In this document: positions 1 to 64,000 of the stretch, one piece after another
How positions within the stretch are numbered: position 1 is the stretch's first letter
Layout of the letters: every line of letters begins with the position of its first letter
NCBI RefSeq assembly: GCF_014931605.1
Contig: NZ_CP053382.1
Span: forward strand, 3,100,001 to 3,164,000
Reading direction: 5' to 3'
Origin: Halomonas sp. MCCC 1A13316
GTDB lineage: Bacteria > Pseudomonadota > Gammaproteobacteria > Pseudomonadales > Halomonadaceae
Length of the DNA: 64,000 nt
Translations under genes and position numbers: made by a program
The notes under the pieces: generated by a model
What the model was told of the DNA's origin: nothing
Seen by the model: the letters and a program-made list of their open reading frames with translations, nothing else
The model's database searches: none

Positions 1-1059
1 TCCTGCGCCGGCCAGTGCCCGGTGAAGGTCAACGTGCCGGATTCACGCTCGCAGTTCCTCGAGGCCTACCACGGCCGCTACCTGCGCCCATTGCGCGACT
101 ACCTGGTCGGTGGCATGGAGTTCTTCGTACCCTACCTCGCCTATGCCGCACCGCTTTATAACGCTGCACTGGGTCAGCGCTGGGTGGATCGGCTGATGTC
201 GGGTCCTATCGGCCTGGTCGACAGCCCGAACCTCTCCCGTGCGCGGCTGGCCAAGCAGATGCATGCCTGGGGTGTGGCCGAGGCGACACCAGTCTCGCTG
301 GGTCTGCTCAGCGAGGCGCAGAAGGCCAGAAGCGTAGTCATCGTGCAGGATGCCTTTACCAGCCACTTCGAGGCCGAACGGGTGATGGATATCGTCGAAC
401 TGCTGTCACGCCTCGACGTGAAGGTATTCGTCGCACCCTACTCGGCGAATGGCAAGCCGCTGCACATACAGGGCTTCCTCGGAGCCTTCGAGCGTACCGC
501 GGAGAAACAGGCGCGCCGCCTGCGTGCCCTGGCCGAGTTCGGCGTGCCACTGGTAGGCATCGACCCGGCCATGACCCTGACCTACCGTCAAGAATACGTA
601 AAGGCGCTGGGGCCCGATGCCGTACCCGAGGTGCTGCTGCTGCAGGAGTGGCTGGTGGCCCTGGGCCAACGCCTGGTACCACCAGCCCTGGCCCATGTTC
701 TCGGCGGGCTGGGTGATCCCGGCTTTCGGCTGCTCTCGCACTGCACCGAGAAGAGCAATGCTCCCGGCAGCCCCAAGGCCTGGCAGCAAGTCTTTGCCGC
801 CTTCGGCTTCGAGCTGGAACACGTCGCCACGGGCTGTTGCGGCATGTCCGGCACCTACGGTCACGAGGCGCGCAACGTCGGGACCTCCAAGACCATCTAT
901 GCGCAGTCATGGCAGCCGCTGGTCGAGAACGAGGCCAACCACGGCCGGTTAGTGGCCACCGGTTACTCCTGTCGCAGCCAGGCCAAGCGGCTTTCCGGCC
1001 AGGATCTTCCGCACCCGCTGCAGGGGCTGTTGTCCCACCTGCGTCAGTTGAGTTGGTGA
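1..1059 (+). CDS. ydiJ: FAD-linked oxidase / Fe-S oxidoreductase, C-terminal part (YdiJ-like), 5' truncated by window edge
   Basis: The reading frame is open from base 1, so this is the 3' part (352 residues visible) of a longer gene; full YdiJ-type proteins are about 1000 residues. The first residues, SCAGQCPVKVNVP, look like the end of a CxxCxxxCP iron-sulfur ligand motif. The C-terminal part has the two cysteine-rich CCG-type segments of heterodisulfide reductase and glycolate oxidase subunits: HCTEKSN, then TGCCGMSGTYGHE, and a late TGYSCRSQ. The family joins an FAD_binding_4/D-lactate-dehydrogenase-like half to these Fe-S modules and oxidises 2-hydroxy acids; E. coli YdiJ has been linked to D-2-hydroxyglutarate oxidation. 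The substrate here is inferred only. It converges on the trpC operon and shares a terminator region with it. Confidence 0.85.
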   Translation, partial: SCAGQCPVKVNVPDSRSQFLEAYHGRYLRPLRDYLVGGMEFFVPYLAYAAPLYNAALGQRWVDRLMSGPIGLVDSPNLSRARLAKQMHAWGVAEATPVSLGLLSEAQKARSVVIVQDAFTSHFEAERVMDIVELLSRLDVKVFVAPYSANGKPLHIQGFLGAFERTAEKQARRLRALAEFGVPLVGIDPAMTLTYRQEYVKALGPDAVPEVLLLQEWLVALGQRLVPPALAHVLGGLGDPGFRLLSHCTEKSNAPGSPKAWQQVFAAFGFELEHVATGCCGMSGTYGHEARNVGTSKTIYAQSWQPLVENEANHGRLVATGYSCRSQAKRLSGQDLPHPLQGLLSHLRQLSW

Positions 1060-1086
1060 TCTGCTCACCGTAGGTGCTTATGCTTC

Positions 1087-1123
1087 AAAAAAACGCCGCA
1101 GGCAACGTGGCTGCCTGCGGCGT
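1087..1123 (-). terminator. Intrinsic terminator of the trpGDC unit
   Basis: A perfect 12-bp stem (1093-1104 with 1112-1123, 7-nt loop) is followed on the minus strand by a run of seven T (the A-run 1087-1093 on the plus strand). It lies 15 nt past the trpC stop. Its U-tract serves the minus strand, but the hairpin may also stop readthrough from the plus-strand ydiJ-like gene. Confidence 0.85.
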
Positions 1124-1137
1124 GAACGACCAATCGA

Positions 1138-1944
1138 TCAGTAGAACAGACGCCGCAGCGCCTCGCCCGGCTGCTCCTCGCGCATGAAGACCTCACCGAC
1201 AAGGAAGCCATGTATGTCATGCTCACGCATGCGCAACACGTCGCTGCGGGTATGAATGCCGGACTCGGTTACCACGGTTACCCCGGCGGGAATGCGTGGC
1301 AGCAGCTCCAGCGTAGTTTCAAGGCGAGTCTCGAAGGTATGCAGGTTACGGTTGTTGATACCCACTAGGCCGATACCCAACTTGAGTGCACGTTCGAGCT
1401 CCAGCGCATCATGCACCTCGACCAGTACATCCATTCCCAGCGCCAGCGCCTGCTGATGGAGATCGGCCATGCGCGCATCGTCCAGTGCGGCAACGATCAA
1501 CAGGATACAGTCGGCGCCAATGGCGCGCGCCTCACTGACCTGATAGCCATGGACGAGGAAATCCTTGCGAATGACGGGAAGCTCGCAGGCTTCGCGTGCG
1601 GCGATCAGAAAATCCTCACGGCCCTGGAAGAAGTCGGCATCGGTCAACACCGACAGGCAGGCGGCACCGCCATCGGCATAGCTGACGGCAATCTCGGCGG
1701 GACGAAAATCCTCGCGGATCACGCCTCGGGAGGGCGAAGCCTTCTTGATCTCGGCGATCACGGCCGGGTCGCCCTCCGCGATGCGCCGATCCAGAGCGGC
1801 GACGAAGCCACGCGGTGCAGATTGCTGCTCGGCCAACTTCAGCAGATCACTCTCCGGCACGGCGCGGCTGCGCTCGGCGACTTCCTCGTCCTTCCGGGCC
1901 AGGATCCGGGTAAGAATGGTGGGGGCGTCCTGAGTGGGGCTCAT
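1138..1944 (-). CDS. trpC: Indole-3-glycerol phosphate synthase
   Basis: This 268-residue single-domain TIM barrel closes the indole ring in tryptophan synthesis, converting CdRP to indole-3-glycerol phosphate. Visible family motifs are [11 protein letters not shown] (catalytic Lys and phosphate-loop region), VRKDF-like [18 protein letters not shown] and VTESGIH. The length is normal for the monofunctional enzyme; there is no fused TrpF domain, unlike the enterobacterial TrpC-TrpF fusion. It is the last gene of a minus-strand trpG-trpD-trpC unit, 42 nt after trpD, and is followed by a strong terminator. The cytoplasmic location and role are well established for the family. Confidence 0.97.
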
Positions 1945-1986
1945 GGTGTTAGATCTCGATACGGGCGGCAGTGCCGCGAATGGGCG

Positions 1987-3006
1987 TCAGGAAACCAGTA
2001 CGCGGGTGAAATCGGCCAGTTCCTTCATCTTTTCCAGCGGCAGCTTGGAAGCCTGGGCATCCTGGGCCATCAGAACACCCTCCTTCAGCGTATCGGCGAT
2101 GCCGGAGCAGTAGAGTGCCGCTCCGGCGTTGAGCGAGACGATGTCTGCCGCCGGCCCGTCGCCGACCAATGCCTCTCGCACCAGGCGCAGGCTATCCTCG
2201 GCGCTGACGACCTTCAGCGGCGCCAGCTCCTGGCGCTCGATGCCGAACTCTTCGGGCGTAATGGTGTAATGATGGATTTCGCCCTCCACGAGCTCGGCGA
2301 CCCGAGTAGGAGCCGCCAAGGAAATCTCGTCCAGCCCGTCTTCGGCATGAACCACCATGACGTGGCGACTGCCCAAATTCTTCAACACCTCGGCCATCAG
2401 CGGCACCAGCTCGGCGGAATAGACCCCCAGCACCTGGTTCGGCGCGCCGGCGGGATTGGTCAACGGACCGAGAATATTGAACAGGGTGCGCACCCCCATC
2501 TCACGGCGTGGCCCGATGGCGTAACGCATGGCGGGATGGTGATTGGGCGCAAACATGAATCCGACCCCCACCTGCTCGATGCAGCGCGCCACCTGTTCCG
2601 GCTTGAGGTCCAGGTGGATACCCGCCATGTCAAACAGATCGGCACTGCCGGAAGAGGACGAGACGCTGCGATTGCCGTGCTTCGCCACGTGGGCGCCAGC
2701 CGCCGCAGCCACGAAGCTGGAAGCGGTCGAGACATTGAACAGATTAGCGCCGTCGCCACCGGTCCCGACGATGTCTACCACGTTGTCGGCCACCGCATGC
2801 ACCCGCTTCATCAGTTCGCGCATTACCTGGGCCGCGGCCCCTATCTCCTCGGCGGTTTCCCCCTTCATGGCCAGTCCAACCAGCAGGCCGCCGATCTGGG
2901 CATCGCTGGCCTCGCCGGTCATGATCTGTTGCATCACCGAGTGGGTGGCGTCGAAACTCAGGCTCTCATGGCGCATCACCGCGGCGATGGCGTCTCGCAT
3001 CTGCAT
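1987..3006 (-). CDS. trpD: Anthranilate phosphoribosyltransferase
   Basis: This 339-residue enzyme transfers phosphoribose from PRPP to anthranilate, the second committed step of tryptophan synthesis. The PRPP-binding GTGGDG loop is at residues 81-86, followed by the NVSTASS segment and the KHGNRSVSS motif at 109-117. The length is typical of the monofunctional enzyme; there is no fused glutaminase. It lies 26 nt downstream of trpG and 42 nt upstream of trpC, so the three genes are probably cotranscribed. The start MQMRD is preceded on the minus strand by an AAGAGGAGTT-like purine-rich site. Confidence 0.97.
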   Translation of the reverse strand: MQMRDAIAAVMRHESLSFDATHSVMQQIMTGEASDAQIGGLLVGLAMKGETAEEIGAAAQVMRELMKRVHAVADNVVDIVGTGGDGANLFNVSTASSFVAAAAGAHVAKHGNRSVSSSSGSADLFDMAGIHLDLKPEQVARCIEQVGVGFMFAPNHHPAMRYAIGPRREMGVRTLFNILGPLTNPAGAPNQVLGVYSAELVPLMAEVLKNLGSRHVMVVHAEDGLDEISLAAPTRVAELVEGEIHHYTITPEEFGIERQELAPLKVVSAEDSLRLVREALVGDGPAADIVSLNAGAALYCSGIADTLKEGVLMAQDAQASKLPLEKMKELADFTRVLVS

Positions 3007-3032
3007 GGGCAGGAACTCCTCTTTCGTGCGGG

Positions 3033-3617
3033 TCAGCGACGCTTCAGAAAATTGGCCAGCAGCTCGTGGCCCTGACGGGTCAGGATCGACTCCGGATGGA
3101 ACTGCACACCCTCGATATCCAGTTCGCGATGGCGTAGCCCCATGATCAGGCCAGGGGTGACATCGTCATCATCGGTCCAGGCCGTGACCTCGAGACAGTC
3201 GGGCAGCGTCCCGGCTTCCACCACCAAGGAGTGATAGCGGGTGACCTCGAGCGGGTCCTCGAGCCCGGCGAACACGCCCTGACCATTATGGCGTATCCGC
3301 GAGGTCTTGCCGTGCATCACCTGGGGCGCGCGTACCACGTTGCCGCCATAGACTTGGCCAAGCGCCTGGTGCCCCAGGCAGATGCCGAGAATCGGCAGGT
3401 GGCCGGCGAAATACTCGATGGCAGCAAGGGAGATGCCAGACTCATTGGGCGTGCAGGGCCCCGGCGAAATCACTAGATGGCTAGGCGCCAGCGCCTCGAT
3501 CTGCTCCAGCGTAATGGCATCGTTGCGATGGGTGACCACCTCGGCCCCCAGCTCACCCAGATACTGCACGACGTTGAAGGTGAAGCTGTCATAGTTGTCG
3601 ATCATCAGCACGGACAT
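3033..3617 (-). CDS. trpG: Anthranilate synthase component II, glutamine amidotransferase
   Basis: This is a 194-residue class I glutamine amidotransferase. It releases ammonia from glutamine for anthranilate synthase (TrpE) and often also for aminodeoxychorismate synthase (PabB). The triad is visible: Cys80 in GICLGHQ, and His174 with Glu176 in VQFHPES. The oxyanion segment [11 protein letters not shown] is at 51-61. It is first in the trpGDC unit; its partner trpE sits about 1.4 kb upstream on the same strand, separated by a plus-strand gene and a small ORF. That split is common in pseudomonads and halomonads. It could serve both TrpE and PabB (PabA/TrpG amphibolic type); the sequence alone does not decide. 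Confidence 0.95.
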
Positions 3618-3631
3618 GGCGATTAGGTCCT

Positions 3632-3651
3632 GTTAAAGCGAATCTTTTAAC
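3632..3651 (-). promoter_or_regulatory. Inverted repeat upstream of trpG
   Basis: GTTAAA and TTTAAC arms (3632-3637, 3646-3651) with an 8-nt spacer lie 15 nt before the trpG start codon, in its leader. It could be an operator or part of an AT-rich promoter. It does not match the TrpR operator that I know from enterobacteria, so the role is unknown. Confidence 0.25.
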
Positions 3652-3697
3652 TGTGTTTCGTGTTTCTCGGCCAGCCGTGCAGGTCTGCTTCGGACAC

Positions 3698-3720
3698 AAA
3701 AAAGCCGCCCCGACGGCGGC
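3698..3720 (-). terminator. Intrinsic terminator behind the small ORF 3728-3898
   Basis: On the minus strand GCCGCC-GTCGG-GGCGGC is followed directly by six T (3698-3703 read as A on the plus strand). It is 7 nt past the stop codon of the small minus-strand ORF and upstream of the trpG leader. Its presence is the main argument that a transcript ends here. Confidence 0.75.
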
Positions 3721-3727
3721 ATTTTCT

Positions 3728-3898
3728 TCAGTCGTCAGCGTGCCGCCCCTCGCTCAGGGGCGCCACCACTGGATCGTATTTGGCTTGTAGGCGTTTGCGT
3801 TCATGACGCAATAGTGCCGTCGTGGCTGCCGGGCTGTCAACGCATGATGGCGGCTTATCGCGACACTGGGGAACGCGAGAGGGGTGCTTCTTCGCCAT
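3728..3898 (-). CDS. Small basic hypothetical protein, 56 aa
   Basis: I do not recognise a family. The ORF reads MAKKHPSRVPQCR and ends GRHADD; the C-terminal half (LLRHERKRLQAKYDPVVAPL) could form one amphipathic helix. The start at 3898 is chosen because it is the last in-frame ATG that keeps a compact protein; an in-frame extension to 4042 would overlap the divergent metal-binding gene. No strong Shine-Dalgarno is visible. Support comes mainly from the good intrinsic terminator 7 nt past the stop. It lies divergent to the metal-binding protein gene, between trpE and trpG. Function unknown. Confidence 0.45.
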   Translation of the reverse strand: MAKKHPSRVPQCRDKPPSCVDSPAATTALLRHERKRLQAKYDPVVAPLSEGRHADD

Positions 3899-3966
3899 CG
3901 CTGGCAAGCGTACGTCCCAATCTCTATCATCGGAGCACGTGCGCAACCGCAAAAAGGAGATTGACG

Positions 3967-4929
3967 ATGCGCTTTTCCCGCCGTGCCTGGATCTGGCTGG
4001 CTCTACCTTTCGCTGCCATGGCCGGCGGCGTTTCAGAAGCATCAGCCAATCCCAAGGTGGTCGCGAGTTTTTCGATCCTGGGCGATCTGGTCAAGCAGGT
4101 CGGCGGTAACGATATCGAGCTGGTCGTCTTGGCTCCCGAAGGCGCCGATGTGCACCAATGGGAGCTGACGCCGGATAGCTTCATCGCACTTGAGGATGCC
4201 GATCTCGTCTTCTACAACGGCTATCAACTCGAACAGTGGATGCGCCAGGTTCATGCCACGGTGGGCAACCGGGCGCCATTGGTAGCTCTCGCCGAGGCCT
4301 CGGAACACCCAACCCAGCCGATAGTCACCGGTGAGTACACCGGCGAACCCGATCCTCACCTATGGATGGATCCGCAAGCAGTCGCAGCCTACATGCAGGT
4401 GATAGCCGATCATCTGGCCGAGCTGCACCCTCAGGCCGCCGATAGTTTTCAGGCCCGGGCCAGCGCCGCCCAGGAGAAGCTCGCCGCACTGCATGAAGAA
4501 GTCAGTGAAATGCTGGCGGGAATCCCCGAGGAGCGGCGCATCCTGATCACCACGGAGGCGGCTTTCGTCTATTTCGCCGACGCCTATGGCTTTCGCCATG
4601 ATGGCGTCTGGGGCAGCAACCTCGAGCCAGATGGCTCGCCCATGCAGGCCGAGCGTATCGTCGACCTGATCGAGGAGACCCGATCGACCGCCCTGTTCTG
4701 GGAGAGCACCCTGTCGGACCGTGACGTTCGCAGCATTGCCCCCGACACGGACATTTCGATTGTCGGCCCGCTCTATGTCGATTCGCTCAGCGAGCCAGAT
4801 GGCGACGCCGCCAACTACGTGGACATGATGCGCCATAATGCCGAGCTGATCCGCCGCGCCCTTGTTGAAGAAGAGCAAGGCGCAGAAAAACAGCACGAAG
4901 CGCAGCAGGACACCGACGAGGTCGAATGA
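3967..4929 (+). CDS. Metal ABC transporter substrate-binding protein (TroA/PsaA/MntC type), orphan
   Basis: A 320-residue periplasmic solute-binding protein of cluster A-I, with a signal peptide in residues 1-27 (RR near the start, hydrophobic core, cleavage near ASA-NP). The start 3967 is set by the AAGGAGA site 6 nt upstream; the longer in-frame extension lacks one. The four metal ligands expected for the family can be placed as His63 (ADVHQW), His131 (DPHLWMD), Glu197 (TTEAAF) and Asp272 (YVDSLS). A Glu in the third position is the pattern of Mn/Fe proteins such as PsaA and MntC; Zn-type ZnuA usually has His there. The C-terminus is acidic and Gln-rich. No ATPase or permease gene is next to it. 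Confidence 0.9.
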   Translation: MRFSRRAWIWLALPFAAMAGGVSEASANPKVVASFSILGDLVKQVGGNDIELVVLAPEGADVHQWELTPDSFIALEDADLVFYNGYQLEQWMRQVHATVGNRAPLVALAEASEHPTQPIVTGEYTGEPDPHLWMDPQAVAAYMQVIADHLAELHPQAADSFQARASAAQEKLAALHEEVSEMLAGIPEERRILITTEAAFVYFADAYGFRHDGVWGSNLEPDGSPMQAERIVDLIEETRSTALFWESTLSDRDVRSIAPDTDISIVGPLYVDSLSEPDGDAANYVDMMRHNAELIRRALVEEEQGAEKQHEAQQDTDEVE

Positions 4930-4958
4930 GCGCCAGCCATGCACCTGCCTGAACGCAA

Positions 4959-4995
4959 GCGGCCCTGCTTCCCGCTAACCGGGAAGCAAGGCCGC
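4959..4995. terminator. Hairpin between convergent metal-binding gene and trpE
   Basis: A 15-bp stem with one mismatch (4959-4973 with 4981-4995, 7-nt loop) lies between two convergent stop codons. There is no clear T-run on either side, so it may be a weak bidirectional terminator or a 3'-end stabiliser. Confidence 0.55.
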
Positions 4996-5014
4996 CGCTA
5001 CCGCTCGAGAACGC

Positions 5015-6502
5015 CTAGAGGTTGTCCAACCCTCTCTCGGCCATGGCCACAGCGCGGAAGATGGCTCGCCCCTTGTTGAGCGTCTCCTGCCACTCGAGCT
5101 CGGGCACGGAATCGGCGACCACACCGGCCCCGGCCTGCACGTGCAGCGTACCGTCCTTGATCACCGCAGTTCGAATGGCAATGGCGGTATCCATGTTGCC
5201 GTGCCAAGACAGGTAGCCCACCGCGCCGGAGTAGACGCCGCGCTTGACCGGCTCCAGCTCGTCGATGATCTCCATCGCCCGTATCTTGGGCGCCCCCGAC
5301 AGAGTGCCCGCCGGGAAGGTGGCGCGCAGCACGTCCATTGCGGAAAGACCCGGCTTCAGCCGCCCGGTGACATTCGAGACGATATGCATCACATGGGAGT
5401 AACGCTCCACGGCCATCTGATCGGTGACCTGCACCGAGCCCGTCTCGCAGATGCGTCCCACGTCATTGCGCCCCAGGTCGATCAGCATGAGGTGTTCGGC
5501 GATCTCCTTGGGGTCGGCCAGCAGATCGGCTTCGAGGGCGCGATCCTCCTCCTCGCTGTGGCCTCGCACCCGTGTGCCTGCGATCGGCCGTACCGTGACC
5601 TCGCCACTCTCGAGCCGCGTGAGAATCTCGGGTGACGAGCCCACCACGTGATGATCGCCCAGATTGAAGAAGAACATGTAGGGCGAGGGGTTGAGGCTGC
5701 GCAAAGCGCGATAGAGATCGAGCGGCGGCGCCTGGTAGGGAATCGACATGCGCTGCGAGGGCACGCACTGCATCACGTCGCCAGCCAGTACGTACTCCTT
5801 GATCCTGTCCACCGCCGCCTTGAAGCCGGCTTCGGTGAAACCCGAAGTGAAATGCCCCTCTTCCACCGCGCTGCGCCCGGTGCCGGGGCTCGCGGCTTTG
5901 ACGACGGCCGTCCGCAGGCGCTGCTCAAGCCCCTCGAGGCGCGCCATCGCCGTGGTATAGGCCCCCTCGGTGACAGGGTCGACATGGGTCCACAGCGTCA
6001 GACGACCCGACAAGTTGTCGAACACCACCAGATCGTCGCAGACCATCAGCAGGATGTCGGGAACACCCAAAGGATCGGGCTTCTCGACGCCCCGCAGGCG
6101 CGGCTCGATATAGCGGATGGTGTCATAGCCGAAGTAGCCGACCAGACCGCCATCGAAGCGCGGCTGATCGTCGAGATTGGGTACTCTGAAGCGACCATGG
6201 AACTGCTCGATCCATTCGAGAGGATCTGCCACCTCTACCCGCTCGCATCGTTCACCATGTTGGAAATGACTGACGCTGAAGCCATGCACCTCGATACGCT
6301 CGTGGCTCGGCAAACCGATGATCGAGTAGCGCCCCCATTTCTCTCCCCCCTGCACCGACTCGAGCAGGAAGGTCCAGGGTTCGTCGGCCAGCTTGAGATA
6401 GGTCGACAATGGTGTATCGAGATCGGCCAGCACCTCGCGGGTGACCGGAATACGGTTATAGCCGGCCTCGGCCAGGGCACGGAAACGTTCGGACGTCATC
6501 AT
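5015..6502 (-). CDS. trpE: Anthranilate synthase component I
   Basis: A 495-residue chorismate-utilising enzyme that forms anthranilate with ammonia from TrpG. The N-terminal part holds the feedback-site region ([18 protein letters not shown]). The C-terminal chorismate-binding domain shows [32 protein letters not shown] and [18 protein letters not shown]. The start is MMTSERF, with a GAGGA site 8-10 nt before it. It lies downstream of rpe and gph on the same strand, the rpe-gph-trpE order known from pseudomonads, but a 244-nt gap after gph allows a promoter or leader of its own. Confidence 0.97.
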
Positions 6503-6571
6503 GACGATTTCCTCGAGGATAGGACAGTGTCGGATAGCGAATATCGAATCAGAGTGAAGCTCAAGTGAGCG

Positions 6572-6613
6572 TCACCATCGCCAGCCGGCAGGCTCGGCGA
6601 CGAACGGCACCAT
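6572..6613 (-). promoter_or_regulatory. Candidate trpE leader peptide ending Trp-Arg-Trp
   Basis: In the 244-nt gap upstream of trpE a minus-strand mini-ORF reads MVPFVAEPAGWRW and stops 69 nt before the trpE start. Two Trp codons just before the stop are what a transcription-attenuation leader would show. Against it, the Shine-Dalgarno is weak and I could not draw a convincing terminator with a U-run before trpE. A longer in-frame start upstream exists. This is a tentative call. Confidence 0.25.
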
Positions 6614-6746
6614 CGAAGTGGCGGCCTGGCAAAGGCTGCCACGCATTGAGGAGGGGTCATGCAGCATCATGCTGTCCATCGAAGCGTGTCCCGCGGGAGG
6701 CAAACGGAAGGATTCCGAGGTTATTGATAGGGTTCGAAAATCGACC

Positions 6747-7412
6747 CTAAACGAGTTCCGCCAGTGAATCAACCAGCGCATCCGGCCGGCTATTACGGAT
6801 CGGCTCGCCGTGGTTGTAGCCATAGGGCACCGCCAGGGTACGGAACCCGGCGGCCTGCCCGGCGGCTACGTCGTGGCGCGAATCGCCCACCATCAGGCAG
6901 GCCTCGGGCGGCTGGCCGAAATGCGCCGCTACGTGCAGCAGCGGAGCCGGGTCGGGCTTCTTCTGCGACAGGCTGTCACCGCCCAGGCAGAGCGAAAAGT
7001 GCTGGTCGATGCCGAACTGGGCAAGGATCGGCCGAATGAAGGCGAACGGCTTGTTGGTCACGAGGGTCAGCGTCAGCCCTCTGGCATAAAGCGCGTCCAG
7101 ACATTCACGCACCCCGGAGTAGAGACGAGTACGCGAGCCGGGGTCACGCCCGTAGTGTTCGAGAAAGGCATCATGGGCACGGACCAGAAGCTCCTCACCG
7201 GGCGGTCCGCTCAAAGCATAGCTCAGCGCCCGCTCCATCAACTTGAGCGAGCCGTTGCCCACCCAGTCGCGCACCCGTACTTCGCCTGCTGCTGGTAGAC
7301 CGAGTTCGCCCAGGCTGGCATCCACCGCCACCGCCAGATCGGGTACGGAATCGACCAGGGTGCCATCCAGGTCGAAGCTGACCAGGCGTATGTCGTTCAG
7401 GATAGGGTGCAT
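6747..7412 (-). CDS. gph: Phosphoglycolate phosphatase (HAD superfamily)
   Basis: A 221-residue HAD phosphatase that dephosphorylates 2-phosphoglycolate, a by-product of DNA repair. HAD motif I is DLDGTLVDS at residues 14-22; motif II is LVTNKP; motif IV is MVGDSRHDVAAGQAAG. The start at 7412 (MHPILND) is preferred over an upstream in-frame ATG at 7448 because a GAGGA site precedes it and family members start there. It overlaps the end of the GIY-YIG gene by 16 nt. The position between rpe and trpE is the conserved one. Confidence 0.93.
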   Translation of the reverse strand: MHPILNDIRLVSFDLDGTLVDSVPDLAVAVDASLGELGLPAAGEVRVRDWVGNGSLKLMERALSYALSGPPGEELLVRAHDAFLEHYGRDPGSRTRLYSGVRECLDALYARGLTLTLVTNKPFAFIRPILAQFGIDQHFSLCLGGDSLSQKKPDPAPLLHVAAHFGQPPEACLMVGDSRHDVAAGQAAGFRTLAVPYGYNHGEPIRNSRPDALVDSLAELV

Positions 7413-7690
7413 GATGTTTCCTCGAGGCCCTGACGGCTCTGGTACCAACTCCGCTTGTGCGCGGCTGGAAGACGCTTGATCTCGGCCTCTAGCCGCAGCG
7501 CATCGCCGTGGCTGCCCACCGGCTCCTGATGCACCAGCGCGAGTGGCCCGCGCCCCCGCAGCGCCTTGGCGCCCCGCCCCGACTCATGCTGCGCCACGCG
7601 CCTGGCCACGTCGGTGGTGATACCGGTATAGAGCGCCCCTTGGGGCGTTTCAAGCATATACAGGTACCACAACGTCGACGGTTTGGTCAT
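7397..7690 (-). CDS. GIY-YIG domain protein (YhbQ/UPF0213-like)
   Basis: A 97-residue single-domain GIY-YIG nuclease-fold protein. The motif appears as LYTGIT near residue 20 after YLYMLE, followed by the conserved Arg of DVARRVAQHESGRGAK and by ALRLEAEIKRL, where the catalytic Glu is expected. Members of this small stand-alone family are poorly characterised; E. coli YhbQ has weak DNA-cleavage reports. It sits between rpe and gph, an insertion into an otherwise standard rpe-gph pair, and its 3' end overlaps the gph start. Confidence 0.88.
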   Translation of the reverse strand: MTKPSTLWYLYMLETPQGALYTGITTDVARRVAQHESGRGAKALRGRGPLALVHQEPVGSHGDALRLEAEIKRLPAAHKRSWYQSRQGLEETSCTLS

Positions 7691-7699
7691 TGTGCCGGC

Positions 7700-8398
7700 C
7701 TACACCAAGGCCAACTGCTCGCGAAAGGCGCGCATCACGCTATCGTAGCGGTTCGGGTCGCTGTCGCTGCCGGCCTTGAATACTGCCGAACCGGCGACGA
7801 AGGTGTCGGCCCCGGCACGCGCGATCTCGGCGATGTTTTCGACCTTCACGCCGCCGTCGATCTCGAGGCGAATGGCACGCCCCGACGCATCGATGCGACG
7901 CCGTGCTTCGCGCAGCTTGTCGAGTGTAGCGGGGATGAAAGCCTGACCACCGAAGCCGGGGTTGACGCTCATCAACAGGATCATGTCGACCTTGTCCATG
8001 ACGTAGTCGAGGTAGGAAAGAGGTGTGGCGGGGTTGAACACCAGCCCGGCCCTGCAGCCACCGTCCCGGATCAGCTGCAGCGAGCGGTCGACGTGTTCGG
8101 ACGCCTCCGGATGGAAGGTGATATAGGTTGCCCCGGCATCGATGAAATCCCCGATCAACCGGTCTACCGGCTTGACCATCAAGTGGGCATCGATGGGAGC
8201 GGTGACACCGTGCTTGCGAAGCGCCTCGCAGACCATGGGGCCGATAGTCAGATTGGGAACGTAGTGATTGTCCATGACATCGAAATGGACGATATCGGCG
8301 CCGGACGCCAGCACGTTGTCCACTTCCTCGCCCAGGCGCGCAAAGTCGGCGGAGAGAATGGAGGGGGCAATCAGAAAGTCGCGGTTCGCGTCGCTCAT
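7700..8398 (-). CDS. rpe: Ribulose-phosphate 3-epimerase
   Basis: A 232-residue TIM-barrel enzyme that interconverts ribulose 5-phosphate and xylulose 5-phosphate in the pentose phosphate pathway. Motifs include [34 protein letters not shown] with metal-binding His and Asp, [19 protein letters not shown] and EIDGGV. The start at 8398 (MSDANRDF) fits the family better than the in-frame 8434 start, which would add 12 residues that begin before the GNAT stop. It is first in the rpe, GIY-YIG, gph series. Confidence 0.95.
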
Positions 8399-8430
8399 CG
8401 AAAATCTCAGCCATCGCACGAAAAGAGGCG

Positions 8431-8889
8431 TCATGTTACCAGACTGTCCTTATGACGGGGCAGTCGGCGCGTCCAGCTCATCAGGATTTCATTCTCTCCG
8501 CTGAGGGGTTCGCGCCGCTCTTCGACGACGCGAAAGCCCAGCCGGCGATAGAAGGAGACGGCGCGCACGTTGCGCGAGTAGACGCACAGGGTAATGCGCT
8601 CCCGCTGCCCCATGGCATGCGCCATCAGGTGGGTGCCATGACCGAAGCTCTGCACCTCGGGGTCGATGAACAGCGCCTCCAGATGCTCGCCGTTGAGCGC
8701 AGCAAAACCGATAGGTCGACCGGCCGCCTCGAGAATGTAGGTTTCCGCCCCGGGCAGGTAGGTGCTTGCCATAGCGTCGGCACGCTCGTGCCAGAAGCTC
8801 GCGGGTATGAAATCGTGGGCAAGCAGAGAGGCACGCAACCAGATGTCGACGAGCTGCGGTATATCCTCGGCAATGGCGGGGCGTATCAT
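8431..8889 (-). CDS. GNAT family N-acetyltransferase
   Basis: A 152-residue GNAT protein. It starts [20 protein letters not shown], has the beta-strand [20 protein letters not shown], the acetyl-CoA pyrophosphate loop SFGHGTHLM, and ends with the [13 protein letters not shown] helix found in most family members. The overall look resembles E. coli YjaB-type acetyltransferases; the substrate cannot be inferred. It is 32 nt upstream of rpe on the same strand and may be cotranscribed. A divergent promoter region to yajG follows. Confidence 0.85.
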
Positions 8890-9058
8890 CAGGCGTCTCC
8901 CTAGCGCGAGAGGCGTAAAGCTTTAAAAACACAGTGTAACCGGTTCATTCCGTCATGGCGCTACGCTGTTGCCATCAAGCGCCTGGCGATATACTGCACC
9001 TGTGCCGTTATCTCCGGGCCATGTCCTTGGCCTCGTACGACCACTTCCGGGAGGGAGA

Positions 9059-9649
9059 ATGAACCGACGTCATGCCCTGGGTGCCGCAGCCGTCCTGCTG
9101 GCAATTGTTTTGCTGGCCGGCTGCGCCAGCCCTCATTACTTGCAGCTGAATCCTCAGCGCAGCGTTCCGGTACCGCAGGCCGGCAGCGGCCAGGCCGTAA
9201 CGGTGGCCGCCGTGGACGAGCGAGAGGACGACGTAGTCGGTACCCGCAGCGGCAGCGCCATGTCGACCGCGGTGATCACCGTCAGCGCCCACGAACTGGT
9301 GCCGAACCTGCAGCGCGAAGCCGAGCGTGCCGTGCGCGACATGGGATTCTCACCGACCACCCAACCCGGTAGCGGGCAGCCCAGCCTGACGTTGACGCTT
9401 AAGCATCTTGGCTACGAACGTGGCGACAGCCAGCCGGTCATCGACGAAGCCCGCCTGGAAGCCGTACTCGAGGTCAAGGTGACCAACCAGGGCACCACCT
9501 ATACCGGCACCTACACCTCGCGACGCACTCAGAGCTATGCCCTGCGCCCGAGCCGCGACGCCAACCGACGCATGCTCAATGACCTGATCGCCGCTGCTCT
9601 GGACCGCGCCTTCAGCGATCCGGAACTGGCCCGACTGCTGGCACGCTGA
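9059..9649 (+). CDS. yajG: YajG family lipoprotein
   Basis: A 196-residue lipoprotein. The signal peptide ends in the lipobox LLAGC near residue 22, and Cys is followed by AS, compatible with outer-membrane sorting. The body (LQLNPQRSVPVP, AVDEREDDVVGTRSG, and a C-terminal NRRMLNDLIAAALDRAF) matches the YajG family. Family members are uncharacterised outer-membrane lipoproteins. The start 9059 is set by a GGAGGGA site 2-3 nt before it, which is close but the only good one. It is a single plus-strand gene with a hairpin just behind it. Confidence 0.85.
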   Translation: MNRRHALGAAAVLLAIVLLAGCASPHYLQLNPQRSVPVPQAGSGQAVTVAAVDEREDDVVGTRSGSAMSTAVITVSAHELVPNLQREAERAVRDMGFSPTTQPGSGQPSLTLTLKHLGYERGDSQPVIDEARLEAVLEVKVTNQGTTYTGTYTSRRTQSYALRPSRDANRRMLNDLIAAALDRAFSDPELARLLAR

Positions 9650-9670
9650 GCCGTACGGACAGGCAGGAGC

Positions 9671-9720
9671 ACTAGACAAATAGCCACTGCGACTCGCTCG
9701 CGCAGGCATTTGTCCAGTGT
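9671..9720. terminator. Imperfect hairpin between convergent yajG and tpm
   Basis: Outer arms CACTAGACAAAT and ATTTGTCCAGTG (one mismatch) enclose a second imperfect GC-rich stem, making a long hairpin in the 74-nt gap between two stop codons. It ends 4 nt from the tpm stop and is a likely bidirectional terminator. Confidence 0.55.
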
Positions 9721-9723
9721 TCC

Positions 9724-10365
9724 CTAGGTCACTGGGCCACGCCGAACCAATGCCCAGACGCTTTCGCGAAAGCCACTTTCCGCTTCGGGCTCGCCATCCT
9801 CCAAGTGCGTGACCTGGAAATTGGGTTCGAAGAGCTCGCGAACTTCCTCGGCCGGAACGTGAAAGGGTGGCCCGGCCGCTTCGTCCCCAGGCGCCCGCGA
9901 CAGCGAGATCAACAGACCGCGTGAGCCGGGGAGAATCAACTGCGCGAGGTGGAAGGCGTAGCGTTGGCGTGTGGCGGGCGGCAGCGCGATCAGCGCCGCG
10001 CGATCGTAAAAGGCCCCGATCTCGGCTGCCTGATCGATATGAAAATGGAAGAAATCACCGCACCACAGCTCTACGCTGCCCTGCCGACAGATCGCGAACG
10101 GCCCTTGCTGGTAGCGCGAGACGTCACCCGTTCCCTCGGCGACGAATTGCTCGATGGCCTCCTCAGCAAACTCGATGCCAAGCACCGGGTGGTCATGCCG
10201 GGCCAGCCAATGCATATCGATGCTCTTGCCGCATAGCGGGACCAACACCTTGGTGCCGGGACGTACACCGAGCAGGGGCCAGTGGCGTAACAATGCCGGG
10301 TGAGTATCAGAGCGATGGAAACCGATACGCCCCTCGCGCCAGCGATCGAGCCATTCTCGTGCCAT
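9724..10365 (-). CDS. tpm: Thiopurine S-methyltransferase
   Basis: A 213-residue SAM-dependent methyltransferase. Diagnostic features are the start EWLDRWREGRIGFH, the SAM loop VLVPLCGKSIDMHWLA, then VLGIEFAEEAIEQF and a CGDFF motif. Bacterial Tpm methylates thiopurines in vitro and has been linked to selenium and tellurium methylation; the natural substrate is uncertain. It is 13 nt downstream of the ygiM-like gene on the same strand. Confidence 0.93.
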   Translation of the reverse strand: MAREWLDRWREGRIGFHRSDTHPALLRHWPLLGVRPGTKVLVPLCGKSIDMHWLARHDHPVLGIEFAEEAIEQFVAEGTGDVSRYQQGPFAICRQGSVELWCGDFFHFHIDQAAEIGAFYDRAALIALPPATRQRYAFHLAQLILPGSRGLLISLSRAPGDEAAGPPFHVPAEEVRELFEPNFQVTHLEDGEPEAESGFRESVWALVRRGPVT

Positions 10366-10378
10366 GTCACCCTCTCTC

Positions 10379-11005
10379 TTAGAACCAGCGGTCGCTCTTG
10401 CGCCGCCTGCGCGGCAGGTGTGGAACGATCAGCCCCACCAGCAGGCCGGCACCGGCCACGCCACCGCCATACATGAAGTAGCGCATCAGCAGGTCCTCCT
10501 CCTGGGTGTCCAGGCGCGCCTGCAATTGCCGAATGGTCTGACGCGAGCTGTCCGCCTCGCTGGCGAGCTGGTGGCTGCTTGCTTCGAGCTCGGCAATGCG
10601 TCGCTCACGTGTCTCGAGTGTCTCGGTCATGGCCGAGACACGCCCTTCCCAAGTCTCGTTGATACTGCCGAGCTCCGCCTCGAGCTGTGCGACTTGCTCC
10701 TCGAGCTGCGGCAACTGCTCACTCGCACTCGGCGCTTCTTGCAGTTCGCTGCTCAGTATCCAGACCCGGTCGCCTGTGTCACTCTCGACCCGGCTATAGT
10801 CGCCACTGGTCTCGAGCAGGGTGACCGGCTCACCTGCCGTCAGGGTACCCACGATGCGATAGCCGTCAGTGGGCCCACTGCGCACATAGGTCGTCAGCTC
10901 ATCGGAAACCCAGTGGGTGGCATCACCCGACTGCTGGGCGTGTAGCGGCGAGGCCATGAGGCCCAGCGCCACGCCCGCAAGCAAAAACTCGAATCGATGC
11001 TTCAT
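10379..11005 (-). CDS. ygiM: SH3-domain / coiled-coil membrane protein (YgiM, TIGR04211 type)
   Basis: A 208-residue protein close in length to E. coli YgiM. It has a signal peptide (residues 1-23, ending LHA-QQ), a bacterial SH3 domain (about 30-90: WVSDELTTYVRSGPTDGYRIVGTL), a long coiled coil (about 100-170, rich in Glu, Leu and Gln), one transmembrane helix (YGGGVAGAGLLVGLIVPHL) and a basic tail RRRRK. The start at 11005 is the ATG that directly precedes the signal peptide; an upstream in-frame extension is not protein-like. The molecular role is not established. Confidence 0.88.
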   Translation of the reverse strand: MKHRFEFLLAGVALGLMASPLHAQQSGDATHWVSDELTTYVRSGPTDGYRIVGTLTAGEPVTLLETSGDYSRVESDTGDRVWILSSELQEAPSASEQLPQLEEQVAQLEAELGSINETWEGRVSAMTETLETRERRIAELEASSHQLASEADSSRQTIRQLQARLDTQEEDLLMRYFMYGGGVAGAGLLVGLIVPHLPRRRRKSDRWF

Positions 11006-11171
11006 GCCGTCGTCCTGGCTTATGTCGTTCAGCGGCCTATCCACAGAAACTGTGGATAAGCCCCGGGAAAACCGCTGAAAAGGCTGCGTCATGGCGCCCC
11101 AGCACGGGCTCGGTCCAAGCTGATCGTTTCCTGAGCAGCCTGTCGCCACATCCCGTATGCGCCGAAACCCG

Positions 11172-11501
11172 TCAGGGTTCGCGCCTGGGGGGCGGCATCG
11201 GACCACGGGGAAATTCGGCCACGCGCCCTTCGCTCTTGACTGCCCTTGCCGGCCCCTCGCGCTCCACCTCGTCGATACGCACGATAGCGTTCAACGGCAG
11301 ATAGCTGCGTTTGACACCGTCGAAGGTGTGTCGCAGACGGTCGGCCGAGGGGTCGACCACCAGCTTCGAGCCATCCTCGAAGACGAACTCCTCGACCTCG
11401 ATGAAGCCCCAGAGGTCGCTCTGGAAGATCTCCCTTGCGTAGAGCTCCCAGATTTCACCCTGCTGATGAAATACCACCCGGTAGATCGGTTTGGCCGCCA
11501 T
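11172..11501 (-). CDS. DUF1820 family protein
   Basis: A 109-residue conserved protein of unknown function. It begins [25 protein letters not shown] and has the conserved [12 protein letters not shown] and [20 protein letters not shown] stretches of the family. The tail is Pro/Arg-rich. It is known from many gamma- and betaproteobacteria and looks like a small beta-rich cytoplasmic protein. It is transcribed divergently from miaB, 223 nt away, and the two probably share a regulatory gap. Confidence 0.85.
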
Positions 11502-11724
11502 ATGGCCGTCTGTCCTCAACGTTCGGTTACGCTCCAAGCCCCGCGGCGGGGCCTGCCAAGGCGCAAGCGTACCACAGTCGCACGCCGCCGCGGTGCCCCC
11601 ACTGGTTCCAGTGGACGTGCTTACGTATAATGCCGTCACCTTCGAGAACGGCTTTGCGAAGCCCATTCCCGCGACACTCCACTCACCGGTGACGCACGCG
11701 TCGGGTAACCGACCCTCAATTCTT

Positions 11725-13068
11725 ATGGCGAAGAAACTCTTCATCAAGACCCACGGCTGCCAGATGAACGAGTACGACTCCGCCCGTATGGCGGATCTGC
11801 TCGGCGAATCGCACCAGCTCGAATTGACCGACGACGAAGGCGAAGCCGACGTCATCCTGCTCAACACCTGCTCGATTCGCGAGAAGGCCCAGGAGAAGGT
11901 CTTCCACCAGCTCGGCCGCTGGAAGAAGCTCAAGGAGGCCAACCCCGACCTGGTGATCGGCGTCGGCGGCTGCGTGGCCAGCCAGGAAGGCGAGGCGCTG
12001 CGTAAGCGTGCTCCCCATGTCGATATGGTGTTCGGTCCCCAGACCCTGCACCGGGTACCGTCGATGCTCGACGCCCGTCGCCAGGACCAGATCTCGGTGG
12101 TCGACGTCACCTTCCCCGAAATCGAGAAGTTCGACCACCTGCCCAAGCCGAGCTCCGACGGGGCAACGGCATTCGTCTCGGTGATGGAGGGCTGCTCCAA
12201 GTACTGCACCTTCTGTGTCGTGCCCTACACCCGCGGCGAGGAGGTATCGCGCCCGTTCGAGGCGGTGATGGACGAGGTGATCCACTTGGCCGACCAAGGC
12301 GTGCGCGAGATCAACCTGCTGGGCCAGAACGTCAACGCCTACCGCGGAGAGAACCGGCTCGGCGACGAGATCGACCTGGCCGAGCTGATCGCCTGCGTGG
12401 CCGCAGTGGAGGGCATTGACCGAATCCGCTTCACCACCTCGCATCCAGTGGAGTTCAGCGACAGTCTGATCGAAGCCTACGGCGAGATCCCGGAACTGGT
12501 CAGCCATCTTCATCTACCGGTGCAGGCCGGTTCCGACCGCATCCTGGCGGCCATGAAGCGCGGCCACACCGCCGAGGAGTACGTCGCCAAGATGGAACGG
12601 ATCCGCACCCTGCGTCCCGACATCAGCTTCTCCTCCGACTTCATCATCGGCTTCCCCGGCGAGACCGCGGAGGACTTCGAGGCGACCATGGACCTGATCC
12701 ATCGCATCGGCTTCGACCACTCCTTCAGCTTCGTCTACTCGTCCCGTCCCGGCACGCCGGCGGCGGCACTGCCCGACGACACCCCCGAGAACGTCAAGAA
12801 GCAGCGCCTGGCAATCCTGCAGGAGCGCATCAACCAGCAGGCGATGCAGATCAGCCGGCGCATGGTGGGGACTACCCAGCGCATCCTGGTCAGCGGCTTC
12901 TCGCCCAGGGATCCGGGCCAGCTGTCGGGTCGCACCGAGAACAACCGGGTGGTCAACTTCCGTGCCGCCAATCCCACCGAGCTGATCGGCTTCTTCGTCG
13001 ACGTGACGATTACCGAAGCACTGCCCAATTCTCTACGCGGCGAGCTCGCTTCCCCGGCGCTACACTGA
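11725..13068 (+). CDS. miaB: tRNA-2-methylthio-N6-dimethylallyladenosine synthase
   Basis: A 447-residue radical-SAM methylthiotransferase that modifies A37 of tRNAs. The N-terminal cluster ligands are Cys12, Cys49 and Cys83; the radical-SAM CxxxCxxC is Cys157, Cys161, Cys164 (GCSKYCTFC). A C-terminal TRAM domain starts near [10 protein letters not shown]. The start at 11725 ([13 protein letters not shown]) matches the family; the upstream in-frame extension to 11491 is spurious. It is the first gene of a plus-strand series with ybeZ, ybeY, ybeX and lnt, the conserved gammaproteobacterial order. Confidence 0.97.
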
Positions 13069-13090
13069 CCACAGGAAACCTGTCATGTCG

Positions 13091-13152
13091 CCCCTGGCAT
13101 CGCTGCCAGGGGGATCGTTTCCACAAGGATTGCCCTGCCGAGAGGCAGGGCA
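13091..13152 (+). terminator. Two tandem hairpins between miaB and ybeZ
   Basis: The first stem pairs 13091-13099 with 13104-13112 (9 bp, 4-nt loop), followed by GATCGTTTCC. The second pairs 13131-13139 with 13144-13152 (9 bp, GAGA loop) with no U-run. The first could partially terminate miaB transcripts; the second lies 44 nt before the ybeZ start and might stabilise or attenuate the downstream message. Confidence 0.5.
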
Positions 13153-13195
13153 GTAAGCTGAGAGCCAAACCACGCAACGCAGGAACTTTGCCACT

Positions 13196-14272
13196 TTGAG
13201 TCAACACGCCGCACAGGCCAACCGCATCATTACCTTGAGCCTCGAGCCCAATGATCCACAGCGTCTCGCCAATCTCTGCGGTCAGCGGGACGAGCATTTG
13301 AAGCTGGTCGAATCGCGCCTCGGCGTCACCCTGCGCAATCGCGGCAATGTCTTTCAGTTGGCGGGACCCGGCCATCGGGTCAAGGCCGCCGCCAATGTAT
13401 TGGAACATCTCTACCGCGAGGCCGAGGCCAGCGACCTGTCGCCGGATACCGTGCACCTGTTCCTGCAGGAATCGGGGCGCGAGGCGCTCGACGAGGATGA
13501 GGGTCCCACCGACGATGAGGTGTTGCTGCGCACACCCAAGGTACTGATCAAGCCACGTGGCCAGAATCAGCAGAGCTATGTCGCGAGCATTCGTCAGCAC
13601 GACATCAATTTCGGCATTGGCCCGGCCGGCACCGGCAAGACCTACCTGGCCGTGGCTGCGGCCGTGGAGGCGCTCAATCAGCAGGAGGTGCGCCGTATCC
13701 TGCTGGTACGCCCGGCCGTAGAAGCCGGCGAAAAACTCGGCTTTCTGCCCGGCGATCTGGCGCAGAAGATCGACCCTTACCTGCGCCCGCTCTACGATGC
13801 CCTCTACGAGATGCTCGGCTTCGAGCAGGTAGGCAAGCTGATCGAACGCCAGGTCATCGAGATCGCCCCGCTGGCCTACATGCGCGGGCGCACTCTCAAT
13901 AACGCTTTCATCATTCTCGACGAGAGCCAGAACACCACTCGCGAGCAGATGAAGATGTTCCTGACCCGTATCGGTTTCGGTTCCACCGCGGTGATCACCG
14001 GCGACGTGACCCAGGTCGATCTGCCGCGCGGCCAGAGCTCGGGGCTGATTCAGGTGCTCGAGGTGCTCAAGGGTGCCGCAGGCATCGGGGTCACCCACTT
14101 CGCCGCCAAGGACGTCGTTCGTCATCCACTGGTACAGCGCATCATCGAAGCCTACGAAAGCTTCGAGGCCGAGCAGGAAGTACAGGAACGCGCCCGCCGT
14201 GAAGCACGTGAACGTGAGCGCGAGGCGCTGCGCCAGGAGCGCGAGCGCAACCGGGAAGATGGCAGGAGATGA
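13196..14272 (+). CDS. ybeZ: PhoH-like ATPase
   Basis: A 358-residue PhoH-family protein. The Walker A GPAGTGKT is at residues 142-149, Walker B is FIILDESQN, and VITGDVTQVDLPRGQ is the usual PhoH signature. An N-terminal KH-like region precedes the ATPase and a highly charged Arg/Glu helix ends the protein. A TTG start at 13196 is used because family alignments begin with a short leader; the Shine-Dalgarno AGGAA is 10 nt upstream. It overlaps ybeY by 4 nt (ATGA), so the two are translationally coupled. In E. coli YbeZ interacts with YbeY in ribosome quality control. Confidence 0.94.
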   Translation: MSQHAAQANRIITLSLEPNDPQRLANLCGQRDEHLKLVESRLGVTLRNRGNVFQLAGPGHRVKAAANVLEHLYREAEASDLSPDTVHLFLQESGREALDEDEGPTDDEVLLRTPKVLIKPRGQNQQSYVASIRQHDINFGIGPAGTGKTYLAVAAAVEALNQQEVRRILLVRPAVEAGEKLGFLPGDLAQKIDPYLRPLYDALYEMLGFEQVGKLIERQVIEIAPLAYMRGRTLNNAFIILDESQNTTREQMKMFLTRIGFGSTAVITGDVTQVDLPRGQSSGLIQVLEVLKGAAGIGVTHFAAKDVVRHPLVQRIIEAYESFEAEQEVQERARREAREREREALRQERERNREDGRR

Positions 14273-14790
14273 ATCGCCCGTCGCCCATCGTCGACCTCCA
14301 ATTAGCCACCGCAGGCGAGGAACTGCCGCCACGGGCCGAACTGGAGGCTTGGGTCAACGCCGTGCTGGTGCGTTTCCCGCAGGAAGCGCGCCATGAGGTT
14401 ACCGTGCGCATCGTTGACGCCGAGGAGGGCCAGGCGTTGAATCGCGACTATCGCGGTCGCGATAAGCCCACCAACGTGCTCTCTTTCCCCTTCGACGGCC
14501 CTCCCGGTGTCATCCTGCCCCTGCTCGGCGACCTGGTGCTGTGCCACCCCGTGGTGGTTCGCGAAGCCCACGAGCAGGCCAAGCACCTCGTGGATCACTA
14601 CGCCCACCTTGTGATACACGGTATGCTGCATCTGCTCGGTCACGATCACCTGGAGGAAGACGAGGCGGAGGTGATGGAAGAGCTGGAGCGTGAAATCTTG
14701 GCGGACTTCGCCATCGCCGATCCCTACGCACCGCTCCCGGGCGACGACGAACAACAAGACGACCGCAAGGACGAGAGACGCAATCGATGA
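14269..14790 (+). CDS. ybeY: Endoribonuclease YbeY, rRNA maturation factor
   Basis: A 173-residue zinc-dependent RNase. The three zinc-binding histidines are His117, His121 and His127 in HGMLHLLGHDH (H-x3-H-x5-H). Upstream is the conserved NRDYRGRDKPTNVLSFPF. It acts in 16S rRNA 3'-end maturation and 70S quality control. It begins inside the ybeZ stop (ATGA) and ends in another ATGA overlap with ybeX. The C-terminal tail after residue 155 is acidic and Gln/Asp-rich, slightly longer than the E. coli protein. Confidence 0.96.
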   Translation: MNRPSPIVDLQLATAGEELPPRAELEAWVNAVLVRFPQEARHEVTVRIVDAEEGQALNRDYRGRDKPTNVLSFPFDGPPGVILPLLGDLVLCHPVVVREAHEQAKHLVDHYAHLVIHGMLHLLGHDHLEEDEAEVMEELEREILADFAIADPYAPLPGDDEQQDDRKDERRNR

Positions 14791-15662
14791 GTGACGACCG
14801 AACGAACGGCCAGGGCAGCAGGTCCTGGCTCGACAAGCTGCTCGGCGCCCTCTCGGGTGACAGCGAAAGCCCCAGTTCGCGAGAGGAACTGATGGAGTTC
14901 CTGCGCGAGGCGGCCACCCGGCTCAAGCTGGATCAGGACGCCATGATGATCATTGAGGGCGCAATGCAGATCAGCGATCAGCAGGTACGCGAAGTGCTGA
15001 TCCCGCGCTCCCAAGTGGCCGCCATTGCAGTGGATCAGCCCGCCGAGGAATACCTGGCCCTGATCAACGAGACCGGCCATTCGCGCTACCCCGTCATCGG
15101 CGAGAACCTCGACGAGGTCAAGGGTCTGCTGCTGGTCAAGGACCTGCTGAAACTGCTCAACAGCCCTGAGCAGGAGCGCGAGCGATTCCGCCTCGAGGAC
15201 GTGCTGCGCCCTGCCATGTTCGTGCCGGAGTCCAAGCGCCTCAACAGCCTGCTCAAGGAGTTCCGCGACACCCACAATCACATGGCAGTGGTGGTCGACG
15301 AGTATGGCGGCACCGCCGGTATCGTGACCATCGAGGACATTCTCGAGCAGATCGTCGGCGATATCGAGGACGAACACGATACCGAAGAAGAGGACGATAT
15401 CCGCGAACTGGGCGACGGCCGCTACGCCATTCGCGCACTGACGCCCATCGAGGACTTCAACGATCGCTTCGGCACGCGCTTCTCGGATGACGAATTCGAT
15501 ACCGTGGGCGGACTGGTGATGCAGCGTTTCGGCCACCTCCCCGGCCGCGGCGAGCATGCCGAGCTGGGCGGCTGGCGCTTTACCGTACTCAATGCGGACA
15601 ACCGCCGCATTCGCTTGCTCGAGGCCGTGCTGCAGGACGAATCGGCATTGTCCCAGGACTGA
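14787..15662 (+). CDS. ybeX: CorC/YbeX CBS-domain transporter-associated protein
   Basis: A 291-residue soluble protein with two CBS domains (about 65-190; the PRSQV-AAI and VTIEDILEQIVGDIEDE signatures are clear) followed by a CorC_HlyC domain (about 205-285). It is historically called CorC, a Co/Mg efflux factor, but recent work ties YbeX to ribosome homeostasis with YbeY and YbeZ. No transmembrane helix is present. It is coupled to ybeY by a 4-nt overlap and precedes lnt by 29 nt. Confidence 0.93.
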   Translation: MSDDRTNGQGSRSWLDKLLGALSGDSESPSSREELMEFLREAATRLKLDQDAMMIIEGAMQISDQQVREVLIPRSQVAAIAVDQPAEEYLALINETGHSRYPVIGENLDEVKGLLLVKDLLKLLNSPEQERERFRLEDVLRPAMFVPESKRLNSLLKEFRDTHNHMAVVVDEYGGTAGIVTIEDILEQIVGDIEDEHDTEEEDDIRELGDGRYAIRALTPIEDFNDRFGTRFSDDEFDTVGGLVMQRFGHLPGRGEHAELGGWRFTVLNADNRRIRLLEAVLQDESALSQD

Positions 15663-15691
15663 CCAGGGCCGTCTCAGGAATACGACACACC

Positions 15692-17167
15692 ATGACCCAA
15701 TCTCGACTGCCGTCGGCATTCGGCTACCTGGCTGCGCTCGTCGCCGGGATACTGACCACCCTGACCGCCTCGCCTTACGAACTCTGGTGGCTGGGACCGC
15801 TCGCGGCGGGCCTCGTCTACTGGGCGATCCAGCCGCTGCGACCGCGCCAGGCGGCGCTGCTGGGCTGGTGTTACGGCGTCGGCCTGTTCGGCTCGGGGGC
15901 TTCCTGGGTCTACGTCTCGATCCACGACTACGGCTACACCGGAATGCCGCTGGCGCTGTTTCTGACGACGCTGTTCGTCTGCGCCATGGCGCTGTTCAGT
16001 GCCGTGACGCTGTGGCTCTACCGCCTGCTGTGCGGTCCACGGCTTGCCTTCCTCACCTTCGCCGGCGCCTGGGTGCTCGGCGAATGGCTACGTACCTGGC
16101 TGTTCACGGGCTTCCCCTGGCTGCTGCTGGGCAGCTCGCATGTCGACTCCCCATTGGCGCCCTGGGCGCCCATCGGCGGGGTCTACCTGCTGTCGCTGAT
16201 CACTGCCCTCACCGGCACCCTGGGGGCGGAGTTCCTGCGCCGTCGCTGGTGGGCCGCCATGCCCGTTGCGGCACTGTGGCTCGCGCCGCTGGCCCTGCCC
16301 GTGCAGTGGACCGAGCCCGCCGGCGAGCCGTTGCGGGTGGCGCTGTTGCAGGGCAACCTGGATCAATTGATCAAGTGGACGCCGGAAGGCCAGCGCACCG
16401 CCGCCAATACCTACCTGGAGATGACCCGCGCGTATGCCGACGAGGCGGACCTCATTATCTGGCCCGAGGCGGCACTGCCGATGTTCGAGGACGAGGCCGA
16501 ACCGCTGCTTGCCCGAGCCCAGGCCCATCTGGAGCCGGGCAGTGCCTTGCTCACCGGTATTCTCCAGCGTGAGGGGCGCGGACTTTACTACAACAGCGTA
16601 ATCGGCGTGGGCAACGCCGAGGGCGAGTACCGCAAGGAGCATCTCGTACCCTTCGGTGAGTACCTGCCACTGGAGCGTTGGCTGCGTGGCACCATCGCCT
16701 TCTTTGACCTACCCATGCCGGCCATGACCCCGGGCCCTGCCGACCAGCCGCCGATCCGCGCCGCCGACACCGTGATCGGCAATGCCATCTGCTACGAGAT
16801 CATCTACGCCAACCTAGTGGCCGAGCGCGCCCGCAATGCCGAGCTGCTGCTGACGGTATCCAACGATACCTGGTTCGGCGAGTCCATCGGTCCACTGCAG
16901 CACCTGCAGATGGCGCGCCTGCGCGCGCTAGAGAACGGACGCTACGTGATTCGTGCTACCAGCAACGGCGTCACTGCCGTGATCGACCACCAGGGCCGCA
17001 CGGTTGCCAGCGCCCCCCAGTTCGAGACCGTAGCGCTGCTCGCCGAGGCCGTGCCCATGCAGGGTCTGACACCCTTCACCCGCACCGGCAGTTGGCCGAT
17101 CTGGCTGCTGAGTGTGCTGCTGGTCCTGCCTGGAGTGAAATTGTCGCGGCGTCATCGCCAGCTCTGA
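15692..17167 (+). CDS. lnt: Apolipoprotein N-acyltransferase
   Basis: A 491-residue inner-membrane enzyme that N-acylates the lipid-modified cysteine of lipoproteins. About six membrane segments fill residues 1-200, followed by a periplasmic nitrilase domain. The Glu-Lys-Cys triad can be placed at Glu259 (WPEAALP), Lys315 (YRKEHLVPFGEYLP) and Cys367 (NAICYEI). One membrane segment closes the protein. It ends the ybe operon and is followed by a strong terminator. Several lipoproteins in this window (yajG product, the Sel1 protein, the acidic lipoprotein) would be its substrates. Confidence 0.96.
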   Translation: MTQSRLPSAFGYLAALVAGILTTLTASPYELWWLGPLAAGLVYWAIQPLRPRQAALLGWCYGVGLFGSGASWVYVSIHDYGYTGMPLALFLTTLFVCAMALFSAVTLWLYRLLCGPRLAFLTFAGAWVLGEWLRTWLFTGFPWLLLGSSHVDSPLAPWAPIGGVYLLSLITALTGTLGAEFLRRRWWAAMPVAALWLAPLALPVQWTEPAGEPLRVALLQGNLDQLIKWTPEGQRTAANTYLEMTRAYADEADLIIWPEAALPMFEDEAEPLLARAQAHLEPGSALLTGILQREGRGLYYNSVIGVGNAEGEYRKEHLVPFGEYLPLERWLRGTIAFFDLPMPAMTPGPADQPPIRAADTVIGNAICYEIIYANLVAERARNAELLLTVSNDTWFGESIGPLQHLQMARLRALENGRYVIRATSNGVTAVIDHQGRTVASAPQFETVALLAEAVPMQGLTPFTRTGSWPIWLLSVLLVLPGVKLSRRHRQL

Positions 17168-17218
17168 CCTATCGTTCCAGCCAGCCGTTCCAGACAGCCA
17201 TCGCGTCCAATCCAACGC

Positions 17219-17246
17219 AACGAGGCCCGCTTATGCGGGCCTCGTT
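17219..17246. terminator. Intrinsic hairpin between lnt and phaC
   Basis: A perfect 12-bp stem (17219-17230 with 17235-17246) with a TTAT loop lies between two convergent stop codons. T-rich sequence on both flanks is limited, but stem strength and position support a bidirectional terminator. Confidence 0.75.
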
Positions 17247-17270
17247 CGTTGGGCGTTGGGCAGTTGCGGG

Positions 17271-19106
17271 TCAATCGGTCTTGGCCGGCACTTCACCCAG
17301 CACCTCGGGGATGGTCATGCGCACATAGCCCCCGGGCGCCTCCTCCAGCAGCTTGAGTTCGCCCTCCCCCGGCTGTCGGGCGGGAACTCTCTTGTCGCTG
17401 TCGATATAGCCGCCTTCGCTCATCCACTGGTGCCAATGCGGCCACCAGGAGCCTTCGTGATGCTCGGCCCCTTCCAGCCACGCTTCGTGATCGTCCGGCA
17501 ACGCCTCGTTGGTCCAGTAGCCGTACTTGTTACGCTGTGGCGGGTTGACGATGCCAGCGATATGGCCGGAACCGCCCAGCACGAAGGTCACTGGTCCTTT
17601 TGGTAACAGTGCACCGTAGTAGGTGCTGTTCCACTTGGCGATATGGTCCTCGCGAGTGGAGACGAAGTAGCTCGGCGTGGAGATCTTGCGCAGATCAATC
17701 TTCACCCCATCCAGCTCGATACCACCCGGCTCCACCAGACGATTCTCCAGGTACATGTGTCGCAGGTACCAGCCATGGGTACCGGCCGGCAGATTGGTCC
17801 CGTCGGTGTTCCAGTAGAGCAGATCGAACGCCGCAGGGTTCTCGCCCTTCAAATAGTTGTTGACGTAGAAAGACCAGAATAGGTCGTTCTCGCGCAGCAG
17901 ATTGAAGGTGTAGGCCATGGAACGACCATCCAGGTAGCCGTCGTGCGCCATCCTGGCTTCGATGCCCTGCAGGATCGGCTCGCTGAGCAGCACTCCGAGC
18001 TCACCGGGATCGCGGAAATCCTGCAGCGTAGCCATGTAGGTGACCGATTTCACCTTGCGACCGCGCCGGGTACTGGTGAGATACGCCACAGTGGATGCTG
18101 CCAGCGTACCGCCGATACAGTAGCTGACCAGATTGACCGACTTCTCGCCACTGGCCTGCTCGATGGCTTCCATCGAGGCGATCGGGCCCATCTGCATGTA
18201 GTCGGCCCAGGTCAGGTCGCGCTGCTCTGGCCCGGGATTGCGCCACGATATCAGGAAGACGGTGTGCCCCTGGTCCACCAGCCATTTGACCAGTGAGTTG
18301 TCCTGGCGCAGATCGAGAATGTAGTACTTGTTGATCCAGGGCGGCACGATCAGCAGCGGTGTCTTGAATACCGTGTCGGTGGTCGGTGTGTACTGGATCA
18401 GCTGGATCAGGTCATTCTCGTAGACCACGAAGCCGGGCGTTACGGCAATGTTGCGCCCGATCTCGAAGGCGCTGCGGTCGGTCATCGCCACGTTGAGGCC
18501 GTCGGCCGAGTTGGCCAGGTCGCGACGCAGTTGGGCGAGACCCTCGACCAGATTCTGTCCCTTTGTCTCTAGCGTACGGCGCATCACCTCTGGGTTGGTG
18601 GTGACGAAATTGGTCGGCGCCATGGCATTGACCAATTGGCGGGCATAGAACGCCAGGTTGCGCTTCTGCCGCTCGGGCAGGCCCTCGAGCTGCTCGATCA
18701 GCTCCTCGACGGCCCCGGAGAACAACAGGTATTGCTGCATGATGGCGCGGTAGTAAGGTTCCTGCTGCCAGGCTTCGTCCTTGAAGCGACGATCGCCCTT
18801 GAGCGGCGACACCAGCGGCTCGACCAGGTTACCGCTCAGTGCCTGCAACCCCTGCTGCCACAACTGGTACTGGTCCTGGACGAGACGGGCCTGCGTCTGC
18901 CACAGCAACTGCGGATTGCGCATCAGCGATTCGGCCCCGGCCTGGAAGGCTTCGCGCATATCGGTCTGGATGGAATCGGCGGCTGCATCGGGCGCCATGC
19001 GCTCGAGCAGGTCCTGCAACAGGGCCTGGTAATGCTGCCCCATTTCCTGTAGTTGTTCGTTCCACTCTTCCAGTTCGACCTGGGAAACCGCATCCCCTGA
19101 CTGCAT
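17271..19106 (-). CDS. phaC: Class I poly(3-hydroxyalkanoate) synthase
   Basis: A 611-residue PHA synthase that polymerises 3-hydroxyacyl-CoA into storage granules. The nucleophile Cys330 is in SYCIGGT; the PPWINKYYILDL signature is at 255-266; the catalytic Asp (TREDHIAKW) and His (GGSGHIAG) are in the C-terminal half. Halomonad-type class I length. The start MQSGDAV has an AGGAGAGG site just before it. A phasin and a DUF6489 gene lie upstream on the same strand; no phaA or phaB is here. Two hairpins separate it from the phasin. Confidence 0.95.
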   Translation of the reverse strand: MQSGDAVSQVELEEWNEQLQEMGQHYQALLQDLLERMAPDAAADSIQTDMREAFQAGAESLMRNPQLLWQTQARLVQDQYQLWQQGLQALSGNLVEPLVSPLKGDRRFKDEAWQQEPYYRAIMQQYLLFSGAVEELIEQLEGLPERQKRNLAFYARQLVNAMAPTNFVTTNPEVMRRTLETKGQNLVEGLAQLRRDLANSADGLNVAMTDRSAFEIGRNIAVTPGFVVYENDLIQLIQYTPTTDTVFKTPLLIVPPWINKYYILDLRQDNSLVKWLVDQGHTVFLISWRNPGPEQRDLTWADYMQMGPIASMEAIEQASGEKSVNLVSYCIGGTLAASTVAYLTSTRRGRKVKSVTYMATLQDFRDPGELGVLLSEPILQGIEARMAHDGYLDGRSMAYTFNLLRENDLFWSFYVNNYLKGENPAAFDLLYWNTDGTNLPAGTHGWYLRHMYLENRLVEPGGIELDGVKIDLRKISTPSYFVSTREDHIAKWNSTYYGALLPKGPVTFVLGGSGHIAGIVNPPQRNKYGYWTNEALPDDHEAWLEGAEHHEGSWWPHWHQWMSEGGYIDSDKRVPARQPGEGELKLLEEAPGGYVRMTIPEVLGEVPAKTD

Positions 19107-19151
19107 CGCCCTCTCCTGTACTTGGACCTGTTGTTCGTTCTATGCAGGTCA

Positions 19152-19183
19152 TCGAGCGAAGGCCAAAGGAGGCCCTCGCTCGA
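19152..19183 (-). repeat. Inverted repeat between phasin and phaC
   Basis: Arms 19152-19164 and 19171-19183 pair over 13 positions with one mismatch around a 6-nt loop, 45 nt upstream of the phaC start. No U-run follows on the minus strand, so it is more likely a message-stabilising or attenuating hairpin than a full terminator. Confidence 0.5.
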
Positions 19184-19238
19184 CGCAACTCCAGACACGG
19201 CCTGGTTCGGCCGTCCTGGCGGCCGCAAGCCACCTCGG

Positions 19239-19266
19239 CCACGGTCGCCCGCACGGGCAACCGTGG
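19239..19266 (-). repeat. Hairpin directly after the phasin stop codon
   Basis: CCACGGT (19239-19245) pairs with ACCGTGG (19260-19266), and an inner GCCC/GGGC stem extends it. It begins 2 nt past the phasin stop on the minus strand. There is no T-run. It could protect or partially end the phasin message. Confidence 0.5.
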
Positions 19267-19268
19267 CA

Positions 19269-19715
19269 TCAGCTCTTGCGCGAGGCCTGGCTGCTGGCCT
19301 TGGCCGGGGCATCGGACTTGCTCGACGCGGCCGGCTTGGCGCTCGCTTCACCCGACTGGGCCTGCTTGGCTTGTTCGCTCAGCTCTTGGCTGGCTTCACC
19401 GAACAGCTGCTCCAGCTCGGTGCGGAACTGCTGGCTCATCTCGCCGAGGGCCTGGGCGTCTTCCATCATCTGACGCGAGAGCTCATTCATCATTTCGGCC
19501 TGCTGGGCACCGAAGGCCTGCAGGTCCTGGGCATCGCTGATCTCGGAAGCGCTGCGCATGCGCTCGGTGCCCATCTGGCTGTAGCGCTTCATCGCCTCGA
19601 GCTGATATTCGGTCATCTTTTCCATGTTGCCGAGCATCAGCGAGTTCAGCTTGCGCATGGGTTCGAAAAAACGCCGCGTCTGCTGGTTGAATTCATCGAG
19701 CATCTTGTCCTGCAT
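19269..19715 (-). CDS. Phasin family protein (PHA granule associated)
   Basis: A 148-residue, all-helical, Met/Gln/Glu-rich protein with a low-complexity Ala/Ser/Lys tail (AKPAASSKSDAPAKASSQ). The core (KMLDEFNQQTRRFFEPMRKLNSL, then MMNELSRQMMEDAQ) matches the Phasin_2-like pattern of polyhydroxyalkanoate granule proteins. The start at 19715 has an AGGAGGT site 7 nt upstream, one of the strongest in the window, consistent with high expression. It lies upstream of phaC on the same strand. The tail resembles the Lys/Ala-rich tails of PhaF-type phasins but is shorter. Confidence 0.85.
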   Translation of the reverse strand: MQDKMLDEFNQQTRRFFEPMRKLNSLMLGNMEKMTEYQLEAMKRYSQMGTERMRSASEISDAQDLQAFGAQQAEMMNELSRQMMEDAQALGEMSQQFRTELEQLFGEASQELSEQAKQAQSGEASAKPAASSKSDAPAKASSQASRKS

Positions 19716-19930
19716 GGGGTTGACCTCCTGTGGACCGGAAACATGCGGGGGCAGCGCCACTGTCATCGACTTCCTGGCGTCTTTCCCTGCGCCTTGTCAG
19801 TGCTAGCCGCACTCATGCGCGGACTGAACGGCACGCCACTCATGCTGCACCGCACAAAGCGTAGCTTGACAAAGCCTTCGCTGCAATACCCTTGCACTTA
19901 AGCAGAGCTCGGCCCGCCCCGCTTGGCGCG

Positions 19931-20314
19931 TCACTCCGAGCGTCGAGAACGCGAGCGCGCACTGGCGGTGCCGGTCTTGCCCGCGGGCTTCGACGAGGCT
20001 TCCGCCTCATTGGCATCGGCGGACTCACGCCCCTTGCCCATCGAACTGCCGGCCTGACGCAGCATATCGAGCATCATCTGCTGATAGGTGCCAAAGCTTG
20101 CCAATCCCTGGGAGAGCCCCTGACTCATGTCCTGGGGCATCCCTTGTTGCAGGAAGGGCTTCATCAGGCTCATCGGGTCGTAACCCTCCACACCGGATTC
20201 CATCTGCTTGTAGATCCGGTTCAGCAACTCCTGCTGGAAAGCCTCGACATCGGGCAAGCCCAAGGCACGACGAAACTCCTCAGGCGTCAGGTCGAACTCG
20301 ACGTTTATCTTCAT
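19931..20314 (-). CDS. DUF6489 family protein near PHA genes
   Basis: A 127-residue protein beginning MKINVEFDLTPEEFRRALGLPD, a pattern I associate with the DUF6489 family. Family members often sit beside PHA genes; the function is not known. A predicted helical core is followed by a Ser/Ala/Lys/Arg-rich tail (SARSRSRRSE) that is disordered and basic. It is upstream of the phasin on the same strand with a 215-nt gap in which I see nothing definite. A PHA-granule or nucleoid-linking role is only an inference. Confidence 0.75.
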   Translation of the reverse strand: MKINVEFDLTPEEFRRALGLPDVEAFQQELLNRIYKQMESGVEGYDPMSLMKPFLQQGMPQDMSQGLSQGLASFGTYQQMMLDMLRQAGSSMGKGRESADANEAEASSKPAGKTGTASARSRSRRSE

Positions 20315-20384
20315 GGTGTATCCCTGCTTCAGTGTGCCTTCAGTGTAGCAACTTGGTGCCGGACTCAACCCAATGACATCAGCC

Positions 20385-21470
20385 TCAGCGCAACACTGGC
20401 GTCTCCACCCGCACACCGGCATTTTGCGCCCGGTGGCGCAACAGGTGGTCCATCAGCGTCAGCGCCATCATCGCCTCGGCGATCGGCGTGGCACGAATGC
20501 CGACACAGGGGTCGTGGCGCCCCTTGGTCACCACCTCGACCGGGTTGCCGTGAGCGTCGATGCTGCGTCCCGGAATGGTGATGCTGGAGGTAGGCTTGAG
20601 TGCCAGGTGGGCGATCAGTGGCTGCCCCGAGGAGATACCGCCGAGCACACCGCCGGCGTGATTGGAGAGAAAACCCTCCGGCGTCATCTCGTCGCGATGC
20701 TCGCTGCCGCGGCTGGCCACTGCCGCGAATCCGTCGCCGATCTCCACGCCCTTGACCGCGTTGATACTCATCAGGCCGTGAGCCAGCTCGGCATCCAAGC
20801 GGTCGAACACCGGCTCACCCAGCCCCGGCGGCAGTCCTTCGGCTACCACGGTAATCTTCGCGCCCACCGAGTCCTGGTCGCGGCGCAACTGGTCCATGAA
20901 CGCCTCTAGCTCGGGCACACGCTCGGGGTCGGGACAGAAGAAGGGGTTGTCGTCGACCGCCGCCCACTGCTTGAAGGCAATTTCGAGCGGACCGAGCTGA
21001 CTCATGTAGCCACGCACCGTGACGCCCTGGCTGGCCAGGTATTTCTTGGCGATGGCACCGGCGGCCACGCGCATGGCGGTTTCCCGGGCACTCGAGCGAC
21101 CGCCGCCGCGGTAGTCGCGAATGCCGTACTTATGATGATAGGTATAGTCGGCGTGCGCGGGGCGGAACTGATCCTTGATGTTAGAGTAGTCCTTGGAGCG
21201 CTGATCGGTATTCTCGATGAGCAGGCCAATGGAGGTGCCGGTGGTCAGGCCCTCGAACACACCGGAGAGGATGCGCACTTGATCGGGCTCGCGACGCTGG
21301 GTGGTGTGCCGCGAGGTGCCGGGGCGGCGGCGGTCGAGATCGCGTTGCAGGACCTCCTCGCTGAGCGCCAGCCCCGGCGGGCAGCCGTCAACGATGGCAC
21401 CCAGCGCCGGACCGTGGCTTTCGCCGAAGGTAGTGACGGTGAACAACTTGCCGAAGGTGTTGCCGGACAT
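20385..21470 (-). CDS. aroC: Chorismate synthase
   Basis: A 361-residue enzyme of the shikimate pathway that forms chorismate from EPSP using reduced FMN. The signatures [43 protein letters not shown] and the late [17 protein letters not shown] are complete. The start at 21470 (MSGNTFGK) follows a GGGAGG site; an in-frame start at 21557 would overlap prmB. It supplies chorismate to TrpE of this window and lies 31 nt downstream of prmB, a conserved pairing. Confidence 0.97.
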
Positions 21471-21501
21471 GGACGTGCCTCCCGATATCTTGTGTGTTGG
21501 A

Positions 21502-22455
21502 TCAGGCAAAGGACGCCGCATGGGCGTCGAGTTCCTCGGCGGTGAGAACGAACACACCCTGGCCGCCGCGCTCGAAGTCGAGCCACAGGAAGGGGACCTC
21601 AGGGAAGGCCGCCTCCAGGTGGTGATCGGAGTTGCCGACCTCGACGATCAGCACGCCGCGATCGGTCAGGTAGTGCCGCGCGTCGCGCAGGATGCGCCGC
21701 ACGATGTCGAGACCGTCGGTACCGGCACCCAGTGCCAGCGCCGGCTCGTGGCGGTACTCGGCAGGCATGGCGGCAAGATCGCGGGCATCCACGTAAGGCG
21801 GGTTGGAGACGATCAAGTCGTAGCGCTGACCGGCCAGGCCCTCGAACAGGTCGGAGAGAACGGTGCGCACCCGCACGCCTACGTCGTGGCGCTGAATGTT
21901 CTGCTTGGCAACGGCCAGGGCGTCGGGGCTGACGTCGGATAGATCCACTTGGCAGGTGGGCAGGTTGAGTGCGGTGGCGATGCCGATGCAGCCCGAGCCG
22001 GTGCACAGATCGAGCACTCGGGCAGGCGGCTCCTCGGGAAACCAGGCGGTGAAGCCGGTTTCGATCAGCTCGGCAGTGGGTGAACGCGGAATCAACACGC
22101 GCTCGTCGACGTCGAACGGAAAACCGGCGAAGAATGCCTCGCCCAGCAAATAGGGCAGCGGCCGGCGCGAGGTGATGCGTTCGCGCACCAGGGCGACGAT
22201 GCGTGCGCGCTCCATGGGCAGCAATCGCGCCTCGAGCACCGCCGGGTCGACGTTCCAGGGCAGATGCAACGCGCCCAATGTGAGGGCGACGGCTTCGTCC
22301 CAGGGGGAGTCGGTTCCGTGGCCATGGAACAGCCCGGCCAGGTGGAATTCGCTGGCCGCCCAGCGCAGGTAGTCGCGCAGCGTGACAAGGTCACGACACA
22401 GCGCCTCGTCGTCCAGTAACAGGGTCGAGCGGGAAACGGGGGAGGAATTGGCCAC
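21502..22455 (-). CDS. prmB: Ribosomal protein uL3 N5-glutamine methyltransferase
   Basis: A 317-residue SAM-dependent methyltransferase that modifies a Gln of ribosomal protein L3. The N-terminal helical domain is present, the SAM loop is [13 protein letters not shown], and the catalytic NPPY sits in [15 protein letters not shown]. It is distinguished from PrmC by the PrmB-like N-terminal part and by its position next to aroC and divergent from an Smr gene, the usual gammaproteobacterial arrangement. Confidence 0.94.
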
Positions 22456-22571
22456 GAAAGGTCCTGCAGGTCGTTGGGGATCGTTGGCTCGATTGTACCC
22501 GCGGAGGCAAGCGGTTCACAGCCACGCTCAGGCCGCTATACTGGCCGCTCGACGACACCACGCGAGCCCCC

Positions 22572-23150
22572 ATGAGCCAACGCCGCCCACCCCAAGACGA
22601 TGACGACGACACCAATGCCTTTCGCCGGGCCCTTCGCGAGGCTGGCGTGCGACGCATTGCCGTCAACCGCGCCGACCCGGGACGCCCCAGACGCCGGGAT
22701 CCGGCAGCGGCGGAGCGGCGAGCCGCTGCGGTAGCGACAGACGCCCATGACACGACCAGCCGCACCAGCGACGGTCGCGTGGAGCCGGTGCGTCCCTCCG
22801 AGTTCCTCGACTTCGCCCTGCCCGACCTGCCCTACCGCACCCGCAGCCAGCTCAAGCGCGGCCAGATCGAGTGGGAGGCGGGGCTCGACCTGCATGGCTA
22901 TAGCCTAGACGAGGCGCGTCTGGAGCTCGAGAGCTTCCTCAGGGAGGCGGCCGGCAGTCGCATGCGCTGCGTGCTGGTGGTACATGGCAAGGCGTGGGGC
23001 AGCACCGCGAACTATCCGGTGATCAAGAGCCACGTCAACGCCTGGCTGCGGGAGTGGCCGGCGGTGCTGGCCTTCTGCTCGGCCAAGGAGAGTGACGGCG
23101 GGGCCGGCGCCGTCTACATCCTGCTTCGTCGGCGCGGGCTCGACGCCTAA
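22572..23150 (+). CDS. smrB: Smr-domain protein (SmrB/YfcN type)
   Basis: A 192-residue protein with a basic, low-complexity N-terminal half (many Arg, Asp) and a C-terminal Smr domain (about 105-190). The two Smr motifs are LDLHGYSLDEA and VVHGKAWGS; the latter is normally HGKG, so it has a small insertion, as in other SmrB proteins. E. coli SmrB is an endonuclease that cleaves mRNA at collided ribosomes. It is divergent from prmB and its stop overlaps the convergent patatin gene by 4 nt. Confidence 0.9.
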   Translation: MSQRRPPQDDDDDTNAFRRALREAGVRRIAVNRADPGRPRRRDPAAAERRAAAVATDAHDTTSRTSDGRVEPVRPSEFLDFALPDLPYRTRSQLKRGQIEWEAGLDLHGYSLDEARLELESFLREAAGSRMRCVLVVHGKAWGSTANYPVIKSHVNAWLREWPAVLAFCSAKESDGGAGAVYILLRRRGLDA

Positions 23151-24220
23151 GTGCCCCCATCACTTTGCGACTCGCTGTCGGCCGGCATCTGCGGCGGCTC
23201 GACGATAGTGCCTCCGCTGCCGCCGTCGCCCGTATGGGTTCGTCCTTCGTAGCGGTCCAGTGCCTCCACGGCCAGGTGACGCCCGAGACGAATCAGCGCC
23301 TCGGCTCGGTGAAATTCGAAGGCGCCGCATACTGTCTTGGGTACTTCGATCAGAACGTCGGGGGGATAGCCGGCAATCTTGTATTTGGCCAGCGACGCCT
23401 GGGTAATGTCGAACGAGGCCAGAATCATGTCCAGTCGGCCCCACGCTCGCCTGCCGCTTGCCGCTCGCCCTGCCTTGCTGCTCGGCTCGCCCGCTTCGCC
23501 CTCGGGTCCGCCGAATCCCTCGAATAGCCAACGGGTCGCACCACGCACGTCCATCCACTTGCGGGCCGCGGCCTCCTCCTCGGCCTTTTCCTGCTCTTCC
23601 GCCTGCTCTTCGGTAGGCAGCAGATCGTCCAGCGATACCGGTCGGGCGCTGTGCGCGGTCACGTTGACTGCCAGCATCATGTCGGCATGCGCCGAGACGG
23701 TCGGCGTAATCGGCAGGGGGTTGAGCAAGCCGCCGTCGACCAGGGTACTGTTTCCGATGTGTACCGGGGTGATGACGCCCGGTATGGCAATGGAAGCGCG
23801 TATCGCACGCAGCAGCGGCCCCGACTGGAACCACACCTCGCGTTGTCGTAACAGGTCGGTGGCCACGGTCGTAAAGGGAATCGGCAGGTCCTCGATCTGG
23901 ATATCGCCGACCAGTTCCTCGAGCTTGCTCATTACCTTGCTGGCACGCATCGCACCCATCGGGCTCCAGGTGACGTCGACCAGCTTCAGTACGTCGAAAT
24001 AGTCGAGTTCGCAGACCCAATCGTGATAGGCCTTCAACTGCCCCGCGGCATAGACACCGGCAATGACCGCCCCCATCGAGCAGCCGGAAATGGCGACGAT
24101 TTCGTAACCCCGCGCTTCCAGCACCTCGATCACGCCGATGTGGGCGTAACCGCGTGCCCCGCCGCTGCCCAGGGTCAACGCCACACGCTTGCCCAACTCT
24201 ACCGCTTGCCTGCTGCTCAT
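23147..24220 (-). CDS. Patatin-like phospholipase (RssA type)
   Basis: A 357-residue patatin-fold hydrolase. The oxyanion-hole loop GSGGARGYAHIG is at about 18-29, the nucleophile Ser48 is in GCSMG, and the catalytic Asp is in LVDGGLLNPLPI. The start at 24220 (MSSRQAVELG) is preferred because the upstream in-frame extension overlaps the hydrolase gene and is low in protein character. A charged insertion (EEQAEEQEKAEEEAAA) and a disordered C-terminus are unlike E. coli RssA. Substrate unknown; family members are acyl hydrolases at membranes. Confidence 0.88.
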   Translation of the reverse strand: MSSRQAVELGKRVALTLGSGGARGYAHIGVIEVLEARGYEIVAISGCSMGAVIAGVYAAGQLKAYHDWVCELDYFDVLKLVDVTWSPMGAMRASKVMSKLEELVGDIQIEDLPIPFTTVATDLLRQREVWFQSGPLLRAIRASIAIPGVITPVHIGNSTLVDGGLLNPLPITPTVSAHADMMLAVNVTAHSARPVSLDDLLPTEEQAEEQEKAEEEAAARKWMDVRGATRWLFEGFGGPEGEAGEPSSKAGRAASGRRAWGRLDMILASFDITQASLAKYKIAGYPPDVLIEVPKTVCGAFEFHRAEALIRLGRHLAVEALDRYEGRTHTGDGGSGGTIVEPPQMPADSESQSDGGT

Positions 24221-24234
24221 CGCGCCCTCCAACC

Positions 24235-25104
24235 TCACGCCCTGCCCGATTGCGCCAGCCACCCCACGATGGCGGTTGCCACGCTGGCCACCCTGTCTGG
24301 CTCCAGGTGCAGATGATGACCGCCCGGCAACACCTGGCGCGACAGCTGAGTCAGCGCCCCCCGTGCCGCCCTGGCTGCGTCGCGCTCGCCCAGGATGCCC
24401 GCCTCTCCCTCGATCAACAACGCCGACGCCTGGATCGCGCCGAGCAGGGCTAGCGCCTGTTCCGGGCACAAGCGCACCGGCGATGGCCACAGCAGCCGGC
24501 CATCGGTGCGCAACCGCACATGGCCGTCGGCTTCTCGCTGAAGGTTGCGTTCGACCAGCGGGGCGGCGGTAGCGGCGTCGATCCGCGTCACGCCACCGGC
24601 AACGCGCGCCGCCACGGCGGTCCTGCTATCAGGATAGCGCGGTGGCGCCGAACGCGAGCGCCGGGCCGCACGCAGGCCCTTGCGCAATTGTGCGGCACTC
24701 TCTTCGACCGGCGTAGTCACGGCCCCCAAGCCGTCAATCAGAACCAATCGCTCGACACGCTCCGGCAACGCCGCCGCACACAGGCAGGCCACACCCGCCC
24801 CCATCGAGTGGGCCAGCAGCGACACCCGTTCCAGGCCCAGCTCATCGGCAGCATCCAGCAAGTCGTGGCAGTAGTCCCACAGGGCATAGTCGCCCGCGCG
24901 GTGCTCGGAGTGCCCATGTCCGGCGAAATCCAGCGCCACGATTCGTACACCGAGCCGCTCGCAGAGCAAGGGAGCCAGGCGGGAGAAGCTGGCGGCATTA
25001 TCCAGCCAGCCGTGCAGCGCCAGCCAGGTGGGTGCGGCCTGCTCGCCCCAGGCAAGCGCCGCCAGTCGGCCTCCGGCCAGGCTCAACGACTGTGGCACGC
25101 TCAT
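24235..25104 (-). CDS. Alpha/beta-fold hydrolase
   Basis: A 289-residue alpha/beta hydrolase. The HGWLDNAASF oxyanion loop, ALDFAGHGHSEH, the nucleophile motif AHSMGAG (GxSxG-like with Ala in the first position) and the catalytic His near LPGGHHLHLEP are visible. There is no signal peptide. It overlaps the start of the following hydrolase gene by 4 nt, so the two are coupled. Close relatives in halomonads and pseudomonads are annotated only as hydrolases; substrate unknown. Confidence 0.87.
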   Translation of the reverse strand: MSVPQSLSLAGGRLAALAWGEQAAPTWLALHGWLDNAASFSRLAPLLCERLGVRIVALDFAGHGHSEHRAGDYALWDYCHDLLDAADELGLERVSLLAHSMGAGVACLCAAALPERVERLVLIDGLGAVTTPVEESAAQLRKGLRAARRSRSAPPRYPDSRTAVAARVAGGVTRIDAATAAPLVERNLQREADGHVRLRTDGRLLWPSPVRLCPEQALALLGAIQASALLIEGEAGILGERDAARAARGALTQLSRQVLPGGHHLHLEPDRVASVATAIVGWLAQSGRA

Positions 25105-25916
25105 GTCTCGTCTCCCAATAGATCGTCGAGCATGGCCAGCAGGGCCTCGCGGGTCTCCTCGGGATGCTCCATGGGAAACATGTGGGTGCCCGGCACCAGG
25201 GCCAGTGGAATGCCATGGGCGGCCAGGCGCCGCCGCCGCCGGGGAGTGATCAGGTCGGAATCACCGCCCACCAGCACGCCGAAGGGAAGCCTCAACTGAC
25301 GAGGCAGACGGGCCAAGTGATCGGGCAGATTGCGGAAGATCTCGGTCTCGACTGAGGGGTCGTAGACCAGCTCGGCGGTGCCATCGTCGAGCAGCCGAGT
25401 TCCGCCTTCAACATAGTCGTGAAGGGCATCGGGCGTAAAGCGCCGAAACAGGCCGCGGCGGCGCAGGTGATTGGCCATGGAATCGCGATCGGGCCAAGAC
25501 GCGCGCCGCCCCTTGCTCTTGCCCGCCGGCGTGACCCGGTCGACGAAGCCGAAGCGCTTGGCAACTTTCATGCTCCAGGCATCGAGGCCCAGCATCAGCG
25601 GCGGGTCGAGCATCACCACGCAGCGAAAGCGCTGCGGCGCGTGCTCCGCGGCCATGGCCATCAGCACCCCGCCCATGGAGTGCCCTACGCCGACGACCGG
25701 GCCTTCCTCATCGGGTACGTGTTCAAGGAGCTCATCGCGCAGCGCCAGCCAGTTGGCTCCCACCGGATAGTCGGGATGGTGACCGAGACGATCGACAGGA
25801 TGGATATCGAAGCGCTCGTGGAGCGGGGCCAGCAGGCTGCGGTAGCTCAGGCCGGGGAAACCGTTGGCATGGGCAAAGACCAAGCGCGGTCGCGTTGGGG
25901 TGGCACGTTCGTTCAT
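25101..25916 (-). CDS. Alpha/beta-fold hydrolase
   Basis: A 271-residue alpha/beta hydrolase with HANGFPGLSYRSL (oxyanion loop), the nucleophile in VGHSMGGVLM, the DPPLMLG segment and a terminal His in PGTHMFPMEHPEE. It is more similar in layout to esterase/lipase-type hydrolases with a long lid (about 140-190). It is first in a coupled series with the second hydrolase and, 14 nt further, the patatin gene; all three are putative acyl-ester hydrolases, suggesting a lipid or polyester turnover unit. That link is inference. Confidence 0.87.
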   Translation of the reverse strand: MNERATPTRPRLVFAHANGFPGLSYRSLLAPLHERFDIHPVDRLGHHPDYPVGANWLALRDELLEHVPDEEGPVVGVGHSMGGVLMAMAAEHAPQRFRCVVMLDPPLMLGLDAWSMKVAKRFGFVDRVTPAGKSKGRRASWPDRDSMANHLRRRGLFRRFTPDALHDYVEGGTRLLDDGTAELVYDPSVETEIFRNLPDHLARLPRQLRLPFGVLVGGDSDLITPRRRRRLAAHGIPLALVPGTHMFPMEHPEETREALLAMLDDLLGDET

Positions 25917-26031
25917 GACGGGGTCCAGTATCAGGTCAGGCAGGCCGCCAGTGGCGATAGCAGGCTAACGGGTTTACTCTATCTCGCCAAGTCGACCTCC
26001 GGTCCATGTCATTGCTTCTCTGGAGTCAGTC

Positions 26032-26136
26032 ATGTCTCACCCCTCCCGGTCCCGACGCAATACCCGCGTTCGCAATCGCCTGTTCTGGATCACCGTGACC
26101 GCTGCCATCGTCGTCGGCCTGTGGCTGGCACGCTGA
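26032..26136 (+). CDS. Very small single-span membrane protein, 34 aa
   Basis: ATG at 26032 has a TGGAGTC site 6-8 nt upstream and opens a 34-residue ORF: a basic N-terminus (HPSRSRRNTRVRNR), then one hydrophobic helix (LFWITVTAAIVVGLWLA), ending in Arg. It stops 1 nt before the AEC transporter ATG, so it may be a coupled leader or a small partner protein. I know no named family. The layout (positive-inside then one helix) is that of a real small membrane protein. Confidence 0.5.
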   Translation: MSHPSRSRRNTRVRNRLFWITVTAAIVVGLWLAR

Positions 26137-26137
26137 C

Positions 26138-27085
26138 ATGGGATTGTACGCACTCTTCTTCGCCACCCTGGAGATCACTCTGCCGGTATTCGCCATGGTC
26201 TTCGTCGGCCTGGGGCTCAAGCGCCTGGGCTGGATCGACCAGGCCTTCATCGCTACCGCCTCGAGTCTGGTATTCAGGGGAACCATGCCGACGCTGATCT
26301 TCCTCAGCATCATCAAGGCCGACCTGGACGCCACGCTAAATCCTGCGATGCTCGCCTATTTTGCCCTGGCCACCCTGGCCAGCTTCCTGCTCGCCTGGGG
26401 CTGGGCCATCCTGCGCGTGCCCCGCGCCGAGCGTGGCGTCTACGTGCAGGGCGCCTTTCGCGGCAATTGCGGCATCGTCGGCCTGGCCCTGGCCGCCGGC
26501 ATGTACGGTGACTACGGACTCTCCACCGGTGGACTGCTGCTCGGCGTGGTCATTCTCACCTACAACGCCTTCTCGGTGATCGTACTGGCCACCTATCAGC
26601 AGGGCAGGCGCACCGACTGGCGCAGCATCGCCAGCCACATCATGCGCAATCCGCTGATCCTCTCGGTGGTCGCCGCCATTCCGGTGGCCGCACTGGAGCT
26701 GCGCCTGCCCGGCTGGCTGATGACGTCGGGACAGTATTTCGCTTCGCTGACCCTGCCACTGGCACTGATCTGCATCGGCGCCACCTTGTCACTGGGTTCG
26801 ATCAGAGCGTCGGGTAGACTGGCCATGGGCGCCAGCCTGATGAAGATGGTCACCCTGCCGCTCGGGGCCACACTCACCGCCTGGCTGGTCGGTTTCGAGG
26901 GGCGCGAGCTGGGCGTGCTGTTTCTGTTCTTCGCCAGCCCCACCGCCGCTGCCAGCTTCGTGATGGTCAAGGCGATGGGCGGCAATGCTGCGCTCTCCGC
27001 GAATATCATTGCCCTGACCACGCTGATGGCCAGCCTGACCATTACCGTTGGCGTATTCGCCCTCAAAGCGATGAGCTGGATTTAG
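26138..27085 (+). CDS. AEC family transporter (auxin efflux carrier type)
   Basis: A 315-residue inner-membrane carrier with about ten hydrophobic helices and the typical AEC layout: two halves, each of five helices, with a polar crossover in the middle. Recognisable stretches are FAMVFVGLGLKRLGW near the start, QGAFRGNCGIVGLALA and the late SPTAAASFVMVKAMGGN. The family moves small organic anions such as malate or malonate; the substrate is not inferable. The gene follows a 34-residue ORF by 1 nt and converges on the ABM gene with a 4-nt overlap. Confidence 0.9.
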   Translation: MGLYALFFATLEITLPVFAMVFVGLGLKRLGWIDQAFIATASSLVFRGTMPTLIFLSIIKADLDATLNPAMLAYFALATLASFLLAWGWAILRVPRAERGVYVQGAFRGNCGIVGLALAAGMYGDYGLSTGGLLLGVVILTYNAFSVIVLATYQQGRRTDWRSIASHIMRNPLILSVVAAIPVAALELRLPGWLMTSGQYFASLTLPLALICIGATLSLGSIRASGRLAMGASLMKMVTLPLGATLTAWLVGFEGRELGVLFLFFASPTAAASFVMVKAMGGNAALSANIIALTTLMASLTITVGVFALKAMSWI

Positions 27086-27390
27086 CCATCGGTGCGAATG
27101 ACGAGCTCGAACTGCTCCAGCCCGCCGCCTTCGCCAATGGCCTCCTTGGGCATCGGGTTGGCATGGGCACGCTCGAAATCCTCGCTGCCGACCCAGGCGC
27201 GAAAGGCTTCCTGACTCTGCCACTCGGTTTCCACCACGTAGGGAGCCTGGTGCCCCACGGGACGCAGCACGCGCATGGCGACGAAGCCGGGCTGTTTGTC
27301 GATCTCGCCGGCACGGGCCCGAAAGCGAGCCTCGAAGGCCTCCTCGAAGCCCGGCTTGACGACGACGCGGTTGTTGACGATGAAGCTCAT
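27082..27390 (-). CDS. Antibiotic biosynthesis monooxygenase (ABM) domain protein
   Basis: A 102-residue single ABM-fold protein. It begins MSFIVNNRVVVKPGFEEAFEARF, then KQPGFVAMRVLRPVG and the ETEWQSQEAFRAWVGSEDFERAHA pattern typical of the fold. Relatives include haem-degrading IsdG-like enzymes and many with no known role; the lack of clear haem-binding His here argues for neither. It overlaps the convergent AEC gene by 4 nt and lies 13 nt downstream of sixA on the same strand. Confidence 0.85.
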   Translation of the reverse strand: MSFIVNNRVVVKPGFEEAFEARFRARAGEIDKQPGFVAMRVLRPVGHQAPYVVETEWQSQEAFRAWVGSEDFERAHANPMPKEAIGEGGGLEQFELVIRTDG

Positions 27391-27403
27391 GGTGAAGTCC
27401 CTG

Positions 27404-27877
27404 TCAGCGGATGTCGTGAGGTGCGATAAAGCGTAGCAGTCTGGCGCAGCCGGCAGCCAAGATATCGCCCTCGAGCTCGGCCACGCCGGCAGTGGGATAA
27501 CCCAGCCCTCGCGAGGCCCGCCCCTCCGTCAATAGCTCGGTGAGAAGCCCCACCAGCGGCATGTGACTCACCAGCACGATGGCCTCGTCGCCCGCCTGGG
27601 CGAGCAGCCATTCGCAGACCGCGGCCGGCGAGTCGTCGGGCGTGATGATGGGTAGCACCTCGGGCTCGACGCTCAGCGCCCCGGCTACCGGCAAGGCCGT
27701 CTGGCACGCCCGCCGGTACGGGCTTGAATAAAGACGCGCCCCTTCCAACGCCTGCTGGCCAAGCCAGCCGGCCATGCGCTCGGCCTCGGCCTGGCCGCGG
27801 GCAGTCAGCTCGCGCTCGCTGTCGGGGTGGCCCGGGGAAGCCTCGCCATGGCGCATGATGTAGAGCCGGCCCATCAC
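27404..27877 (-). CDS. sixA: Phosphohistidine phosphatase SixA
   Basis: A 157-residue histidine phosphatase. The RHG motif is [10 protein letters not shown] near residue 8, [12 protein letters not shown] carries the second Arg, and [10 protein letters not shown] holds the second His. In E. coli SixA removes phosphate from His of NPr (PtsO) in the nitrogen PTS; earlier work proposed ArcB. It overlaps gpsA by 4 nt (27874-27877), so it is translated with it, a frequent gammaproteobacterial pair. Confidence 0.92.
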
Positions 27878-28947
27878 GGATTGCCCTCGCCCGCCTCGAC
27901 CCGCCGGTGGGCCTGCTGCACGTCCTCGCGAGGCAGCACGAACTCCACGTCACTGCTCTGCTCGCCGCGCATCAGCATGCGCGCCATCTCACGCGCCGGC
28001 ACACCCTCGAACAACACCTGGTAGAGCCCTTCGGCCAGTGGCATGTAGACACCCTCGTTGCGCGCCTTGTCGCGTACCAGGCGTATCGTGTTGACGCCCT
28101 CGGCGACCTGCCCCAGTGCCTCGACCGCCTCGTCGAGCCCCTTGCCCTGGCCCAGGGCGTAGCCGACTCGATAGTTACGCGACAACTGCGACGAACAGGT
28201 CACGATCAGGTCGCCCACCCCGGCGAGCCCCAGGAAGGTCATGGGATTGGCCCCCAGGCTGACGGCAAAGCGCCCCATTTCGGCCAGCGCTCGGGTCATC
28301 AGCATGCTACGAGTGTTCTCGCCCATGCCCAGTGCCGCGGCCATGCCGGCGGCGATGGCATAGATGTTCTTGAGCGCCCCGCCAAGCTCAACCCCGTAGC
28401 GATCGTTGCTGGCATAAACGCGGAAATAGTCGCAACCCAGTGCCTGCTGGACCCGAGTACGTGTCAGCGCGTCGTCGCTGGCCACCACGGTGGCGGTGAG
28501 CTGCTTCTGAGCGATCTCGGTGGCCAGGTTAGGCCCCGAGATCACGCCGATATGGGTAAAGCCCGTTTCCTCCTCGAGGATCTGGCTCATCAGTTTGAAA
28601 CCTTCTTCCTGAATGCCTTTGGTGGTACTCACCAGGATCTGATCCGGGTTGAGCCAAGGGCGCGCTTGGCGCACCACCTCGCGAAAGGCCTGGGAGGGAA
28701 TCGCCACCAGCACCAGTTCGGCCCCGGCGAGAACCGCCTGCATATCGCTCGAAGCGCGCACCGCCGGGTTGATGGCGTAGTCCGGCAGGTAACGCGGATT
28801 GCGGTGCTCGCGGTTGATCTGCGCTGCCAGCTCGGGATCGCGCAGCCACTGGCACACCCGAGCGCCGTTGTCGGCGGCGATGCTGGCAAGCGCGGTACCG
28901 AAGCTACCGCCGCCCAGTACTGCTACCCGCATGGGATCGTCTGACAT
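27874..28947 (-). CDS. gpsA: Glycerol-3-phosphate dehydrogenase [NAD(P)+]
   Basis: A 357-residue enzyme that makes sn-glycerol 3-phosphate for phospholipid synthesis. The nucleotide loop [14 protein letters not shown] is at the N-terminus, KG of [10 protein letters not shown] and the catalytic Lys in [16 protein letters not shown] are clear, and [20 protein letters not shown] is the C-terminal signature. The start at 28947 ([10 protein letters not shown]) precedes the Rossmann loop; the in-frame 29109 start would run through the pntB terminator. The C-terminal tail after about 330 is longer and more charged than in E. coli. Confidence 0.95.
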
Positions 28948-28999
28948 GTCTGCCCCGCGAATCGGTCTGTGAACAGGAGAAACTGTCGTGAGTGTAACG

Positions 29000-29023
29000 A
29001 AAAATGCCCCCTTACGGGGGCAT
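29000..29023 (-). terminator. Intrinsic terminator of pntAB
   Basis: An 8-bp stem ATGCCCCC/GGGGGCAT (29004-29011 with 29016-29023, TTAC loop) is followed on the minus strand by five T (29000-29004 as A on the plus strand). It lies 40 nt past the pntB stop. Confidence 0.8.
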
Positions 29024-29062
29024 CTCATGACACTGCTCAGCGGAACGGATATCCGCCACGCA

Positions 29063-30505
29063 TCAATCGATCTGCGACAGCAGCGAGTCGATGCTGGACC
29101 GGGCATCACCGTAGAACATACGCGTGTTCTCCTTGAAGAACAGCGGGTTCTCGATACCCGAATAGCCAGTTCCCTGACCGCGCTTGCAGACGAAGACCTG
29201 CTTGGACTCCCATACTTTGAGCACCGGCATACCGGCGATGGGGCTGTTGGGATCGTCCTGGGCGGCGGGGTTGACGATGTCGTTGGAGCCGATGACGATC
29301 ACCACGTCGGTACTGGCGAAGTCGTCGTTGATCTCGTCCATCTCCAGCACGATGTCGTAGGGCACCCTGGCCTCGGCCAGCAGCACGTTCATGTGACCGG
29401 GCAGACGCCCCGCGACCGGATGGATACCGAAGCGCACCTGCTTGCCGGCGGCCCGCAGCTTGCGCACCAGTTCGCTCACCGCATTCTGGGCCTGAGCCAC
29501 GGCCATGCCGTAGCCCGGCACGATGATCACGCTGTCGGCATCGTTGAGCGCACTCGCCACGCCGCCGGCATCGATCGCCACCTGCTCGCCCTCGATCTCG
29601 GCCGCCGGCCCCTGGCTGCCACCGAAGCCGCCCAGGATGACGTTGACGAAGTTGCGGTTCATCGCCTTGCACATGATGTACGACAGGATTGCACCGGAGG
29701 AGCCCACCAGGGCCCCGGTGACGATCAGCAAGTCGTTGGAGAGCGTGAAGCCGATGGCCGCCGCCGCCCAGCCCGAATAGCTGTTGAGCATCGACACCAC
29801 CACCGGCATGTCGGCACCGCCGATACCCATGATCAGGTGGTAGCCGATGAAGAAGGCCAGCGCGGCGATCAGCAGCAGCGTCCAGAAGCCGGCACCGTTG
29901 AGATAGAGAATGGCCAGCAGCAGCGACAGCGCCGCGGCACCGGCGTTGAGCAGGTGCCCGCCGGGAAGTTGCTTCGGCTTGCCGTCCACCTTGCCAGCCA
30001 GCTTGCCGAAGGCGATCACCGAACCGGTGAAGGTTACTGCGCCGATGAACACGCCCAGCACCACCTCGACCTGCAGGAACATCAGCTCGTCCGGCGCCTT
30101 GGTGGCCACCAGGGCGGCGAAGGCCGAGAACTGCTCGGTGCCCGCATCGAGTGCCCGGGCCGCCAGTACGCGGCGCCGCTCGAGATCGGCACTCCAGGCG
30201 ACGAACACCGCCGCCAGGCCGACGAAGCTGTGCAGTGCCGCCACCAGCTGCGGCATTTCGGTCATGTCGACCTTCTTGGCCACATAGGCACCGATCACCG
30301 CACCGATGATCATCATCGGGATCATCAGCCAGTAGGCGCCGATCCCCGGCCCGAAGGCGGTGAAGAAGACCGCCACGGCCATGCCGACGATGCCGTACCA
30401 CACCGCCCGCTTGGCCTTCTCTTGGTTGCTCAATCCCCCCAGCGAGAGGATGAAAAGTACGCTTGCCGCAATCGCCGCAGCAGACACGAATCCTTGACTC
30501 AGCAT
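29063..30505 (-). CDS. pntB: NAD(P) transhydrogenase subunit beta
   Basis: A 480-residue membrane subunit of the proton-translocating transhydrogenase. About nine membrane helices fill residues 1-270, followed by the soluble NADP(H)-binding domain III (about 300-480) with the [15 protein letters not shown] loop and [19 protein letters not shown]. It couples hydride transfer between NADH and NADP+ to proton movement and supplies NADPH, which PHA and lipid synthesis need. It is 16 nt downstream of pntA. Confidence 0.97.
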
Positions 30506-30521
30506 GTGTTGTCTCCGCCGC

Positions 30522-32093
30522 TTACGATTTCTGGAACATGGCGAGCATCCGGCGTGTCACCAGGAAGCCGCCCACGATGTTGATGGTGGCGATCAGCACC
30601 GAGATGGCCGCCATCAGCACGACCAACCAGTTCCCCGAACCGATCTGTAGAACCGCCCCGAGGATGATGATCCCCGAGATGGCGTTGGTTACCGCCATCA
30701 GCGGCGTGTGCAGCGAATGGCTGACGTTCCAGATCACCTGAAAGCCGACGAAGCAGGCCAGCACGAAGACGATGAAGTGCTGCATGAAGGAGGCGGGCGC
30801 CACCTGGCCAAGCAACAGCATCAGCAGGCCACCGGCGCCCAGCAGGGTCGCCTGACGCTTGGTCTGGGCCTTGAAGGCGGCATGTTCTGCGGCACGCTTC
30901 TCTTCAGGCGTGGGCTCCTTCTCCTTGGGTTTGGGTTTCGCTGCGGCGATCGCCTTCACCTTGGGCGGCGGTGGCGGGAATGTGATCTCGCCCTGGTGGG
31001 CCACCGTGGCGCCACGAATGACGTCGTCCTCCATGTCATGCACGACCTGGCCATCCTTCTCCGGCGTGAGATCGGTGAGCATGTGACGTACGTTGGTGGA
31101 GTAGAGCAGCGAGGCCTGCGTCGCCATGCGCGAGGGAAAATCGGTGTAGCCGACCACGACCACACCGTTTTCGGTGACGACTCGCTCGTCAGGCCGCGTC
31201 AGGTCGCAGTTGCCGCCCTTCTCGGCGGCCAGGTCGATGATCACCGAACCGGGCTTCATCGCCTTGACCATATCCTCGAGCCACAGCTTGGGCGCCGGGC
31301 GCCCCGGGATCAGAGCGGTGGTGATGACGATATCGATGTCAGGAGCCTGCTCGCGGAAGCATTCGAGCTGCTTCTCGCGAAACTCGGGGCTGGAGGGCGC
31401 GGCATAGCCGCCGGTACCGGAGCCGTCCTGAGTATCCTCGAAGTCGAGGAACAGGAACTCGGCGCCCATGGATTCGATCTGCTCGGCCACCTCCGGGCGC
31501 ACGTCGAAGGCGCGCACCACGGCGCCCAGGCTGGTGGCGGTGCCGATGGCGGCCAGGCCTGCCACACCGGCACCGATGACCAGCACCTTGGCCGGCGGTA
31601 CCTTGCCGGCGGCCGTCACCTGGCCGGTGAAGAAGCGGCCGAAGTTGTTGCCCGCCTCGATCACCGCTCGATAGCCGGCGATGTTGGCCATGGACGAAAG
31701 CGCGTCCATCTTCTGCGCGCGAGAGATCCGCGGCACCATGTCCATGGCGACGACAGTCGCCCCCTTGGCCCGGCATCTTTCCAGCAGCGCCTCGTTCTGG
31801 GCCGGCCAGAAGAAGGCGATCAGGGTCTGCCCTTCGCGTAGCCGCTCGGCTTCCTCGTCGCTGGGCTCGCGCACCTTGATCACGATCTCGGCTTGCTGCC
31901 ACAGCGCTTCGGCGTTCTCCACCACCGTGACGCCGGCCGTGCGGTAGGCGTCGTCATCGAAGCCGGCAGCAATGCCGGCCCCGGATTCGATCAGGCATTC
32001 GTGTCCAAGCTTGTGGATGAACTGCGCACTGTCAGGGGTCAGCGCGACACGCGCTTCGCCTTTGGCGAGCTCCTTGGGTGCACCAATCTTCAC
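30522..32093 (-). CDS. pntA: NAD(P) transhydrogenase subunit alpha
   Basis: A 523-residue protein with the NAD(H)-binding domain I (residues 1-375; start [21 protein letters not shown], loop [22 protein letters not shown]) and about four membrane helices at the C-terminus. A Pro/Lys/Glu-rich linker (roughly 375-420, [16 protein letters not shown]) joins them; it is longer than in E. coli PntA. The single-chain form is that of enterobacteria rather than the split PntAA/PntAB of many alphaproteobacteria. First gene of pntAB. Confidence 0.96.
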
Positions 32094-32242
32094 GTTGGAT
32101 CTCCCTAGTGGTTATAGAAACGTCGAATAGAGCAAACAGCTATTCATACCTGACCATGCCGCGATGCACAACAGCTGCGCAACCTAAGGTCGACACATGA
32201 ATGTAACACTATCCGGCTGAAATTACGGAAAAAACCCAAGGA

Positions 32243-32256
32243 TGACGTTTACGTCA
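32243..32256. promoter_or_regulatory. Perfect 14-bp palindrome TGACGT-TT-ACGTCA upstream of pntA
   Basis: A symmetric TGACGTTTACGTCA-type site lies 150 nt upstream of the pntA start and 94 nt beyond the htpG stop, in a 256-nt gap. It looks like a dimeric transcription-factor operator. The symmetry resembles sites of MerR-family LiuR-like regulators as I recall them, but this was not verified. Confidence 0.4.
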
Positions 32257-32289
32257 AAAGCTGGTACTAAGGCGCGTATGGATACAAAC

Positions 32290-32309
32290 AGGCCGCCACT
32301 AGGCGGCCT
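32290..32309 (-). terminator. Hairpin downstream of htpG
   Basis: An 8-bp stem (32290-32297 with 32302-32309, 4-nt loop) is followed on the minus strand by TGTTTGTATCC, a modest U-rich tract. It is 41 nt past the htpG stop and likely ends the heat-shock message. Confidence 0.6.
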
Positions 32310-32349
32310 GATAAGAGGTGGTATGGCCCGGAGAGACCGGAGTCGAGGC

Positions 32350-34254
32350 TCAGGCCGTCAACAGGGCGTTGAGGCGACGCACATAGGCCGCCGGGTCGTC
32401 GAGGTGGCCACCTTCGGCGATGATCGCCTGGTCGAGCAGCACCCGAGCCAGGTCCTCGAAGCGTTCACTCTCGGCGGCTTCTAGCCGCTCCACTAGCGCA
32501 TGCATCGGGTTGAGCTCTAGGATCGGCTTGACCTCAGGCATCGTCTGCCCGGCAGCTTCCATGATGCGACGCATCTGGTAGCCCATCTCATGCTCGGGCA
32601 ATACCACGCAGGCTGGGGAATCGGTCAGTCGATGGGTCACCTTGACCTCCTGCACCGAGTCACCCAGCGCCTCCCTGACTCGCTTGACCAGGTCCTCCTT
32701 GGCCTTGGCGGTCTCTTCCTGAGCCTTCTTCTCCTCTTCGCCCTCGATCTCGCCGAGGTCGAGGTCACCCTTGGCCACGTCGATGAACCCTTTGCCCTCG
32801 AACTCGTGCAGATGGCTCATCAGCCACTCGTCGATACGGTCGTGCAGCAGCAGCACTTCTATGCCCTTCTTGCGGAAGATCTCCAGGTGCGGGCTCGATT
32901 TCGCCGCATTGAAGCCATCGGCGACGATGTAGTAGATCTTCTCCTGCCCTTCCTGCATGCGCGAGACGTAGTCGGCCAGCGACTGGTCCTGAGTGGTGCT
33001 GTCGGTAAGCGTGGAGGAGAAGCGCAAGAGAGCGGCGATCTTGTCGCGATTGGCGAAGTCCTCGGCGGGGCCCTCCTTGAGTACGCTACCGAAGGTGTTC
33101 CAGAAGGTCTGGTAGGCCTCCTTATCCTTGGCCAGCTTCTTGAGCATGTCCAGTGCGCGCTTGGTCAGCGCACCCTTGATCTTCTCGACCTTGGGGTCCT
33201 GCTGCAGCAGCTCGCGAGAGACGTTGAGCGACAGTTCGCGGGTATCGAGCACGCCTTTGATGAAGCGCAGGTAGAGCGGCAGGAACTGCTCAGCGTCGTC
33301 CATGATGAAGACGCGCTGGACGTAGAGCTTGACGCCCCGGGAGCCATCACGCTCGTACAGATCGAACGGCGCGCGCCCCGGCACGTAGAGCAGGCTGGTG
33401 TACTCGAGCTTGCCCTCGACCTTGTTGTGGCTCCAGGTCAGTGGATCGCTGAAATCGTGAGCTACGTGCTTGTAGAAGGCCTTGTACTCGTCTTCGGAAA
33501 CCTCGCTCTTGGGCCGCACCCACAGTGCCGTAGCCTCGTTGACGGTCTCCCAGGTAGTGACCTCACTGCCCTCGATCTCGTTGCCCTCGTCGTCCTTGGC
33601 CGTCTCGACCTTGGGCATGCGCACCGGCACCTCGATATGGTCGGAGTACTTGCGCACCAGGCTCTTCAGGCGGAAGTCGTCGGCAAACTCCTTGGCGTCT
33701 TTTTTGAGGTGCAGGACGATCTCGGTACCGTGCAGTTCGCGTTCCAGGTCGGCGACGGTGAACTCACCCTCGCCCTTCGAACGCCACTCGACGCCTTCGG
33801 CCTTGTCAGTGCCCGCCTTGCGCGTACGCACCGTGACCTCGTCGGCGACAATGAAACTTGAATAGAAGCCCACGCCGAACTGGCCGATCAGGCGCGCATC
33901 CTTCTGCTGCTCACCAGAGAGCTGCTTGAGGAACTCCGCGGTACCGCTACGCGCGATGGTGCCGAGGTTCTGGATCACCTCGTCGCGGCTCATGCCGACA
34001 CCGTTGTCGCGCACGGTGACGGTGGCGGCCTTCTCGTCGTGCTCGATCTCGATGCGAAGCTCGCTGTCGCCTTCGTAGAGCGCATCGTTGTCGAGCGCAG
34101 CATAGCGCAGCTTGTCACAGGCATCGGCGGCGTTGGAGATCAGCTCGCGCAGGAATATCTCCCGGTTGGAGTACAGCGAGTGGATCATCAGATGCAGCAG
34201 TTGCTTCACCTCGGTCTGGAAGCCGAGGGTTTCCTCGTGAGCGGTCGTGGACAT
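32350..34254 (-). CDS. htpG: Hsp90-family chaperone HtpG
   Basis: A 634-residue chaperone of normal HtpG length. N-terminal GHKL ATPase motifs are clear: [44 protein letters not shown] and the Arg-rich middle domain [10 protein letters not shown]. It acts in protein folding under heat and salt stress. A near-perfect sigma-32 promoter lies 72-97 nt upstream of the start, so it is heat-induced. It is followed by a hairpin terminator and seems to be monocistronic. Confidence 0.97.
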
Positions 34255-34325
34255 GGATCGGTTACCTCATGGCTTGAACTCACGGCGCCGCGTGGCGCGT
34301 CGCCGTTTCAGAACTGTTCAGCGAT

Positions 34326-34351
34326 ATGGGGTCCGAGTTGGGATTTTCAAG
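34326..34351 (-). promoter_or_regulatory. Sigma-32 heat-shock promoter of htpG
   Basis: Read on the minus strand: CTTGAAA (34351-34345), 13 nt, then CCCCAT (34331-34326) followed by AT. Both boxes match the RpoH consensus as I know it (CTTGAAA, N11-15, CCCCATnT) with no mismatch. It overlaps the last codons of the thioesterase gene 34347-34817, so heat-shock transcription starts just past that gene's stop. Confidence 0.85.
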
Positions 34352-34817
34352 CGTCGTTCGGCTCCAGCGCAGCCAATACCAGGTGCAGTCGGGCCGTGGC
34401 CACCGGCCGATCCTCCGACTCCTGCCAGGCCGTGACCTGGACGTTGGCCAGGCGCCGCCCTTCGCGCAGCAGTTGGCAGCGGGCATGAGTGGGCACCACC
34501 CGGGCCGTGCGCAGGTAGTCGATGGAGAAGTCGACGATGCGCGGCAGTCGCGGCTCCCGCACCGACAGCATCAGATCGAGGGTGCCTGCGGTTTCCATGA
34601 AGGCCGCCACCACACCGCCATGCAACGCCGGCAGCAGGATATTGCCGACGTTGTGCTCACACGGCTCGAGATGAAAGATCAGGCCGTCGCCGTCAGCGTC
34701 CGGTGTCGCCGACACACCGATATAGCGAGCATAGGGGAGCCGCTCGAGCCAGGCGGCGACATCCCCTTCGGCACGAGTCCGGGCCAGCCAGGCCACGTCG
34801 TTAAAACCTTCAGGCAT
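34347..34817 (-). CDS. PaaI-type hotdog thioesterase
   Basis: A 156-residue hotdog-fold protein. The active-site stretch LPALHGGVVAAFMETAG (HGG after the leading Asn-rich strand) and the SIDYLRTARVVPTHARCQLLREGRRLANV block are typical of PaaI/4HBT acyl-CoA thioesterases. The start at 34817 (MPEGFNDV) overlaps the upstream thioesterase gene by 8 nt, so the pair is cotranscribed. Its 3' end carries the htpG promoter. The acyl-CoA substrate is not inferable. Confidence 0.87.
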   Translation of the reverse strand: MPEGFNDVAWLARTRAEGDVAAWLERLPYARYIGVSATPDADGDGLIFHLEPCEHNVGNILLPALHGGVVAAFMETAGTLDLMLSVREPRLPRIVDFSIDYLRTARVVPTHARCQLLREGRRLANVQVTAWQESEDRPVATARLHLVLAALEPNDA

Positions 34818-35304
34818 GATCGGCCTCCCCGAATAGCGCCTCGGCAAATCCCTCGGGCGTATTACGCTCCCCGAGACGCACGAAGTTGCCGATACCGCGA
34901 GCGACAGGCCGGCCCGGCTCCTGCCACAGCGTTCCCTCGGTAAATACCATCGCATTCGTTAGGCGTAGCACACGGGCCTCGGCCATGATCGGCTGGCCCG
35001 CTACCGCCGGTCGGTAGTGGTCGACGCGCAGGTCGAGCGTCGGGCAGACCTCAGGCGCCGGCAATCCGCACAGCACCGCCGAGCCGCAGACGGTATCCAA
35101 CAGCATGGTCAACACACCGCCGTGTACCAGGCCTCTGCCGGTATCGCCCAGCAGCTCGTCGCGCCAAGGCAAGCGCATGGTCACCTCAGGCGGCTCGACG
35201 GAAAGAACTTCGAGCCCCAACTCTCGGGTATGGGGAATAACCGTCACGAAACGCGCCAAGGCGGTACGCCACTTGCCGGCAGAAATCTGGGGGACGTCGG
35301 GCAT
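34810..35304 (-). CDS. PaaI-type hotdog thioesterase
   Basis: A 164-residue hotdog-fold protein; GRGLVHGGVLTMLLDTVCGSAV is the PaaI catalytic segment (Asp in LLDTV), followed by LDLRVDHYRPAVAGQPIMAEARVLRLTNAMVFTEG. It is similar in plan to its downstream neighbour 34347-34817, with which it overlaps by 8 nt; the two are probably a diverged tandem pair that may form a heteromer. That last point is inference. It lies 44 nt downstream of the DUF1232 gene's stop. Confidence 0.88.
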   Translation of the reverse strand: MPDVPQISAGKWRTALARFVTVIPHTRELGLEVLSVEPPEVTMRLPWRDELLGDTGRGLVHGGVLTMLLDTVCGSAVLCGLPAPEVCPTLDLRVDHYRPAVAGQPIMAEARVLRLTNAMVFTEGTLWQEPGRPVARGIGNFVRLGERNTPEGFAEALFGEADHA

Positions 35305-35348
35305 CGAGAGGCCTCACTGAGGTCCAAGTCAGGAATCAAACGATCGTA

Positions 35349-35687
35349 TCAAAGTTGTTCTTCGTCGTCCCCCTTCCCTTCAATGGGCTTTCCCCGCCAC
35401 GCACGGTAGCCATCCAGGCTGCGATCGACCCGAGTCAACAGCCAACCGACGATCACCATGTCATCGAAGACACCGATAAGAAGAAGCCAGTCGGGAATCA
35501 GATCCAATGGCGAGACGAGATAGGCCAATGCTACCAGCATCCAGCCGAAGGCCGACCATGGCGGTGGCCGGTAGCGGCCTTTCACCACGTCTTGGCACAT
35601 GGGCACGAAGAGTTTCAGGGCACGCACGATCTGGCTCAGTATCCGCGAACGGCGGCGCAGCCGGCCCACGATATTCCAGGGTTTCAC
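35349..35687 (-). CDS. DUF1232 (YkvA-type) membrane protein
   Basis: A 112-residue protein with a DUF1232 core: SAFGWMLVALAYLVSPLDLIPDW, then GVFDDMVIVGWLL. These are the two hydrophobic helices with the SPxDLIPD signature. A GTG start at 35687 (read as MKPWNIVGRL) is chosen because an AGGAACA site lies 4 nt upstream; the longer in-frame ORF to 35963 overlaps the slt start region. Function unknown. It is divergent from slt, and the 169-nt gap between them should hold both promoters. Confidence 0.82.
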   Translation of the reverse strand: MKPWNIVGRLRRRSRILSQIVRALKLFVPMCQDVVKGRYRPPPWSAFGWMLVALAYLVSPLDLIPDWLLLIGVFDDMVIVGWLLTRVDRSLDGYRAWRGKPIEGKGDDEEQL

Positions 35688-35856
35688 TTTTGTTCCTATC
35701 CTCTCAGCTTCGTCACATCCAATTGCCCCTTCACCATAGGTGTTCCTCGACACGACGCCTACCTCGCAGTTCCGTTGGATTGGTGCGACACTAATCCCGT
35801 CGTGCCAACCGGCCACCATGTCGCCTACGCCGCCAGCGAACTGAACGAGGTTTACC

Positions 35857-37815
35857 ATGTCGCCGATGCTCCCCTTGAGGCAGTGCCTGCGGCGCTGCCG
35901 CTTCCTGGTCGCCACTTCCCTTTTCTGCCTGCCGCTGGTCGGGCAGGCAGATGACGTCGCCATGCGCGAAGCGCTCGAAGCCGCGCGCAGTCATGAGTGG
36001 CAGCGAATCGACCAGGCCGCCATCGACGGCCACGTGCTGGAAGGCTACGTGGAGTATCACCGTCTGCGCAGCCGCCTACCCCATGCCGAACCGGGGCAGA
36101 TACTGGGCTTCATCGAGCGCCACCAGGACTCGCCCCTTGCCGACTGGATGCGCGGCCAGGCGATCAGCCGTTATGGCGCCGCCGGGCGCTACGGCAGTCT
36201 GCTGGCCGTGGCCGATGGCGAGCCAAGTGGCACGGAGCGCCAATGCAACTACTACACGGCACTGCTCGGCAGTGATCCCCAGACAGCGGCCGAAGGTGGC
36301 CGTACCCTTTGGCGCGTTGGCCGCTCTCAGCCAGACGCCTGCGACACGCTATTCGACCGTCTGCGCGCCAACGGCGAGATCAGCGAGCTGGATATCTGGG
36401 AACGCATGATGCTCGCCTGGGAACAGGGCGAGACCGGCCTGGTCAGCTACCTGGGACGGCAGCTCGGTAGCCGCTGGCAGGAAGGTCTAGAGGCCGTGGA
36501 GCAACTGCAGCGCAGCTATGCCGACATCACCCGGATCCCCACCTGTATCGGCCCCGAGTGTCTCGGCAGTGGACCGCTGTTTGCCGCCGCGATGCGTGGC
36601 TTCGTCCGTGCCGATACCGAAGCCGCCATGGAAGCGTGGCGCAAGATCGCCGCGCATCTGCCGATCGAGGAGGATCATCGCCACGCCATCGAAGAAGACC
36701 TCGCCTTCTATTCGCTGGTGCGTGACATCGAGCACAATATGGGATGGGTGGACGAGGCCCTGCCGCGAATCGGCACCGCCCGAGTGCTCGAATTGCGCAT
36801 TCGTTACGCATTGGCGAACCGTAACTGGAGCGACGTGCTTCGCTGGGTCGATCTGATGCCAGACGACGCCCGTGAAGACAGCCGCTGGCAGTACTGGAAG
36901 GCTCGCGCCCATGAACAGTTGGGCGACCAGGAACGGGCCGAGGTGGCCTATGCGCGCGCCGCTCAGGAGCGCAACTTCTTCGGTTTCGCTGCTGCCGATC
37001 GCATCGGCCGACCCTACTCCCTGAACCTGGAACGCAGCACATTCAACGACAGTTTCCGCGATCAGGTGGACCAGTGGCCAACGGTAAAGCGCACCGAGGC
37101 GCTGCTGCGCATCGGTGAGGAGGGCCTGGCCAACAGCGAATGGCTGCATGCGGCAGCCAACGCCTCGTCGCGTGAAGTCAGGGCACTGGCCGATTATGCC
37201 GCTCGCCGCGGCTGGCACGCGCGGCTGGTACAGACGACTATCGCCGCCCAGCTGTGGGATGCTCTGGACTGGCGCTTCCCGGAGGCCTACCGCGAACATT
37301 TCGTGCATTGGGGCCAGCAGACCGGAGTCGATCCATACCTGCTGATGGGCATCGCCCGCCGAGAGAGCGCCTACAACCCGGAGGCGCTGTCGCCGGCCGG
37401 TGCCCGTGGTTTGATGCAGTTGATGCCGGGCACCGCATCCCTGCTCAGCCGTCAGCTCGGCATCAACGACCCCGGCCCCTACGGAGTGCTTGATCCCGAA
37501 GTCAACATTCGCCTGGGCAGCACCTACATTCGTGACATGACCAACCGCTACCGGGGCAACCGCCTGGCTGCGGCGGCGGCCTACAATGCCGGCCCAGGCC
37601 GGGTCGATCGCTGGCTGCGCGATGCCCCTGAGGAGTTCGACCTGTTCGTCGAATCGATTCCCTTCCGCGAGACCCGCGACTACGTCCAAGCGGTACTCGC
37701 CTACCGAGTCATCTTCGAGAGCCTGGCCAACGACGGCAGCAGTGAAGGCGTGGCAATGCTCAGCCAGGCGGAGAAGACGATGCGCTACGACGCCTCCCTG
37801 CTCGCTCGCAACTAA
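35857..37815 (+). CDS. slt: Soluble lytic murein transglycosylase (Slt70-type)
   Basis: A 652-residue periplasmic enzyme; E. coli Slt70 has 645. A basic signal peptide (about 1-31, ending GQA-DD) is followed by a long alpha-helical ring domain and a C-terminal SLT domain (about 490-620). The catalytic Glu503 sits in GIARRESAYNPEA, followed by GARGLMQLMPGTA and the AAAAYNAGPGRV motif. It cleaves peptidoglycan glycosidic bonds during wall recycling. It appears monocistronic on the plus strand. Confidence 0.95.
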   Translation: MSPMLPLRQCLRRCRFLVATSLFCLPLVGQADDVAMREALEAARSHEWQRIDQAAIDGHVLEGYVEYHRLRSRLPHAEPGQILGFIERHQDSPLADWMRGQAISRYGAAGRYGSLLAVADGEPSGTERQCNYYTALLGSDPQTAAEGGRTLWRVGRSQPDACDTLFDRLRANGEISELDIWERMMLAWEQGETGLVSYLGRQLGSRWQEGLEAVEQLQRSYADITRIPTCIGPECLGSGPLFAAAMRGFVRADTEAAMEAWRKIAAHLPIEEDHRHAIEEDLAFYSLVRDIEHNMGWVDEALPRIGTARVLELRIRYALANRNWSDVLRWVDLMPDDAREDSRWQYWKARAHEQLGDQERAEVAYARAAQERNFFGFAAADRIGRPYSLNLERSTFNDSFRDQVDQWPTVKRTEALLRIGEEGLANSEWLHAAANASSREVRALADYAARRGWHARLVQTTIAAQLWDALDWRFPEAYREHFVHWGQQTGVDPYLLMGIARRESAYNPEALSPAGARGLMQLMPGTASLLSRQLGINDPGPYGVLDPEVNIRLGSTYIRDMTNRYRGNRLAAAAAYNAGPGRVDRWLRDAPEEFDLFVESIPFRETRDYVQAVLAYRVIFESLANDGSSEGVAMLSQAEKTMRYDASLLARN

Positions 37816-37829
37816 ATAGTCCTTTTTTG

Positions 37830-38471
37830 TCAGGCTGGCTGACGTTCCAGCGCCAGCCTGACGCCGAACAGGATCAGCACCGCGCCGGTCACACCGTTCA
37901 GCGCGCGGGCGAAGAGCCGACTGGCCAGCCAGCGCCCCGCGCTACCCACCATGAGCACGATGGCAATCTGCCACAGGTTGGCAATCACGAAGTGCACCCC
38001 GGCAAGCCATAGCGACTTGAGCAGCGCCGGGTCGGTCGGCGCGATGAACTGGGGCAGAAAGGCCATGTAGAAGACCACTGTCTTGGGATTGAGCACATTG
38101 GAGAGCAACCCTTCTCGCAGCGGCTTCCAGGCCGGTACGGATTGGCGCTCTCCCTGTATCGCTTGTACTGGCAGACCGCTACCGCGTCGCGCGGCGACCA
38201 AGCCATTGATGCCCAGCCATATCAGATAGGCTGCTCCCGCCAGCTTGAGCGCACTGAAGGCCCAGGCCGACTGCAGCAAGACCAGCGAAATACCCAGCGC
38301 CGAGATGGTGGCATGCACGAACAGACCGCAGCAGATCGCCAGGCTGGTGAGTACACCATCGCGTACCCCTCCGCGAGCGGTGTTGCGAATGACCAGCAAG
38401 GTATCGACCCCCGGACTCATCGAAAGCAGGGTAATGGCGATCATAAATGGCCAGAATTGTGCGTCCGGCAT
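37830..38471 (-). CDS. LysE/RhtB family amino-acid exporter
   Basis: A 213-residue inner-membrane protein with about six helices. The family hallmarks are SPGVDTLLVIRNTARGG (the PGP-like loop with Gly-rich turn), GAAYLIWLGINGL and LSNVLNPKTVVFYMAFLPQF. Members export lysine, threonine, homoserine lactone or related amino acids. The start at 38471 (MPDAQFW) is preceded by a GGAG site. It converges on slt with only 14 nt between the stops. Confidence 0.9.
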   Translation of the reverse strand: MPDAQFWPFMIAITLLSMSPGVDTLLVIRNTARGGVRDGVLTSLAICCGLFVHATISALGISLVLLQSAWAFSALKLAGAAYLIWLGINGLVAARRGSGLPVQAIQGERQSVPAWKPLREGLLSNVLNPKTVVFYMAFLPQFIAPTDPALLKSLWLAGVHFVIANLWQIAIVLMVGSAGRWLASRLFARALNGVTGAVLILFGVRLALERQPA

Positions 38472-38804
38472 GGCAAGGCTCCGGTTAGGTAGGACATGAG
38501 CTTGAGGACCCGACGAGCAAGGTAGCCGAGGGTGGTCAGGGCTGGCTGCGGGTAGCACAAAGTATGGCTAATTTAAGGCAACGGATTCGCTGGACGCTCG
38601 GAATTTTTCTATCTACAGTGGATTGAGCGGATGGCATGGGTGAAGTGTGCGTCCGCTGCGTTGGCCTGCAAGTGGAAAGTCGTCCTGTCGTATGTCGAAA
38701 ACTCGATAGACCCGAAGCGCACTTTTCGTTTCCTGCCCTCGCACTTCGGGCCCGGCATTGCCGAGTGCCCAGCACGATCAATCTGTAAGTAAGGAAAATG
38801 GACA
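38472..38804 (+). other. 333-nt gap: promoter and long 5' leader of the cold-shock gene
   Basis: No gene is supported here; minus-strand ORFs in it are shadows. The last part carries a 10-bp near-perfect inverted repeat CCCGAAGCGC (38711-38720) and GCACTTCGGG (38741-38750) that would fold the leader upstream of the AAGGA site of the cold-shock gene. Long structured leaders are known for cspA-type genes; thermosensing here is inference. The first part also serves the divergent LysE promoter. Confidence 0.4.
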
Positions 38805-39011
38805 ATGGCAACTGGCACTGTCAAGTGGTTCAACGATACCAAGGGCTACGGCTTCATCTCTCCGGACGACGGCGGTGATGACCTGTTCGCGCACTTCTCC
38901 GAGATTCAGGCTGAAGGTTTCAAGACCCTGCAGGACGGTCAAAAAGTGACCTTCGAAGTAACCCAGGGCAAGAAAGGCCTTCAGGCCTCCAACATCCGGC
39001 TCGCCAACTGA
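38805..39011 (+). CDS. Cold-shock domain protein (CspA family)
   Basis: A 68-residue single cold-shock domain. RNP1 is KGYGFI (within [11 protein letters not shown]) and RNP2 is DLFAHF, with the start TGTVKWFN diagnostic. It binds single-stranded nucleic acid as an RNA chaperone and transcription antiterminator. The Shine-Dalgarno AAGGA is 9 nt before the ATG. A strong intrinsic terminator follows 59 nt past the stop, so it is monocistronic. Which CspA paralogue it is cannot be said. Confidence 0.96.
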
Positions 39012-39070
39012 GGTAACGCCTCGGCAGGCCCGGCGCCTGGCTGTCTTAAGATAGACCGGCAGTCAGACGA

Positions 39071-39099
39071 AAGGTCCACTCCAAGGAGTGGACCTTTTT
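39071..39099 (+). terminator. Intrinsic terminator of the cold-shock gene
   Basis: A 10-bp stem (39071-39080 with 39087-39096) is followed by more T on the plus strand, giving five T in a row (39095-39099). It lies 60 nt after the stop and before the convergent acidic lipoprotein gene. Confidence 0.85.
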
Positions 39100-39136
39100 C
39101 ATACCCGCCTTGCCAAACCCAGTTCGGTATGCGAAC

Positions 39137-39967
39137 TCAGCCCTCAGGAGCGGGGTCGGCCTGGGAACGGCTCTCGGGCTGGGACGTGGCCTCTGTGTTT
39201 GACTCGGCTTCAGGATCGGGGGCGGCCTGGGAGCGGCTCTCGGGCTGGGACGGTACCTCAGCGTTTGGCTCGGCTTCCGGCTCGGGCTCGATCTTCGGGA
39301 GATCGCGTCCAGGCTCGCTTCTCTCCGCCTCTTCGAACTGTTCGTCGAGTTCACGCCTCGCCTCTTCAAACTGTCGCTCGCTCTCTTCGAGCCAGGCGTC
39401 GACGTCCGACTGCGTGATTTCTCCGCTTCGCTCCGCCTCGCGCTCGATGGCAGAAGAAGCGCCATCCTCCTCCATGGGCTCGAGTGACGGCTCGGGATCG
39501 CTGTCCCCCTGCATGGGCTCCAGGGTGGGATTGCTGCGTTCCACTTCCTCGAACTGCTGTTCGATCTCGCGCTGCGCTTCCTCGAAGCGACGCTCGGTAT
39601 CCTCGATGATCGCATCTACATCGGAACGGGTAGCCTCACCTGGGAGCGCGCTGCCCTCTTCCAGCGCATCGACCGGGGATTCGCCCAGCGTTTCACTGTC
39701 GGCGTCGATTTCCTCGTTCTCTCCAGTTGATGCTTCCTCTTCCGATTCGGCGGGCATCGACTCGCCCTCGGCCGATTCCTCTGGCTCCTCCGCAGGAGGC
39801 GGGGCCGATGGCTCCTCTTCGGGAGGCTCGCTCGCTGGTGCCGTCTCGGCTGCGGGCTCGTTGTCCTGGGCTGGCGCGGCCGGCTCATCGCCGTCGTCGC
39901 CGCAGCCTGCCAGCATCAAGGCAAGGGTCAAGGCCGCAGCGGCCGGAATCCAGGGTGTCTTGGCCAT
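39137..39967 (-). CDS. Acidic Glu/Pro-rich lipoprotein with internal repeats
   Basis: A 276-residue secreted protein I do not recognise. The signal peptide ends in a lipobox LMLAGC-GDDGD near residue 23; Asp after Cys+2 would favour retention at the inner membrane by the E. coli rule, though this rule need not hold here. The body is very acidic. It has a helical motif duplicated at about 120-150 and 195-225 (SDVDAIIEDTERRFEEAQRE against SDVDAWLEESERQFEEARRE), then a C-terminal pair of near-identical PSQPESRSQA-type repeats. A low-complexity Pro/Glu linker joins them. Start ATG 39967, with GGGAGAA upstream. Confidence 0.75.
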   Translation of the reverse strand: MAKTPWIPAAAALTLALMLAGCGDDGDEPAAPAQDNEPAAETAPASEPPEEEPSAPPPAEEPEESAEGESMPAESEEEASTGENEEIDADSETLGESPVDALEEGSALPGEATRSDVDAIIEDTERRFEEAQREIEQQFEEVERSNPTLEPMQGDSDPEPSLEPMEEDGASSAIEREAERSGEITQSDVDAWLEESERQFEEARRELDEQFEEAERSEPGRDLPKIEPEPEAEPNAEVPSQPESRSQAAPDPEAESNTEATSQPESRSQADPAPEG

Positions 39968-40100
39968 CGGTTTTTCTCCCATCCGTATGAGACCCGCAAA
40001 GGGGCACTATTCCAGCAGAGCCCGACGAACGCTGCAAGCCGCCGGCTCCTGCGCCTCCTAAGGGTTGGACAGCAGCGAGCGAGAACGATCCGCTCGCGTC

Positions 40101-42008
40101 TCAATCCAGCGCGGCCAGAGGCAACGGGCAGTCAAGCGACCAAGCCACGGCCTGCAGCAGTTCAGCTTCGCGTGGATAGATCCGACCGTCATGGGAGACG
40201 CAGCTCGCCATGGCATCGATCAGCCTGACCCGCTCGTCATCGCCCAGCTGACGGCAACGATCCAGAGCCCAGTCGAGCTCCTGAGGCGTTGCTGGCTGAG
40301 GCAGCCACATCATGCTCAGGCCCAGCGTATCGGCCGCTTCGCGGAATGCTTCCGCAGCCCGCGCCTCTTCATCGCTACCCGCCAGCGCCAGACTCGACAA
40401 CAGGCGTGCCACTGCATCCTCGATCCGTACCAGCGCTTGTCTACGCCCTCGATGATACGTCGCTCCTTCGCTGCCGACGACGACCAGGCGATGCAAGGCC
40501 CACTGCAGGGCACCGGGTTCGTGCTCGGCAGCCATCAGTCGCTCGAGGCAATCGCGAAAGTGCGCGTACTGGGTCACCGAAAGCTGCCGCAACAAGGGCA
40601 GGCACAGCTCGATCAACGCCAATCGCTGACCCGGCCGCACCTCGGAGAGCGGCTTTTCGAGGCGCTCCAGCTCCGCCAGCACATCCGGCAGGGCGGCTTC
40701 GATCAGGACCTCGCGCTGGCGAGCTCGGCTGGTCGGTTCGGCTCCCATGAGTATGCCGTAGATCACGGCACGGGCCGCATAAGGCTCGTGAGCGGCCTCG
40801 AGCAGCACGGGATCGATGCTGGCCAGCGCTCCTCGCGCCTGCTCCACGTCCTGCTCGCGTGGGTTGCCTATCCGCTGTGCCAGCGTCGCAGCGGGCGGCA
40901 TGAGCATGGCATCGTCCAGAACGGTCGCCCGGGCCGGCCTTGATTGTGCTCGCTCATCGCCCGAGCCAGTTGCGGCAGCGGTCTCTCGCGTGGCGTTCGG
41001 CTCGGGCAGGCTGCCGTCCCATTCCGGCTCGAGGCGCCGAATGCGGGTCGGCAGCGGCGGATGAGTGGCGGTGAGCCCACGCAGACCCGCCAGGCCACGG
41101 CTGAAATAGAGGTGACTGAACTCCTCGGCGCGAGTCGCACGCAGCTCGGAGCCCTGCGCTGCGACGCGCTTCAAGGCATCGGCCAGACCGGCTGGGTTGC
41201 GGGTGTACTGTACTGCGCTGGCATCTGCCAGGAACTCGCGCTGGCGGCTCACCGCCGCCTTGATCAGGTTGCCGCACAGGGTGCCGACGAAACCCACCAG
41301 CATCAGCGCAAGCCCGGCACCCAACAGCACCGCATGGCCGTTGCCTCGGCGAGAGCCACGCACCACCCGGCGGGTCGCCATGCCCCTCAGCAGCATGCGA
41401 CCGACGAGGCCGTTCACCAGGATGCCGTACAGCAGGGCGATCAAGCGCATGTTGAGGCGCATGTCGCCATGCAGGACATGACTGAACTCGTGGGCGACCA
41501 CGCCCTGCAATTCACTGCGCGCAAGAGTCTGGATGGCACCCTGGGTCACGCCGATAACCGCATCCTGGGGCGTGTGGCCTGCGGCGAAGGCGTTGATGCC
41601 GGGCTCGTCGAGCAGGTAGACCGTCGGCACCGGCAGCCCTGCGGCAATGGCCATCTCCTCGACCACGTTCAGCAGGCGACGCTCATCGGCATTGCGCGTA
41701 TCGCCATTGATGGGTCGGCCTCCCAGCGCCTCCGCTACCGCGGCCCCACCGGCGCGAAGCTGCAGGTGACGGACCAGGCTGCCGCTGCCGACTACCAACA
41801 GTACGCCCAGGGCGACGCTGCCGAGCAGTAGCGGATCGAGCACCCGGGCCAGCGGATCGGCGGCCGACTGACCACCATCGAGCAGCACCATGGCCAGCGC
41901 CACCACCGCAACGGCCGCAGCCATCATGCCCGCCACTGCCACAATCAACAGCAGGACCAGCCAGATGGTGAGGCGTCTTGCGCGCTCCTGGGCACCGAAG
42001 AAATCCAT
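40101..42008 (-). CDS. M48 family zinc metalloprotease with large C-terminal domain
   Basis: A 635-residue membrane protease. Two hydrophobic segments (about 14-44 and 59-76) are followed by the HExxH zinc motif HEFSH at 173-177, two further membrane segments, and Glu258 in REFLADASAVQYT as the likely third ligand, as in HtpX. Residues beyond about 330 form an extra domain of about 300 residues with Ala/Leu-rich helices, absent from HtpX. It is 11 nt downstream of lemA. Such LemA-M48 pairs are frequent in proteobacteria; an envelope quality-control role is likely, but the target is unknown. Confidence 0.88.
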   Translation of the reverse strand: MDFFGAQERARRLTIWLVLLLIVAVAGMMAAAVAVVALAMVLLDGGQSAADPLARVLDPLLLGSVALGVLLVVGSGSLVRHLQLRAGGAAVAEALGGRPINGDTRNADERRLLNVVEEMAIAAGLPVPTVYLLDEPGINAFAAGHTPQDAVIGVTQGAIQTLARSELQGVVAHEFSHVLHGDMRLNMRLIALLYGILVNGLVGRMLLRGMATRRVVRGSRRGNGHAVLLGAGLALMLVGFVGTLCGNLIKAAVSRQREFLADASAVQYTRNPAGLADALKRVAAQGSELRATRAEEFSHLYFSRGLAGLRGLTATHPPLPTRIRRLEPEWDGSLPEPNATRETAAATGSGDERAQSRPARATVLDDAMLMPPAATLAQRIGNPREQDVEQARGALASIDPVLLEAAHEPYAARAVIYGILMGAEPTSRARQREVLIEAALPDVLAELERLEKPLSEVRPGQRLALIELCLPLLRQLSVTQYAHFRDCLERLMAAEHEPGALQWALHRLVVVGSEGATYHRGRRQALVRIEDAVARLLSSLALAGSDEEARAAEAFREAADTLGLSMMWLPQPATPQELDWALDRCRQLGDDERVRLIDAMASCVSHDGRIYPREAELLQAVAWSLDCPLPLAALD

Positions 42009-42019
42009 GGCCGTATGCG

Positions 42020-42616
42020 TCAGAAGCGAACGCTGGGCGCGGCCTGGATCTCGGCGCTATCGTCGAACTCCAGCAGCGCCGCATCTTCGCTGTGACCCAG
42101 CGGCCCCGCCAGCAGCACCGGCGGGAAGCTCTGCTTGTAGGTGTTGTACTGCATGACCGCGTCGTTGAAGGCCTGGCGGGCGAAGGCGACACGATTTTCG
42201 GTGCTGGTGAGGGTCTCGGAGAGCTGGTGCATGTTGTCGGAGGCCTTGAGGTCCGGATAGGCCTCCATCACTACGTTGAGCCGCCCCAGGGCGGCCCCCA
42301 GTGCACCCTCGGCACCAGCCAGTTCGGCCATGGCGCCGGGATCGCCCGGCCTGGCGGCGGCCGACTTCAGCCCGGCCAGGGCGGCGTTGCGCGCCTCGGT
42401 CACTGCAGTCAGTGTGTCGCGCTCGTGAGCCATGTAGGCCTTGGCGGTTTCCACCAGGTTGGGGATCAGGTCATAGCGTCGCTTCAGCTGCACCTCGATC
42501 TGGGCGAAAGCATTCTGGTAACGGTTCTTCAAGGCCACCAAGCGGTTGTAGATGCTGACGCCGTAGACCACCAGCAGGGCCAGCACTACCAGTAGCACGA
42601 TTGTCGTGACTTGCAT
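42020..42616 (-). CDS. lemA: LemA family protein
   Basis: A 198-residue membrane protein with one N-terminal helix (TIVLLVVLALLVVYGVSIYN) and the family core VALKNRYQNAFAQIEVQLKRRYDLIPNLVETAKAYM, then RGxLxxLNVVMEAYPDLKAS. LemA proteins are widespread with unclear molecular roles; they often accompany an M48 protease, as here. It is the first gene of the pair and is divergent from the antiporter gene 42722-44320. Confidence 0.93.
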   Translation of the reverse strand: MQVTTIVLLVVLALLVVYGVSIYNRLVALKNRYQNAFAQIEVQLKRRYDLIPNLVETAKAYMAHERDTLTAVTEARNAALAGLKSAAARPGDPGAMAELAGAEGALGAALGRLNVVMEAYPDLKASDNMHQLSETLTSTENRVAFARQAFNDAVMQYNTYKQSFPPVLLAGPLGHSEDAALLEFDDSAEIQAAPSVRF

Positions 42617-42721
42617 GTTATCTCCTCGAAGCGGGCCCTTGGCGATGACGCCGCCAGTGCCATTTGCGCAGCAAACTTTTACACTCAGCTCTCGAATACA
42701 TTATCAGAACATTGGGGATAG

Positions 42722-44320
42722 ATGATCGACGCCGCTTTCATCATTGCCGCCTGCCTCGGTGGCGTGACGGCCCTGGCCATACGCCTGCCGCCACTCGTCG
42801 GATTCCTGGCGGCCGGCTTCGCCCTCAACATGCTGGGCTATGAGTCGACGCCGCTGCTTACCACGATCGCGGAGGTCGGCGTGACGCTGCTGTTATTCAG
42901 CATCGGGTTGAAGCTCAACGTTCGCCACCTGCTCAAGGGCGAGGTATGGGGCAGCGCATCGTTGCACATGATAGGGTCCAGCCTGCTCTTCCTGCTCGTT
43001 CTCGGCGCGCTCAAGTGGCTGGGACTGGAACAACTGGGGAACACTGGCTGGTCCACCCTGCTGCTGCTGGGCTTCGCCCTCTCCTTTTCCAGCACGGTCT
43101 TCGTGGTCAAGGTTCTCGAAAAACGCAGCGAGACCCAGTCGGCTCATGGCCGCCTGGCGCTCGGGGTGCTGATCATGCAGGACGTCTTCGCCGTCATTTT
43201 CATTTCGACCTCGTCCGGCGAACTGCCAAGCCCCTGGGCTCTTGGACTGGTACTGCTGAAACCTCTGGCGCCGCTGCTACGTCAGACACTGGATCGCTTC
43301 GGACACGGCGAGATGCAGATGCTGTTCGGCATGTTCCTGGCCCTGGTGCTGGGTTACGGCCTGTTCGAACTGGTCGGCCTCAAGGGCGACCTCGGCGCTC
43401 TGGTCATCGGCCTGCTGCTGGCGCCGCATCCCGCCGCCGGCAACCTCTCCCGTTCCATGTTCAACCTGAAGGAGTTGCTGCTTGTGGGCTTCTTCCTGAG
43501 CATCGGCTTCACCAGTACGCCGACTTGGGAGATGCTGGGCCTGGCCATGCTGCTGGTACTTGTATTACCGCTCAAGAGCCTGCTCTACCAAGTGGTTTTC
43601 ATGGCGTTCCCGATGCGGCACCGGACCTCGCTGCTGGCCACCCTGACGCTCACCAACTATTCCGAGTTCGGCCTGATCGTAGGCGCCCTGGCGGTCGCCA
43701 CGGGCTGGCTGGCACAGGAGTGGCTGGTCGTGCTGTCACTGGCGGTAGCCCTGAGCTTCGCTTTTTCCGCCGTGCTCAATACCGTCAGCGAGAGCGCCTA
43801 CCGTCGTCTGGAGGCGCTGCTTCCCGCCAGGCAGGAACAGGCGCTGTCGACCCGTGAACGACCGATCGAAATCGGCGACGCCCAGGCGGTGGTACTTGGC
43901 ATGGGGCGGATCGGACGCAGCGTCTATCGGCGACTGCGCAAGCAGTATGGCCTGAGGGTACTGGGCATCGACAGCAATCCAAAGACCGTCACCGACCTTG
44001 GCGAGCGCGGTTTCAATCTGCTCGAAGGAGATGCGCTGGATTCGGATTTCTGGGATAAGTTGCTGATGTCGGACGACGTGCAAATGGTCATCCTGGCCAT
44101 GCCACACCATTCGGGGAACCTCTTCGCGCTGCAACAGCTGCGCAACCGTCAGTTCCCTGGTCGCATCACTGCAGTCGTCGAATATCCCGAAGAGATCGAA
44201 CCGATACGCGAACTGGGGGCCAATGCAGTCTTCCATGTCTATGACGAGGCGGGGAGAGCCTTGGCAGACAGCGCTGCCGAAACCGCAGGAGTCGCGCCCG
44301 TGGCGCAGCAGATGGGCTGA
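42722..44320 (+). CDS. Kef-type monovalent cation:proton antiporter with RCK domain
   Basis: A 532-residue CPA2 antiporter. Residues 1-375 form about 12-13 helices of the Na+/H+ exchanger fold (SFSSTVFVVKVLE and LTNYSEFGLIVGAL regions). A TrkA-N/RCK domain follows, with VVLGMGRIGRSVYRRL as nucleotide-binding loop near residue 390. K+ efflux systems KefB/KefC and YbaL have the same plan; the regulatory glutathione-binding residues were not checked, so a specific symbol is not given. The start ATG 42722 has no obvious Shine-Dalgarno other than GGGGATAG. Confidence 0.9.
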   Translation: MIDAAFIIAACLGGVTALAIRLPPLVGFLAAGFALNMLGYESTPLLTTIAEVGVTLLLFSIGLKLNVRHLLKGEVWGSASLHMIGSSLLFLLVLGALKWLGLEQLGNTGWSTLLLLGFALSFSSTVFVVKVLEKRSETQSAHGRLALGVLIMQDVFAVIFISTSSGELPSPWALGLVLLKPLAPLLRQTLDRFGHGEMQMLFGMFLALVLGYGLFELVGLKGDLGALVIGLLLAPHPAAGNLSRSMFNLKELLLVGFFLSIGFTSTPTWEMLGLAMLLVLVLPLKSLLYQVVFMAFPMRHRTSLLATLTLTNYSEFGLIVGALAVATGWLAQEWLVVLSLAVALSFAFSAVLNTVSESAYRRLEALLPARQEQALSTRERPIEIGDAQAVVLGMGRIGRSVYRRLRKQYGLRVLGIDSNPKTVTDLGERGFNLLEGDALDSDFWDKLLMSDDVQMVILAMPHHSGNLFALQQLRNRQFPGRITAVVEYPEEIEPIRELGANAVFHVYDEAGRALADSAAETAGVAPVAQQMG

Positions 44321-44350
44321 GACGAGCCCCATTCAGACGAGAGAGCGCAT

Positions 44351-44638
44351 ATGCAGGACTTCTTCACCTGGCTGGGTCGCACCCTGGGCGAGATCATTCG
44401 CTTCGTGGTCGACCTGCTGGTTAACTTCTTTCAGAACCTGGGCGCTTCCGCCCGTGGCTTTTTCGATGGCCTGGCAACGTCGCTGGGTATCTCCCCCTCG
44501 CTGGTCAGCCTGGCGGTACTGCTGCTCGGCCTGTGGCTGCTCTACCTCGCGCTGCGCGCCCTGCTGCGCCGACGCCTCTTCGCCACCCTGATCTGGGCGT
44601 TGCTGGGGGTGACGGTGCTGAGCTGGCTCATCTACTAA
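44351..44638 (+). CDS. Small membrane protein, 95 aa
   Basis: A 95-residue protein with an amphipathic N-terminal part (FFTWLGRTLGEIIRFVVDLL), then two membrane helices at about 50-68 and 76-94 split by a basic stretch RALLRRRLF. I recognise no named family. It lies 30 nt downstream of the antiporter on the same strand and is followed by a terminator, so it is probably cotranscribed and might be a small accessory subunit. That role is inference. Confidence 0.6.
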   Translation: MQDFFTWLGRTLGEIIRFVVDLLVNFFQNLGASARGFFDGLATSLGISPSLVSLAVLLLGLWLLYLALRALLRRRLFATLIWALLGVTVLSWLIY

Positions 44639-44653
44639 CCCCAACCTGAAACA

Positions 44654-44678
44654 AAGTGCCGCCCCTGGGGCGGCACTT
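44654..44678. terminator. Intrinsic hairpin between small membrane gene and pepN
   Basis: An 11-bp stem (44654-44664 with 44668-44678, CTG loop) lies between two convergent stop codons. On the minus strand it is followed by TGTTTC, a modest U-tract for pepN; on the plus strand by ATGGTTACC. Confidence 0.7.
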
Positions 44679-44704
44679 ATGGTTACCAAGAAATTACCCT
44701 TTAC

Positions 44705-47338
44705 TCATGCAAGGGCTTTTTCGATCACCTCATAAACATTCGGCGAGAGCTCCTCGGCGCGGATGCGTTCGAGCTCACTCTTCATCAGTTCCTGGCGCGA
44801 TTCATCGAAGCGCTGCCAGCGGGTCAACGGCGTCACCAGGCGTGCGGCGATTTCCGGATTGAGCCGGTTGAGTTCGATCACCACATCGGCCAGTAGCCGG
44901 TAGCCCTCGCCGTCGGCGCGATGGAAGTTGATCCGGTTCTGGTTGGCGAAGGTACCGATGAGCGCGCGCACCTTGTTCGGATTCTTCAACGAGAACGCCG
45001 GGTGTGCCATCAGGTGCTTGACCCGATCCAGCGCGTCCGCCTGTGGCCGGGTTACCTGGATGGCGAACCACTGGTCCATCACCAGGGAGTCGTGAGCCCA
45101 CTTCTCGCCGAAGGCACGCAGCGCGGGGCGCGCCAGGTCGTCGCGGCTGCTGTGGGTCAGCAGCGTCAGCGCATGGCGAACGTCGGTCATGTTGTGGTCG
45201 GCCTCGAACTGCTGGCGGGCGAGTTCGATGGCCTGCTCATCCTCGATCGCCATCAGGTAGGAAAGCGCCACGTTCTTGAGGCTGCGCCGGCCGATCTGGT
45301 CGGGTTCGGGCGCGTAGGGCTCATCGCTACGATTCTCCTCGTAGAGGCGCAGGAAGTCGTCGCGCAGGGTCGCGGCCAGCGACTGCTTGACGAAGACTCG
45401 CGCGGCGTGGATTGCCTCGACGTCCACCAGTGGCTGCTGTTCTGCAATATAGGCCTCTGAGGGCAGGGACAGCATCTCGGCCAGCACCGCCTTGTCGTCG
45501 CCGTTGCGTTCCAGCAGAGCACGGAAGGCCTCGACCACGCGGGTATCCATGACTTTCTCGACGCCATTGCGATGGGCGGCGATCAGGTCATCCAGCGCCA
45601 GCATGGCCAACCGCTGGCCGGCATCCCAGCGGTTGAAGCCATCGGAGTCGTTGGCCAACAGGAAGGCCAGGTCCTCGCGGCTGTAGGGGAAGCGCAGCTG
45701 AACCGGCGCCGAGAAGCCACGCAGCAGCGAAGGCACCGGCGCCTCACTCACATCGGTGAAGACGAAGGTCTGCTCCGTCTCGCGCAGGTGGATCACCCCA
45801 TCGCTATCGAGCGACTCCCCATCCAGCGTCAAGGGCAGGTCGCGCCCCGACTTGGTACCCACCAGGCCCATACGCACGGGAATGTGCAGCGGCTGCTTCT
45901 CTGGCTGCCCAGGCGTCGCAGGCGTACGCTGCCGCAGGGTCAGATGGTACTCAGCGTTGGCGTAGTCATACTCGCCGTAGGCGTCGATCTCCGGGGTGCC
46001 GGCCTGGGAATACCACCGCATGAATTGGGAGAGATCCTGGCCCGACGCCTCGGCCATGCAGTCGACGAAATCCTCGATGGTCACCGCCTGGCCGTCGAAG
46101 CGCTCGAAGTAGAGATCGCTGCCCCGCCGGAAGGCCTCCCAGCCCACCAGGTTGCACAGCATGCGCACCACTTCGGCACCCTTCTCGTAGATGGTCAAGG
46201 TGTAGAAGTTTCCGATCTCGATGTAGTGGTCGGGGCGCACCGGGTGCGCGGTGGGCCCAGCATCCTCGGCGAACTGAGCGGTGCGGAAGAAGGCCACGTC
46301 CTCGATGCGCTTGACCGGCGCCGAATTGACGTCGGCGGAGAAGCACTGATCGCGGAATACGGTGAAGCCCTCCTTGAGCGAGAGCTGGAACCAGTCGCGG
46401 CAGGTCACTCGATTGCCCGACCAGTTGTGGAAATATTCATGGGCGACGATACCCTCGACCCGCTGAAACGTCGCATCGGTGGCGGTATGCGGATGGGTCA
46501 GCACTGCCGCGGAGTTGAAGATGTTGAGCCCCTTGTTCTCCATGGCGCCCATGTTGAAGTCATTGACCGCCACGATCATGAACAGGTCGAGGTCGTACTC
46601 GCGCCCGTAGGTCTCCTCGTCCCACTGCATCGCACGCTTGAGCGAAGCCATGGCGTGGTCGGTCTTGCCCAGGTTCTCCTCTTCGACCCAGACCTGCAGC
46701 GCGACCTCGCGTCCATTCATGGTGGTGAAGCGATCCTCAACCTTCTGCAGGTCGCCGGCCACCAGGGCGAACAGGTAGCTGGGCTTGGGAAACGGATCGT
46801 TCCAGGTAACGAAATGGCGGTCACCCGGCAGCTCGCCCTGCTCCACCGGATTGCCATTGGAGAGCAGGACCGGCAGGCTCCTCCTGTCGCCGATTACCGT
46901 GGTGGAGAAGGTCGCCATGACGTCCGGGCGGTCCGGATAATAGGTGATGCGACGAAACCCTTCGGCCTCGCACTGGGTACAATACATCCCGTTGGAAAGG
47001 TAGAGGCCTTCCAGCGCCGTGTTCTCACTGGGTGCGATCTCGACTTCCGTCTCCAGGCGAAACTGCCTGGGAGGGTTATGAACGCTCAGCCCGGCATCGC
47101 TGAGCGTATATTCGTCATCGGCTAACATCTGACCATCGATGGCGATGCGCTTGAGAATCAGCTTTTCGCCATCGAGTTTTAGAGCCTCATCGCCCGAACT
47201 TTGCGGGTGACGCTCCATTTGCAGGCTCGCCTTGACCTTGGTCGCAGCGGGGTCCAGTTCGAAAGTCAGCTCGACATGGGTCACTCGGTAGGCGGGCGGC
47301 CGATAATCGTGACGATGGGTCGGCTTGGGTTCAGACAT
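44705..47338 (-). CDS. pepN: Aminopeptidase N (M1 family)
   Basis: An 877-residue M1 zinc aminopeptidase, the PepN length of gammaproteobacteria. The exopeptidase motif GAMENKGL and the zinc motif HEYFH (residues 300-304, with the second Glu in LKEGFTVF) are clear. The cytoplasmic enzyme trims N-terminal residues during peptide turnover. The start at 47338 (MSEPKPTHRH) is preferred over an upstream in-frame ATG at 47398. It converges on the antiporter's small neighbour. Confidence 0.97.
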   Translation of the reverse strand: MSEPKPTHRHDYRPPAYRVTHVELTFELDPAATKVKASLQMERHPQSSGDEALKLDGEKLILKRIAIDGQMLADDEYTLSDAGLSVHNPPRQFRLETEVEIAPSENTALEGLYLSNGMYCTQCEAEGFRRITYYPDRPDVMATFSTTVIGDRRSLPVLLSNGNPVEQGELPGDRHFVTWNDPFPKPSYLFALVAGDLQKVEDRFTTMNGREVALQVWVEEENLGKTDHAMASLKRAMQWDEETYGREYDLDLFMIVAVNDFNMGAMENKGLNIFNSAAVLTHPHTATDATFQRVEGIVAHEYFHNWSGNRVTCRDWFQLSLKEGFTVFRDQCFSADVNSAPVKRIEDVAFFRTAQFAEDAGPTAHPVRPDHYIEIGNFYTLTIYEKGAEVVRMLCNLVGWEAFRRGSDLYFERFDGQAVTIEDFVDCMAEASGQDLSQFMRWYSQAGTPEIDAYGEYDYANAEYHLTLRQRTPATPGQPEKQPLHIPVRMGLVGTKSGRDLPLTLDGESLDSDGVIHLRETEQTFVFTDVSEAPVPSLLRGFSAPVQLRFPYSREDLAFLLANDSDGFNRWDAGQRLAMLALDDLIAAHRNGVEKVMDTRVVEAFRALLERNGDDKAVLAEMLSLPSEAYIAEQQPLVDVEAIHAARVFVKQSLAATLRDDFLRLYEENRSDEPYAPEPDQIGRRSLKNVALSYLMAIEDEQAIELARQQFEADHNMTDVRHALTLLTHSSRDDLARPALRAFGEKWAHDSLVMDQWFAIQVTRPQADALDRVKHLMAHPAFSLKNPNKVRALIGTFANQNRINFHRADGEGYRLLADVVIELNRLNPEIAARLVTPLTRWQRFDESRQELMKSELERIRAEELSPNVYEVIEKALA

Positions 47339-47410
47339 CGGGAAGACTCCTGTCCATGATCGATGCCCATTGTACGGGTGGCGACTCCCCAATCTCAAAG
47401 ACAGCTGGTG

Positions 47411-47818
47411 CTAACGACGCACCAGACGTGCAGCGGCCCCCGCTTCCACCCTGCCGGGCTCGGGGCGTGTGGCGATCCAAAGCCCCAGCAGAACGAGTCC
47501 AGCCACCAGCAGGAGTTTTAACCAGACCATGCTGAGGGTCAGGATGAGCACCACGACCGATAACGCCAGCATCCAACCAGCAATCCATTTGGCATGTCGC
47601 GGTATGGCGCGCTGACCCTCCCAGGCCACCACGGTAGGACCGAAACGTGGATGCTCGCGAATCCACAGGGCAAAGCGCGGCGAACCTCGCGATGCTGCCC
47701 ACACGGCCAGCAGCATAAAGCAAGTCGACGGCATCAACGGGACGAAGACGCCCAACACTCCGAGTGCGAAGCTGACCCAGGCCAAGGCAATGTAAACGGC
47801 TCGACGAAGCGAGTGCAT
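47411..47818 (-). CDS. ybaN: YbaN family (DUF454) membrane protein
   Basis: A 135-residue inner-membrane protein. It has an N-terminal helix (YIALAWVSFALGVLGVFVPLMPSTC, with the PLxPST loop of the family), the conserved FALWIREHPRFGPTVVAWEG and two more helices. The role of the family is unknown. It is 72 nt upstream of pepN on the same strand and may share a transcript with it. Confidence 0.88.
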   Translation of the reverse strand: MHSLRRAVYIALAWVSFALGVLGVFVPLMPSTCFMLLAVWAASRGSPRFALWIREHPRFGPTVVAWEGQRAIPRHAKWIAGWMLALSVVVLILTLSMVWLKLLLVAGLVLLGLWIATRPEPGRVEAGAAARLVRR

Positions 47819-47910
47819 GCAAAAAAGCTCCCATTCAGGCTTTCCCTGCTGCTCTCATTGAAGCCCATCTCGCCGTCACAGGCCAATCGGTCATGCCTAT
47901 GACGCGATTA

Positions 47911-47940
47911 GAAAAAGAAAAGCCCGCCCGAAGGCGAGCT
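47911..47940 (-). terminator. Terminator behind the Hsp20 gene
   Basis: A stem AGCTCGCC/GGCGGGCT-like (47933-47940 with 47921-47928, one mismatch) is followed on the minus strand by TTTCTTTTTC. It is 18 nt past the Hsp20 stop. Confidence 0.75.
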
Positions 47941-47958
47941 GGAGTGCCGAGACAGTGG

Positions 47959-48489
47959 CTACTGGATAGGGATTTCACGGCGATTGGCTCTCACCTCGCC
48001 GGTACGAGGTACGTGCACCTTGAGCACGCCGTTGACGAACGAAGCTTTGATCTCGTCTGCTCTCGCATCGGAGGGTAGATCGAGCACCCGGCGGAAGCTG
48101 CCGTAGGTACGTTCGATACGCTGGTATCTATCGTCCTTGGCACTACTCTCCTGCCGCTTCTCGCCCTCGATGATCAAGCGATCGTCATCCAAGGTCAGCT
48201 TGACGTCCTTTTCGTCAACGCCCGGGACCTCGACGCTGATCAAATACTCCTCGTCGCGCTCGGCAATGTCGAGCTGCGGCCTGAGCAGGCTGGCCATCTC
48301 GCCGAAGCGACTCTCTAGCGTCGGCATGCCGAACTGACGCATGACGCCATCCACCCAGCGATCGAGTTCCTGGTGCATGCCGAGCAACGGCGCTAACTCG
48401 CCATGACGAGGCTCCACGGGTGCCGGTGCAGCGGCATCGCTGCGCTCGCTCTTGAACCAGTTCCAGGGAGAAAGTTTGTGTAGATTCAT
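47959..48489 (-). CDS. Hsp20/alpha-crystallin small heat-shock protein
   Basis: A 176-residue small heat-shock protein. The alpha-crystallin domain spans about 70-165 with EYLISVEVPGVDEKDVKLTL, the ERTYGSFRRVLDLP block and the FVNGVLKVHVPR signature. The C-terminal IPI anchor motif is in REIPIQ. It holds unfolding proteins under stress. The start has AGGAGG 7 nt upstream, and a near sigma-32 promoter is found about 75-100 nt before it. Confidence 0.94.
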   Translation of the reverse strand: MNLHKLSPWNWFKSERSDAAAPAPVEPRHGELAPLLGMHQELDRWVDGVMRQFGMPTLESRFGEMASLLRPQLDIAERDEEYLISVEVPGVDEKDVKLTLDDDRLIIEGEKRQESSAKDDRYQRIERTYGSFRRVLDLPSDARADEIKASFVNGVLKVHVPRTGEVRANRREIPIQ

Positions 48490-48563
48490 ACGCCACCTCC
48501 TGTTCGTCCTGAGACACGTGACGCATCGGACAGGCCGCTGGGACCTGTGTATGCATGAACAGG

Positions 48564-48590
48564 ATTGGTGGCATCGAGTCGGTTTTCAAG
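48564..48590 (-). promoter_or_regulatory. Probable sigma-32 promoter of the Hsp20 gene
   Basis: On the minus strand a perfect CTTGAAA box (48590-48584) is followed, at 12-13 nt, by CCACCAAT, a partial match to CCCCATnT. Position and gene product support an RpoH promoter; the -10 box is less sure than for htpG. Confidence 0.6.
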
Positions 48591-48629
48591 AAGAGTTAAG
48601 TACGCGCTTGCGCCAGATCATATACTCCG

Positions 48630-48671
48630 CCATCGACCGATGCCGATAGCAGGCCGAACCATGGTCGATGG
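48630..48671. repeat. Inverted repeat downstream of yajQ
   Basis: Perfect 9-bp arms CCATCGACC (48630-48638) and GGTCGATGG (48663-48671) with a 24-nt spacer lie just past the yajQ stop and before the Hsp20 promoter. There is no U-run; it may be a processing or stabilising hairpin, or an operator pair. Confidence 0.45.
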
Positions 48672-48688
48672 CGAAGCAGGAGTGCTCT

Positions 48689-49174
48689 TCAATCGCGAAA
48701 GTTGTCGAACTGCAACGCCAGGTCGGGGCCGCCTTCGCCGCGCAGCATGGCGATGACGTCCTGCAGATCGTCACGCTTCTTGCCGGTGACCCTCACTTTG
48801 TCACCCTGAATCTGCGCCTGCACCTTCAGCTTGCTGTCCTTGATGCGCTTTACGATGTCCTTGGCCTCCTTCTGCTCCAAGCCCTGCTTGAGCTTGACCT
48901 CTTGGCGCGCACGCACGCCGGAGAGCTCGGGCTCCTGCTCCTCCATGCAGCGGGCATCGATACCACGGGCGATTAGGCGGTTGCGCAACACGTCGAGCAT
49001 CTGCTTGAGCTGAAAGTCGACTTCGGCCTCGAGCAACACCGTGTCGCCGTTCAGCTCGAAGCTCGCCTTTACGCCCTTGAAGTCGAAGCGCGCCTGGATT
49101 TCTCGGTTGGCCTGATCGACGGCATTGCTGGCTTCATGCTTGTCGTACTCGGAAACGATGTCGAAGGATGGCAT
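48689..49174 (-). CDS. yajQ: YajQ family c-di-GMP-binding protein
   Basis: A 161-residue protein of normal YajQ length. The start MPSFDIVSEYDKHEASNAVDQANREI and the DFKGVKASFELNGDTV, ARGIDARCMEEQEPELSG and RVTGKKRDDLQDVIAMLRG stretches are all conserved. The family binds nucleotides; some members bind c-di-GMP and act with transcription factors. It is the only c-di-GMP effector candidate near the PilZ-containing exopolysaccharide operon 2.6 kb away; a functional link is speculation. Confidence 0.93.
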   Translation of the reverse strand: MPSFDIVSEYDKHEASNAVDQANREIQARFDFKGVKASFELNGDTVLLEAEVDFQLKQMLDVLRNRLIARGIDARCMEEQEPELSGVRARQEVKLKQGLEQKEAKDIVKRIKDSKLKVQAQIQGDKVRVTGKKRDDLQDVIAMLRGEGGPDLALQFDNFRD

Positions 49175-49243
49175 AGCTATGTCCTTGTTTGCCCAATCAT
49201 GCCGGAAGTCTACCAGCCCGCACCGATCCCTGCGCGCCTGGGC

Positions 49244-49726
49244 TCATCGATGCTGGGCCGAGGCTTCTTCCATCAGACGGACAAGCGGCTTGCTCATCTG
49301 CCAGCCGGCACAGCCATCCTCGTAGTAGTCATCGAGCCAGCGCTCCAGCCGAAAGCCCATGCGCCGGTAGAGTCCCAGGGCGACGCGATTGTCTGCTCGC
49401 ACCTCCAGACCCAGCGCTTCGGCATCGTGGCGTACGGCGACCTCCTCCAGAGCCTCGAGCAGTCGACGACCCAGCCCGCTGCCCCTGGCCTCGGGATGAA
49501 CGCAAAAAGAATAGAGCCGGGCGCGACGGCTGCCTCGCCGAAACAGCAGGGTGCCATATCCCATGAGGCGCTCCCCATCGTCGGCGACGAGAGTCTCGGC
49601 ATGAGCACGATTCAACAAGTGCCAGAGCTGACGACGGCTGAAACGATCGCCGCTGAAGGCCACCTGCTCCAGACGATAAAGTGCCCCCAGGTCCTGTGGT
49701 TGGGCCTGGCGCAGAGTGACGGTCAT
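49244..49726 (-). CDS. GNAT family N-acetyltransferase
   Basis: A 160-residue RimI-like GNAT. Motif order is LRQAQPQDLGALYRLEQ, SFCVHPEARGSGLGRRLL (acetyl-CoA loop RGSGLG) and DNRVALGLYRRMGFRLE. It is divergent from the RLAN-RimK ATP-grasp gene; this pair of a GNAT and an RLAN-RimK gene recurs in bacteria and suggests they act on one peptide or amino-acid-derived product. That link is inference from context; the substrate is unknown. Confidence 0.85.
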   Translation of the reverse strand: MTVTLRQAQPQDLGALYRLEQVAFSGDRFSRRQLWHLLNRAHAETLVADDGERLMGYGTLLFRRGSRRARLYSFCVHPEARGSGLGRRLLEALEEVAVRHDAEALGLEVRADNRVALGLYRRMGFRLERWLDDYYEDGCAGWQMSKPLVRLMEEASAQHR

Positions 49727-49912
49727 GGGCAGTCTCCGGAGCTTGCGGTCGCAATGGGGATGCTATTAACCAAGGGCCTGTCGACGGGTCTTGGCCCGCC
49801 GTGATCATGAAATCATTTCACCTGTCGAAGCGCTTGTCGACAGGAAGTTGCAGCGGCATGCTGACCGCATGCCGCGACGCGGCCGCCTCTTCTCAATGAA
49901 CGGATCTCGCCC

Positions 49913-51415
49913 ATGTGCCCCTTGCGTATCGTCGTCGACCGACAGGAAGACTGGCGGCCCTACTATCCCTCCGAAGACCTGATCAGCGCCGACGACTTCC
50001 TGGCACTTGACCGGCGTCATCGCAGCGCAGCCGACCAGGACCGCAGCACCCATGTGATCAATCTATGCGGCGAACTCGACTATCTTGGCACCGGATACTA
50101 CGTTTCGCTGCTCGCCCAGGCACGCGGTCAGCGTGTCCTGCCCAGCGTCGAAACTCTCAACGAGCTGTCGCGCAAGACGCTTGTCGACCTGCAGCTGGAT
50201 ACTTTGTCGCCGCTGCTCGGCGAGCTGGCGCGCCAGGGTCTTCTTGCCGGAGACAGCGTGACCCTGCGCGTGCTGTTCGGTGAATGCCGCGAACCAGAGC
50301 TGGCCCGGCTCGCTCGCAAGCTCTTCGAGCGCCTGCCCTGCCCCTTGCTCGAGGCCCGCCTGGTGCGACGCCATGACCTGTGGCGGCTAGCCAGGCTCAA
50401 GCCGATCCACCTTCGCGACCTGAACGCCGACGAACAGGATCTGTTTGCCTCTGCGCTCAACCGGCACTCGCGCAAGGTATGGCGCACGCCCAAGGCGCGC
50501 CGTCGCTATCGCTTCGATCTGGCCATCCTGATCGATCCCAGGGAAGCCTTGCCGCCGAGCAACCGCAGTGCGCTCAAGGCCTTCATTCGTGCCGGACGCA
50601 AACTGGGGATCGACGTTTCGCTGATCACTCGGCGCGATGCGGGGCGGCTCGCCGAGTTCGACGGACTCTTCATCCGCGAGACGACGGCGCTGGATCACCA
50701 CACATACCGCATGGCCAGACTCGCAGAGCATGAGGGTCTGGTGGTGATCGACTCCCCGCGGGACATCCTGCGTTGTACCAACAAGGTCTATCTTCACGCG
50801 CTATTGCGTGCCCGCGGCGTGCCTGCACCGGAAGGCGTACTGTTGAAGCGGCGAGACCGGCGCCCACTGGCCGAACGAGTTGCCGGGCTGAGCTTTCCCA
50901 TGGTGCTGAAGATACCCGACGGCGCCTTCTCCCGCGGTATCGTCAAGATTGGTTCGCTCGAACAGCTTGAGCACGAAACCCGACGCTTGTTCGAAGATTC
51001 CGCCCTGCTGCTGCTGCAGGAGTGGCTGCCGACCGAATATGACTGGCGTATCGGCGTCCTGGATGGCCAAGTGCTGTTCGCCAGTCGCTACTACATGGCA
51101 CGCGGCCACTGGCAGATATACGACCACTCGGGCGCCAGGGTCAAGAGTGGCGGTTTCACTACTCATGATCCGGCCGAGGTGCCCCCCGCCGTGATCAGGG
51201 CGGCATTGAAGGCTACCCGCCTAATCGGCGATGGACTCTACGGCGTCGACCTCAAGCAGGCCGGTGAACGTGTGGTGGTCATCGAGGTGAACGACAACCC
51301 CAACGTGGACGCCGGCATCGAGGATACCGTTCTGGGGCGCCAGCTCTACGAACGCATCATGGGTGTCTTTTTGTCCCGTATGGAGGCCCATGTCTCGGCC
51401 AGGTCGGCAGAATGA
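49913..51415 (+). CDS. RimK-type ATP-grasp ligase with N-terminal RLAN domain
   Basis: A 500-residue protein. The N-terminal about 130 residues (RIVVDRQEDWRPYYPSEDLI, NLCGELDYLGTGYYVSLLAQARGQ) match the RLAN domain; a linker region follows, then a RimK-like ATP-grasp domain at about 260-490 (VPAPEGVLLKRR, FPMVLKIPDGAFSRGIVKI, VVIEVNDNPNVDAGIEDTVLG with the metal-binding Glu-Asn-Asp-Asn). ATP-grasp enzymes of this type form peptide bonds, often adding glutamate. Substrate unknown. It ends 368 nt before the exopolysaccharide operon. Confidence 0.88.
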   Translation: MCPLRIVVDRQEDWRPYYPSEDLISADDFLALDRRHRSAADQDRSTHVINLCGELDYLGTGYYVSLLAQARGQRVLPSVETLNELSRKTLVDLQLDTLSPLLGELARQGLLAGDSVTLRVLFGECREPELARLARKLFERLPCPLLEARLVRRHDLWRLARLKPIHLRDLNADEQDLFASALNRHSRKVWRTPKARRRYRFDLAILIDPREALPPSNRSALKAFIRAGRKLGIDVSLITRRDAGRLAEFDGLFIRETTALDHHTYRMARLAEHEGLVVIDSPRDILRCTNKVYLHALLRARGVPAPEGVLLKRRDRRPLAERVAGLSFPMVLKIPDGAFSRGIVKIGSLEQLEHETRRLFEDSALLLLQEWLPTEYDWRIGVLDGQVLFASRYYMARGHWQIYDHSGARVKSGGFTTHDPAEVPPAVIRAALKATRLIGDGLYGVDLKQAGERVVVIEVNDNPNVDAGIEDTVLGRQLYERIMGVFLSRMEAHVSARSAE

Positions 51416-51571
51416 GAGGCACTTGAGCATCAAGTTTACGAACTGACCGAATAAAACAAAACGATACAATAACTTACCTTCCTGCCAACTATCCTTGTCG
51501 CCATTAGGAGACAGTTCAAGCCCTTGATCTGAAAGGCTCAGGCGGCTTTGGCTCACATATGTCTGCTATTG

Positions 51572-51591
51572 GCGACAGAATTACCTGTCGC
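51572..51591. promoter_or_regulatory. Palindromic activator-site candidate GCGACAG-N6-CTGTCGC
   Basis: Perfect 7-bp arms (51572-51578, 51585-51591) with a 6-nt spacer. The centre lies about 97 nt upstream of the start expected from the sigma-54 element, the usual distance of an enhancer-binding-protein site. A related imperfect site lies about 75 nt further upstream. Confidence 0.5.
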
Positions 51592-51650
51592 TCCATAACA
51601 AAATTTCTTTATGTAAACACAACCCTCTGATTGTACACGGAATTTTCTAG

Positions 51651-51667
51651 TTGGCGCGAAAGTTGCG
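51651..51667 (+). promoter_or_regulatory. Sigma-54 type promoter element of the exopolysaccharide operon
   Basis: TTGGCGCGAAAGTTGCG agrees with the RpoN pattern TTGGCACGN4TTGCW at all but two positions. GG (51653-51654) and GC (51665-51666) have exactly 10 nt between them. Transcription would begin near 51678, leaving a leader of about 115 nt before the ugd start. Confidence 0.6.
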
Positions 51668-51792
51668 TACCGTTTGGAACGCTAACTAAACGAACCCGAC
51701 CCTGCACGCCATCGCCCCGTCGGTCACCTCCGGCATCGGTGAGATGGCGTCGATTGGATAACAGGGCGAAACTGCAAGGAGCAATGACGATC

Positions 51793-53139
51793 ATGAGGAT
51801 TACTATCTTCGGTTCTGGCTATGTGGGATTGGTAACCGGCGCCTGTCTGGCCGATGTCGGTCATCAGGTCATGTGTGTGGACATCGATGCCGAAAAGGTG
51901 GCTCGTCTGAACAATGGAGAGGTCCCCATCTACGAGCCCGGCCTGGAGGAGCTGATCAGCAGCAACAAGGCCGCTGGGCGTATCGAGTTCACCACTGATG
52001 CCGCCAAGGCAGTAGAGTTCGGCCTGCTCCAGTTCATTGCCGTGGGTACCCCATCCGACGAGGATGGCAGCGCCGATCTCAAGTACGTGTTGAAGGTGGC
52101 GGAAACCATCGGCCAGCACATGAACGATTACAAGGTCGTCGTCGACAAGTCGACCGTGCCCGTTGGCACCGCCAGCAAGGTGGAGCGCACCGTCGCCGCA
52201 GAACTGGAGAAGCGCGGTGTGAACCTGGAGTTCGACGTCTGCTCCAACCCCGAATTCCTCAAGGAAGGCGCAGCCATCGAGGACTTTTCGCGCGGCTCGC
52301 GCATCGTCGTCGGGACCGACTCGGAGCGCGTCAAGAAAGCCATGCTGGAGTGCTACGGCCCCTATAACCGTCAGCGCGACAAGATGATGTTCATGGGCGT
52401 GCGCAGCGCAGAACTGACCAAATACGCCGCCAACGCCATGCTGGCGACCAAGATCAGCTTCATCAACGAGGTCGCCAACCTCGCTGAGCGTCTCGGCGCC
52501 GATGTCGAGGAGGTGCGTCACGGCATCGGCTCCGACCCTCGGATCGGCTATAGCTTCATCTATCCGGGCTGTGGCTACGGCGGCTCCTGCTTCCCCAAGG
52601 ACGTCAAAGCGCTGGCTCATACTGCCGAAGAAATCGGCCATCCCGCCGAGATGATCAAGGCCGTTGAGCGGGTGAATGCCCGGCAGAAGAACAAGCTGTT
52701 CGAGAAGCTGTGCCAGGCTTTCGACGGTCAATTAGCCGGCAAGACCATCGCTGTCTGGGGGCTGGCATTCAAGCCCAACACCGATGACATGCGCGAAGCG
52801 CCCAGCCGCGCCCTGATGGAAGCCCTGTGGGATGCCGGCGCACGGGTCCAGGCCTTCGACCCCGAGGCGGCCGCAGAGTGTCAGCGTATCTACGGAGAGC
52901 GCAGCGATCTGGTGCTGGCCGAGCGTCGTGACGACGCACTCGAGGGCGCTCACGCGCTGGTCATCTGCACCGAATGGAAGGCCTTTCGCACCATTGACTT
53001 CAAGGAACTGCGCGAGAAGCTCGTGGAGCCGGTGCTGGTAGACGGCCGCAACCTGTTCCAGCCCGATACCGTCAAGGCTGCGGGGCTCGCCTACTATGGC
53101 ATCGGCCGCGGTGACTCCGTGCGGCCCGTACTGGCCTGA
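51793..53139 (+). CDS. ugd: UDP-glucose 6-dehydrogenase
   Basis: A 448-residue enzyme that oxidises UDP-glucose to UDP-glucuronate with two NAD+. The Rossmann loop GSGYVG is at 7-12, [12 protein letters not shown] is the UGDH signature, and the catalytic Cys266 lies in [12 protein letters not shown]. The GDP-mannose dehydrogenase AlgD has a different signature at the first site (GTPSKKNGDLDL as I recall it) and FAFGGSCLPKD, so this is not AlgD. The start at 51793 (MRITIF) matches homologues; ATG 51784 is too close to the AAGGAG site. It is first in the operon, 9 nt before the synthase gene, so it supplies the sugar donor. Confidence 0.93.
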
Positions 53140-53148
53140 GGAGTTCCG

Positions 53149-55077
53149 ATGTCCGCTACTCCCCCAGACCCCTCCACCGCCAGCTGGACGACGGAGATCA
53201 CCACTTTCCTGTTCGGCTTGGCGCTGATGGTGGTAATTCTCAGCAAACTGCCCTCGGAGGTATTCTCGCCGGGGTCGGAGAGCTTCATCTTCGTCATCGG
53301 CTGGATTGCCATCTGGCGCTACTCCTGGTGGGCAGTTCAGGCCGTGCGTTCGGTGTGGTACAACCGCCGCATCTTCCCGCAGATGCGGGCCGAGGCGGAC
53401 GCGATCGGCGAAGAGGAGAAACCGCCTGAGCTGTTCGTGCTGTGCACCTCGTTCCGGATCGAGGCGAGGGTGAACTATCAGGTCTATGACGCCCTGATTC
53501 GCGAGGCTCGCGCCTATGGTGTACCGACCACCGTCTTCGCCTCCGTCTCGGACCGTACCGACGTGGATGTCATTACCCATGTGATGGACGATCACGGCTG
53601 GCCGAAAAACGTCGAAGTTCGCTACATGTTCCAGAAGGGGGACGGCAAGCGTTCGGCAATGGCTGAGGTGTTGAGGGCGATCTCCCGGCGTCTGCCGGCG
53701 CCGGGCTCGCTGCTGGTATCGATGGATGGCGATATCAGGCTCGAGCCGGGTACGCTGTCGCGTTCGCTCAGCTTCTTCCAGTCTCAGGATGACCTGGGCG
53801 CACTAACCACCAACAACCGCGCCGAAGTGACTGGCAACGATGCCACTCGCGAGTGGTACGACCTGCGCTATGCACAGCGTCACCTGATGATGAGTTCGAT
53901 GTCACTTTCACGGCGCCTATTGGTACTGACCGGCCGCTACAGCGTCTTTCGTGCCGACCTGGCGACACAGCCGGACTTCATCGAACTGATCGAGAGCGAC
54001 CACGTCGAACATTGGCGCTTTGGCAATTTCAAGTTCCTTTCGGGCGACGATAAATCCTCGTGGTACTGGTTGCTGAAGAACGGCTGGCGAATGCTCTATA
54101 TTCCCGATGTCTTCGTTACCGGGTTCGAGGAACTGCCTGACCGTAAGCGCTTCTTCGCCTCCACCACCGATCTGATGCGTCGCTGGTACGGCAACATGTT
54201 GCGTACTAGCAACCGGGCGATCGCCCTGGGACCGCGTCCGATGGGGATGTTTACCTGGTGGAGCCTGGTGGATCAGCGCCTTTCCATGTGGACGACCCTG
54301 GTTGGGCCTACGGTTGTCGTCCTGGTCTCGCTGTTCGTGCGGCCGTCGTTCTTGTTCGCCTACTTGGTATGGATCCTCTTTACTCGCAGCATCGCCACTT
54401 CGATTCTGGCTTGGCAGCGAGGACGTTTCAGCTTGCTGTGGATTCCACTGATTTACTACAACCAAGTTTGGGGAGCGATGCTGAAGACTTATGTCAGCTT
54501 CCGCTTCAATCGCCAGAAGTGGTCGCGTCAGGGAATCTCCGCGGGGGAGCCGGACGATCCCGTTGCGGCCAAAAGGCAGCGCCGCATGGGTCACGTGCTG
54601 CACGGCTTCGCCTATGGTGTGCTGTTGCTGATCCTTGTCATCTCGACCGGTGTGATGGCGCCGCCCGACCGGATGACACTGAGCATAGCCCGCGATCAGA
54701 CTTGGGATCGCAGCCAGGATCCCGAGCAGCTCGATCGCTGGCTCAGTGCCGCCCTTGTCGACAAGATCGGCGACTCGGTTCAACTGCCTCCGGGCTATTT
54801 CCGACTCGAAGGGGAGCTGCTCGAGACCTTGCAGCAGAACACGCTGCCGAGCGAGAAGCGAATCCGCGGTAATCATGGCACTACCGTCCTGGCGATTTCC
54901 CCCGCCTTGGCAAAATTGATGCAAGGCCCGAATGGCAACGCTATCCAAGATGCCGTCGAATGCACCGTGGATGCGAACTGCCAGCTAGCCTTTGACGAAC
55001 ATAACCTGACCCTTGTCAACGTACGACTCAGGGTCGAGCCCAATGCCCCGAACGATATGGCAGCGACTCAACCCTGA
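53149..55077 (+). CDS. Alg8-like family 2 glycosyltransferase (polysaccharide synthase) with C-terminal extension
   Basis: A 642-residue inner-membrane processive glycosyltransferase. Two N-terminal helices precede the GT2 domain; Asp193 and Asp195 form DGD (SMDGDIRLEPG), Asp300 lies in GDDKSSW and Arg344-Arg-Trp in RRWYGNM is the acceptor-binding QxxRW equivalent. From LTGRYSVFRADLATQPDF to YYNQVWGAMLKTYVSFR it follows Alg8 closely. Alg8 has 494 residues; here an extra helix (about 485-508) and a 135-residue periplasmic tail follow. The tail (VQLPPGYFRLEGELL, then NLTLVNVRLRVEPN) resembles one or two turns of a beta-helix. GGAG-type site before the ATG. Confidence 0.9.
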   Translation: MSATPPDPSTASWTTEITTFLFGLALMVVILSKLPSEVFSPGSESFIFVIGWIAIWRYSWWAVQAVRSVWYNRRIFPQMRAEADAIGEEEKPPELFVLCTSFRIEARVNYQVYDALIREARAYGVPTTVFASVSDRTDVDVITHVMDDHGWPKNVEVRYMFQKGDGKRSAMAEVLRAISRRLPAPGSLLVSMDGDIRLEPGTLSRSLSFFQSQDDLGALTTNNRAEVTGNDATREWYDLRYAQRHLMMSSMSLSRRLLVLTGRYSVFRADLATQPDFIELIESDHVEHWRFGNFKFLSGDDKSSWYWLLKNGWRMLYIPDVFVTGFEELPDRKRFFASTTDLMRRWYGNMLRTSNRAIALGPRPMGMFTWWSLVDQRLSMWTTLVGPTVVVLVSLFVRPSFLFAYLVWILFTRSIATSILAWQRGRFSLLWIPLIYYNQVWGAMLKTYVSFRFNRQKWSRQGISAGEPDDPVAAKRQRRMGHVLHGFAYGVLLLILVISTGVMAPPDRMTLSIARDQTWDRSQDPEQLDRWLSAALVDKIGDSVQLPPGYFRLEGELLETLQQNTLPSEKRIRGNHGTTVLAISPALAKLMQGPNGNAIQDAVECTVDANCQLAFDEHNLTLVNVRLRVEPNAPNDMAATQP

Positions 55078-55096
55078 CGCAAGGAGCGACCAACGG

Positions 55097-56677
55097 ATGG
55101 CTGACAATTTATTTAACGACGATAAACGGCACGAGCCTACCCTGGGAGGAAACCGATCGAGCAGGCAGACCGCCTCTCACGACGAGCCGCGGGATGCCGA
55201 CCAGGACAGCGTGCGCCTGACCCAGGGGGATCGGCTTCAGCATGAGCGCCGGGATGAACGTGGCTACATTCGCGTTACCCTGCCGTTTCGTGTCGATCTC
55301 GCCGACAGCGACACCGAGCTGAGCGGTAATGATGTCTCGCTGGGAGGGTTTTCCGCCCGGAGTCCACGCGGCTTCGAGCCGGGCGAGAGGATATCCGCCT
55401 CGCTCTTGATGATGGCCGGTGCCACCGAGCTGATCGTGCCACTCCAAGCGGAATGCCTGCGCTCCGTCCCCGCGGAGCAGGGCAGCGGTTACGATATTAG
55501 CTTCGAGATCACCGAAATCGAGCCGCAGCATCGAGAGCTGCTGCGCCAGATCATTCGCAGCGCGCTGAGTGGCCGCACGCCCAACGTAGAGGGCCTGATC
55601 GGCGGCGAAGACCCCCAGACACCGCGCAAGCGTCAGGCGGCCCGCCCTACCCCTCCGTCCCGCCCACCCAAGCCGATGGGACGCTACATCCTGTTGTTCG
55701 CCGCCATCGGCGTGCTGGCGCTGGTCGCCGCAGCCACCGCCTATCGCAACTTCATGCTGATCGAACCCAGCTTCGCCGCGGTGACGGCCCCGCGCATCGA
55801 CATCCGGGCGCCAGGACCCGGCCTGCTCGGCGACCATGATCTCACGGCTGGCGATCGCGTCGAGCGCGACCAGAAACTGACCAGCGTGGTCAACAGCGAC
55901 TTGGAATCCGACCTGATCCTGGCCGAGGCAGCGCTCGACTACAACAACCGCCTGATCGAGAACCTTCGCCAACACCTCGAAGGCGGCATGCAGGAGGTCA
56001 GCCTGGCCAACTCGGCGCAGCCGGCCAGTGGCGACACCATGACCTTCGAGTCGGTCTCGCCGGAAATAGCCCAGGCGCGCATCGGCCAGTTCGAGACGGT
56101 TCGCGACTACGAGAGCTCACGTATTGCGGCTCTGGAGGCACGCAAATCGAACAACGACATCTACAGTCCCTGCGATTGCCTGGTGGCCTGGGCCCTGAGC
56201 AGCGCCGACGGCGTATACATCAATGAGAGCGAGCGGATCATGACCCTGATCCGCACCGATGAGGACGACGTGCTGGTCGAAGCGCTGGTCCACATGGATG
56301 ACGTGAGCCGCATCGAACCCAACCAGCAGGCCTACGTGACAGTGGGCAACTCGAACAAACCCATTCGCGCACGTGTGCGCAACGTCGCCCTCGATATCGA
56401 GCGCCAGCCCCGCGCCGGCTTCCCCAGTTGGGTGCGCCAGCAGCAGAACGTCGCCAGCGTGCTGCTGGTGCCGGAGGAACCATTGCCCGCGGACACCGTT
56501 GGCCAACCGGTGGACGTGCGCTTTACCGAAGCGCCGCTGCTGGGCACCATTTCCGAACATGTCTGGCAGGGCGTGAGTTCGGTGATCCAGCTCGGTGATG
56601 ACATCTATCGCACCGCCATTCAGGAGGGGGATACTGCTTCCCAGGAGGTCGAGAATGAAGTTACCGATGACAGCTGA
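55097..56677 (+). CDS. Alg44-like PilZ / HlyD-type copolymerase subunit
   Basis: A 526-residue inner-membrane protein. After a disordered N-terminus, a PilZ domain (about 51-155) carries both c-di-GMP motifs: Arg51-x3-Arg55 in ERRDERGYI and Asp79-x-Ser81-x2-Gly84 in NDVSLGG. One membrane helix (about 197-215) follows, then a periplasmic HlyD-like barrel with a coiled region (about 285-400) and a pair Cys-Asp-Cys in IYSPCDCLVAW. This is the plan of Alg44, the c-di-GMP receptor that activates Alg8. Polymer synthesis here is therefore probably c-di-GMP-dependent. The start 55097 has AAGGAG 10 nt upstream. Confidence 0.9.
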   Translation: MADNLFNDDKRHEPTLGGNRSSRQTASHDEPRDADQDSVRLTQGDRLQHERRDERGYIRVTLPFRVDLADSDTELSGNDVSLGGFSARSPRGFEPGERISASLLMMAGATELIVPLQAECLRSVPAEQGSGYDISFEITEIEPQHRELLRQIIRSALSGRTPNVEGLIGGEDPQTPRKRQAARPTPPSRPPKPMGRYILLFAAIGVLALVAAATAYRNFMLIEPSFAAVTAPRIDIRAPGPGLLGDHDLTAGDRVERDQKLTSVVNSDLESDLILAEAALDYNNRLIENLRQHLEGGMQEVSLANSAQPASGDTMTFESVSPEIAQARIGQFETVRDYESSRIAALEARKSNNDIYSPCDCLVAWALSSADGVYINESERIMTLIRTDEDDVLVEALVHMDDVSRIEPNQQAYVTVGNSNKPIRARVRNVALDIERQPRAGFPSWVRQQQNVASVLLVPEEPLPADTVGQPVDVRFTEAPLLGTISEHVWQGVSSVIQLGDDIYRTAIQEGDTASQEVENEVTDDS

Positions 56678-57545
56678 CAGCTCGCGCCGGGCTCTCTGCC
56701 GCTGTAGCGGCATCGCGCTGATTGCGCTGGCGTCGCTTGGCGCCAGCCCCCTGTTCGCCGACCTGGCTGAGGATGCCAACGTCGGCATTCCCCAGGTATC
56801 GGCCTGTTCCCAGCGCTACACGGCAGCCGAAGCGCCCCAGCCGGCCTCCGGTGTGAGGGCTCACGAGGCGATTCGCGAAGGTTTCAACACCACCCAACAC
56901 TGGGGCACCAAGGAGAACGTGGAGCGTCTCGGGGCCGGTTTTACCGGGTTGGGAACGCCTGGGCTACGGGTACACTACCCCGCCGGCACCTCCTCGCCTG
57001 GCGAAGAGCCCCGTGGGGGGGCAGGGTTCTACAGCGACCCGCCGTCGCTGCGCGGCGCCGAACGAGCCTGCCTCAGCTACAAGATCCGGTTTCCGAGTGA
57101 CTTCGATTTCGTCAAAGGGGGCAAGCTGCCAGGGCTCTACGGTGGTGATGCCCCTTCGGGTGGCGAAGAAGTCGATGGCAACAATGGCTTTTCCATGCGC
57201 CTGATGTGGCGAGAAGGGGGCAAGGGGGAGCTATACCCTTATGTGGTCGGCTTCGAGGGTGATTCGGTGGGGCGCGGTGCATGGAGCTTCCCGGTCGGTC
57301 AGTGGGTGACGGTGGAACAAGAGCTCATCCTCAACGACCCGGGCCACGAGAACGGTGTCGCCCGGCTGTGGATCGATGGACGTCCGGTGCTGGAGCAACA
57401 GAACGTCACCTACCGCACCACCCCCGAGCTCACCATCGACGGCCTAATGTTCTCTACCTTCTTCGGCGGCACCGGTGGAGAATGGCGAACCCCTCGCGAC
57501 CAATATGTGGACTTCGCCGACTTCCGCTTCTACGCACAACCCTGA
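56655..57545 (+). CDS. PL14-like polysaccharide lyase, copy A
   Basis: A 296-residue secreted protein; signal peptide 1-35 (ending LFA-DL). The core is a beta-jelly-roll-type lyase domain: Lys154-GG-Lys157 in DFVKGGKLPGLYGGDAPSGGEE, Ser180-x-Arg182 in GFSMRLMWR, and Tyr194-x-Tyr196 in ELYPYVV. The Arg-to-Tyr spacing equals that which I recall for the PL14 lyase vAL-1 (Ser219, Arg221, Tyr233, Tyr235), a glucuronate-directed enzyme. TFFGGTGGEWRTPRDQYVDFADF ends it. The start has AGGAGGT upstream and overlaps the Alg44-like gene by 23 nt. Cleavage of nascent polymer in the periplasm is likely. Confidence 0.8.
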   Translation: MKLPMTADSSRRALCRCSGIALIALASLGASPLFADLAEDANVGIPQVSACSQRYTAAEAPQPASGVRAHEAIREGFNTTQHWGTKENVERLGAGFTGLGTPGLRVHYPAGTSSPGEEPRGGAGFYSDPPSLRGAERACLSYKIRFPSDFDFVKGGKLPGLYGGDAPSGGEEVDGNNGFSMRLMWREGGKGELYPYVVGFEGDSVGRGAWSFPVGQWVTVEQELILNDPGHENGVARLWIDGRPVLEQQNVTYRTTPELTIDGLMFSTFFGGTGGEWRTPRDQYVDFADFRFYAQP

Positions 57546-57577
57546 CTTTTCCTCGAGCGCACATGGAGTGACGCCGA

Positions 57578-58822
57578 ATGCCATTTCCACCATTGAAAGG
57601 ACGCCTCTCGCATCCTTCACTTCTTGCGCTGCTGCTCGTCTTCACGACGAGTACGGTAAGCGCGCAAGAGACCATGCCCCGTGACGAACGAAAGGAACTG
57701 GATCTCTCCGAATACCGGGTCACCGACACCGACGCCAGCTATTTCGACGTCGAGGCGCGCATGGAACTGCTGCGAAACACCGACAACTCCATCCTGCTGC
57801 AGGAAATGGAGATCCTTACCTCGTCAGCGCCGAGCTGCCAGCAGCAACTCAGCTACAAGCCCATTACCACGCGTGGCGGCATCCCGGGATATTATCCCAG
57901 CCCCGAGGAGTGGGAGCTGGCCACCGAGCCGCTGTTTGCCTTCGAGGACAGCGTTTCGAAGCTCGCCGGTGCCTTCGTCGCCAGCCAAGATACCTACTAC
58001 GCGGAGTGCCTGGTGCGCTATTTGCACCACTGGGCGGAAGAGAAAGCCCTGACCACCTTCGTCTTCGACTCCAACGATCCCCAGGCCTGGTTCGCCTCGG
58101 AATCGATGATGTTTGCCGCCGCCATGGCATATTCCATCGTGCGCCCCTACGTGGAGGACATGGAAGAGGAGCGCGCCGAGGTCGAGAAATGGCTGCACGG
58201 CCTCGCTCTGCAGCACTCGGCTTTTCCCGGCCAGCCGGAGGAGAGCTGCTGCAACAACCACTTCTATCGCCGCGCGCTCTATGCCAGCATGATCGGGATT
58301 CTGGTCGAAGACGATGAGCTGTTCCGCTTCGGTGTCAGTGCTATCTATTCCGCCCTGCACGACCTGACCGAGAACGGTGCCCTGCCGCTGGAAGTGAGTC
58401 GAGGCCGGCGCGCCACGCACTACCAGAACTATGGCATCAACTACCTGATCACCAACATGCAGGTCATCCAGCGCCAGGGCTATGACATCTTTGAGCTGGA
58501 GTACGAGGGCAACACCATCCACGAGGCCGTGGATTTTCTTTTCGAAATCCTCGATGACCCCGCTGCGCTGGGTGACTACGCCCCGCGCGAGCAGTACACG
58601 GGCTTCCTCAAGGATCCTCAGTATTTTACCTGGATGGACATCTACCTCTCCCACTATGACGATCCGCGCGTAGCCAATTTCGTGCAGCGGGTCCGACCGC
58701 TCTATAACCGAAGTGCCGGTGGCTTCATCTCCCTCTACTTCATGGATCCGGAAGCCCAACAGCACGTCTACCTTGATGAAAAACGGCGTCGCACCGAAGC
58801 ATTCCGCGGTCTGGGCAATTGA
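57578..58822 (+). CDS. AlgL-like (PL5, alginate-lyase fold) polysaccharide lyase, copy A
   Basis: A 414-residue periplasmic protein with a signal peptide (about 1-29, ending VSA-QE). The catalytic block of AlgL-type lyases is present: CCNNHFYRRA with His228, and RGRRATHYQNYG with Arg277/278 and Tyr282; AlgL has CNNHSYW and RALAYHNYAL. It is longer than AlgL (about 370). PL5 members include enzymes with polyglucuronate activity (Smlt1473, from memory), so the substrate need not be mannuronate. It is cotranscribed with the PL14-like gene 32 nt upstream. As in alginate systems, it may remove misdirected periplasmic polymer. Confidence 0.82.
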   Translation: MPFPPLKGRLSHPSLLALLLVFTTSTVSAQETMPRDERKELDLSEYRVTDTDASYFDVEARMELLRNTDNSILLQEMEILTSSAPSCQQQLSYKPITTRGGIPGYYPSPEEWELATEPLFAFEDSVSKLAGAFVASQDTYYAECLVRYLHHWAEEKALTTFVFDSNDPQAWFASESMMFAAAMAYSIVRPYVEDMEEERAEVEKWLHGLALQHSAFPGQPEESCCNNHFYRRALYASMIGILVEDDELFRFGVSAIYSALHDLTENGALPLEVSRGRRATHYQNYGINYLITNMQVIQRQGYDIFELEYEGNTIHEAVDFLFEILDDPAALGDYAPREQYTGFLKDPQYFTWMDIYLSHYDDPRVANFVQRVRPLYNRSAGGFISLYFMDPEAQQHVYLDEKRRRTEAFRGLGN

Positions 58823-58860
58823 ATACGTGTTCAGACAACCACACACATAGAGGGGAACAC

Positions 58861-61491
58861 ATGGAACGCATGAAAGTTAGGACACGACTCATCCCCTCGC
58901 TGCGACTGGCGGCGGCTATAGGAATTACGGCCGGTCTCGTCGGCTGCGCAGCGACCGGCGGCTCTGCTCCCGGCGAGCATGCCCCCCCCGTGCCCGAAGC
59001 CTACCAGGCCTGGTTCGGTGGCGTCATCGAAGCCGACGTCAGTGGCCAGGACTGGGACGTCATCAACTATAGCAGGCGGCTGATCGAGGAAGAGCGCTAC
59101 GAGGAAGCCATGGAGCACCTCGACGCTCTAATGGCACGCAATGTCATGCCGGCGTTCTACGAGACGGGGAAGCTCTACGAGCGCGGCATCGGCGTCGAAG
59201 CGGATCCTGCAAAAGCGGCCGAGCTCTACGGCAAGGCGCTTGACCTTCAGTCGTCCATCCATGGCCCGGCCTCGCTGAGTCTGGGGCGCCTCTATCAGGA
59301 AGGACGCGGCGTCAAGCGGAACGACGTGCTGGCCTACCACCTGCTCCTGCAAGCCATGGAGGAGGGAGTCGAGCAGGACGCCGAGATCCGTCTGGCCGGG
59401 ATGCTGGCCGAGGGCACCGAGAATATCGAGGCTGATCCAGAAATGGCCAAGCGCCTACTGGAGCGCGCCGCCAACCGTGGCGATGCCAAGGCACTTGAAG
59501 CACTGGCCATCGCTCACTCTCCGGGTGGCTGGCTGAAAGAGAACCCCGCCCAGGCCATGGACTACGCTCAGCGCTTCGCCGAGGCTCTCGAAGCAAAGGC
59601 AAGCCAAGGGGACACCGGCGCCATGCTGCAACTGGCGTCGATGTACTCGGCCGAGGGTCTGCTCGGCGACCAGCCAGAGCAGCGCGTGCGCTGGCTGCGC
59701 CAGGCCGCCGAGGCCGGTGACATCGACGCCTTGGCCCGTGCCGGCCGCGAGATGGTCGACGCCGGCGATGCCGCCGGAGGTTTGGAGCTACTCAAAGAAG
59801 CCGCCAATGAAGGCCACGTCGACGCCATGACGTACTACGGCGAGGCGCTACTGGAAGGTAGCGTTGGCCAACCGCAGCCAGCGCTCGCCGAGCGCTGGCT
59901 GCAAGCGGCGATCGATGCGGGCTCGGTGGATGCCCAGGTAATCCTCGGCCGTGCACTGGTCGAAGGCCAGGGTGGGCTCAATGACCTGCCCCGCGGCATG
60001 AACCTGCTCGAACAGGCCGCCAAACAGGATCATGCGTTGGCGCTGGCCCAGTTAGGCTCACTCTATCTCGACGACGAGCGGGTCGCCGGCCAACCTTACA
60101 TTGCCGTCGACTATCTCGAGCGCAGTCATGCTCTCGGCCACCCTTGGGCGACCCAGCAATTGGGGGCCGCCTACCTCGAGGGCCGTGGCGTGGCACCGGA
60201 TCCCGTCAAGGCCGAGGAGCTGTTGCGCCAAGCTGCCGAAAATGGGCAATCGGGAGCGATGCGGCTTCTGGGGGAAGCCTACCTGGATGAAGAGAATCCC
60301 AACTTCCAGCCCAGCCGAGGCGAGGAGCTCCTGCGCCAAGCTGCACAAGCCGGCGATACTACGGCCATGGCGCAGCTCGGCAAGGCCTATCTGGAAGGCC
60401 CGCTCGACGATCCCGCCGAGGGTATAGATATGCTGACCCGAGCCGCCGAAGCCGGCGATGGCTATGCCATGGTGGCCTTGGGCCGCGCCTATCGTGAGGG
60501 CAACGGGGTGGAGCGCAATCTGGACACAGCTAGCCGCTGGCTGACCCGTGCCCAGCAGGCCGGGCACGAATCCGCCGACGACGCCATGACCTACCTTCAG
60601 CGCGATTTGGGCGCCCAAGGCAACATGGAAGCCCTAGTTGCCGCTGCAGAGGATGGTCACCCTGGCGCCATGGCCGATCTCGGACGCGCCTTTCTCAACG
60701 GAAATGGTATCCAGCAGGACCAAGGAAGAGCGGAATATTGGCTGGGACAAGCGCACCAGGCGGGCCATGCCGGCGCTGCCGCCAGTCTCGGTCGCATGTA
60801 CCTCGATCGTGGCGCCACCGAGCGAGGCATCGAGTACCTCGAAGCCGCCGTGTCCCGGGGACATGCCGGGGCTCGCGCCGATCTGGGCGAAGCCTATCTG
60901 GCCGGAGACGGCGTCGAACGTGACGCAGAGCGCGGCATGGAGCTGCTTAGGGCCGCCGCTCAAGCAGGTAACGCACAAGCCGCCTTCCATCTGGGCGAAG
61001 CCTACCAGCACGGCAACGGCGTCGAACCGGACGCCGAGCAGGCCGAACGCTGGTATCGACAGGCCAGCGATGCCGGCGCCATCCACGCCCGCGTGGGGCT
61101 GGGGCTCGCCCTGATGCGTGGCGAAGGTGCCATCGCCCAGAATGTCGAGGAGGGCCATACATTACTGCTCGAGGCCGCAGAACAGGGTCATGCTGGAGCC
61201 CAGGCGACTCTCGGCCGTGAATACCTGCGCGGCGAAAACATCGAGCGCGATCCCGCGCGGGGCGCCGATTACCTCTACCAAGCGGCCAGCCAAGGCCATC
61301 GCAGTGCTCGCCTCTCCCTGGCCCAGGCCTATCTATCGGCCCGCGGTCTGGAACACGCCAACCGGGAGCAGGCCCTACTGTGGCTGGACGAGGTGTTCGA
61401 CAGCGATAGCCAGATCGCTCTCGAAACTCTACGTGAGCTGCTCTCCGACGAAGCGGCCATCGCCGCTGCCGCTAGCGGCAGCGCGGAGTAA
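58861..61491 (+). CDS. Sel1-repeat lipoprotein, AlgK-like
   Basis: An 876-residue lipoprotein; signal peptide ends in the lipobox LVGC at about 29. The rest is a chain of Sel1/TPR-like repeats of about 36 residues (A-x-LG-x-YLEG-x-GV-x-x-D and relatives; by eye around twenty), forming a superhelix. AlgK, the alginate-system scaffold, has 475 residues and fewer repeats, so this one is nearly twice as long. It should connect the synthase complex to an outer-membrane pore, but no pore gene is in the operon. The start 58861 has GAGGGGA 5 nt upstream; an in-frame ATG at 58819 overlaps the lyase end. Confidence 0.85.
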   Translation: MERMKVRTRLIPSLRLAAAIGITAGLVGCAATGGSAPGEHAPPVPEAYQAWFGGVIEADVSGQDWDVINYSRRLIEEERYEEAMEHLDALMARNVMPAFYETGKLYERGIGVEADPAKAAELYGKALDLQSSIHGPASLSLGRLYQEGRGVKRNDVLAYHLLLQAMEEGVEQDAEIRLAGMLAEGTENIEADPEMAKRLLERAANRGDAKALEALAIAHSPGGWLKENPAQAMDYAQRFAEALEAKASQGDTGAMLQLASMYSAEGLLGDQPEQRVRWLRQAAEAGDIDALARAGREMVDAGDAAGGLELLKEAANEGHVDAMTYYGEALLEGSVGQPQPALAERWLQAAIDAGSVDAQVILGRALVEGQGGLNDLPRGMNLLEQAAKQDHALALAQLGSLYLDDERVAGQPYIAVDYLERSHALGHPWATQQLGAAYLEGRGVAPDPVKAEELLRQAAENGQSGAMRLLGEAYLDEENPNFQPSRGEELLRQAAQAGDTTAMAQLGKAYLEGPLDDPAEGIDMLTRAAEAGDGYAMVALGRAYREGNGVERNLDTASRWLTRAQQAGHESADDAMTYLQRDLGAQGNMEALVAAAEDGHPGAMADLGRAFLNGNGIQQDQGRAEYWLGQAHQAGHAGAAASLGRMYLDRGATERGIEYLEAAVSRGHAGARADLGEAYLAGDGVERDAERGMELLRAAAQAGNAQAAFHLGEAYQHGNGVEPDAEQAERWYRQASDAGAIHARVGLGLALMRGEGAIAQNVEEGHTLLLEAAEQGHAGAQATLGREYLRGENIERDPARGADYLYQAASQGHRSARLSLAQAYLSARGLEHANREQALLWLDEVFDSDSQIALETLRELLSDEAAIAAAASGSAE

Positions 61492-61503
61492 GTCACTGAA
61501 GGC

Positions 61504-61534
61504 AGCGGCTCCCCCATTTGGTGGGGGAGCCGCT
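61504..61534 (+). repeat. Strong intercistronic hairpin after the Sel1 gene
   Basis: A perfect 13-bp stem (61504-61516 with 61522-61534, TTTGG loop) lies 12 nt past the Sel1 stop and 32 nt before the next start. There is no U-run, so it may be an mRNA stabiliser or a partial terminator that reduces expression of the second lyase pair. Confidence 0.65.
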
Positions 61535-61566
61535 CTCGCACGCCCGTCTACTGAGAGGAGGCACGG

Positions 61567-62460
61567 ATGCCTCAATCCGCATGCTGGCTGAGGCACGCCG
61601 CCCTGCTCGTCGGCCTGCTGCCCATCGCCTGGGGGCCTCCCGCCAGCGCCGACACGTCCGCCAGTGACCATTCTCGCACGCCACGCCTGGCCTCATGCTC
61701 CGAGCGCTACTCCCTGTTGGCCGCCTTGCGGCCGCGACACGTCCTGCAGACAGCCAAGGAAGCGATTCGCGAGGACTTCGCATCGACCCGTGACTGGGGC
61801 ACCGAGTCCAACGCCGAACTGCTCGGCGCGCTGACCAGCGGGTTGCCGGAGCCTGCCTTGCGTGCCCATTATCCTCGAAACAGCTCCTCTCCCAGCGATG
61901 CCGACCAGCAGGTTGTCCCCCGCGGCGGCCTCGGTTTCTACACCAAGGAAAAAAACTTGCAAGACACCGACCGGGCATGTCTACACTATCGGTTACGTTT
62001 CGAAGCAAACTTTGACTTTGTTAAAGGAGGTAAGCTTCCCGGCCTGTACGGCGGTGACGCTCCCAGCGGCGGCGAGGAAGTGACGGGAGAGAACGGCTTC
62101 TCGCTGCGCCTGATGTGGCGCAAGGAGGGCCAAGGCGAACTCTACGCCTATACGGTCGGCCACGAAGGCGACTCCCTGGGCCGCGGCAATTGGTACTTTC
62201 CTACTGGCCGCTGGGTCACTGTCGAGCAGGAGGTGGTTCTCAACACGCCCGGCGAGGAGAACGGTGTCGTACGCGTATGGATCGACGGCTGGCCCGTTCT
62301 CGAGCAGCGCAATCTCGTCTATCGCACCACGCCGGATGTGAGCATCGATGGAATAATGTTCTCAACTTTCTTCGGCGGCACCGGCGAAGAGTGGCGTACG
62401 CCGCACGACCAACACGCCGACTTCTCCGCCTTTCGCCTTTACGCACCCGAGCCAAGGTAG
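61567..62460 (+). CDS. PL14-like polysaccharide lyase, copy B
   Basis: A 297-residue secreted protein, paralogue of 56655-57545 (more than half identical by eye in the core). Signal peptide to about 28 (PASA-DT). The catalytic pattern is kept: Lys153 and Lys156 in FVKGGKLPGLYGGDAP, Ser179-x-Arg181 in GFSLRLMWR, and Tyr193-x-Tyr195 in ELYAYTV. AGGAGG lies 6 nt before the start. The N-terminal part (EAIREDFASTRDWGTESNAELLG) is similar in both copies, so the whole gene was duplicated, not just the domain. Confidence 0.8.
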   Translation: MPQSACWLRHAALLVGLLPIAWGPPASADTSASDHSRTPRLASCSERYSLLAALRPRHVLQTAKEAIREDFASTRDWGTESNAELLGALTSGLPEPALRAHYPRNSSSPSDADQQVVPRGGLGFYTKEKNLQDTDRACLHYRLRFEANFDFVKGGKLPGLYGGDAPSGGEEVTGENGFSLRLMWRKEGQGELYAYTVGHEGDSLGRGNWYFPTGRWVTVEQEVVLNTPGEENGVVRVWIDGWPVLEQRNLVYRTTPDVSIDGIMFSTFFGGTGEEWRTPHDQHADFSAFRLYAPEPR

Positions 62461-62509
62461 CGGCTTGATCGTCAGCCGCTGCCGCATCGAAGCAGGAGGC
62501 TGACTTACA

Positions 62510-63763
62510 ATGAGCTACCAAGGAAAGCACGCTCGCCAACGTACCGTTCCCTCATGGATCGCAGGTTCGCTGATCGCGACTCTGCTGGCGACCAGCGCCA
62601 CGACCCAGGCCCTGACGCTGGAGGAGCGCCGGGAACTGGATCTCTCCGGTTACACGGTGCGCGACCCGGACGCATCCTATTTCGACATAGAGGAGCGCAT
62701 GGCGCTGCTGCAGGAAACGAACAACAGCCTGTTGATGCAGCGTCGGGAGGAGCTTGCTAATTACGCCCCGAGCTGCCGCCAGCGGCTGGATATCCCCACC
62801 ATTACCGAGAAAATGCGCATCCCCGGCTTCTACCCAACCCCCGATGACTGGAAGCTAGCCACCGAACCCCTGTTCAAATTCGAGGATACCGTGTCGGAAC
62901 TTGCCGGCACCTATGTTGCCAGCGGCAACGAATATTACGCCGAATGCCTGGTGCAGTTCCTCGACAAGTGGGCCCAAGATGATGCCCTACTGGACTTCTA
63001 TTATCACTGGAAGGAGCCCCAGGCCTGGTTCTCGCTGGAGTCGATGATCTTTGCTGCCGGCATGGCTTACTCCGTGGTCCGGCCGAATGTCGATGGCCTG
63101 GGTGAGGAAAAAGGCCGGGTAGAGGAGTGGCTCAACGAGCTGGCCAGTGTGCATTTGGAGATCGAAGGAGCCGAAAGCAGCTGCTGCAACAACCATTTCT
63201 ATCGCCGCGCTCTCTATGCCTCCATGATCGGCGTTCTGACAGAAGACGACGACATGTTCCGCTTCGGTGTCAGTGCCATCTATTCCGCCCTTCACGACAT
63301 GACCGAGGAGGGGGCCTTTCCGATGGAGATGGAGCGCGGCCGTCGCGCCACCCATTATCAGAACTATGCTCTGCTCTACCTTATCCCGATCATGGAGATC
63401 ACGCATCGCCAAGGCTACGAGGTCTATGAAATGGAGGTTAATGGGAGGTCCATGCACGATGCGGTAGATTTCGCCATGGATATTCTCGAGGATCCTTCCG
63501 CGCTCGGCGATCTGGCTCCACGTGATCAGTACACGGGCTTTCTCAAGGACGACCAATACTTCGCCTGGATGGAGATGTATCGCGCTCGCTTCGAAGAATC
63601 GCGCTTCGACGATATCCTGGCGCCCATGCGGCCCATCTACAACCGCGGCGCCGGTGGCTACGCCACCTTGTATTTCATGGATACCGACGTGCAAAGCCAC
63701 TTGGTGATCGACGACGAGGACAGACGCGAGACGCAGGCATTCGAAGGGCTGGCGCGTAACTGA
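62510..63763 (+). CDS. AlgL-like (PL5) polysaccharide lyase, copy B
   Basis: A 417-residue secreted protein, paralogue of 57578-58822. Signal peptide to about 35 (TQA-LT). The block CCNNHFYRRALYASMIG with His229 and the segment RGRRATHYQNYALLY are almost unchanged between the copies, while flanking regions have diverged (for example TENGALPLEV against TEEGAFPMEM). Both copies keep the motif residues, so both are probably active. AGGAGG is 10 nt upstream. Last gene of the operon; an intrinsic terminator follows 12 nt after the stop. Confidence 0.82.
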   Translation: MSYQGKHARQRTVPSWIAGSLIATLLATSATTQALTLEERRELDLSGYTVRDPDASYFDIEERMALLQETNNSLLMQRREELANYAPSCRQRLDIPTITEKMRIPGFYPTPDDWKLATEPLFKFEDTVSELAGTYVASGNEYYAECLVQFLDKWAQDDALLDFYYHWKEPQAWFSLESMIFAAGMAYSVVRPNVDGLGEEKGRVEEWLNELASVHLEIEGAESSCCNNHFYRRALYASMIGVLTEDDDMFRFGVSAIYSALHDMTEEGAFPMEMERGRRATHYQNYALLYLIPIMEITHRQGYEVYEMEVNGRSMHDAVDFAMDILEDPSALGDLAPRDQYTGFLKDDQYFAWMEMYRARFEESRFDDILAPMRPIYNRGAGGYATLYFMDTDVQSHLVIDDEDRRETQAFEGLARN

Positions 63764-63775
63764 GCTGCATGCGAC

Positions 63776-63803
63776 AAGGCCGGCATCTGGTGCCGGCCTT
63801 TTT
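63776..63803 (+). terminator. Intrinsic terminator of the exopolysaccharide operon
   Basis: A perfect 10-bp stem (63776-63785 with 63791-63800, TCTGG loop) is followed by TTT; with the stem end this gives five T. It separates the operon from the convergent purA gene. Confidence 0.85.
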
Positions 63804-63827
63804 CCTTCTCGTCGTCCCCGCGCGTAC

Positions 63828-64000
63828 TCAGCCCTCGAAAGGATTGCGCAGCACGATGGTCTCGTTGCGGTCGGGGCCGGTCGAGACGATGTCGATCGAG
63901 GTGCCCAACTTCTCCTCGAGGAAGCTGATGTAAGAACGAGCGTTGGCCGGCAAGTCCTCGATGCGCTTGGCGCCCAGGGTCGATTCGCTCCAGCCCGGCA
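63828..64000 (-). CDS. purA: Adenylosuccinate synthetase, C-terminal end (5' beyond window)
   Basis: The 56 visible residues end a minus-strand gene whose start lies past the right edge. The sequence [20 protein letters not shown], then [11 protein letters not shown] and the conserved [19 protein letters not shown], is the C-terminus of PurA, which makes adenylosuccinate from IMP and aspartate. The stop TGA is at 63830-63828. It converges on the exopolysaccharide operon, which ends at a terminator in between. Confidence 0.9.

Follow-up and report, generated by a model that had tools for sequence, protein, structure and literature searches.

The window considered here, meaning the whole stretch of 64,000 nucleotides from Halomonas sp. 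MCCC 1A13316 that was analyzed, contains an operon of alginate type in which the gene for the sugar-acid donor is not the expected one, raising the question of which polymer it makes. An alginate-like operon with a different sugar-acid donor would therefore probably produce a polymer of glucuronic acid, and the original prediction was of a glucuronan-like exopolysaccharide. Sinorhizobium meliloti has been reported to produce a glucuronan lyase, and a passage of a 2023 paper describes the genes for glucuronan biosynthesis as unknown (PMC10180729).

Operon organization

The operon spans 51784-63763, with all genes closely packed on the + strand in the order ugd, Alg8-type GT2 synthase, PilZ-HlyD protein, PL14 lyase, PL5 lyase, Sel1-repeat lipoprotein, and a second PL14-PL5 pair (Table 1). 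The synthase, its PilZ-containing Alg44-like partner, and both types of lyase are all present as originally predicted; position 51572, initially given as the start, is approximately 210 bases 5′ of the likely ugd start. The next gene 3′ of the operon is on the opposite strand. The region has 11 terminator-like sites, compared with a mean of 7.8 in shuffled sequence, and the hairpin at 63776-63800 has the longest stem. Also in agreement with the prediction, algG, algX/I/J/F, algA, and a porin gene are all missing from this set of eight genes, and none encodes a second donor enzyme, an epimerase, or an acetylation protein.

Table 1. Features of the operon in the window.
Feature	Position	Strand	Basis
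ugd, UDP-glucose 6-dehydrogenase (UDP-glucose to UDP-glucuronate), predicted	51784..53139	+	Pfam UDPG_MGDP_dh N/central/C; PDB matches; groups with Ugds
GT2 processive synthase, Alg8 type, predicted	53149..55077	+	PF13641; DGD, GDDK, RW motifs
Synthase C-terminal extension, residues ~517-642, probably periplasmic	54697..55074	+	Long and short forms in family
Alg44-like protein, PilZ (~55247-55558) and HlyD-type periplasmic part	~55097..56677	+	PF07238, PF13437
PL14 lyase, copy 1; signal-like N-terminal segment (by eye)	~56655..57545	+	PF21294, 211.6 bits
PL5 lyase, copy 1; signal-like N-terminal segment (by eye)	57578..58822	+	PF05426
Sel1-repeat lipoprotein, lipobox LVGC; putative AlgK-like scaffold role	~58861..61491	+	PF08238, 232 bits
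PL14 lyase, copy 2	61567..62460	+	PF21294, 207.4 bits
PL5 lyase, copy 2	62510..63763	+	PF05426, 127.2 bits
Intrinsic-terminator-like hairpin, operon end	63776..63800	+	11-pair stem, then TTTCCTTCTC (T-rich tail)

Donor enzyme

The best PDB match of the operon dehydrogenase is 2Y0E (BceC, a UDP-glucose dehydrogenase) at 556 bits, versus 218 bits for 1MFZ (AlgD, a GDP-mannose dehydrogenase). In a comparison of 33 sequences, picked from the loci as a subset of all, the enzyme clusters with Ugds and away from AlgD-type enzymes. The motif around the catalytic cysteine is GGSCFPKD in this enzyme and in the genome's second Ugd, and GGSCLPKD in 21 AlgD-type rows. Other Alg8-like loci contributed 21 dehydrogenases to the comparison, one of them the reference AlgD itself; all are AlgD-type, and the remaining 20 have 42-81% identity to the reference AlgD and 30-34% to the Ugd of the window. 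The operon dehydrogenase is thus of the UDP-glucose type and not AlgD, as originally predicted. The second Ugd of the genome adjoins a Wzz-like gene.

Whether algD is present elsewhere in the genome was raised in the original prediction; the host genome, searched as a single contig, has four proteins of the superfamily, none of them AlgD-type. Across the family, a search of 250 Halomonadaceae genomes with a threshold of E <= 1e-80 yielded no AlgD-type enzyme. The query, a genuine GDP-mannose dehydrogenase that scores 823 bits against 1MFZ, comes from an operon that also carries AlgK, AlgE, AlgG, AlgX, and AlgL; in the control, all eight alginate-type genomes gave E <= 6.6e-162, and nothing below the AlgD class did better than 1.9e-68. 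An AlgD-type enzyme is found in all five alphaproteobacterial genomes with alginate-clade synthases (44-48%), and in four of the five none lies beside the synthase. In Hydrocarboniphaga, where the synthase is a near neighbor in the tree and has a gene for PL14 beside it, this search gave no more than a match at the level of Ugd.

Synthase

The window synthase is 43% identical to that of a complete alginate operon (L102) and 36-43% identical across 13 such loci; its profile had no matches among PDB sequences. Residues D193, D195, D300, D301, K302, R345, and W346 are present in all 82 family synthases. In a tree of 74 sequences and 500 columns, from which partial or duplicate sequences were dropped (L001, L002, L024, L035, L117, L120, L125, L051-L093, L094, L096, L097), the Halomonadaceae sequences form a clade with 100/100 support and lie outside the alginate clade, which also has 100/100 support. 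Clustering with mannuronate synthases, which the original prediction had named as grounds for abandoning it, was not found. The joining of L041 and L113 to the Halomonadaceae synthases has support of just 71.7/89.

Three positions distinguish the clades: F161, N223, and V259 occur in 82/82 family synthases, versus R, E, and T in 30/30 alginate-clade sequences. Residues 161 and 223 were considered as a clean donor marker and dropped because group C synthases (L115, L124, L126) have R161 and E223; an AlgD-type enzyme is absent in both group C genomes tested. Position 161 is A in L041 and P in L113. The C-terminal extension is long in 68 of the 82 family synthases and short in 14, and is also seen in the relatives P0080, P0109, P0112, and P0117. 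The 14 plasmid records each have <60% identity. Some relatives are named “Alginate biosynthesis protein Alg8” or “mannuronan synthase” in databases; NCBIfam naming was set aside as uninformative, since the window synthase has no match and the L102 Alg8 falls under every cut-off.

Alg44-like protein and Sel1 lipoprotein

The RxxxR pair of the Alg44-like protein (R83-R87) is invariant in 81 aligned rows, and in the same rows the [D/N]xSxxG motif opens with D 80 times and with N once, S is found in 80, and the first G in 79. The layout of PilZ and HlyD parts is the same as in L102. These features are those of an Alg44-type PilZ copolymerase, and the occurrence of a processive GT2 synthase, a PilZ partner, and a Sel1 scaffold in one operon places it in the wider class of synthase-dependent exopolysaccharide systems, with predicted gating by c-di-GMP.

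In place of the expected AlgK-like scaffold the operon has a Sel1-repeat lipoprotein, with a lipobox-like motif in 72/77 long homologues, and not AlgK itself. The lipoprotein scores 91.9 bits on the AlgK model against a cut-off of 700, with the MotX and ExoR models scoring higher, while AlgK of L102 scores 750 bits; the likeness to AlgK is that of Sel1 repeats in general. For AlgE, the PF13372 model matched nothing in the host genome at E <= 1 (its score in L102 is 317.9 bits), and for AlgX/AlgJ, PF16822 matched nothing there at E <= 0.01 (the model matches L102, L029, and L044). A complete alg set elsewhere, the other finding that was to count against the prediction, is not seen in these searches of the genome or in that for AlgD-type enzymes. 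No outer-membrane exporter was found for the window system.

PL14 and PL5 lyases

The lyases do not serve as evidence for glucuronate, as had been proposed. PL14 has its best PDB match in 5GMT, an Aplysia alginate lyase, at 94 bits, while vAL-1, which cleaves glucuronate, is at just 32 bits and so is not the closest. The K, S-x-R, and Y-x-Y sites are conserved in 86 aligned rows, with K, R, and both Y invariant and S in 84/86. The Ser-x-Arg and Tyr-x-Tyr pattern is therefore present as predicted, but it is no marker of glucuronate specificity because the better-matching, alginate-degrading Aplysia enzyme has the same residues, and the vAL-1 motif was dropped from the argument. PL5 copy 1 best matches the Sphingomonas A1-III alginate lyase (140.6 bits), followed by the 7FHU series (Smlt1473; 98) and the alginate lyase 4OZV (50.3). 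The window enzymes have both PF05426 and the NNH, Arg, and Tyr catalytic region of PL5 lyases, with NNH in 87/87 aligned rows and the R..HY region in 86/87; they fall below the cut-offs of every NCBIfam alginate-lyase model matched, while AlgL of L102 passes one. The second copies are 61.6% (PL14) and 57.6% (PL5) identical to the first. With alginate lyases as the best solved matches, the lyases do not settle the substrate.

Distribution

The synthase occurs in 80 of 250 Halomonadaceae genomes, at 82 places. Ugd is present at 78 of the 81 Halomonadaceae loci fetched and AlgD at none. Gene order was counted at 81 of the 82 places, leaving out the window itself and ignoring the RLAN neighbor: the exact order ugd-GT-Alg44-PL14-PL5-Sel1 is found at 65, and 12 more depart from it solely in that PL14, PL5, or Sel1 is split or present in additional copies. 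Since the order recurs so often, the arrangement is not due to chance, and ugd next to alg8/alg44-like and PL14 genes, which the original prediction proposed to look for, occurs in other genomes. At L189 and L205, ugd is absent in the ~2.5 kb upstream of the synthase.

Synthase relatives also occur in Caenispirillum and Geminicoccaceae. The ugd near L113 was rejected as a member of that locus, being ~4 kb off with other genes between and resembling a housekeeping copy. The Rhizobium loci L044 and L045 have no dehydrogenase beside the synthase, and an AlgX-type protein was found in L044; they were considered as acetylated-glucuronan genes, but alginate is likelier because their genomes hold an AlgD-type enzyme. 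Among alginate-type loci, the family-by-family check of operon genes covers L102 alone, and the others are so called from their dehydrogenase, the order of their genes, or their position in the tree.

Proposed product and alternatives

The operon probably encodes a synthase-dependent system for an exopolysaccharide, of the Alg8/Alg44 type, gated by c-di-GMP and with UDP-glucuronate as donor; polyglucuronate (glucuronan) is the most likely product. Ugd would oxidize UDP-glucose to UDP-glucuronate, and the GT2 synthase would polymerize the glucuronate and move the chain across the inner membrane when c-di-GMP binds the PilZ domain of the Alg44-like partner. The Sel1-repeat lipoprotein may scaffold the periplasmic route, and the secreted PL14 and PL5 lyases may trim or clear chains, as AlgL does in the alginate system. 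The product would most likely be β-1,4-linked, unacetylated, and unepimerized. Counting against this reading are the alginate-cleaving best matches of the lyases, the missing ugd at L189 and L205, the residues at the marker positions in group C, L041, and L113, the 71.7/89 support for joining L041 and L113 to the Halomonadaceae, and the failure to find an outer-membrane exporter. There is good support for the part of the original prediction that concerns a uronate polymer derived from UDP-glucuronate; that it is a glucuronan homopolymer we infer.

The alternative that survives best, although unlikely, is a heteropolymer in which UDP-glucuronate alternates with a second donor, for example UDP-glucose or UDP-GlcNAc; the chain would then resemble hyaluronan or cellobiuronate. 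Some synthases that use the product of Ugd take two donors, hyaluronan synthase being a single GT2 enzyme of this kind, and the cell makes UDP-glucuronate directly from UDP-glucose. However, the operon has no second donor enzyme, the PL5 and PL14 families are best known for action on runs of 4-linked uronates, and the nearest verified synthase, at 43% identity, belongs to an alginate operon and makes a backbone of mannuronate alone. The PL5 enzyme Smlt1473 is described as active on several polysaccharides, which would suit a mixed chain (PMC4444821).

Another uronate polymer, for example of galacturonate after epimerization of the UDP-sugar, or one with a different linkage, is improbable. Sequence fixes neither sugar nor linkage, and the second Ugd beside a Wzz-like gene indicates that the cell has further UDP-uronate chemistry; on the other side, the operon has no epimerase and, of the two dehydrogenase types sought, Ugd alone adjoins the family synthases. 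An alginate (polymannuronate) system drawing GDP-mannuronate from elsewhere is already largely refuted and least probable of all: the names of some relatives, the PDB-nearest lyases, and the identity to the L102 synthase favor it, but no AlgD-type enzyme was found in the host or the 250 family genomes, Ugd is at 78/81 loci, the synthase is outside the alginate clade, and AlgE and AlgX/J matches are absent from the host genome.

On balance, and less firmly than the glucuronan product itself, the operon may be the missing bacterial glucuronan biosynthetic system: an operon devoted to a polyglucuronate synthase under c-di-GMP control and found in roughly one third of sampled Halomonadaceae genomes. 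It would have branched off from the alginate system, or descended with it from a common ancestor, through a switch of donor between GDP-mannuronate and UDP-glucuronate, the rest of the machinery staying alginate-like. If so, it would be the first gene set for bacterial polyglucuronate, and database names that link such strains with alginate would be put right. The two related synthase clades would help in learning how Alg8-type enzymes choose between GDP-mannuronate and UDP-glucuronate, and work on halophile biofilms would gain a defined, testable matrix polymer.

Comparison with known systems

Titles and abstract openings, a scope outside which most subscription papers and bioRxiv preprints fall, contain no prior description of the operon as a glucuronan system. 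“Atypical” alginate-like operons lacking export or modification genes were noted by Bundalovic-Torma et al. 2020 (PMC7112194); the passages on these operons do not raise a change of donor, and the terms “Halomonas” and “glucuron-” are absent from the main text.

The alginate system (algD-alg8-alg44-K-E-G-X-L..., L102) shares with the window operon an Alg8-type GT2 with DGD, GDDK, and RW motifs, a PilZ-HlyD partner, a Sel1-repeat lipoprotein, a PL5 lyase, and a nucleotide-sugar dehydrogenase as the first gene. The window operon differs in that Ugd takes the place of AlgD, a PL14 lyase is present, and AlgE, AlgX, and AlgG are missing, and its synthase belongs to a separate clade and has an extra C-terminal extension. 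The predicted product is the polymer type of S. meliloti M5N1CS and Peteryoungia rosettiformans, a homopolymer of β-1,4-glucuronate; the glucuronan of those strains is acetylated, whereas the window operon has no acetylation gene. PL5 lyases (A1-III, AlgL, Smlt1473) have PF05426 and the NNH and R..HY regions in common with those of the window, although the matches are distant. The PL14 lyases vAL-1, Aplysia 5GMT, and Chitinophaga 6KCW likewise share PF21294, K, S-x-R, and Y-x-Y with the window enzymes, but those of the window are placed within a biosynthetic operon.

Operon organization and donor enzyme

The original prediction held that this alginate-type operon is supplied by a UDP-glucose dehydrogenase (Ugd), not by a GDP-mannose dehydrogenase (AlgD), and comparison with solved structures bears this out. 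The window enzyme scores 556 bits against the UDP-glucose dehydrogenase 2Y0E (BceC) and 218 bits against the GDP-mannose dehydrogenase 1MFZ; for the AlgD used as a yardstick, from the complete alginate operon L102, the order is reversed, with 823 bits against 1MFZ and 216 against 2Y0E. The L102 operon also encodes AlgK (750 bits, cut-off 700), AlgG (871.7, cut-off 700), AlgL (659.2, cut-off 429), a member of the AlgE family (PF13372, 317.9 bits), and a member of the AlgX family. The window Ugd and L102 AlgD are 34% identical. Among 33 dehydrogenases chosen from part of the loci, seven others from Halomonadaceae are 71-98% identical to the window Ugd and 31-33% to L102 AlgD. For 20 dehydrogenases of other Alg8-like loci, one of them from Pirellulales (L050), the pattern is the opposite: 42-81% identity to L102 AlgD and 30-34% to the window Ugd. 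The window covers G000:C1:3100001-3164000 of a source genome of 4,490,931 bases on one contig. This genome has four proteins of the UDPG/GDP-mannose dehydrogenase superfamily, the window Ugd among them, and an AlgD query against it returned Ugd-level matches only (229.8 and 220.9 bits).

In order, the operon encodes Ugd, a GT2 synthase, the Alg44-like PilZ-HlyD protein, a PL14 and a PL5 lyase, the Sel1-repeat lipoprotein, and another PL14-PL5 pair. The lyases of the second pair are 61.6% (PL14) and 57.6% (PL5) identical to those of the first. The GC-rich hairpin inside the operon may be a remnant of an older operon end that predates the PL14-PL5 duplication. Of the 30 Halomonadaceae loci with names, 16 also have the RLAN/ATP-grasp gene; those of Vreelandella, Onishia, and Litchfieldella lack it, and it is probably a mere neighbour.

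Features of the operon, its surroundings, and related loci (window positions unless another locus or contig is named)
Feature	Location	Strand	Remarks
RLAN/ATP-grasp protein	49913-51412		Just upstream of the operon
Operon, ugd start to second PL5 end	51784-63763	+	
Synthase C-terminal extension	54697-55074		Conserved; after the last membrane segment; LPxG and TTL stretches, two cysteines
Sel1-repeat lipoprotein			About 876 residues
GC-rich hairpin	61492-61566		Between Sel1 gene and second PL14; strong, no clear T tail (by eye)
Hairpin with T-rich tail	63776-63800		Directly after the operon
Second Ugd of source genome			Wzz-like gene adjacent; 64% identity with window Ugd
Third superfamily dehydrogenase of source genome			UDP-N-acetyl-sugar type by appearance
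Fourth superfamily protein of source genome (L054)	G000:C1 near 2262386-2262664		Degenerate Ugd-like; adjoins galU; catalytic cysteine motif lost
Hydrocarboniphaga effusa locus	L041:7949-12182		PilZ-HlyD protein, Alg8-like synthase, PL14; no dehydrogenase alongside
Alg8-like synthase, group C	L124:9013-11688		About 880-890 residues; C-terminal half unrecognised
Alg8-like synthase, group C	L126:8935-11571		About 880-890 residues; C-terminal half unrecognised

Distribution

The operon is real and conserved. A profile built from 18 synthases finds 82 places in 80 of the 250 Halomonadaceae genomes searched, representing 11 of 24 genera; 81 of these places were counted for gene content (the window itself omitted). 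Ugd is present at 78 of these 81 loci and AlgD at none; the PilZ protein, PL14, and PL5 are each found at 80, and Sel1 at 78. The exact order ugd-GT-Alg44-PL14-PL5-Sel1 is kept at 65, and 12 more deviate by additional or split copies. Three loci lack ugd. At L197 the contig breaks off immediately before the synthase. L189 and L205, by contrast, each have approximately 2.5 kb of upstream sequence without the gene and speak against a strict link between synthase and ugd. The L205 synthase is among the more divergent ones (56% identical), and its contig also ends right after the synthase, leaving downstream gene content beyond view; the L189 genome gives a single match elsewhere, at Ugd level, and none of AlgD type. 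Of the 30 named Halomonadaceae loci, 29 have ugd, and the one without it (L024) is a fragment of 3.6 kb; five have the second PL14-PL5 pair. Two genomes of one genus, G817 and G825, have two synthase loci each (L146, L183, L147, and L163).

No AlgD-type enzyme was found in any of the 250 Halomonadaceae genomes at E <= 1e-80; the 20 genome handles given by this search all recur in the synthase-profile set. In a control of ten genomes, the eight of alginate type gave E <= 6.6e-162, and matches below the AlgD class were all 1.9e-68 or weaker. In wider draws, with alginate-type synthases included, the profile has matches in 35 of 390 genomes drawn from the order and in 10 of 369 drawn from the class, and a single-protein search matches 24 of 398 from the phylum.

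Synthase relationships

The closest named relative of the window synthase among the fetched loci is from Billgrantia bachuensis (94%), which places the source bacterium in Halomonadaceae. Identity to the L102 synthase is 43%, within a range of 36-43% for the order's 13 alginate-type loci (L100-L112); all family-invariant residues are retained. Clustering with mannuronate synthases would have told against a glucuronate product, but the 74-sequence tree puts Halomonadaceae and alginate-type synthases in two separate clades, each with 100/100 support; L102 and the alphaproteobacterial sequences belong to the alginate-type one. The nearest sequences outside the family, Hydrocarboniphaga L041 and L113 (an HlyD-type protein with a synthase), join with moderate support (71.7/89). 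Further out are group B (L114, L116, L121, L122, and L050) and group C (L115, L124, and L126) with L123, a locus that has a PL14 gene. Among the best 120 of 1177 database relatives, some are named Alg8 or mannuronan synthase, although most named ones are plain glycosyltransferases; examples from outside Halomonadaceae are those of Caenispirillum salinarum (63%) and of a member of Geminicoccaceae (52%).

All 82 family synthases have F161, N223, and V259, where all 30 sequences of the alginate clade have R, E, and T. In 119 database relatives, a set overlapping the family set, N223 and V259 are invariant and position 161 is F in 116, Y in two, and a gap in one. L041 and L113 share N223 and V259 with the family, but have A and P at position 161. 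These residues do not serve as a simple donor code: group C synthases have R161, E223, and T259, but both group C genomes queried with AlgD (those of L124 and L126) gave Ugd-level matches only. Group C is possibly another non-alginate group, and its synthases lie beside a protein with a PilZ-like-looking start. No AlgD-type enzyme was found in the L041 and L113 genomes, and the AlgD query had zero matches in the L123 genome (79% complete). All five alphaproteobacterial genomes tested (L037, L042, L044, L045, and L046) have an AlgD-type enzyme, 44-48% identical. Two of these loci, L044 and L045 (Rhizobium nepotum 39/7 and Rhizobium sp. RM), are alginate-like with PL5 and Sel1 and no dehydrogenase beside the synthase, and L044 has an AlgX-type gene; they are of interest because both glucuronan producers described in PMC10180729 are rhizobia.

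The C-terminal extension of the synthase comes in a long form in 68 of the 82 family sequences and in a short form in 14; it has a cysteine pair in the rows shown and, by eye, resembles the beginning of a beta-helix.

Lyases

Against solved structures, the PL14 enzyme scores 93.8 bits to 5GMT, listed as an Aplysia alginate lyase in a table of PMC8145301, 47.3 to 6KCW, and 32 to vAL-1. K, S-x-R, and Y-x-Y are near-invariant in the operon PL14s, and the latter two form the vAL-1-like pattern of the original prediction; however, the alignment has all of these residues in 5GMT as well, which outscores vAL-1, so the pattern does not single out a vAL-1-like lyase. The PL5 enzyme scores 140.6 bits to A1-III, 98 to the 7FHU series (which we take to be Smlt1473), and 50.3 to 4OZV. 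Smlt1473 is termed poly-GlcA specific in a passage of PMC4765187. Both window PL5 enzymes fall below the cut-off of every NCBIfam alginate-lyase model matched, and a family search of the source genome found the two operon copies and no others. Given the shared PL14 motif and these scores, the lyases are uninformative on glucuronate versus mannuronate; they would fit a 4-linked uronate polymer of either kind.

Partner proteins and export

The PilZ signature of the Alg44-like protein is kept across 81 aligned rows, which supports control by c-di-GMP. The scaffold had been predicted to be AlgK-like: it is a Sel1-repeat lipoprotein, and a motif resembling a lipobox is seen in 72 of 77 long homologues, but its likeness to AlgK is only that of Sel1-repeat proteins in general. 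A complete alg set elsewhere in the genome is not indicated, as the AlgD query gave Ugd-level matches only and the searches for AlgE (PF13372, E <= 1) and AlgX/J (E <= 0.01) had no match in the source genome, while the latter two models match L102 strongly. For algA, algG, algI, and algF the comparison covered the genes of the operon, none of which is of these kinds.

Comparison with known systems

In the proposed mechanism, Ugd would supply UDP-glucuronate, the synthase would lengthen and extrude the chain once its PilZ partner carries c-di-GMP, and the Sel1 lipoprotein would guide it. The PL14 and PL5 lyases would remove stray chains by analogy with AlgL, whose role in alginate systems (PMC8829089) is the model for this step. 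The operon is most likely a polyglucuronate system; its main rival is a mixed glucuronate polymer.

The genes for glucuronan biosynthesis were stated to be still unknown in 2023 (PMC10180729). Halomonas smyrnensis carries the operon (L048), and a passage of PMC4523562 mentions its Alg8 and alginate lyase predictions with no further analysis. Atypical alginate operons have been described in a paper whose main text has neither "Halomonas" nor "glucuron-" (PMC7112194), and a literature search, judged by titles and the starts of abstracts, found no prior description of this operon. We regard it as a newly recognised variant of the alginate-type machine.
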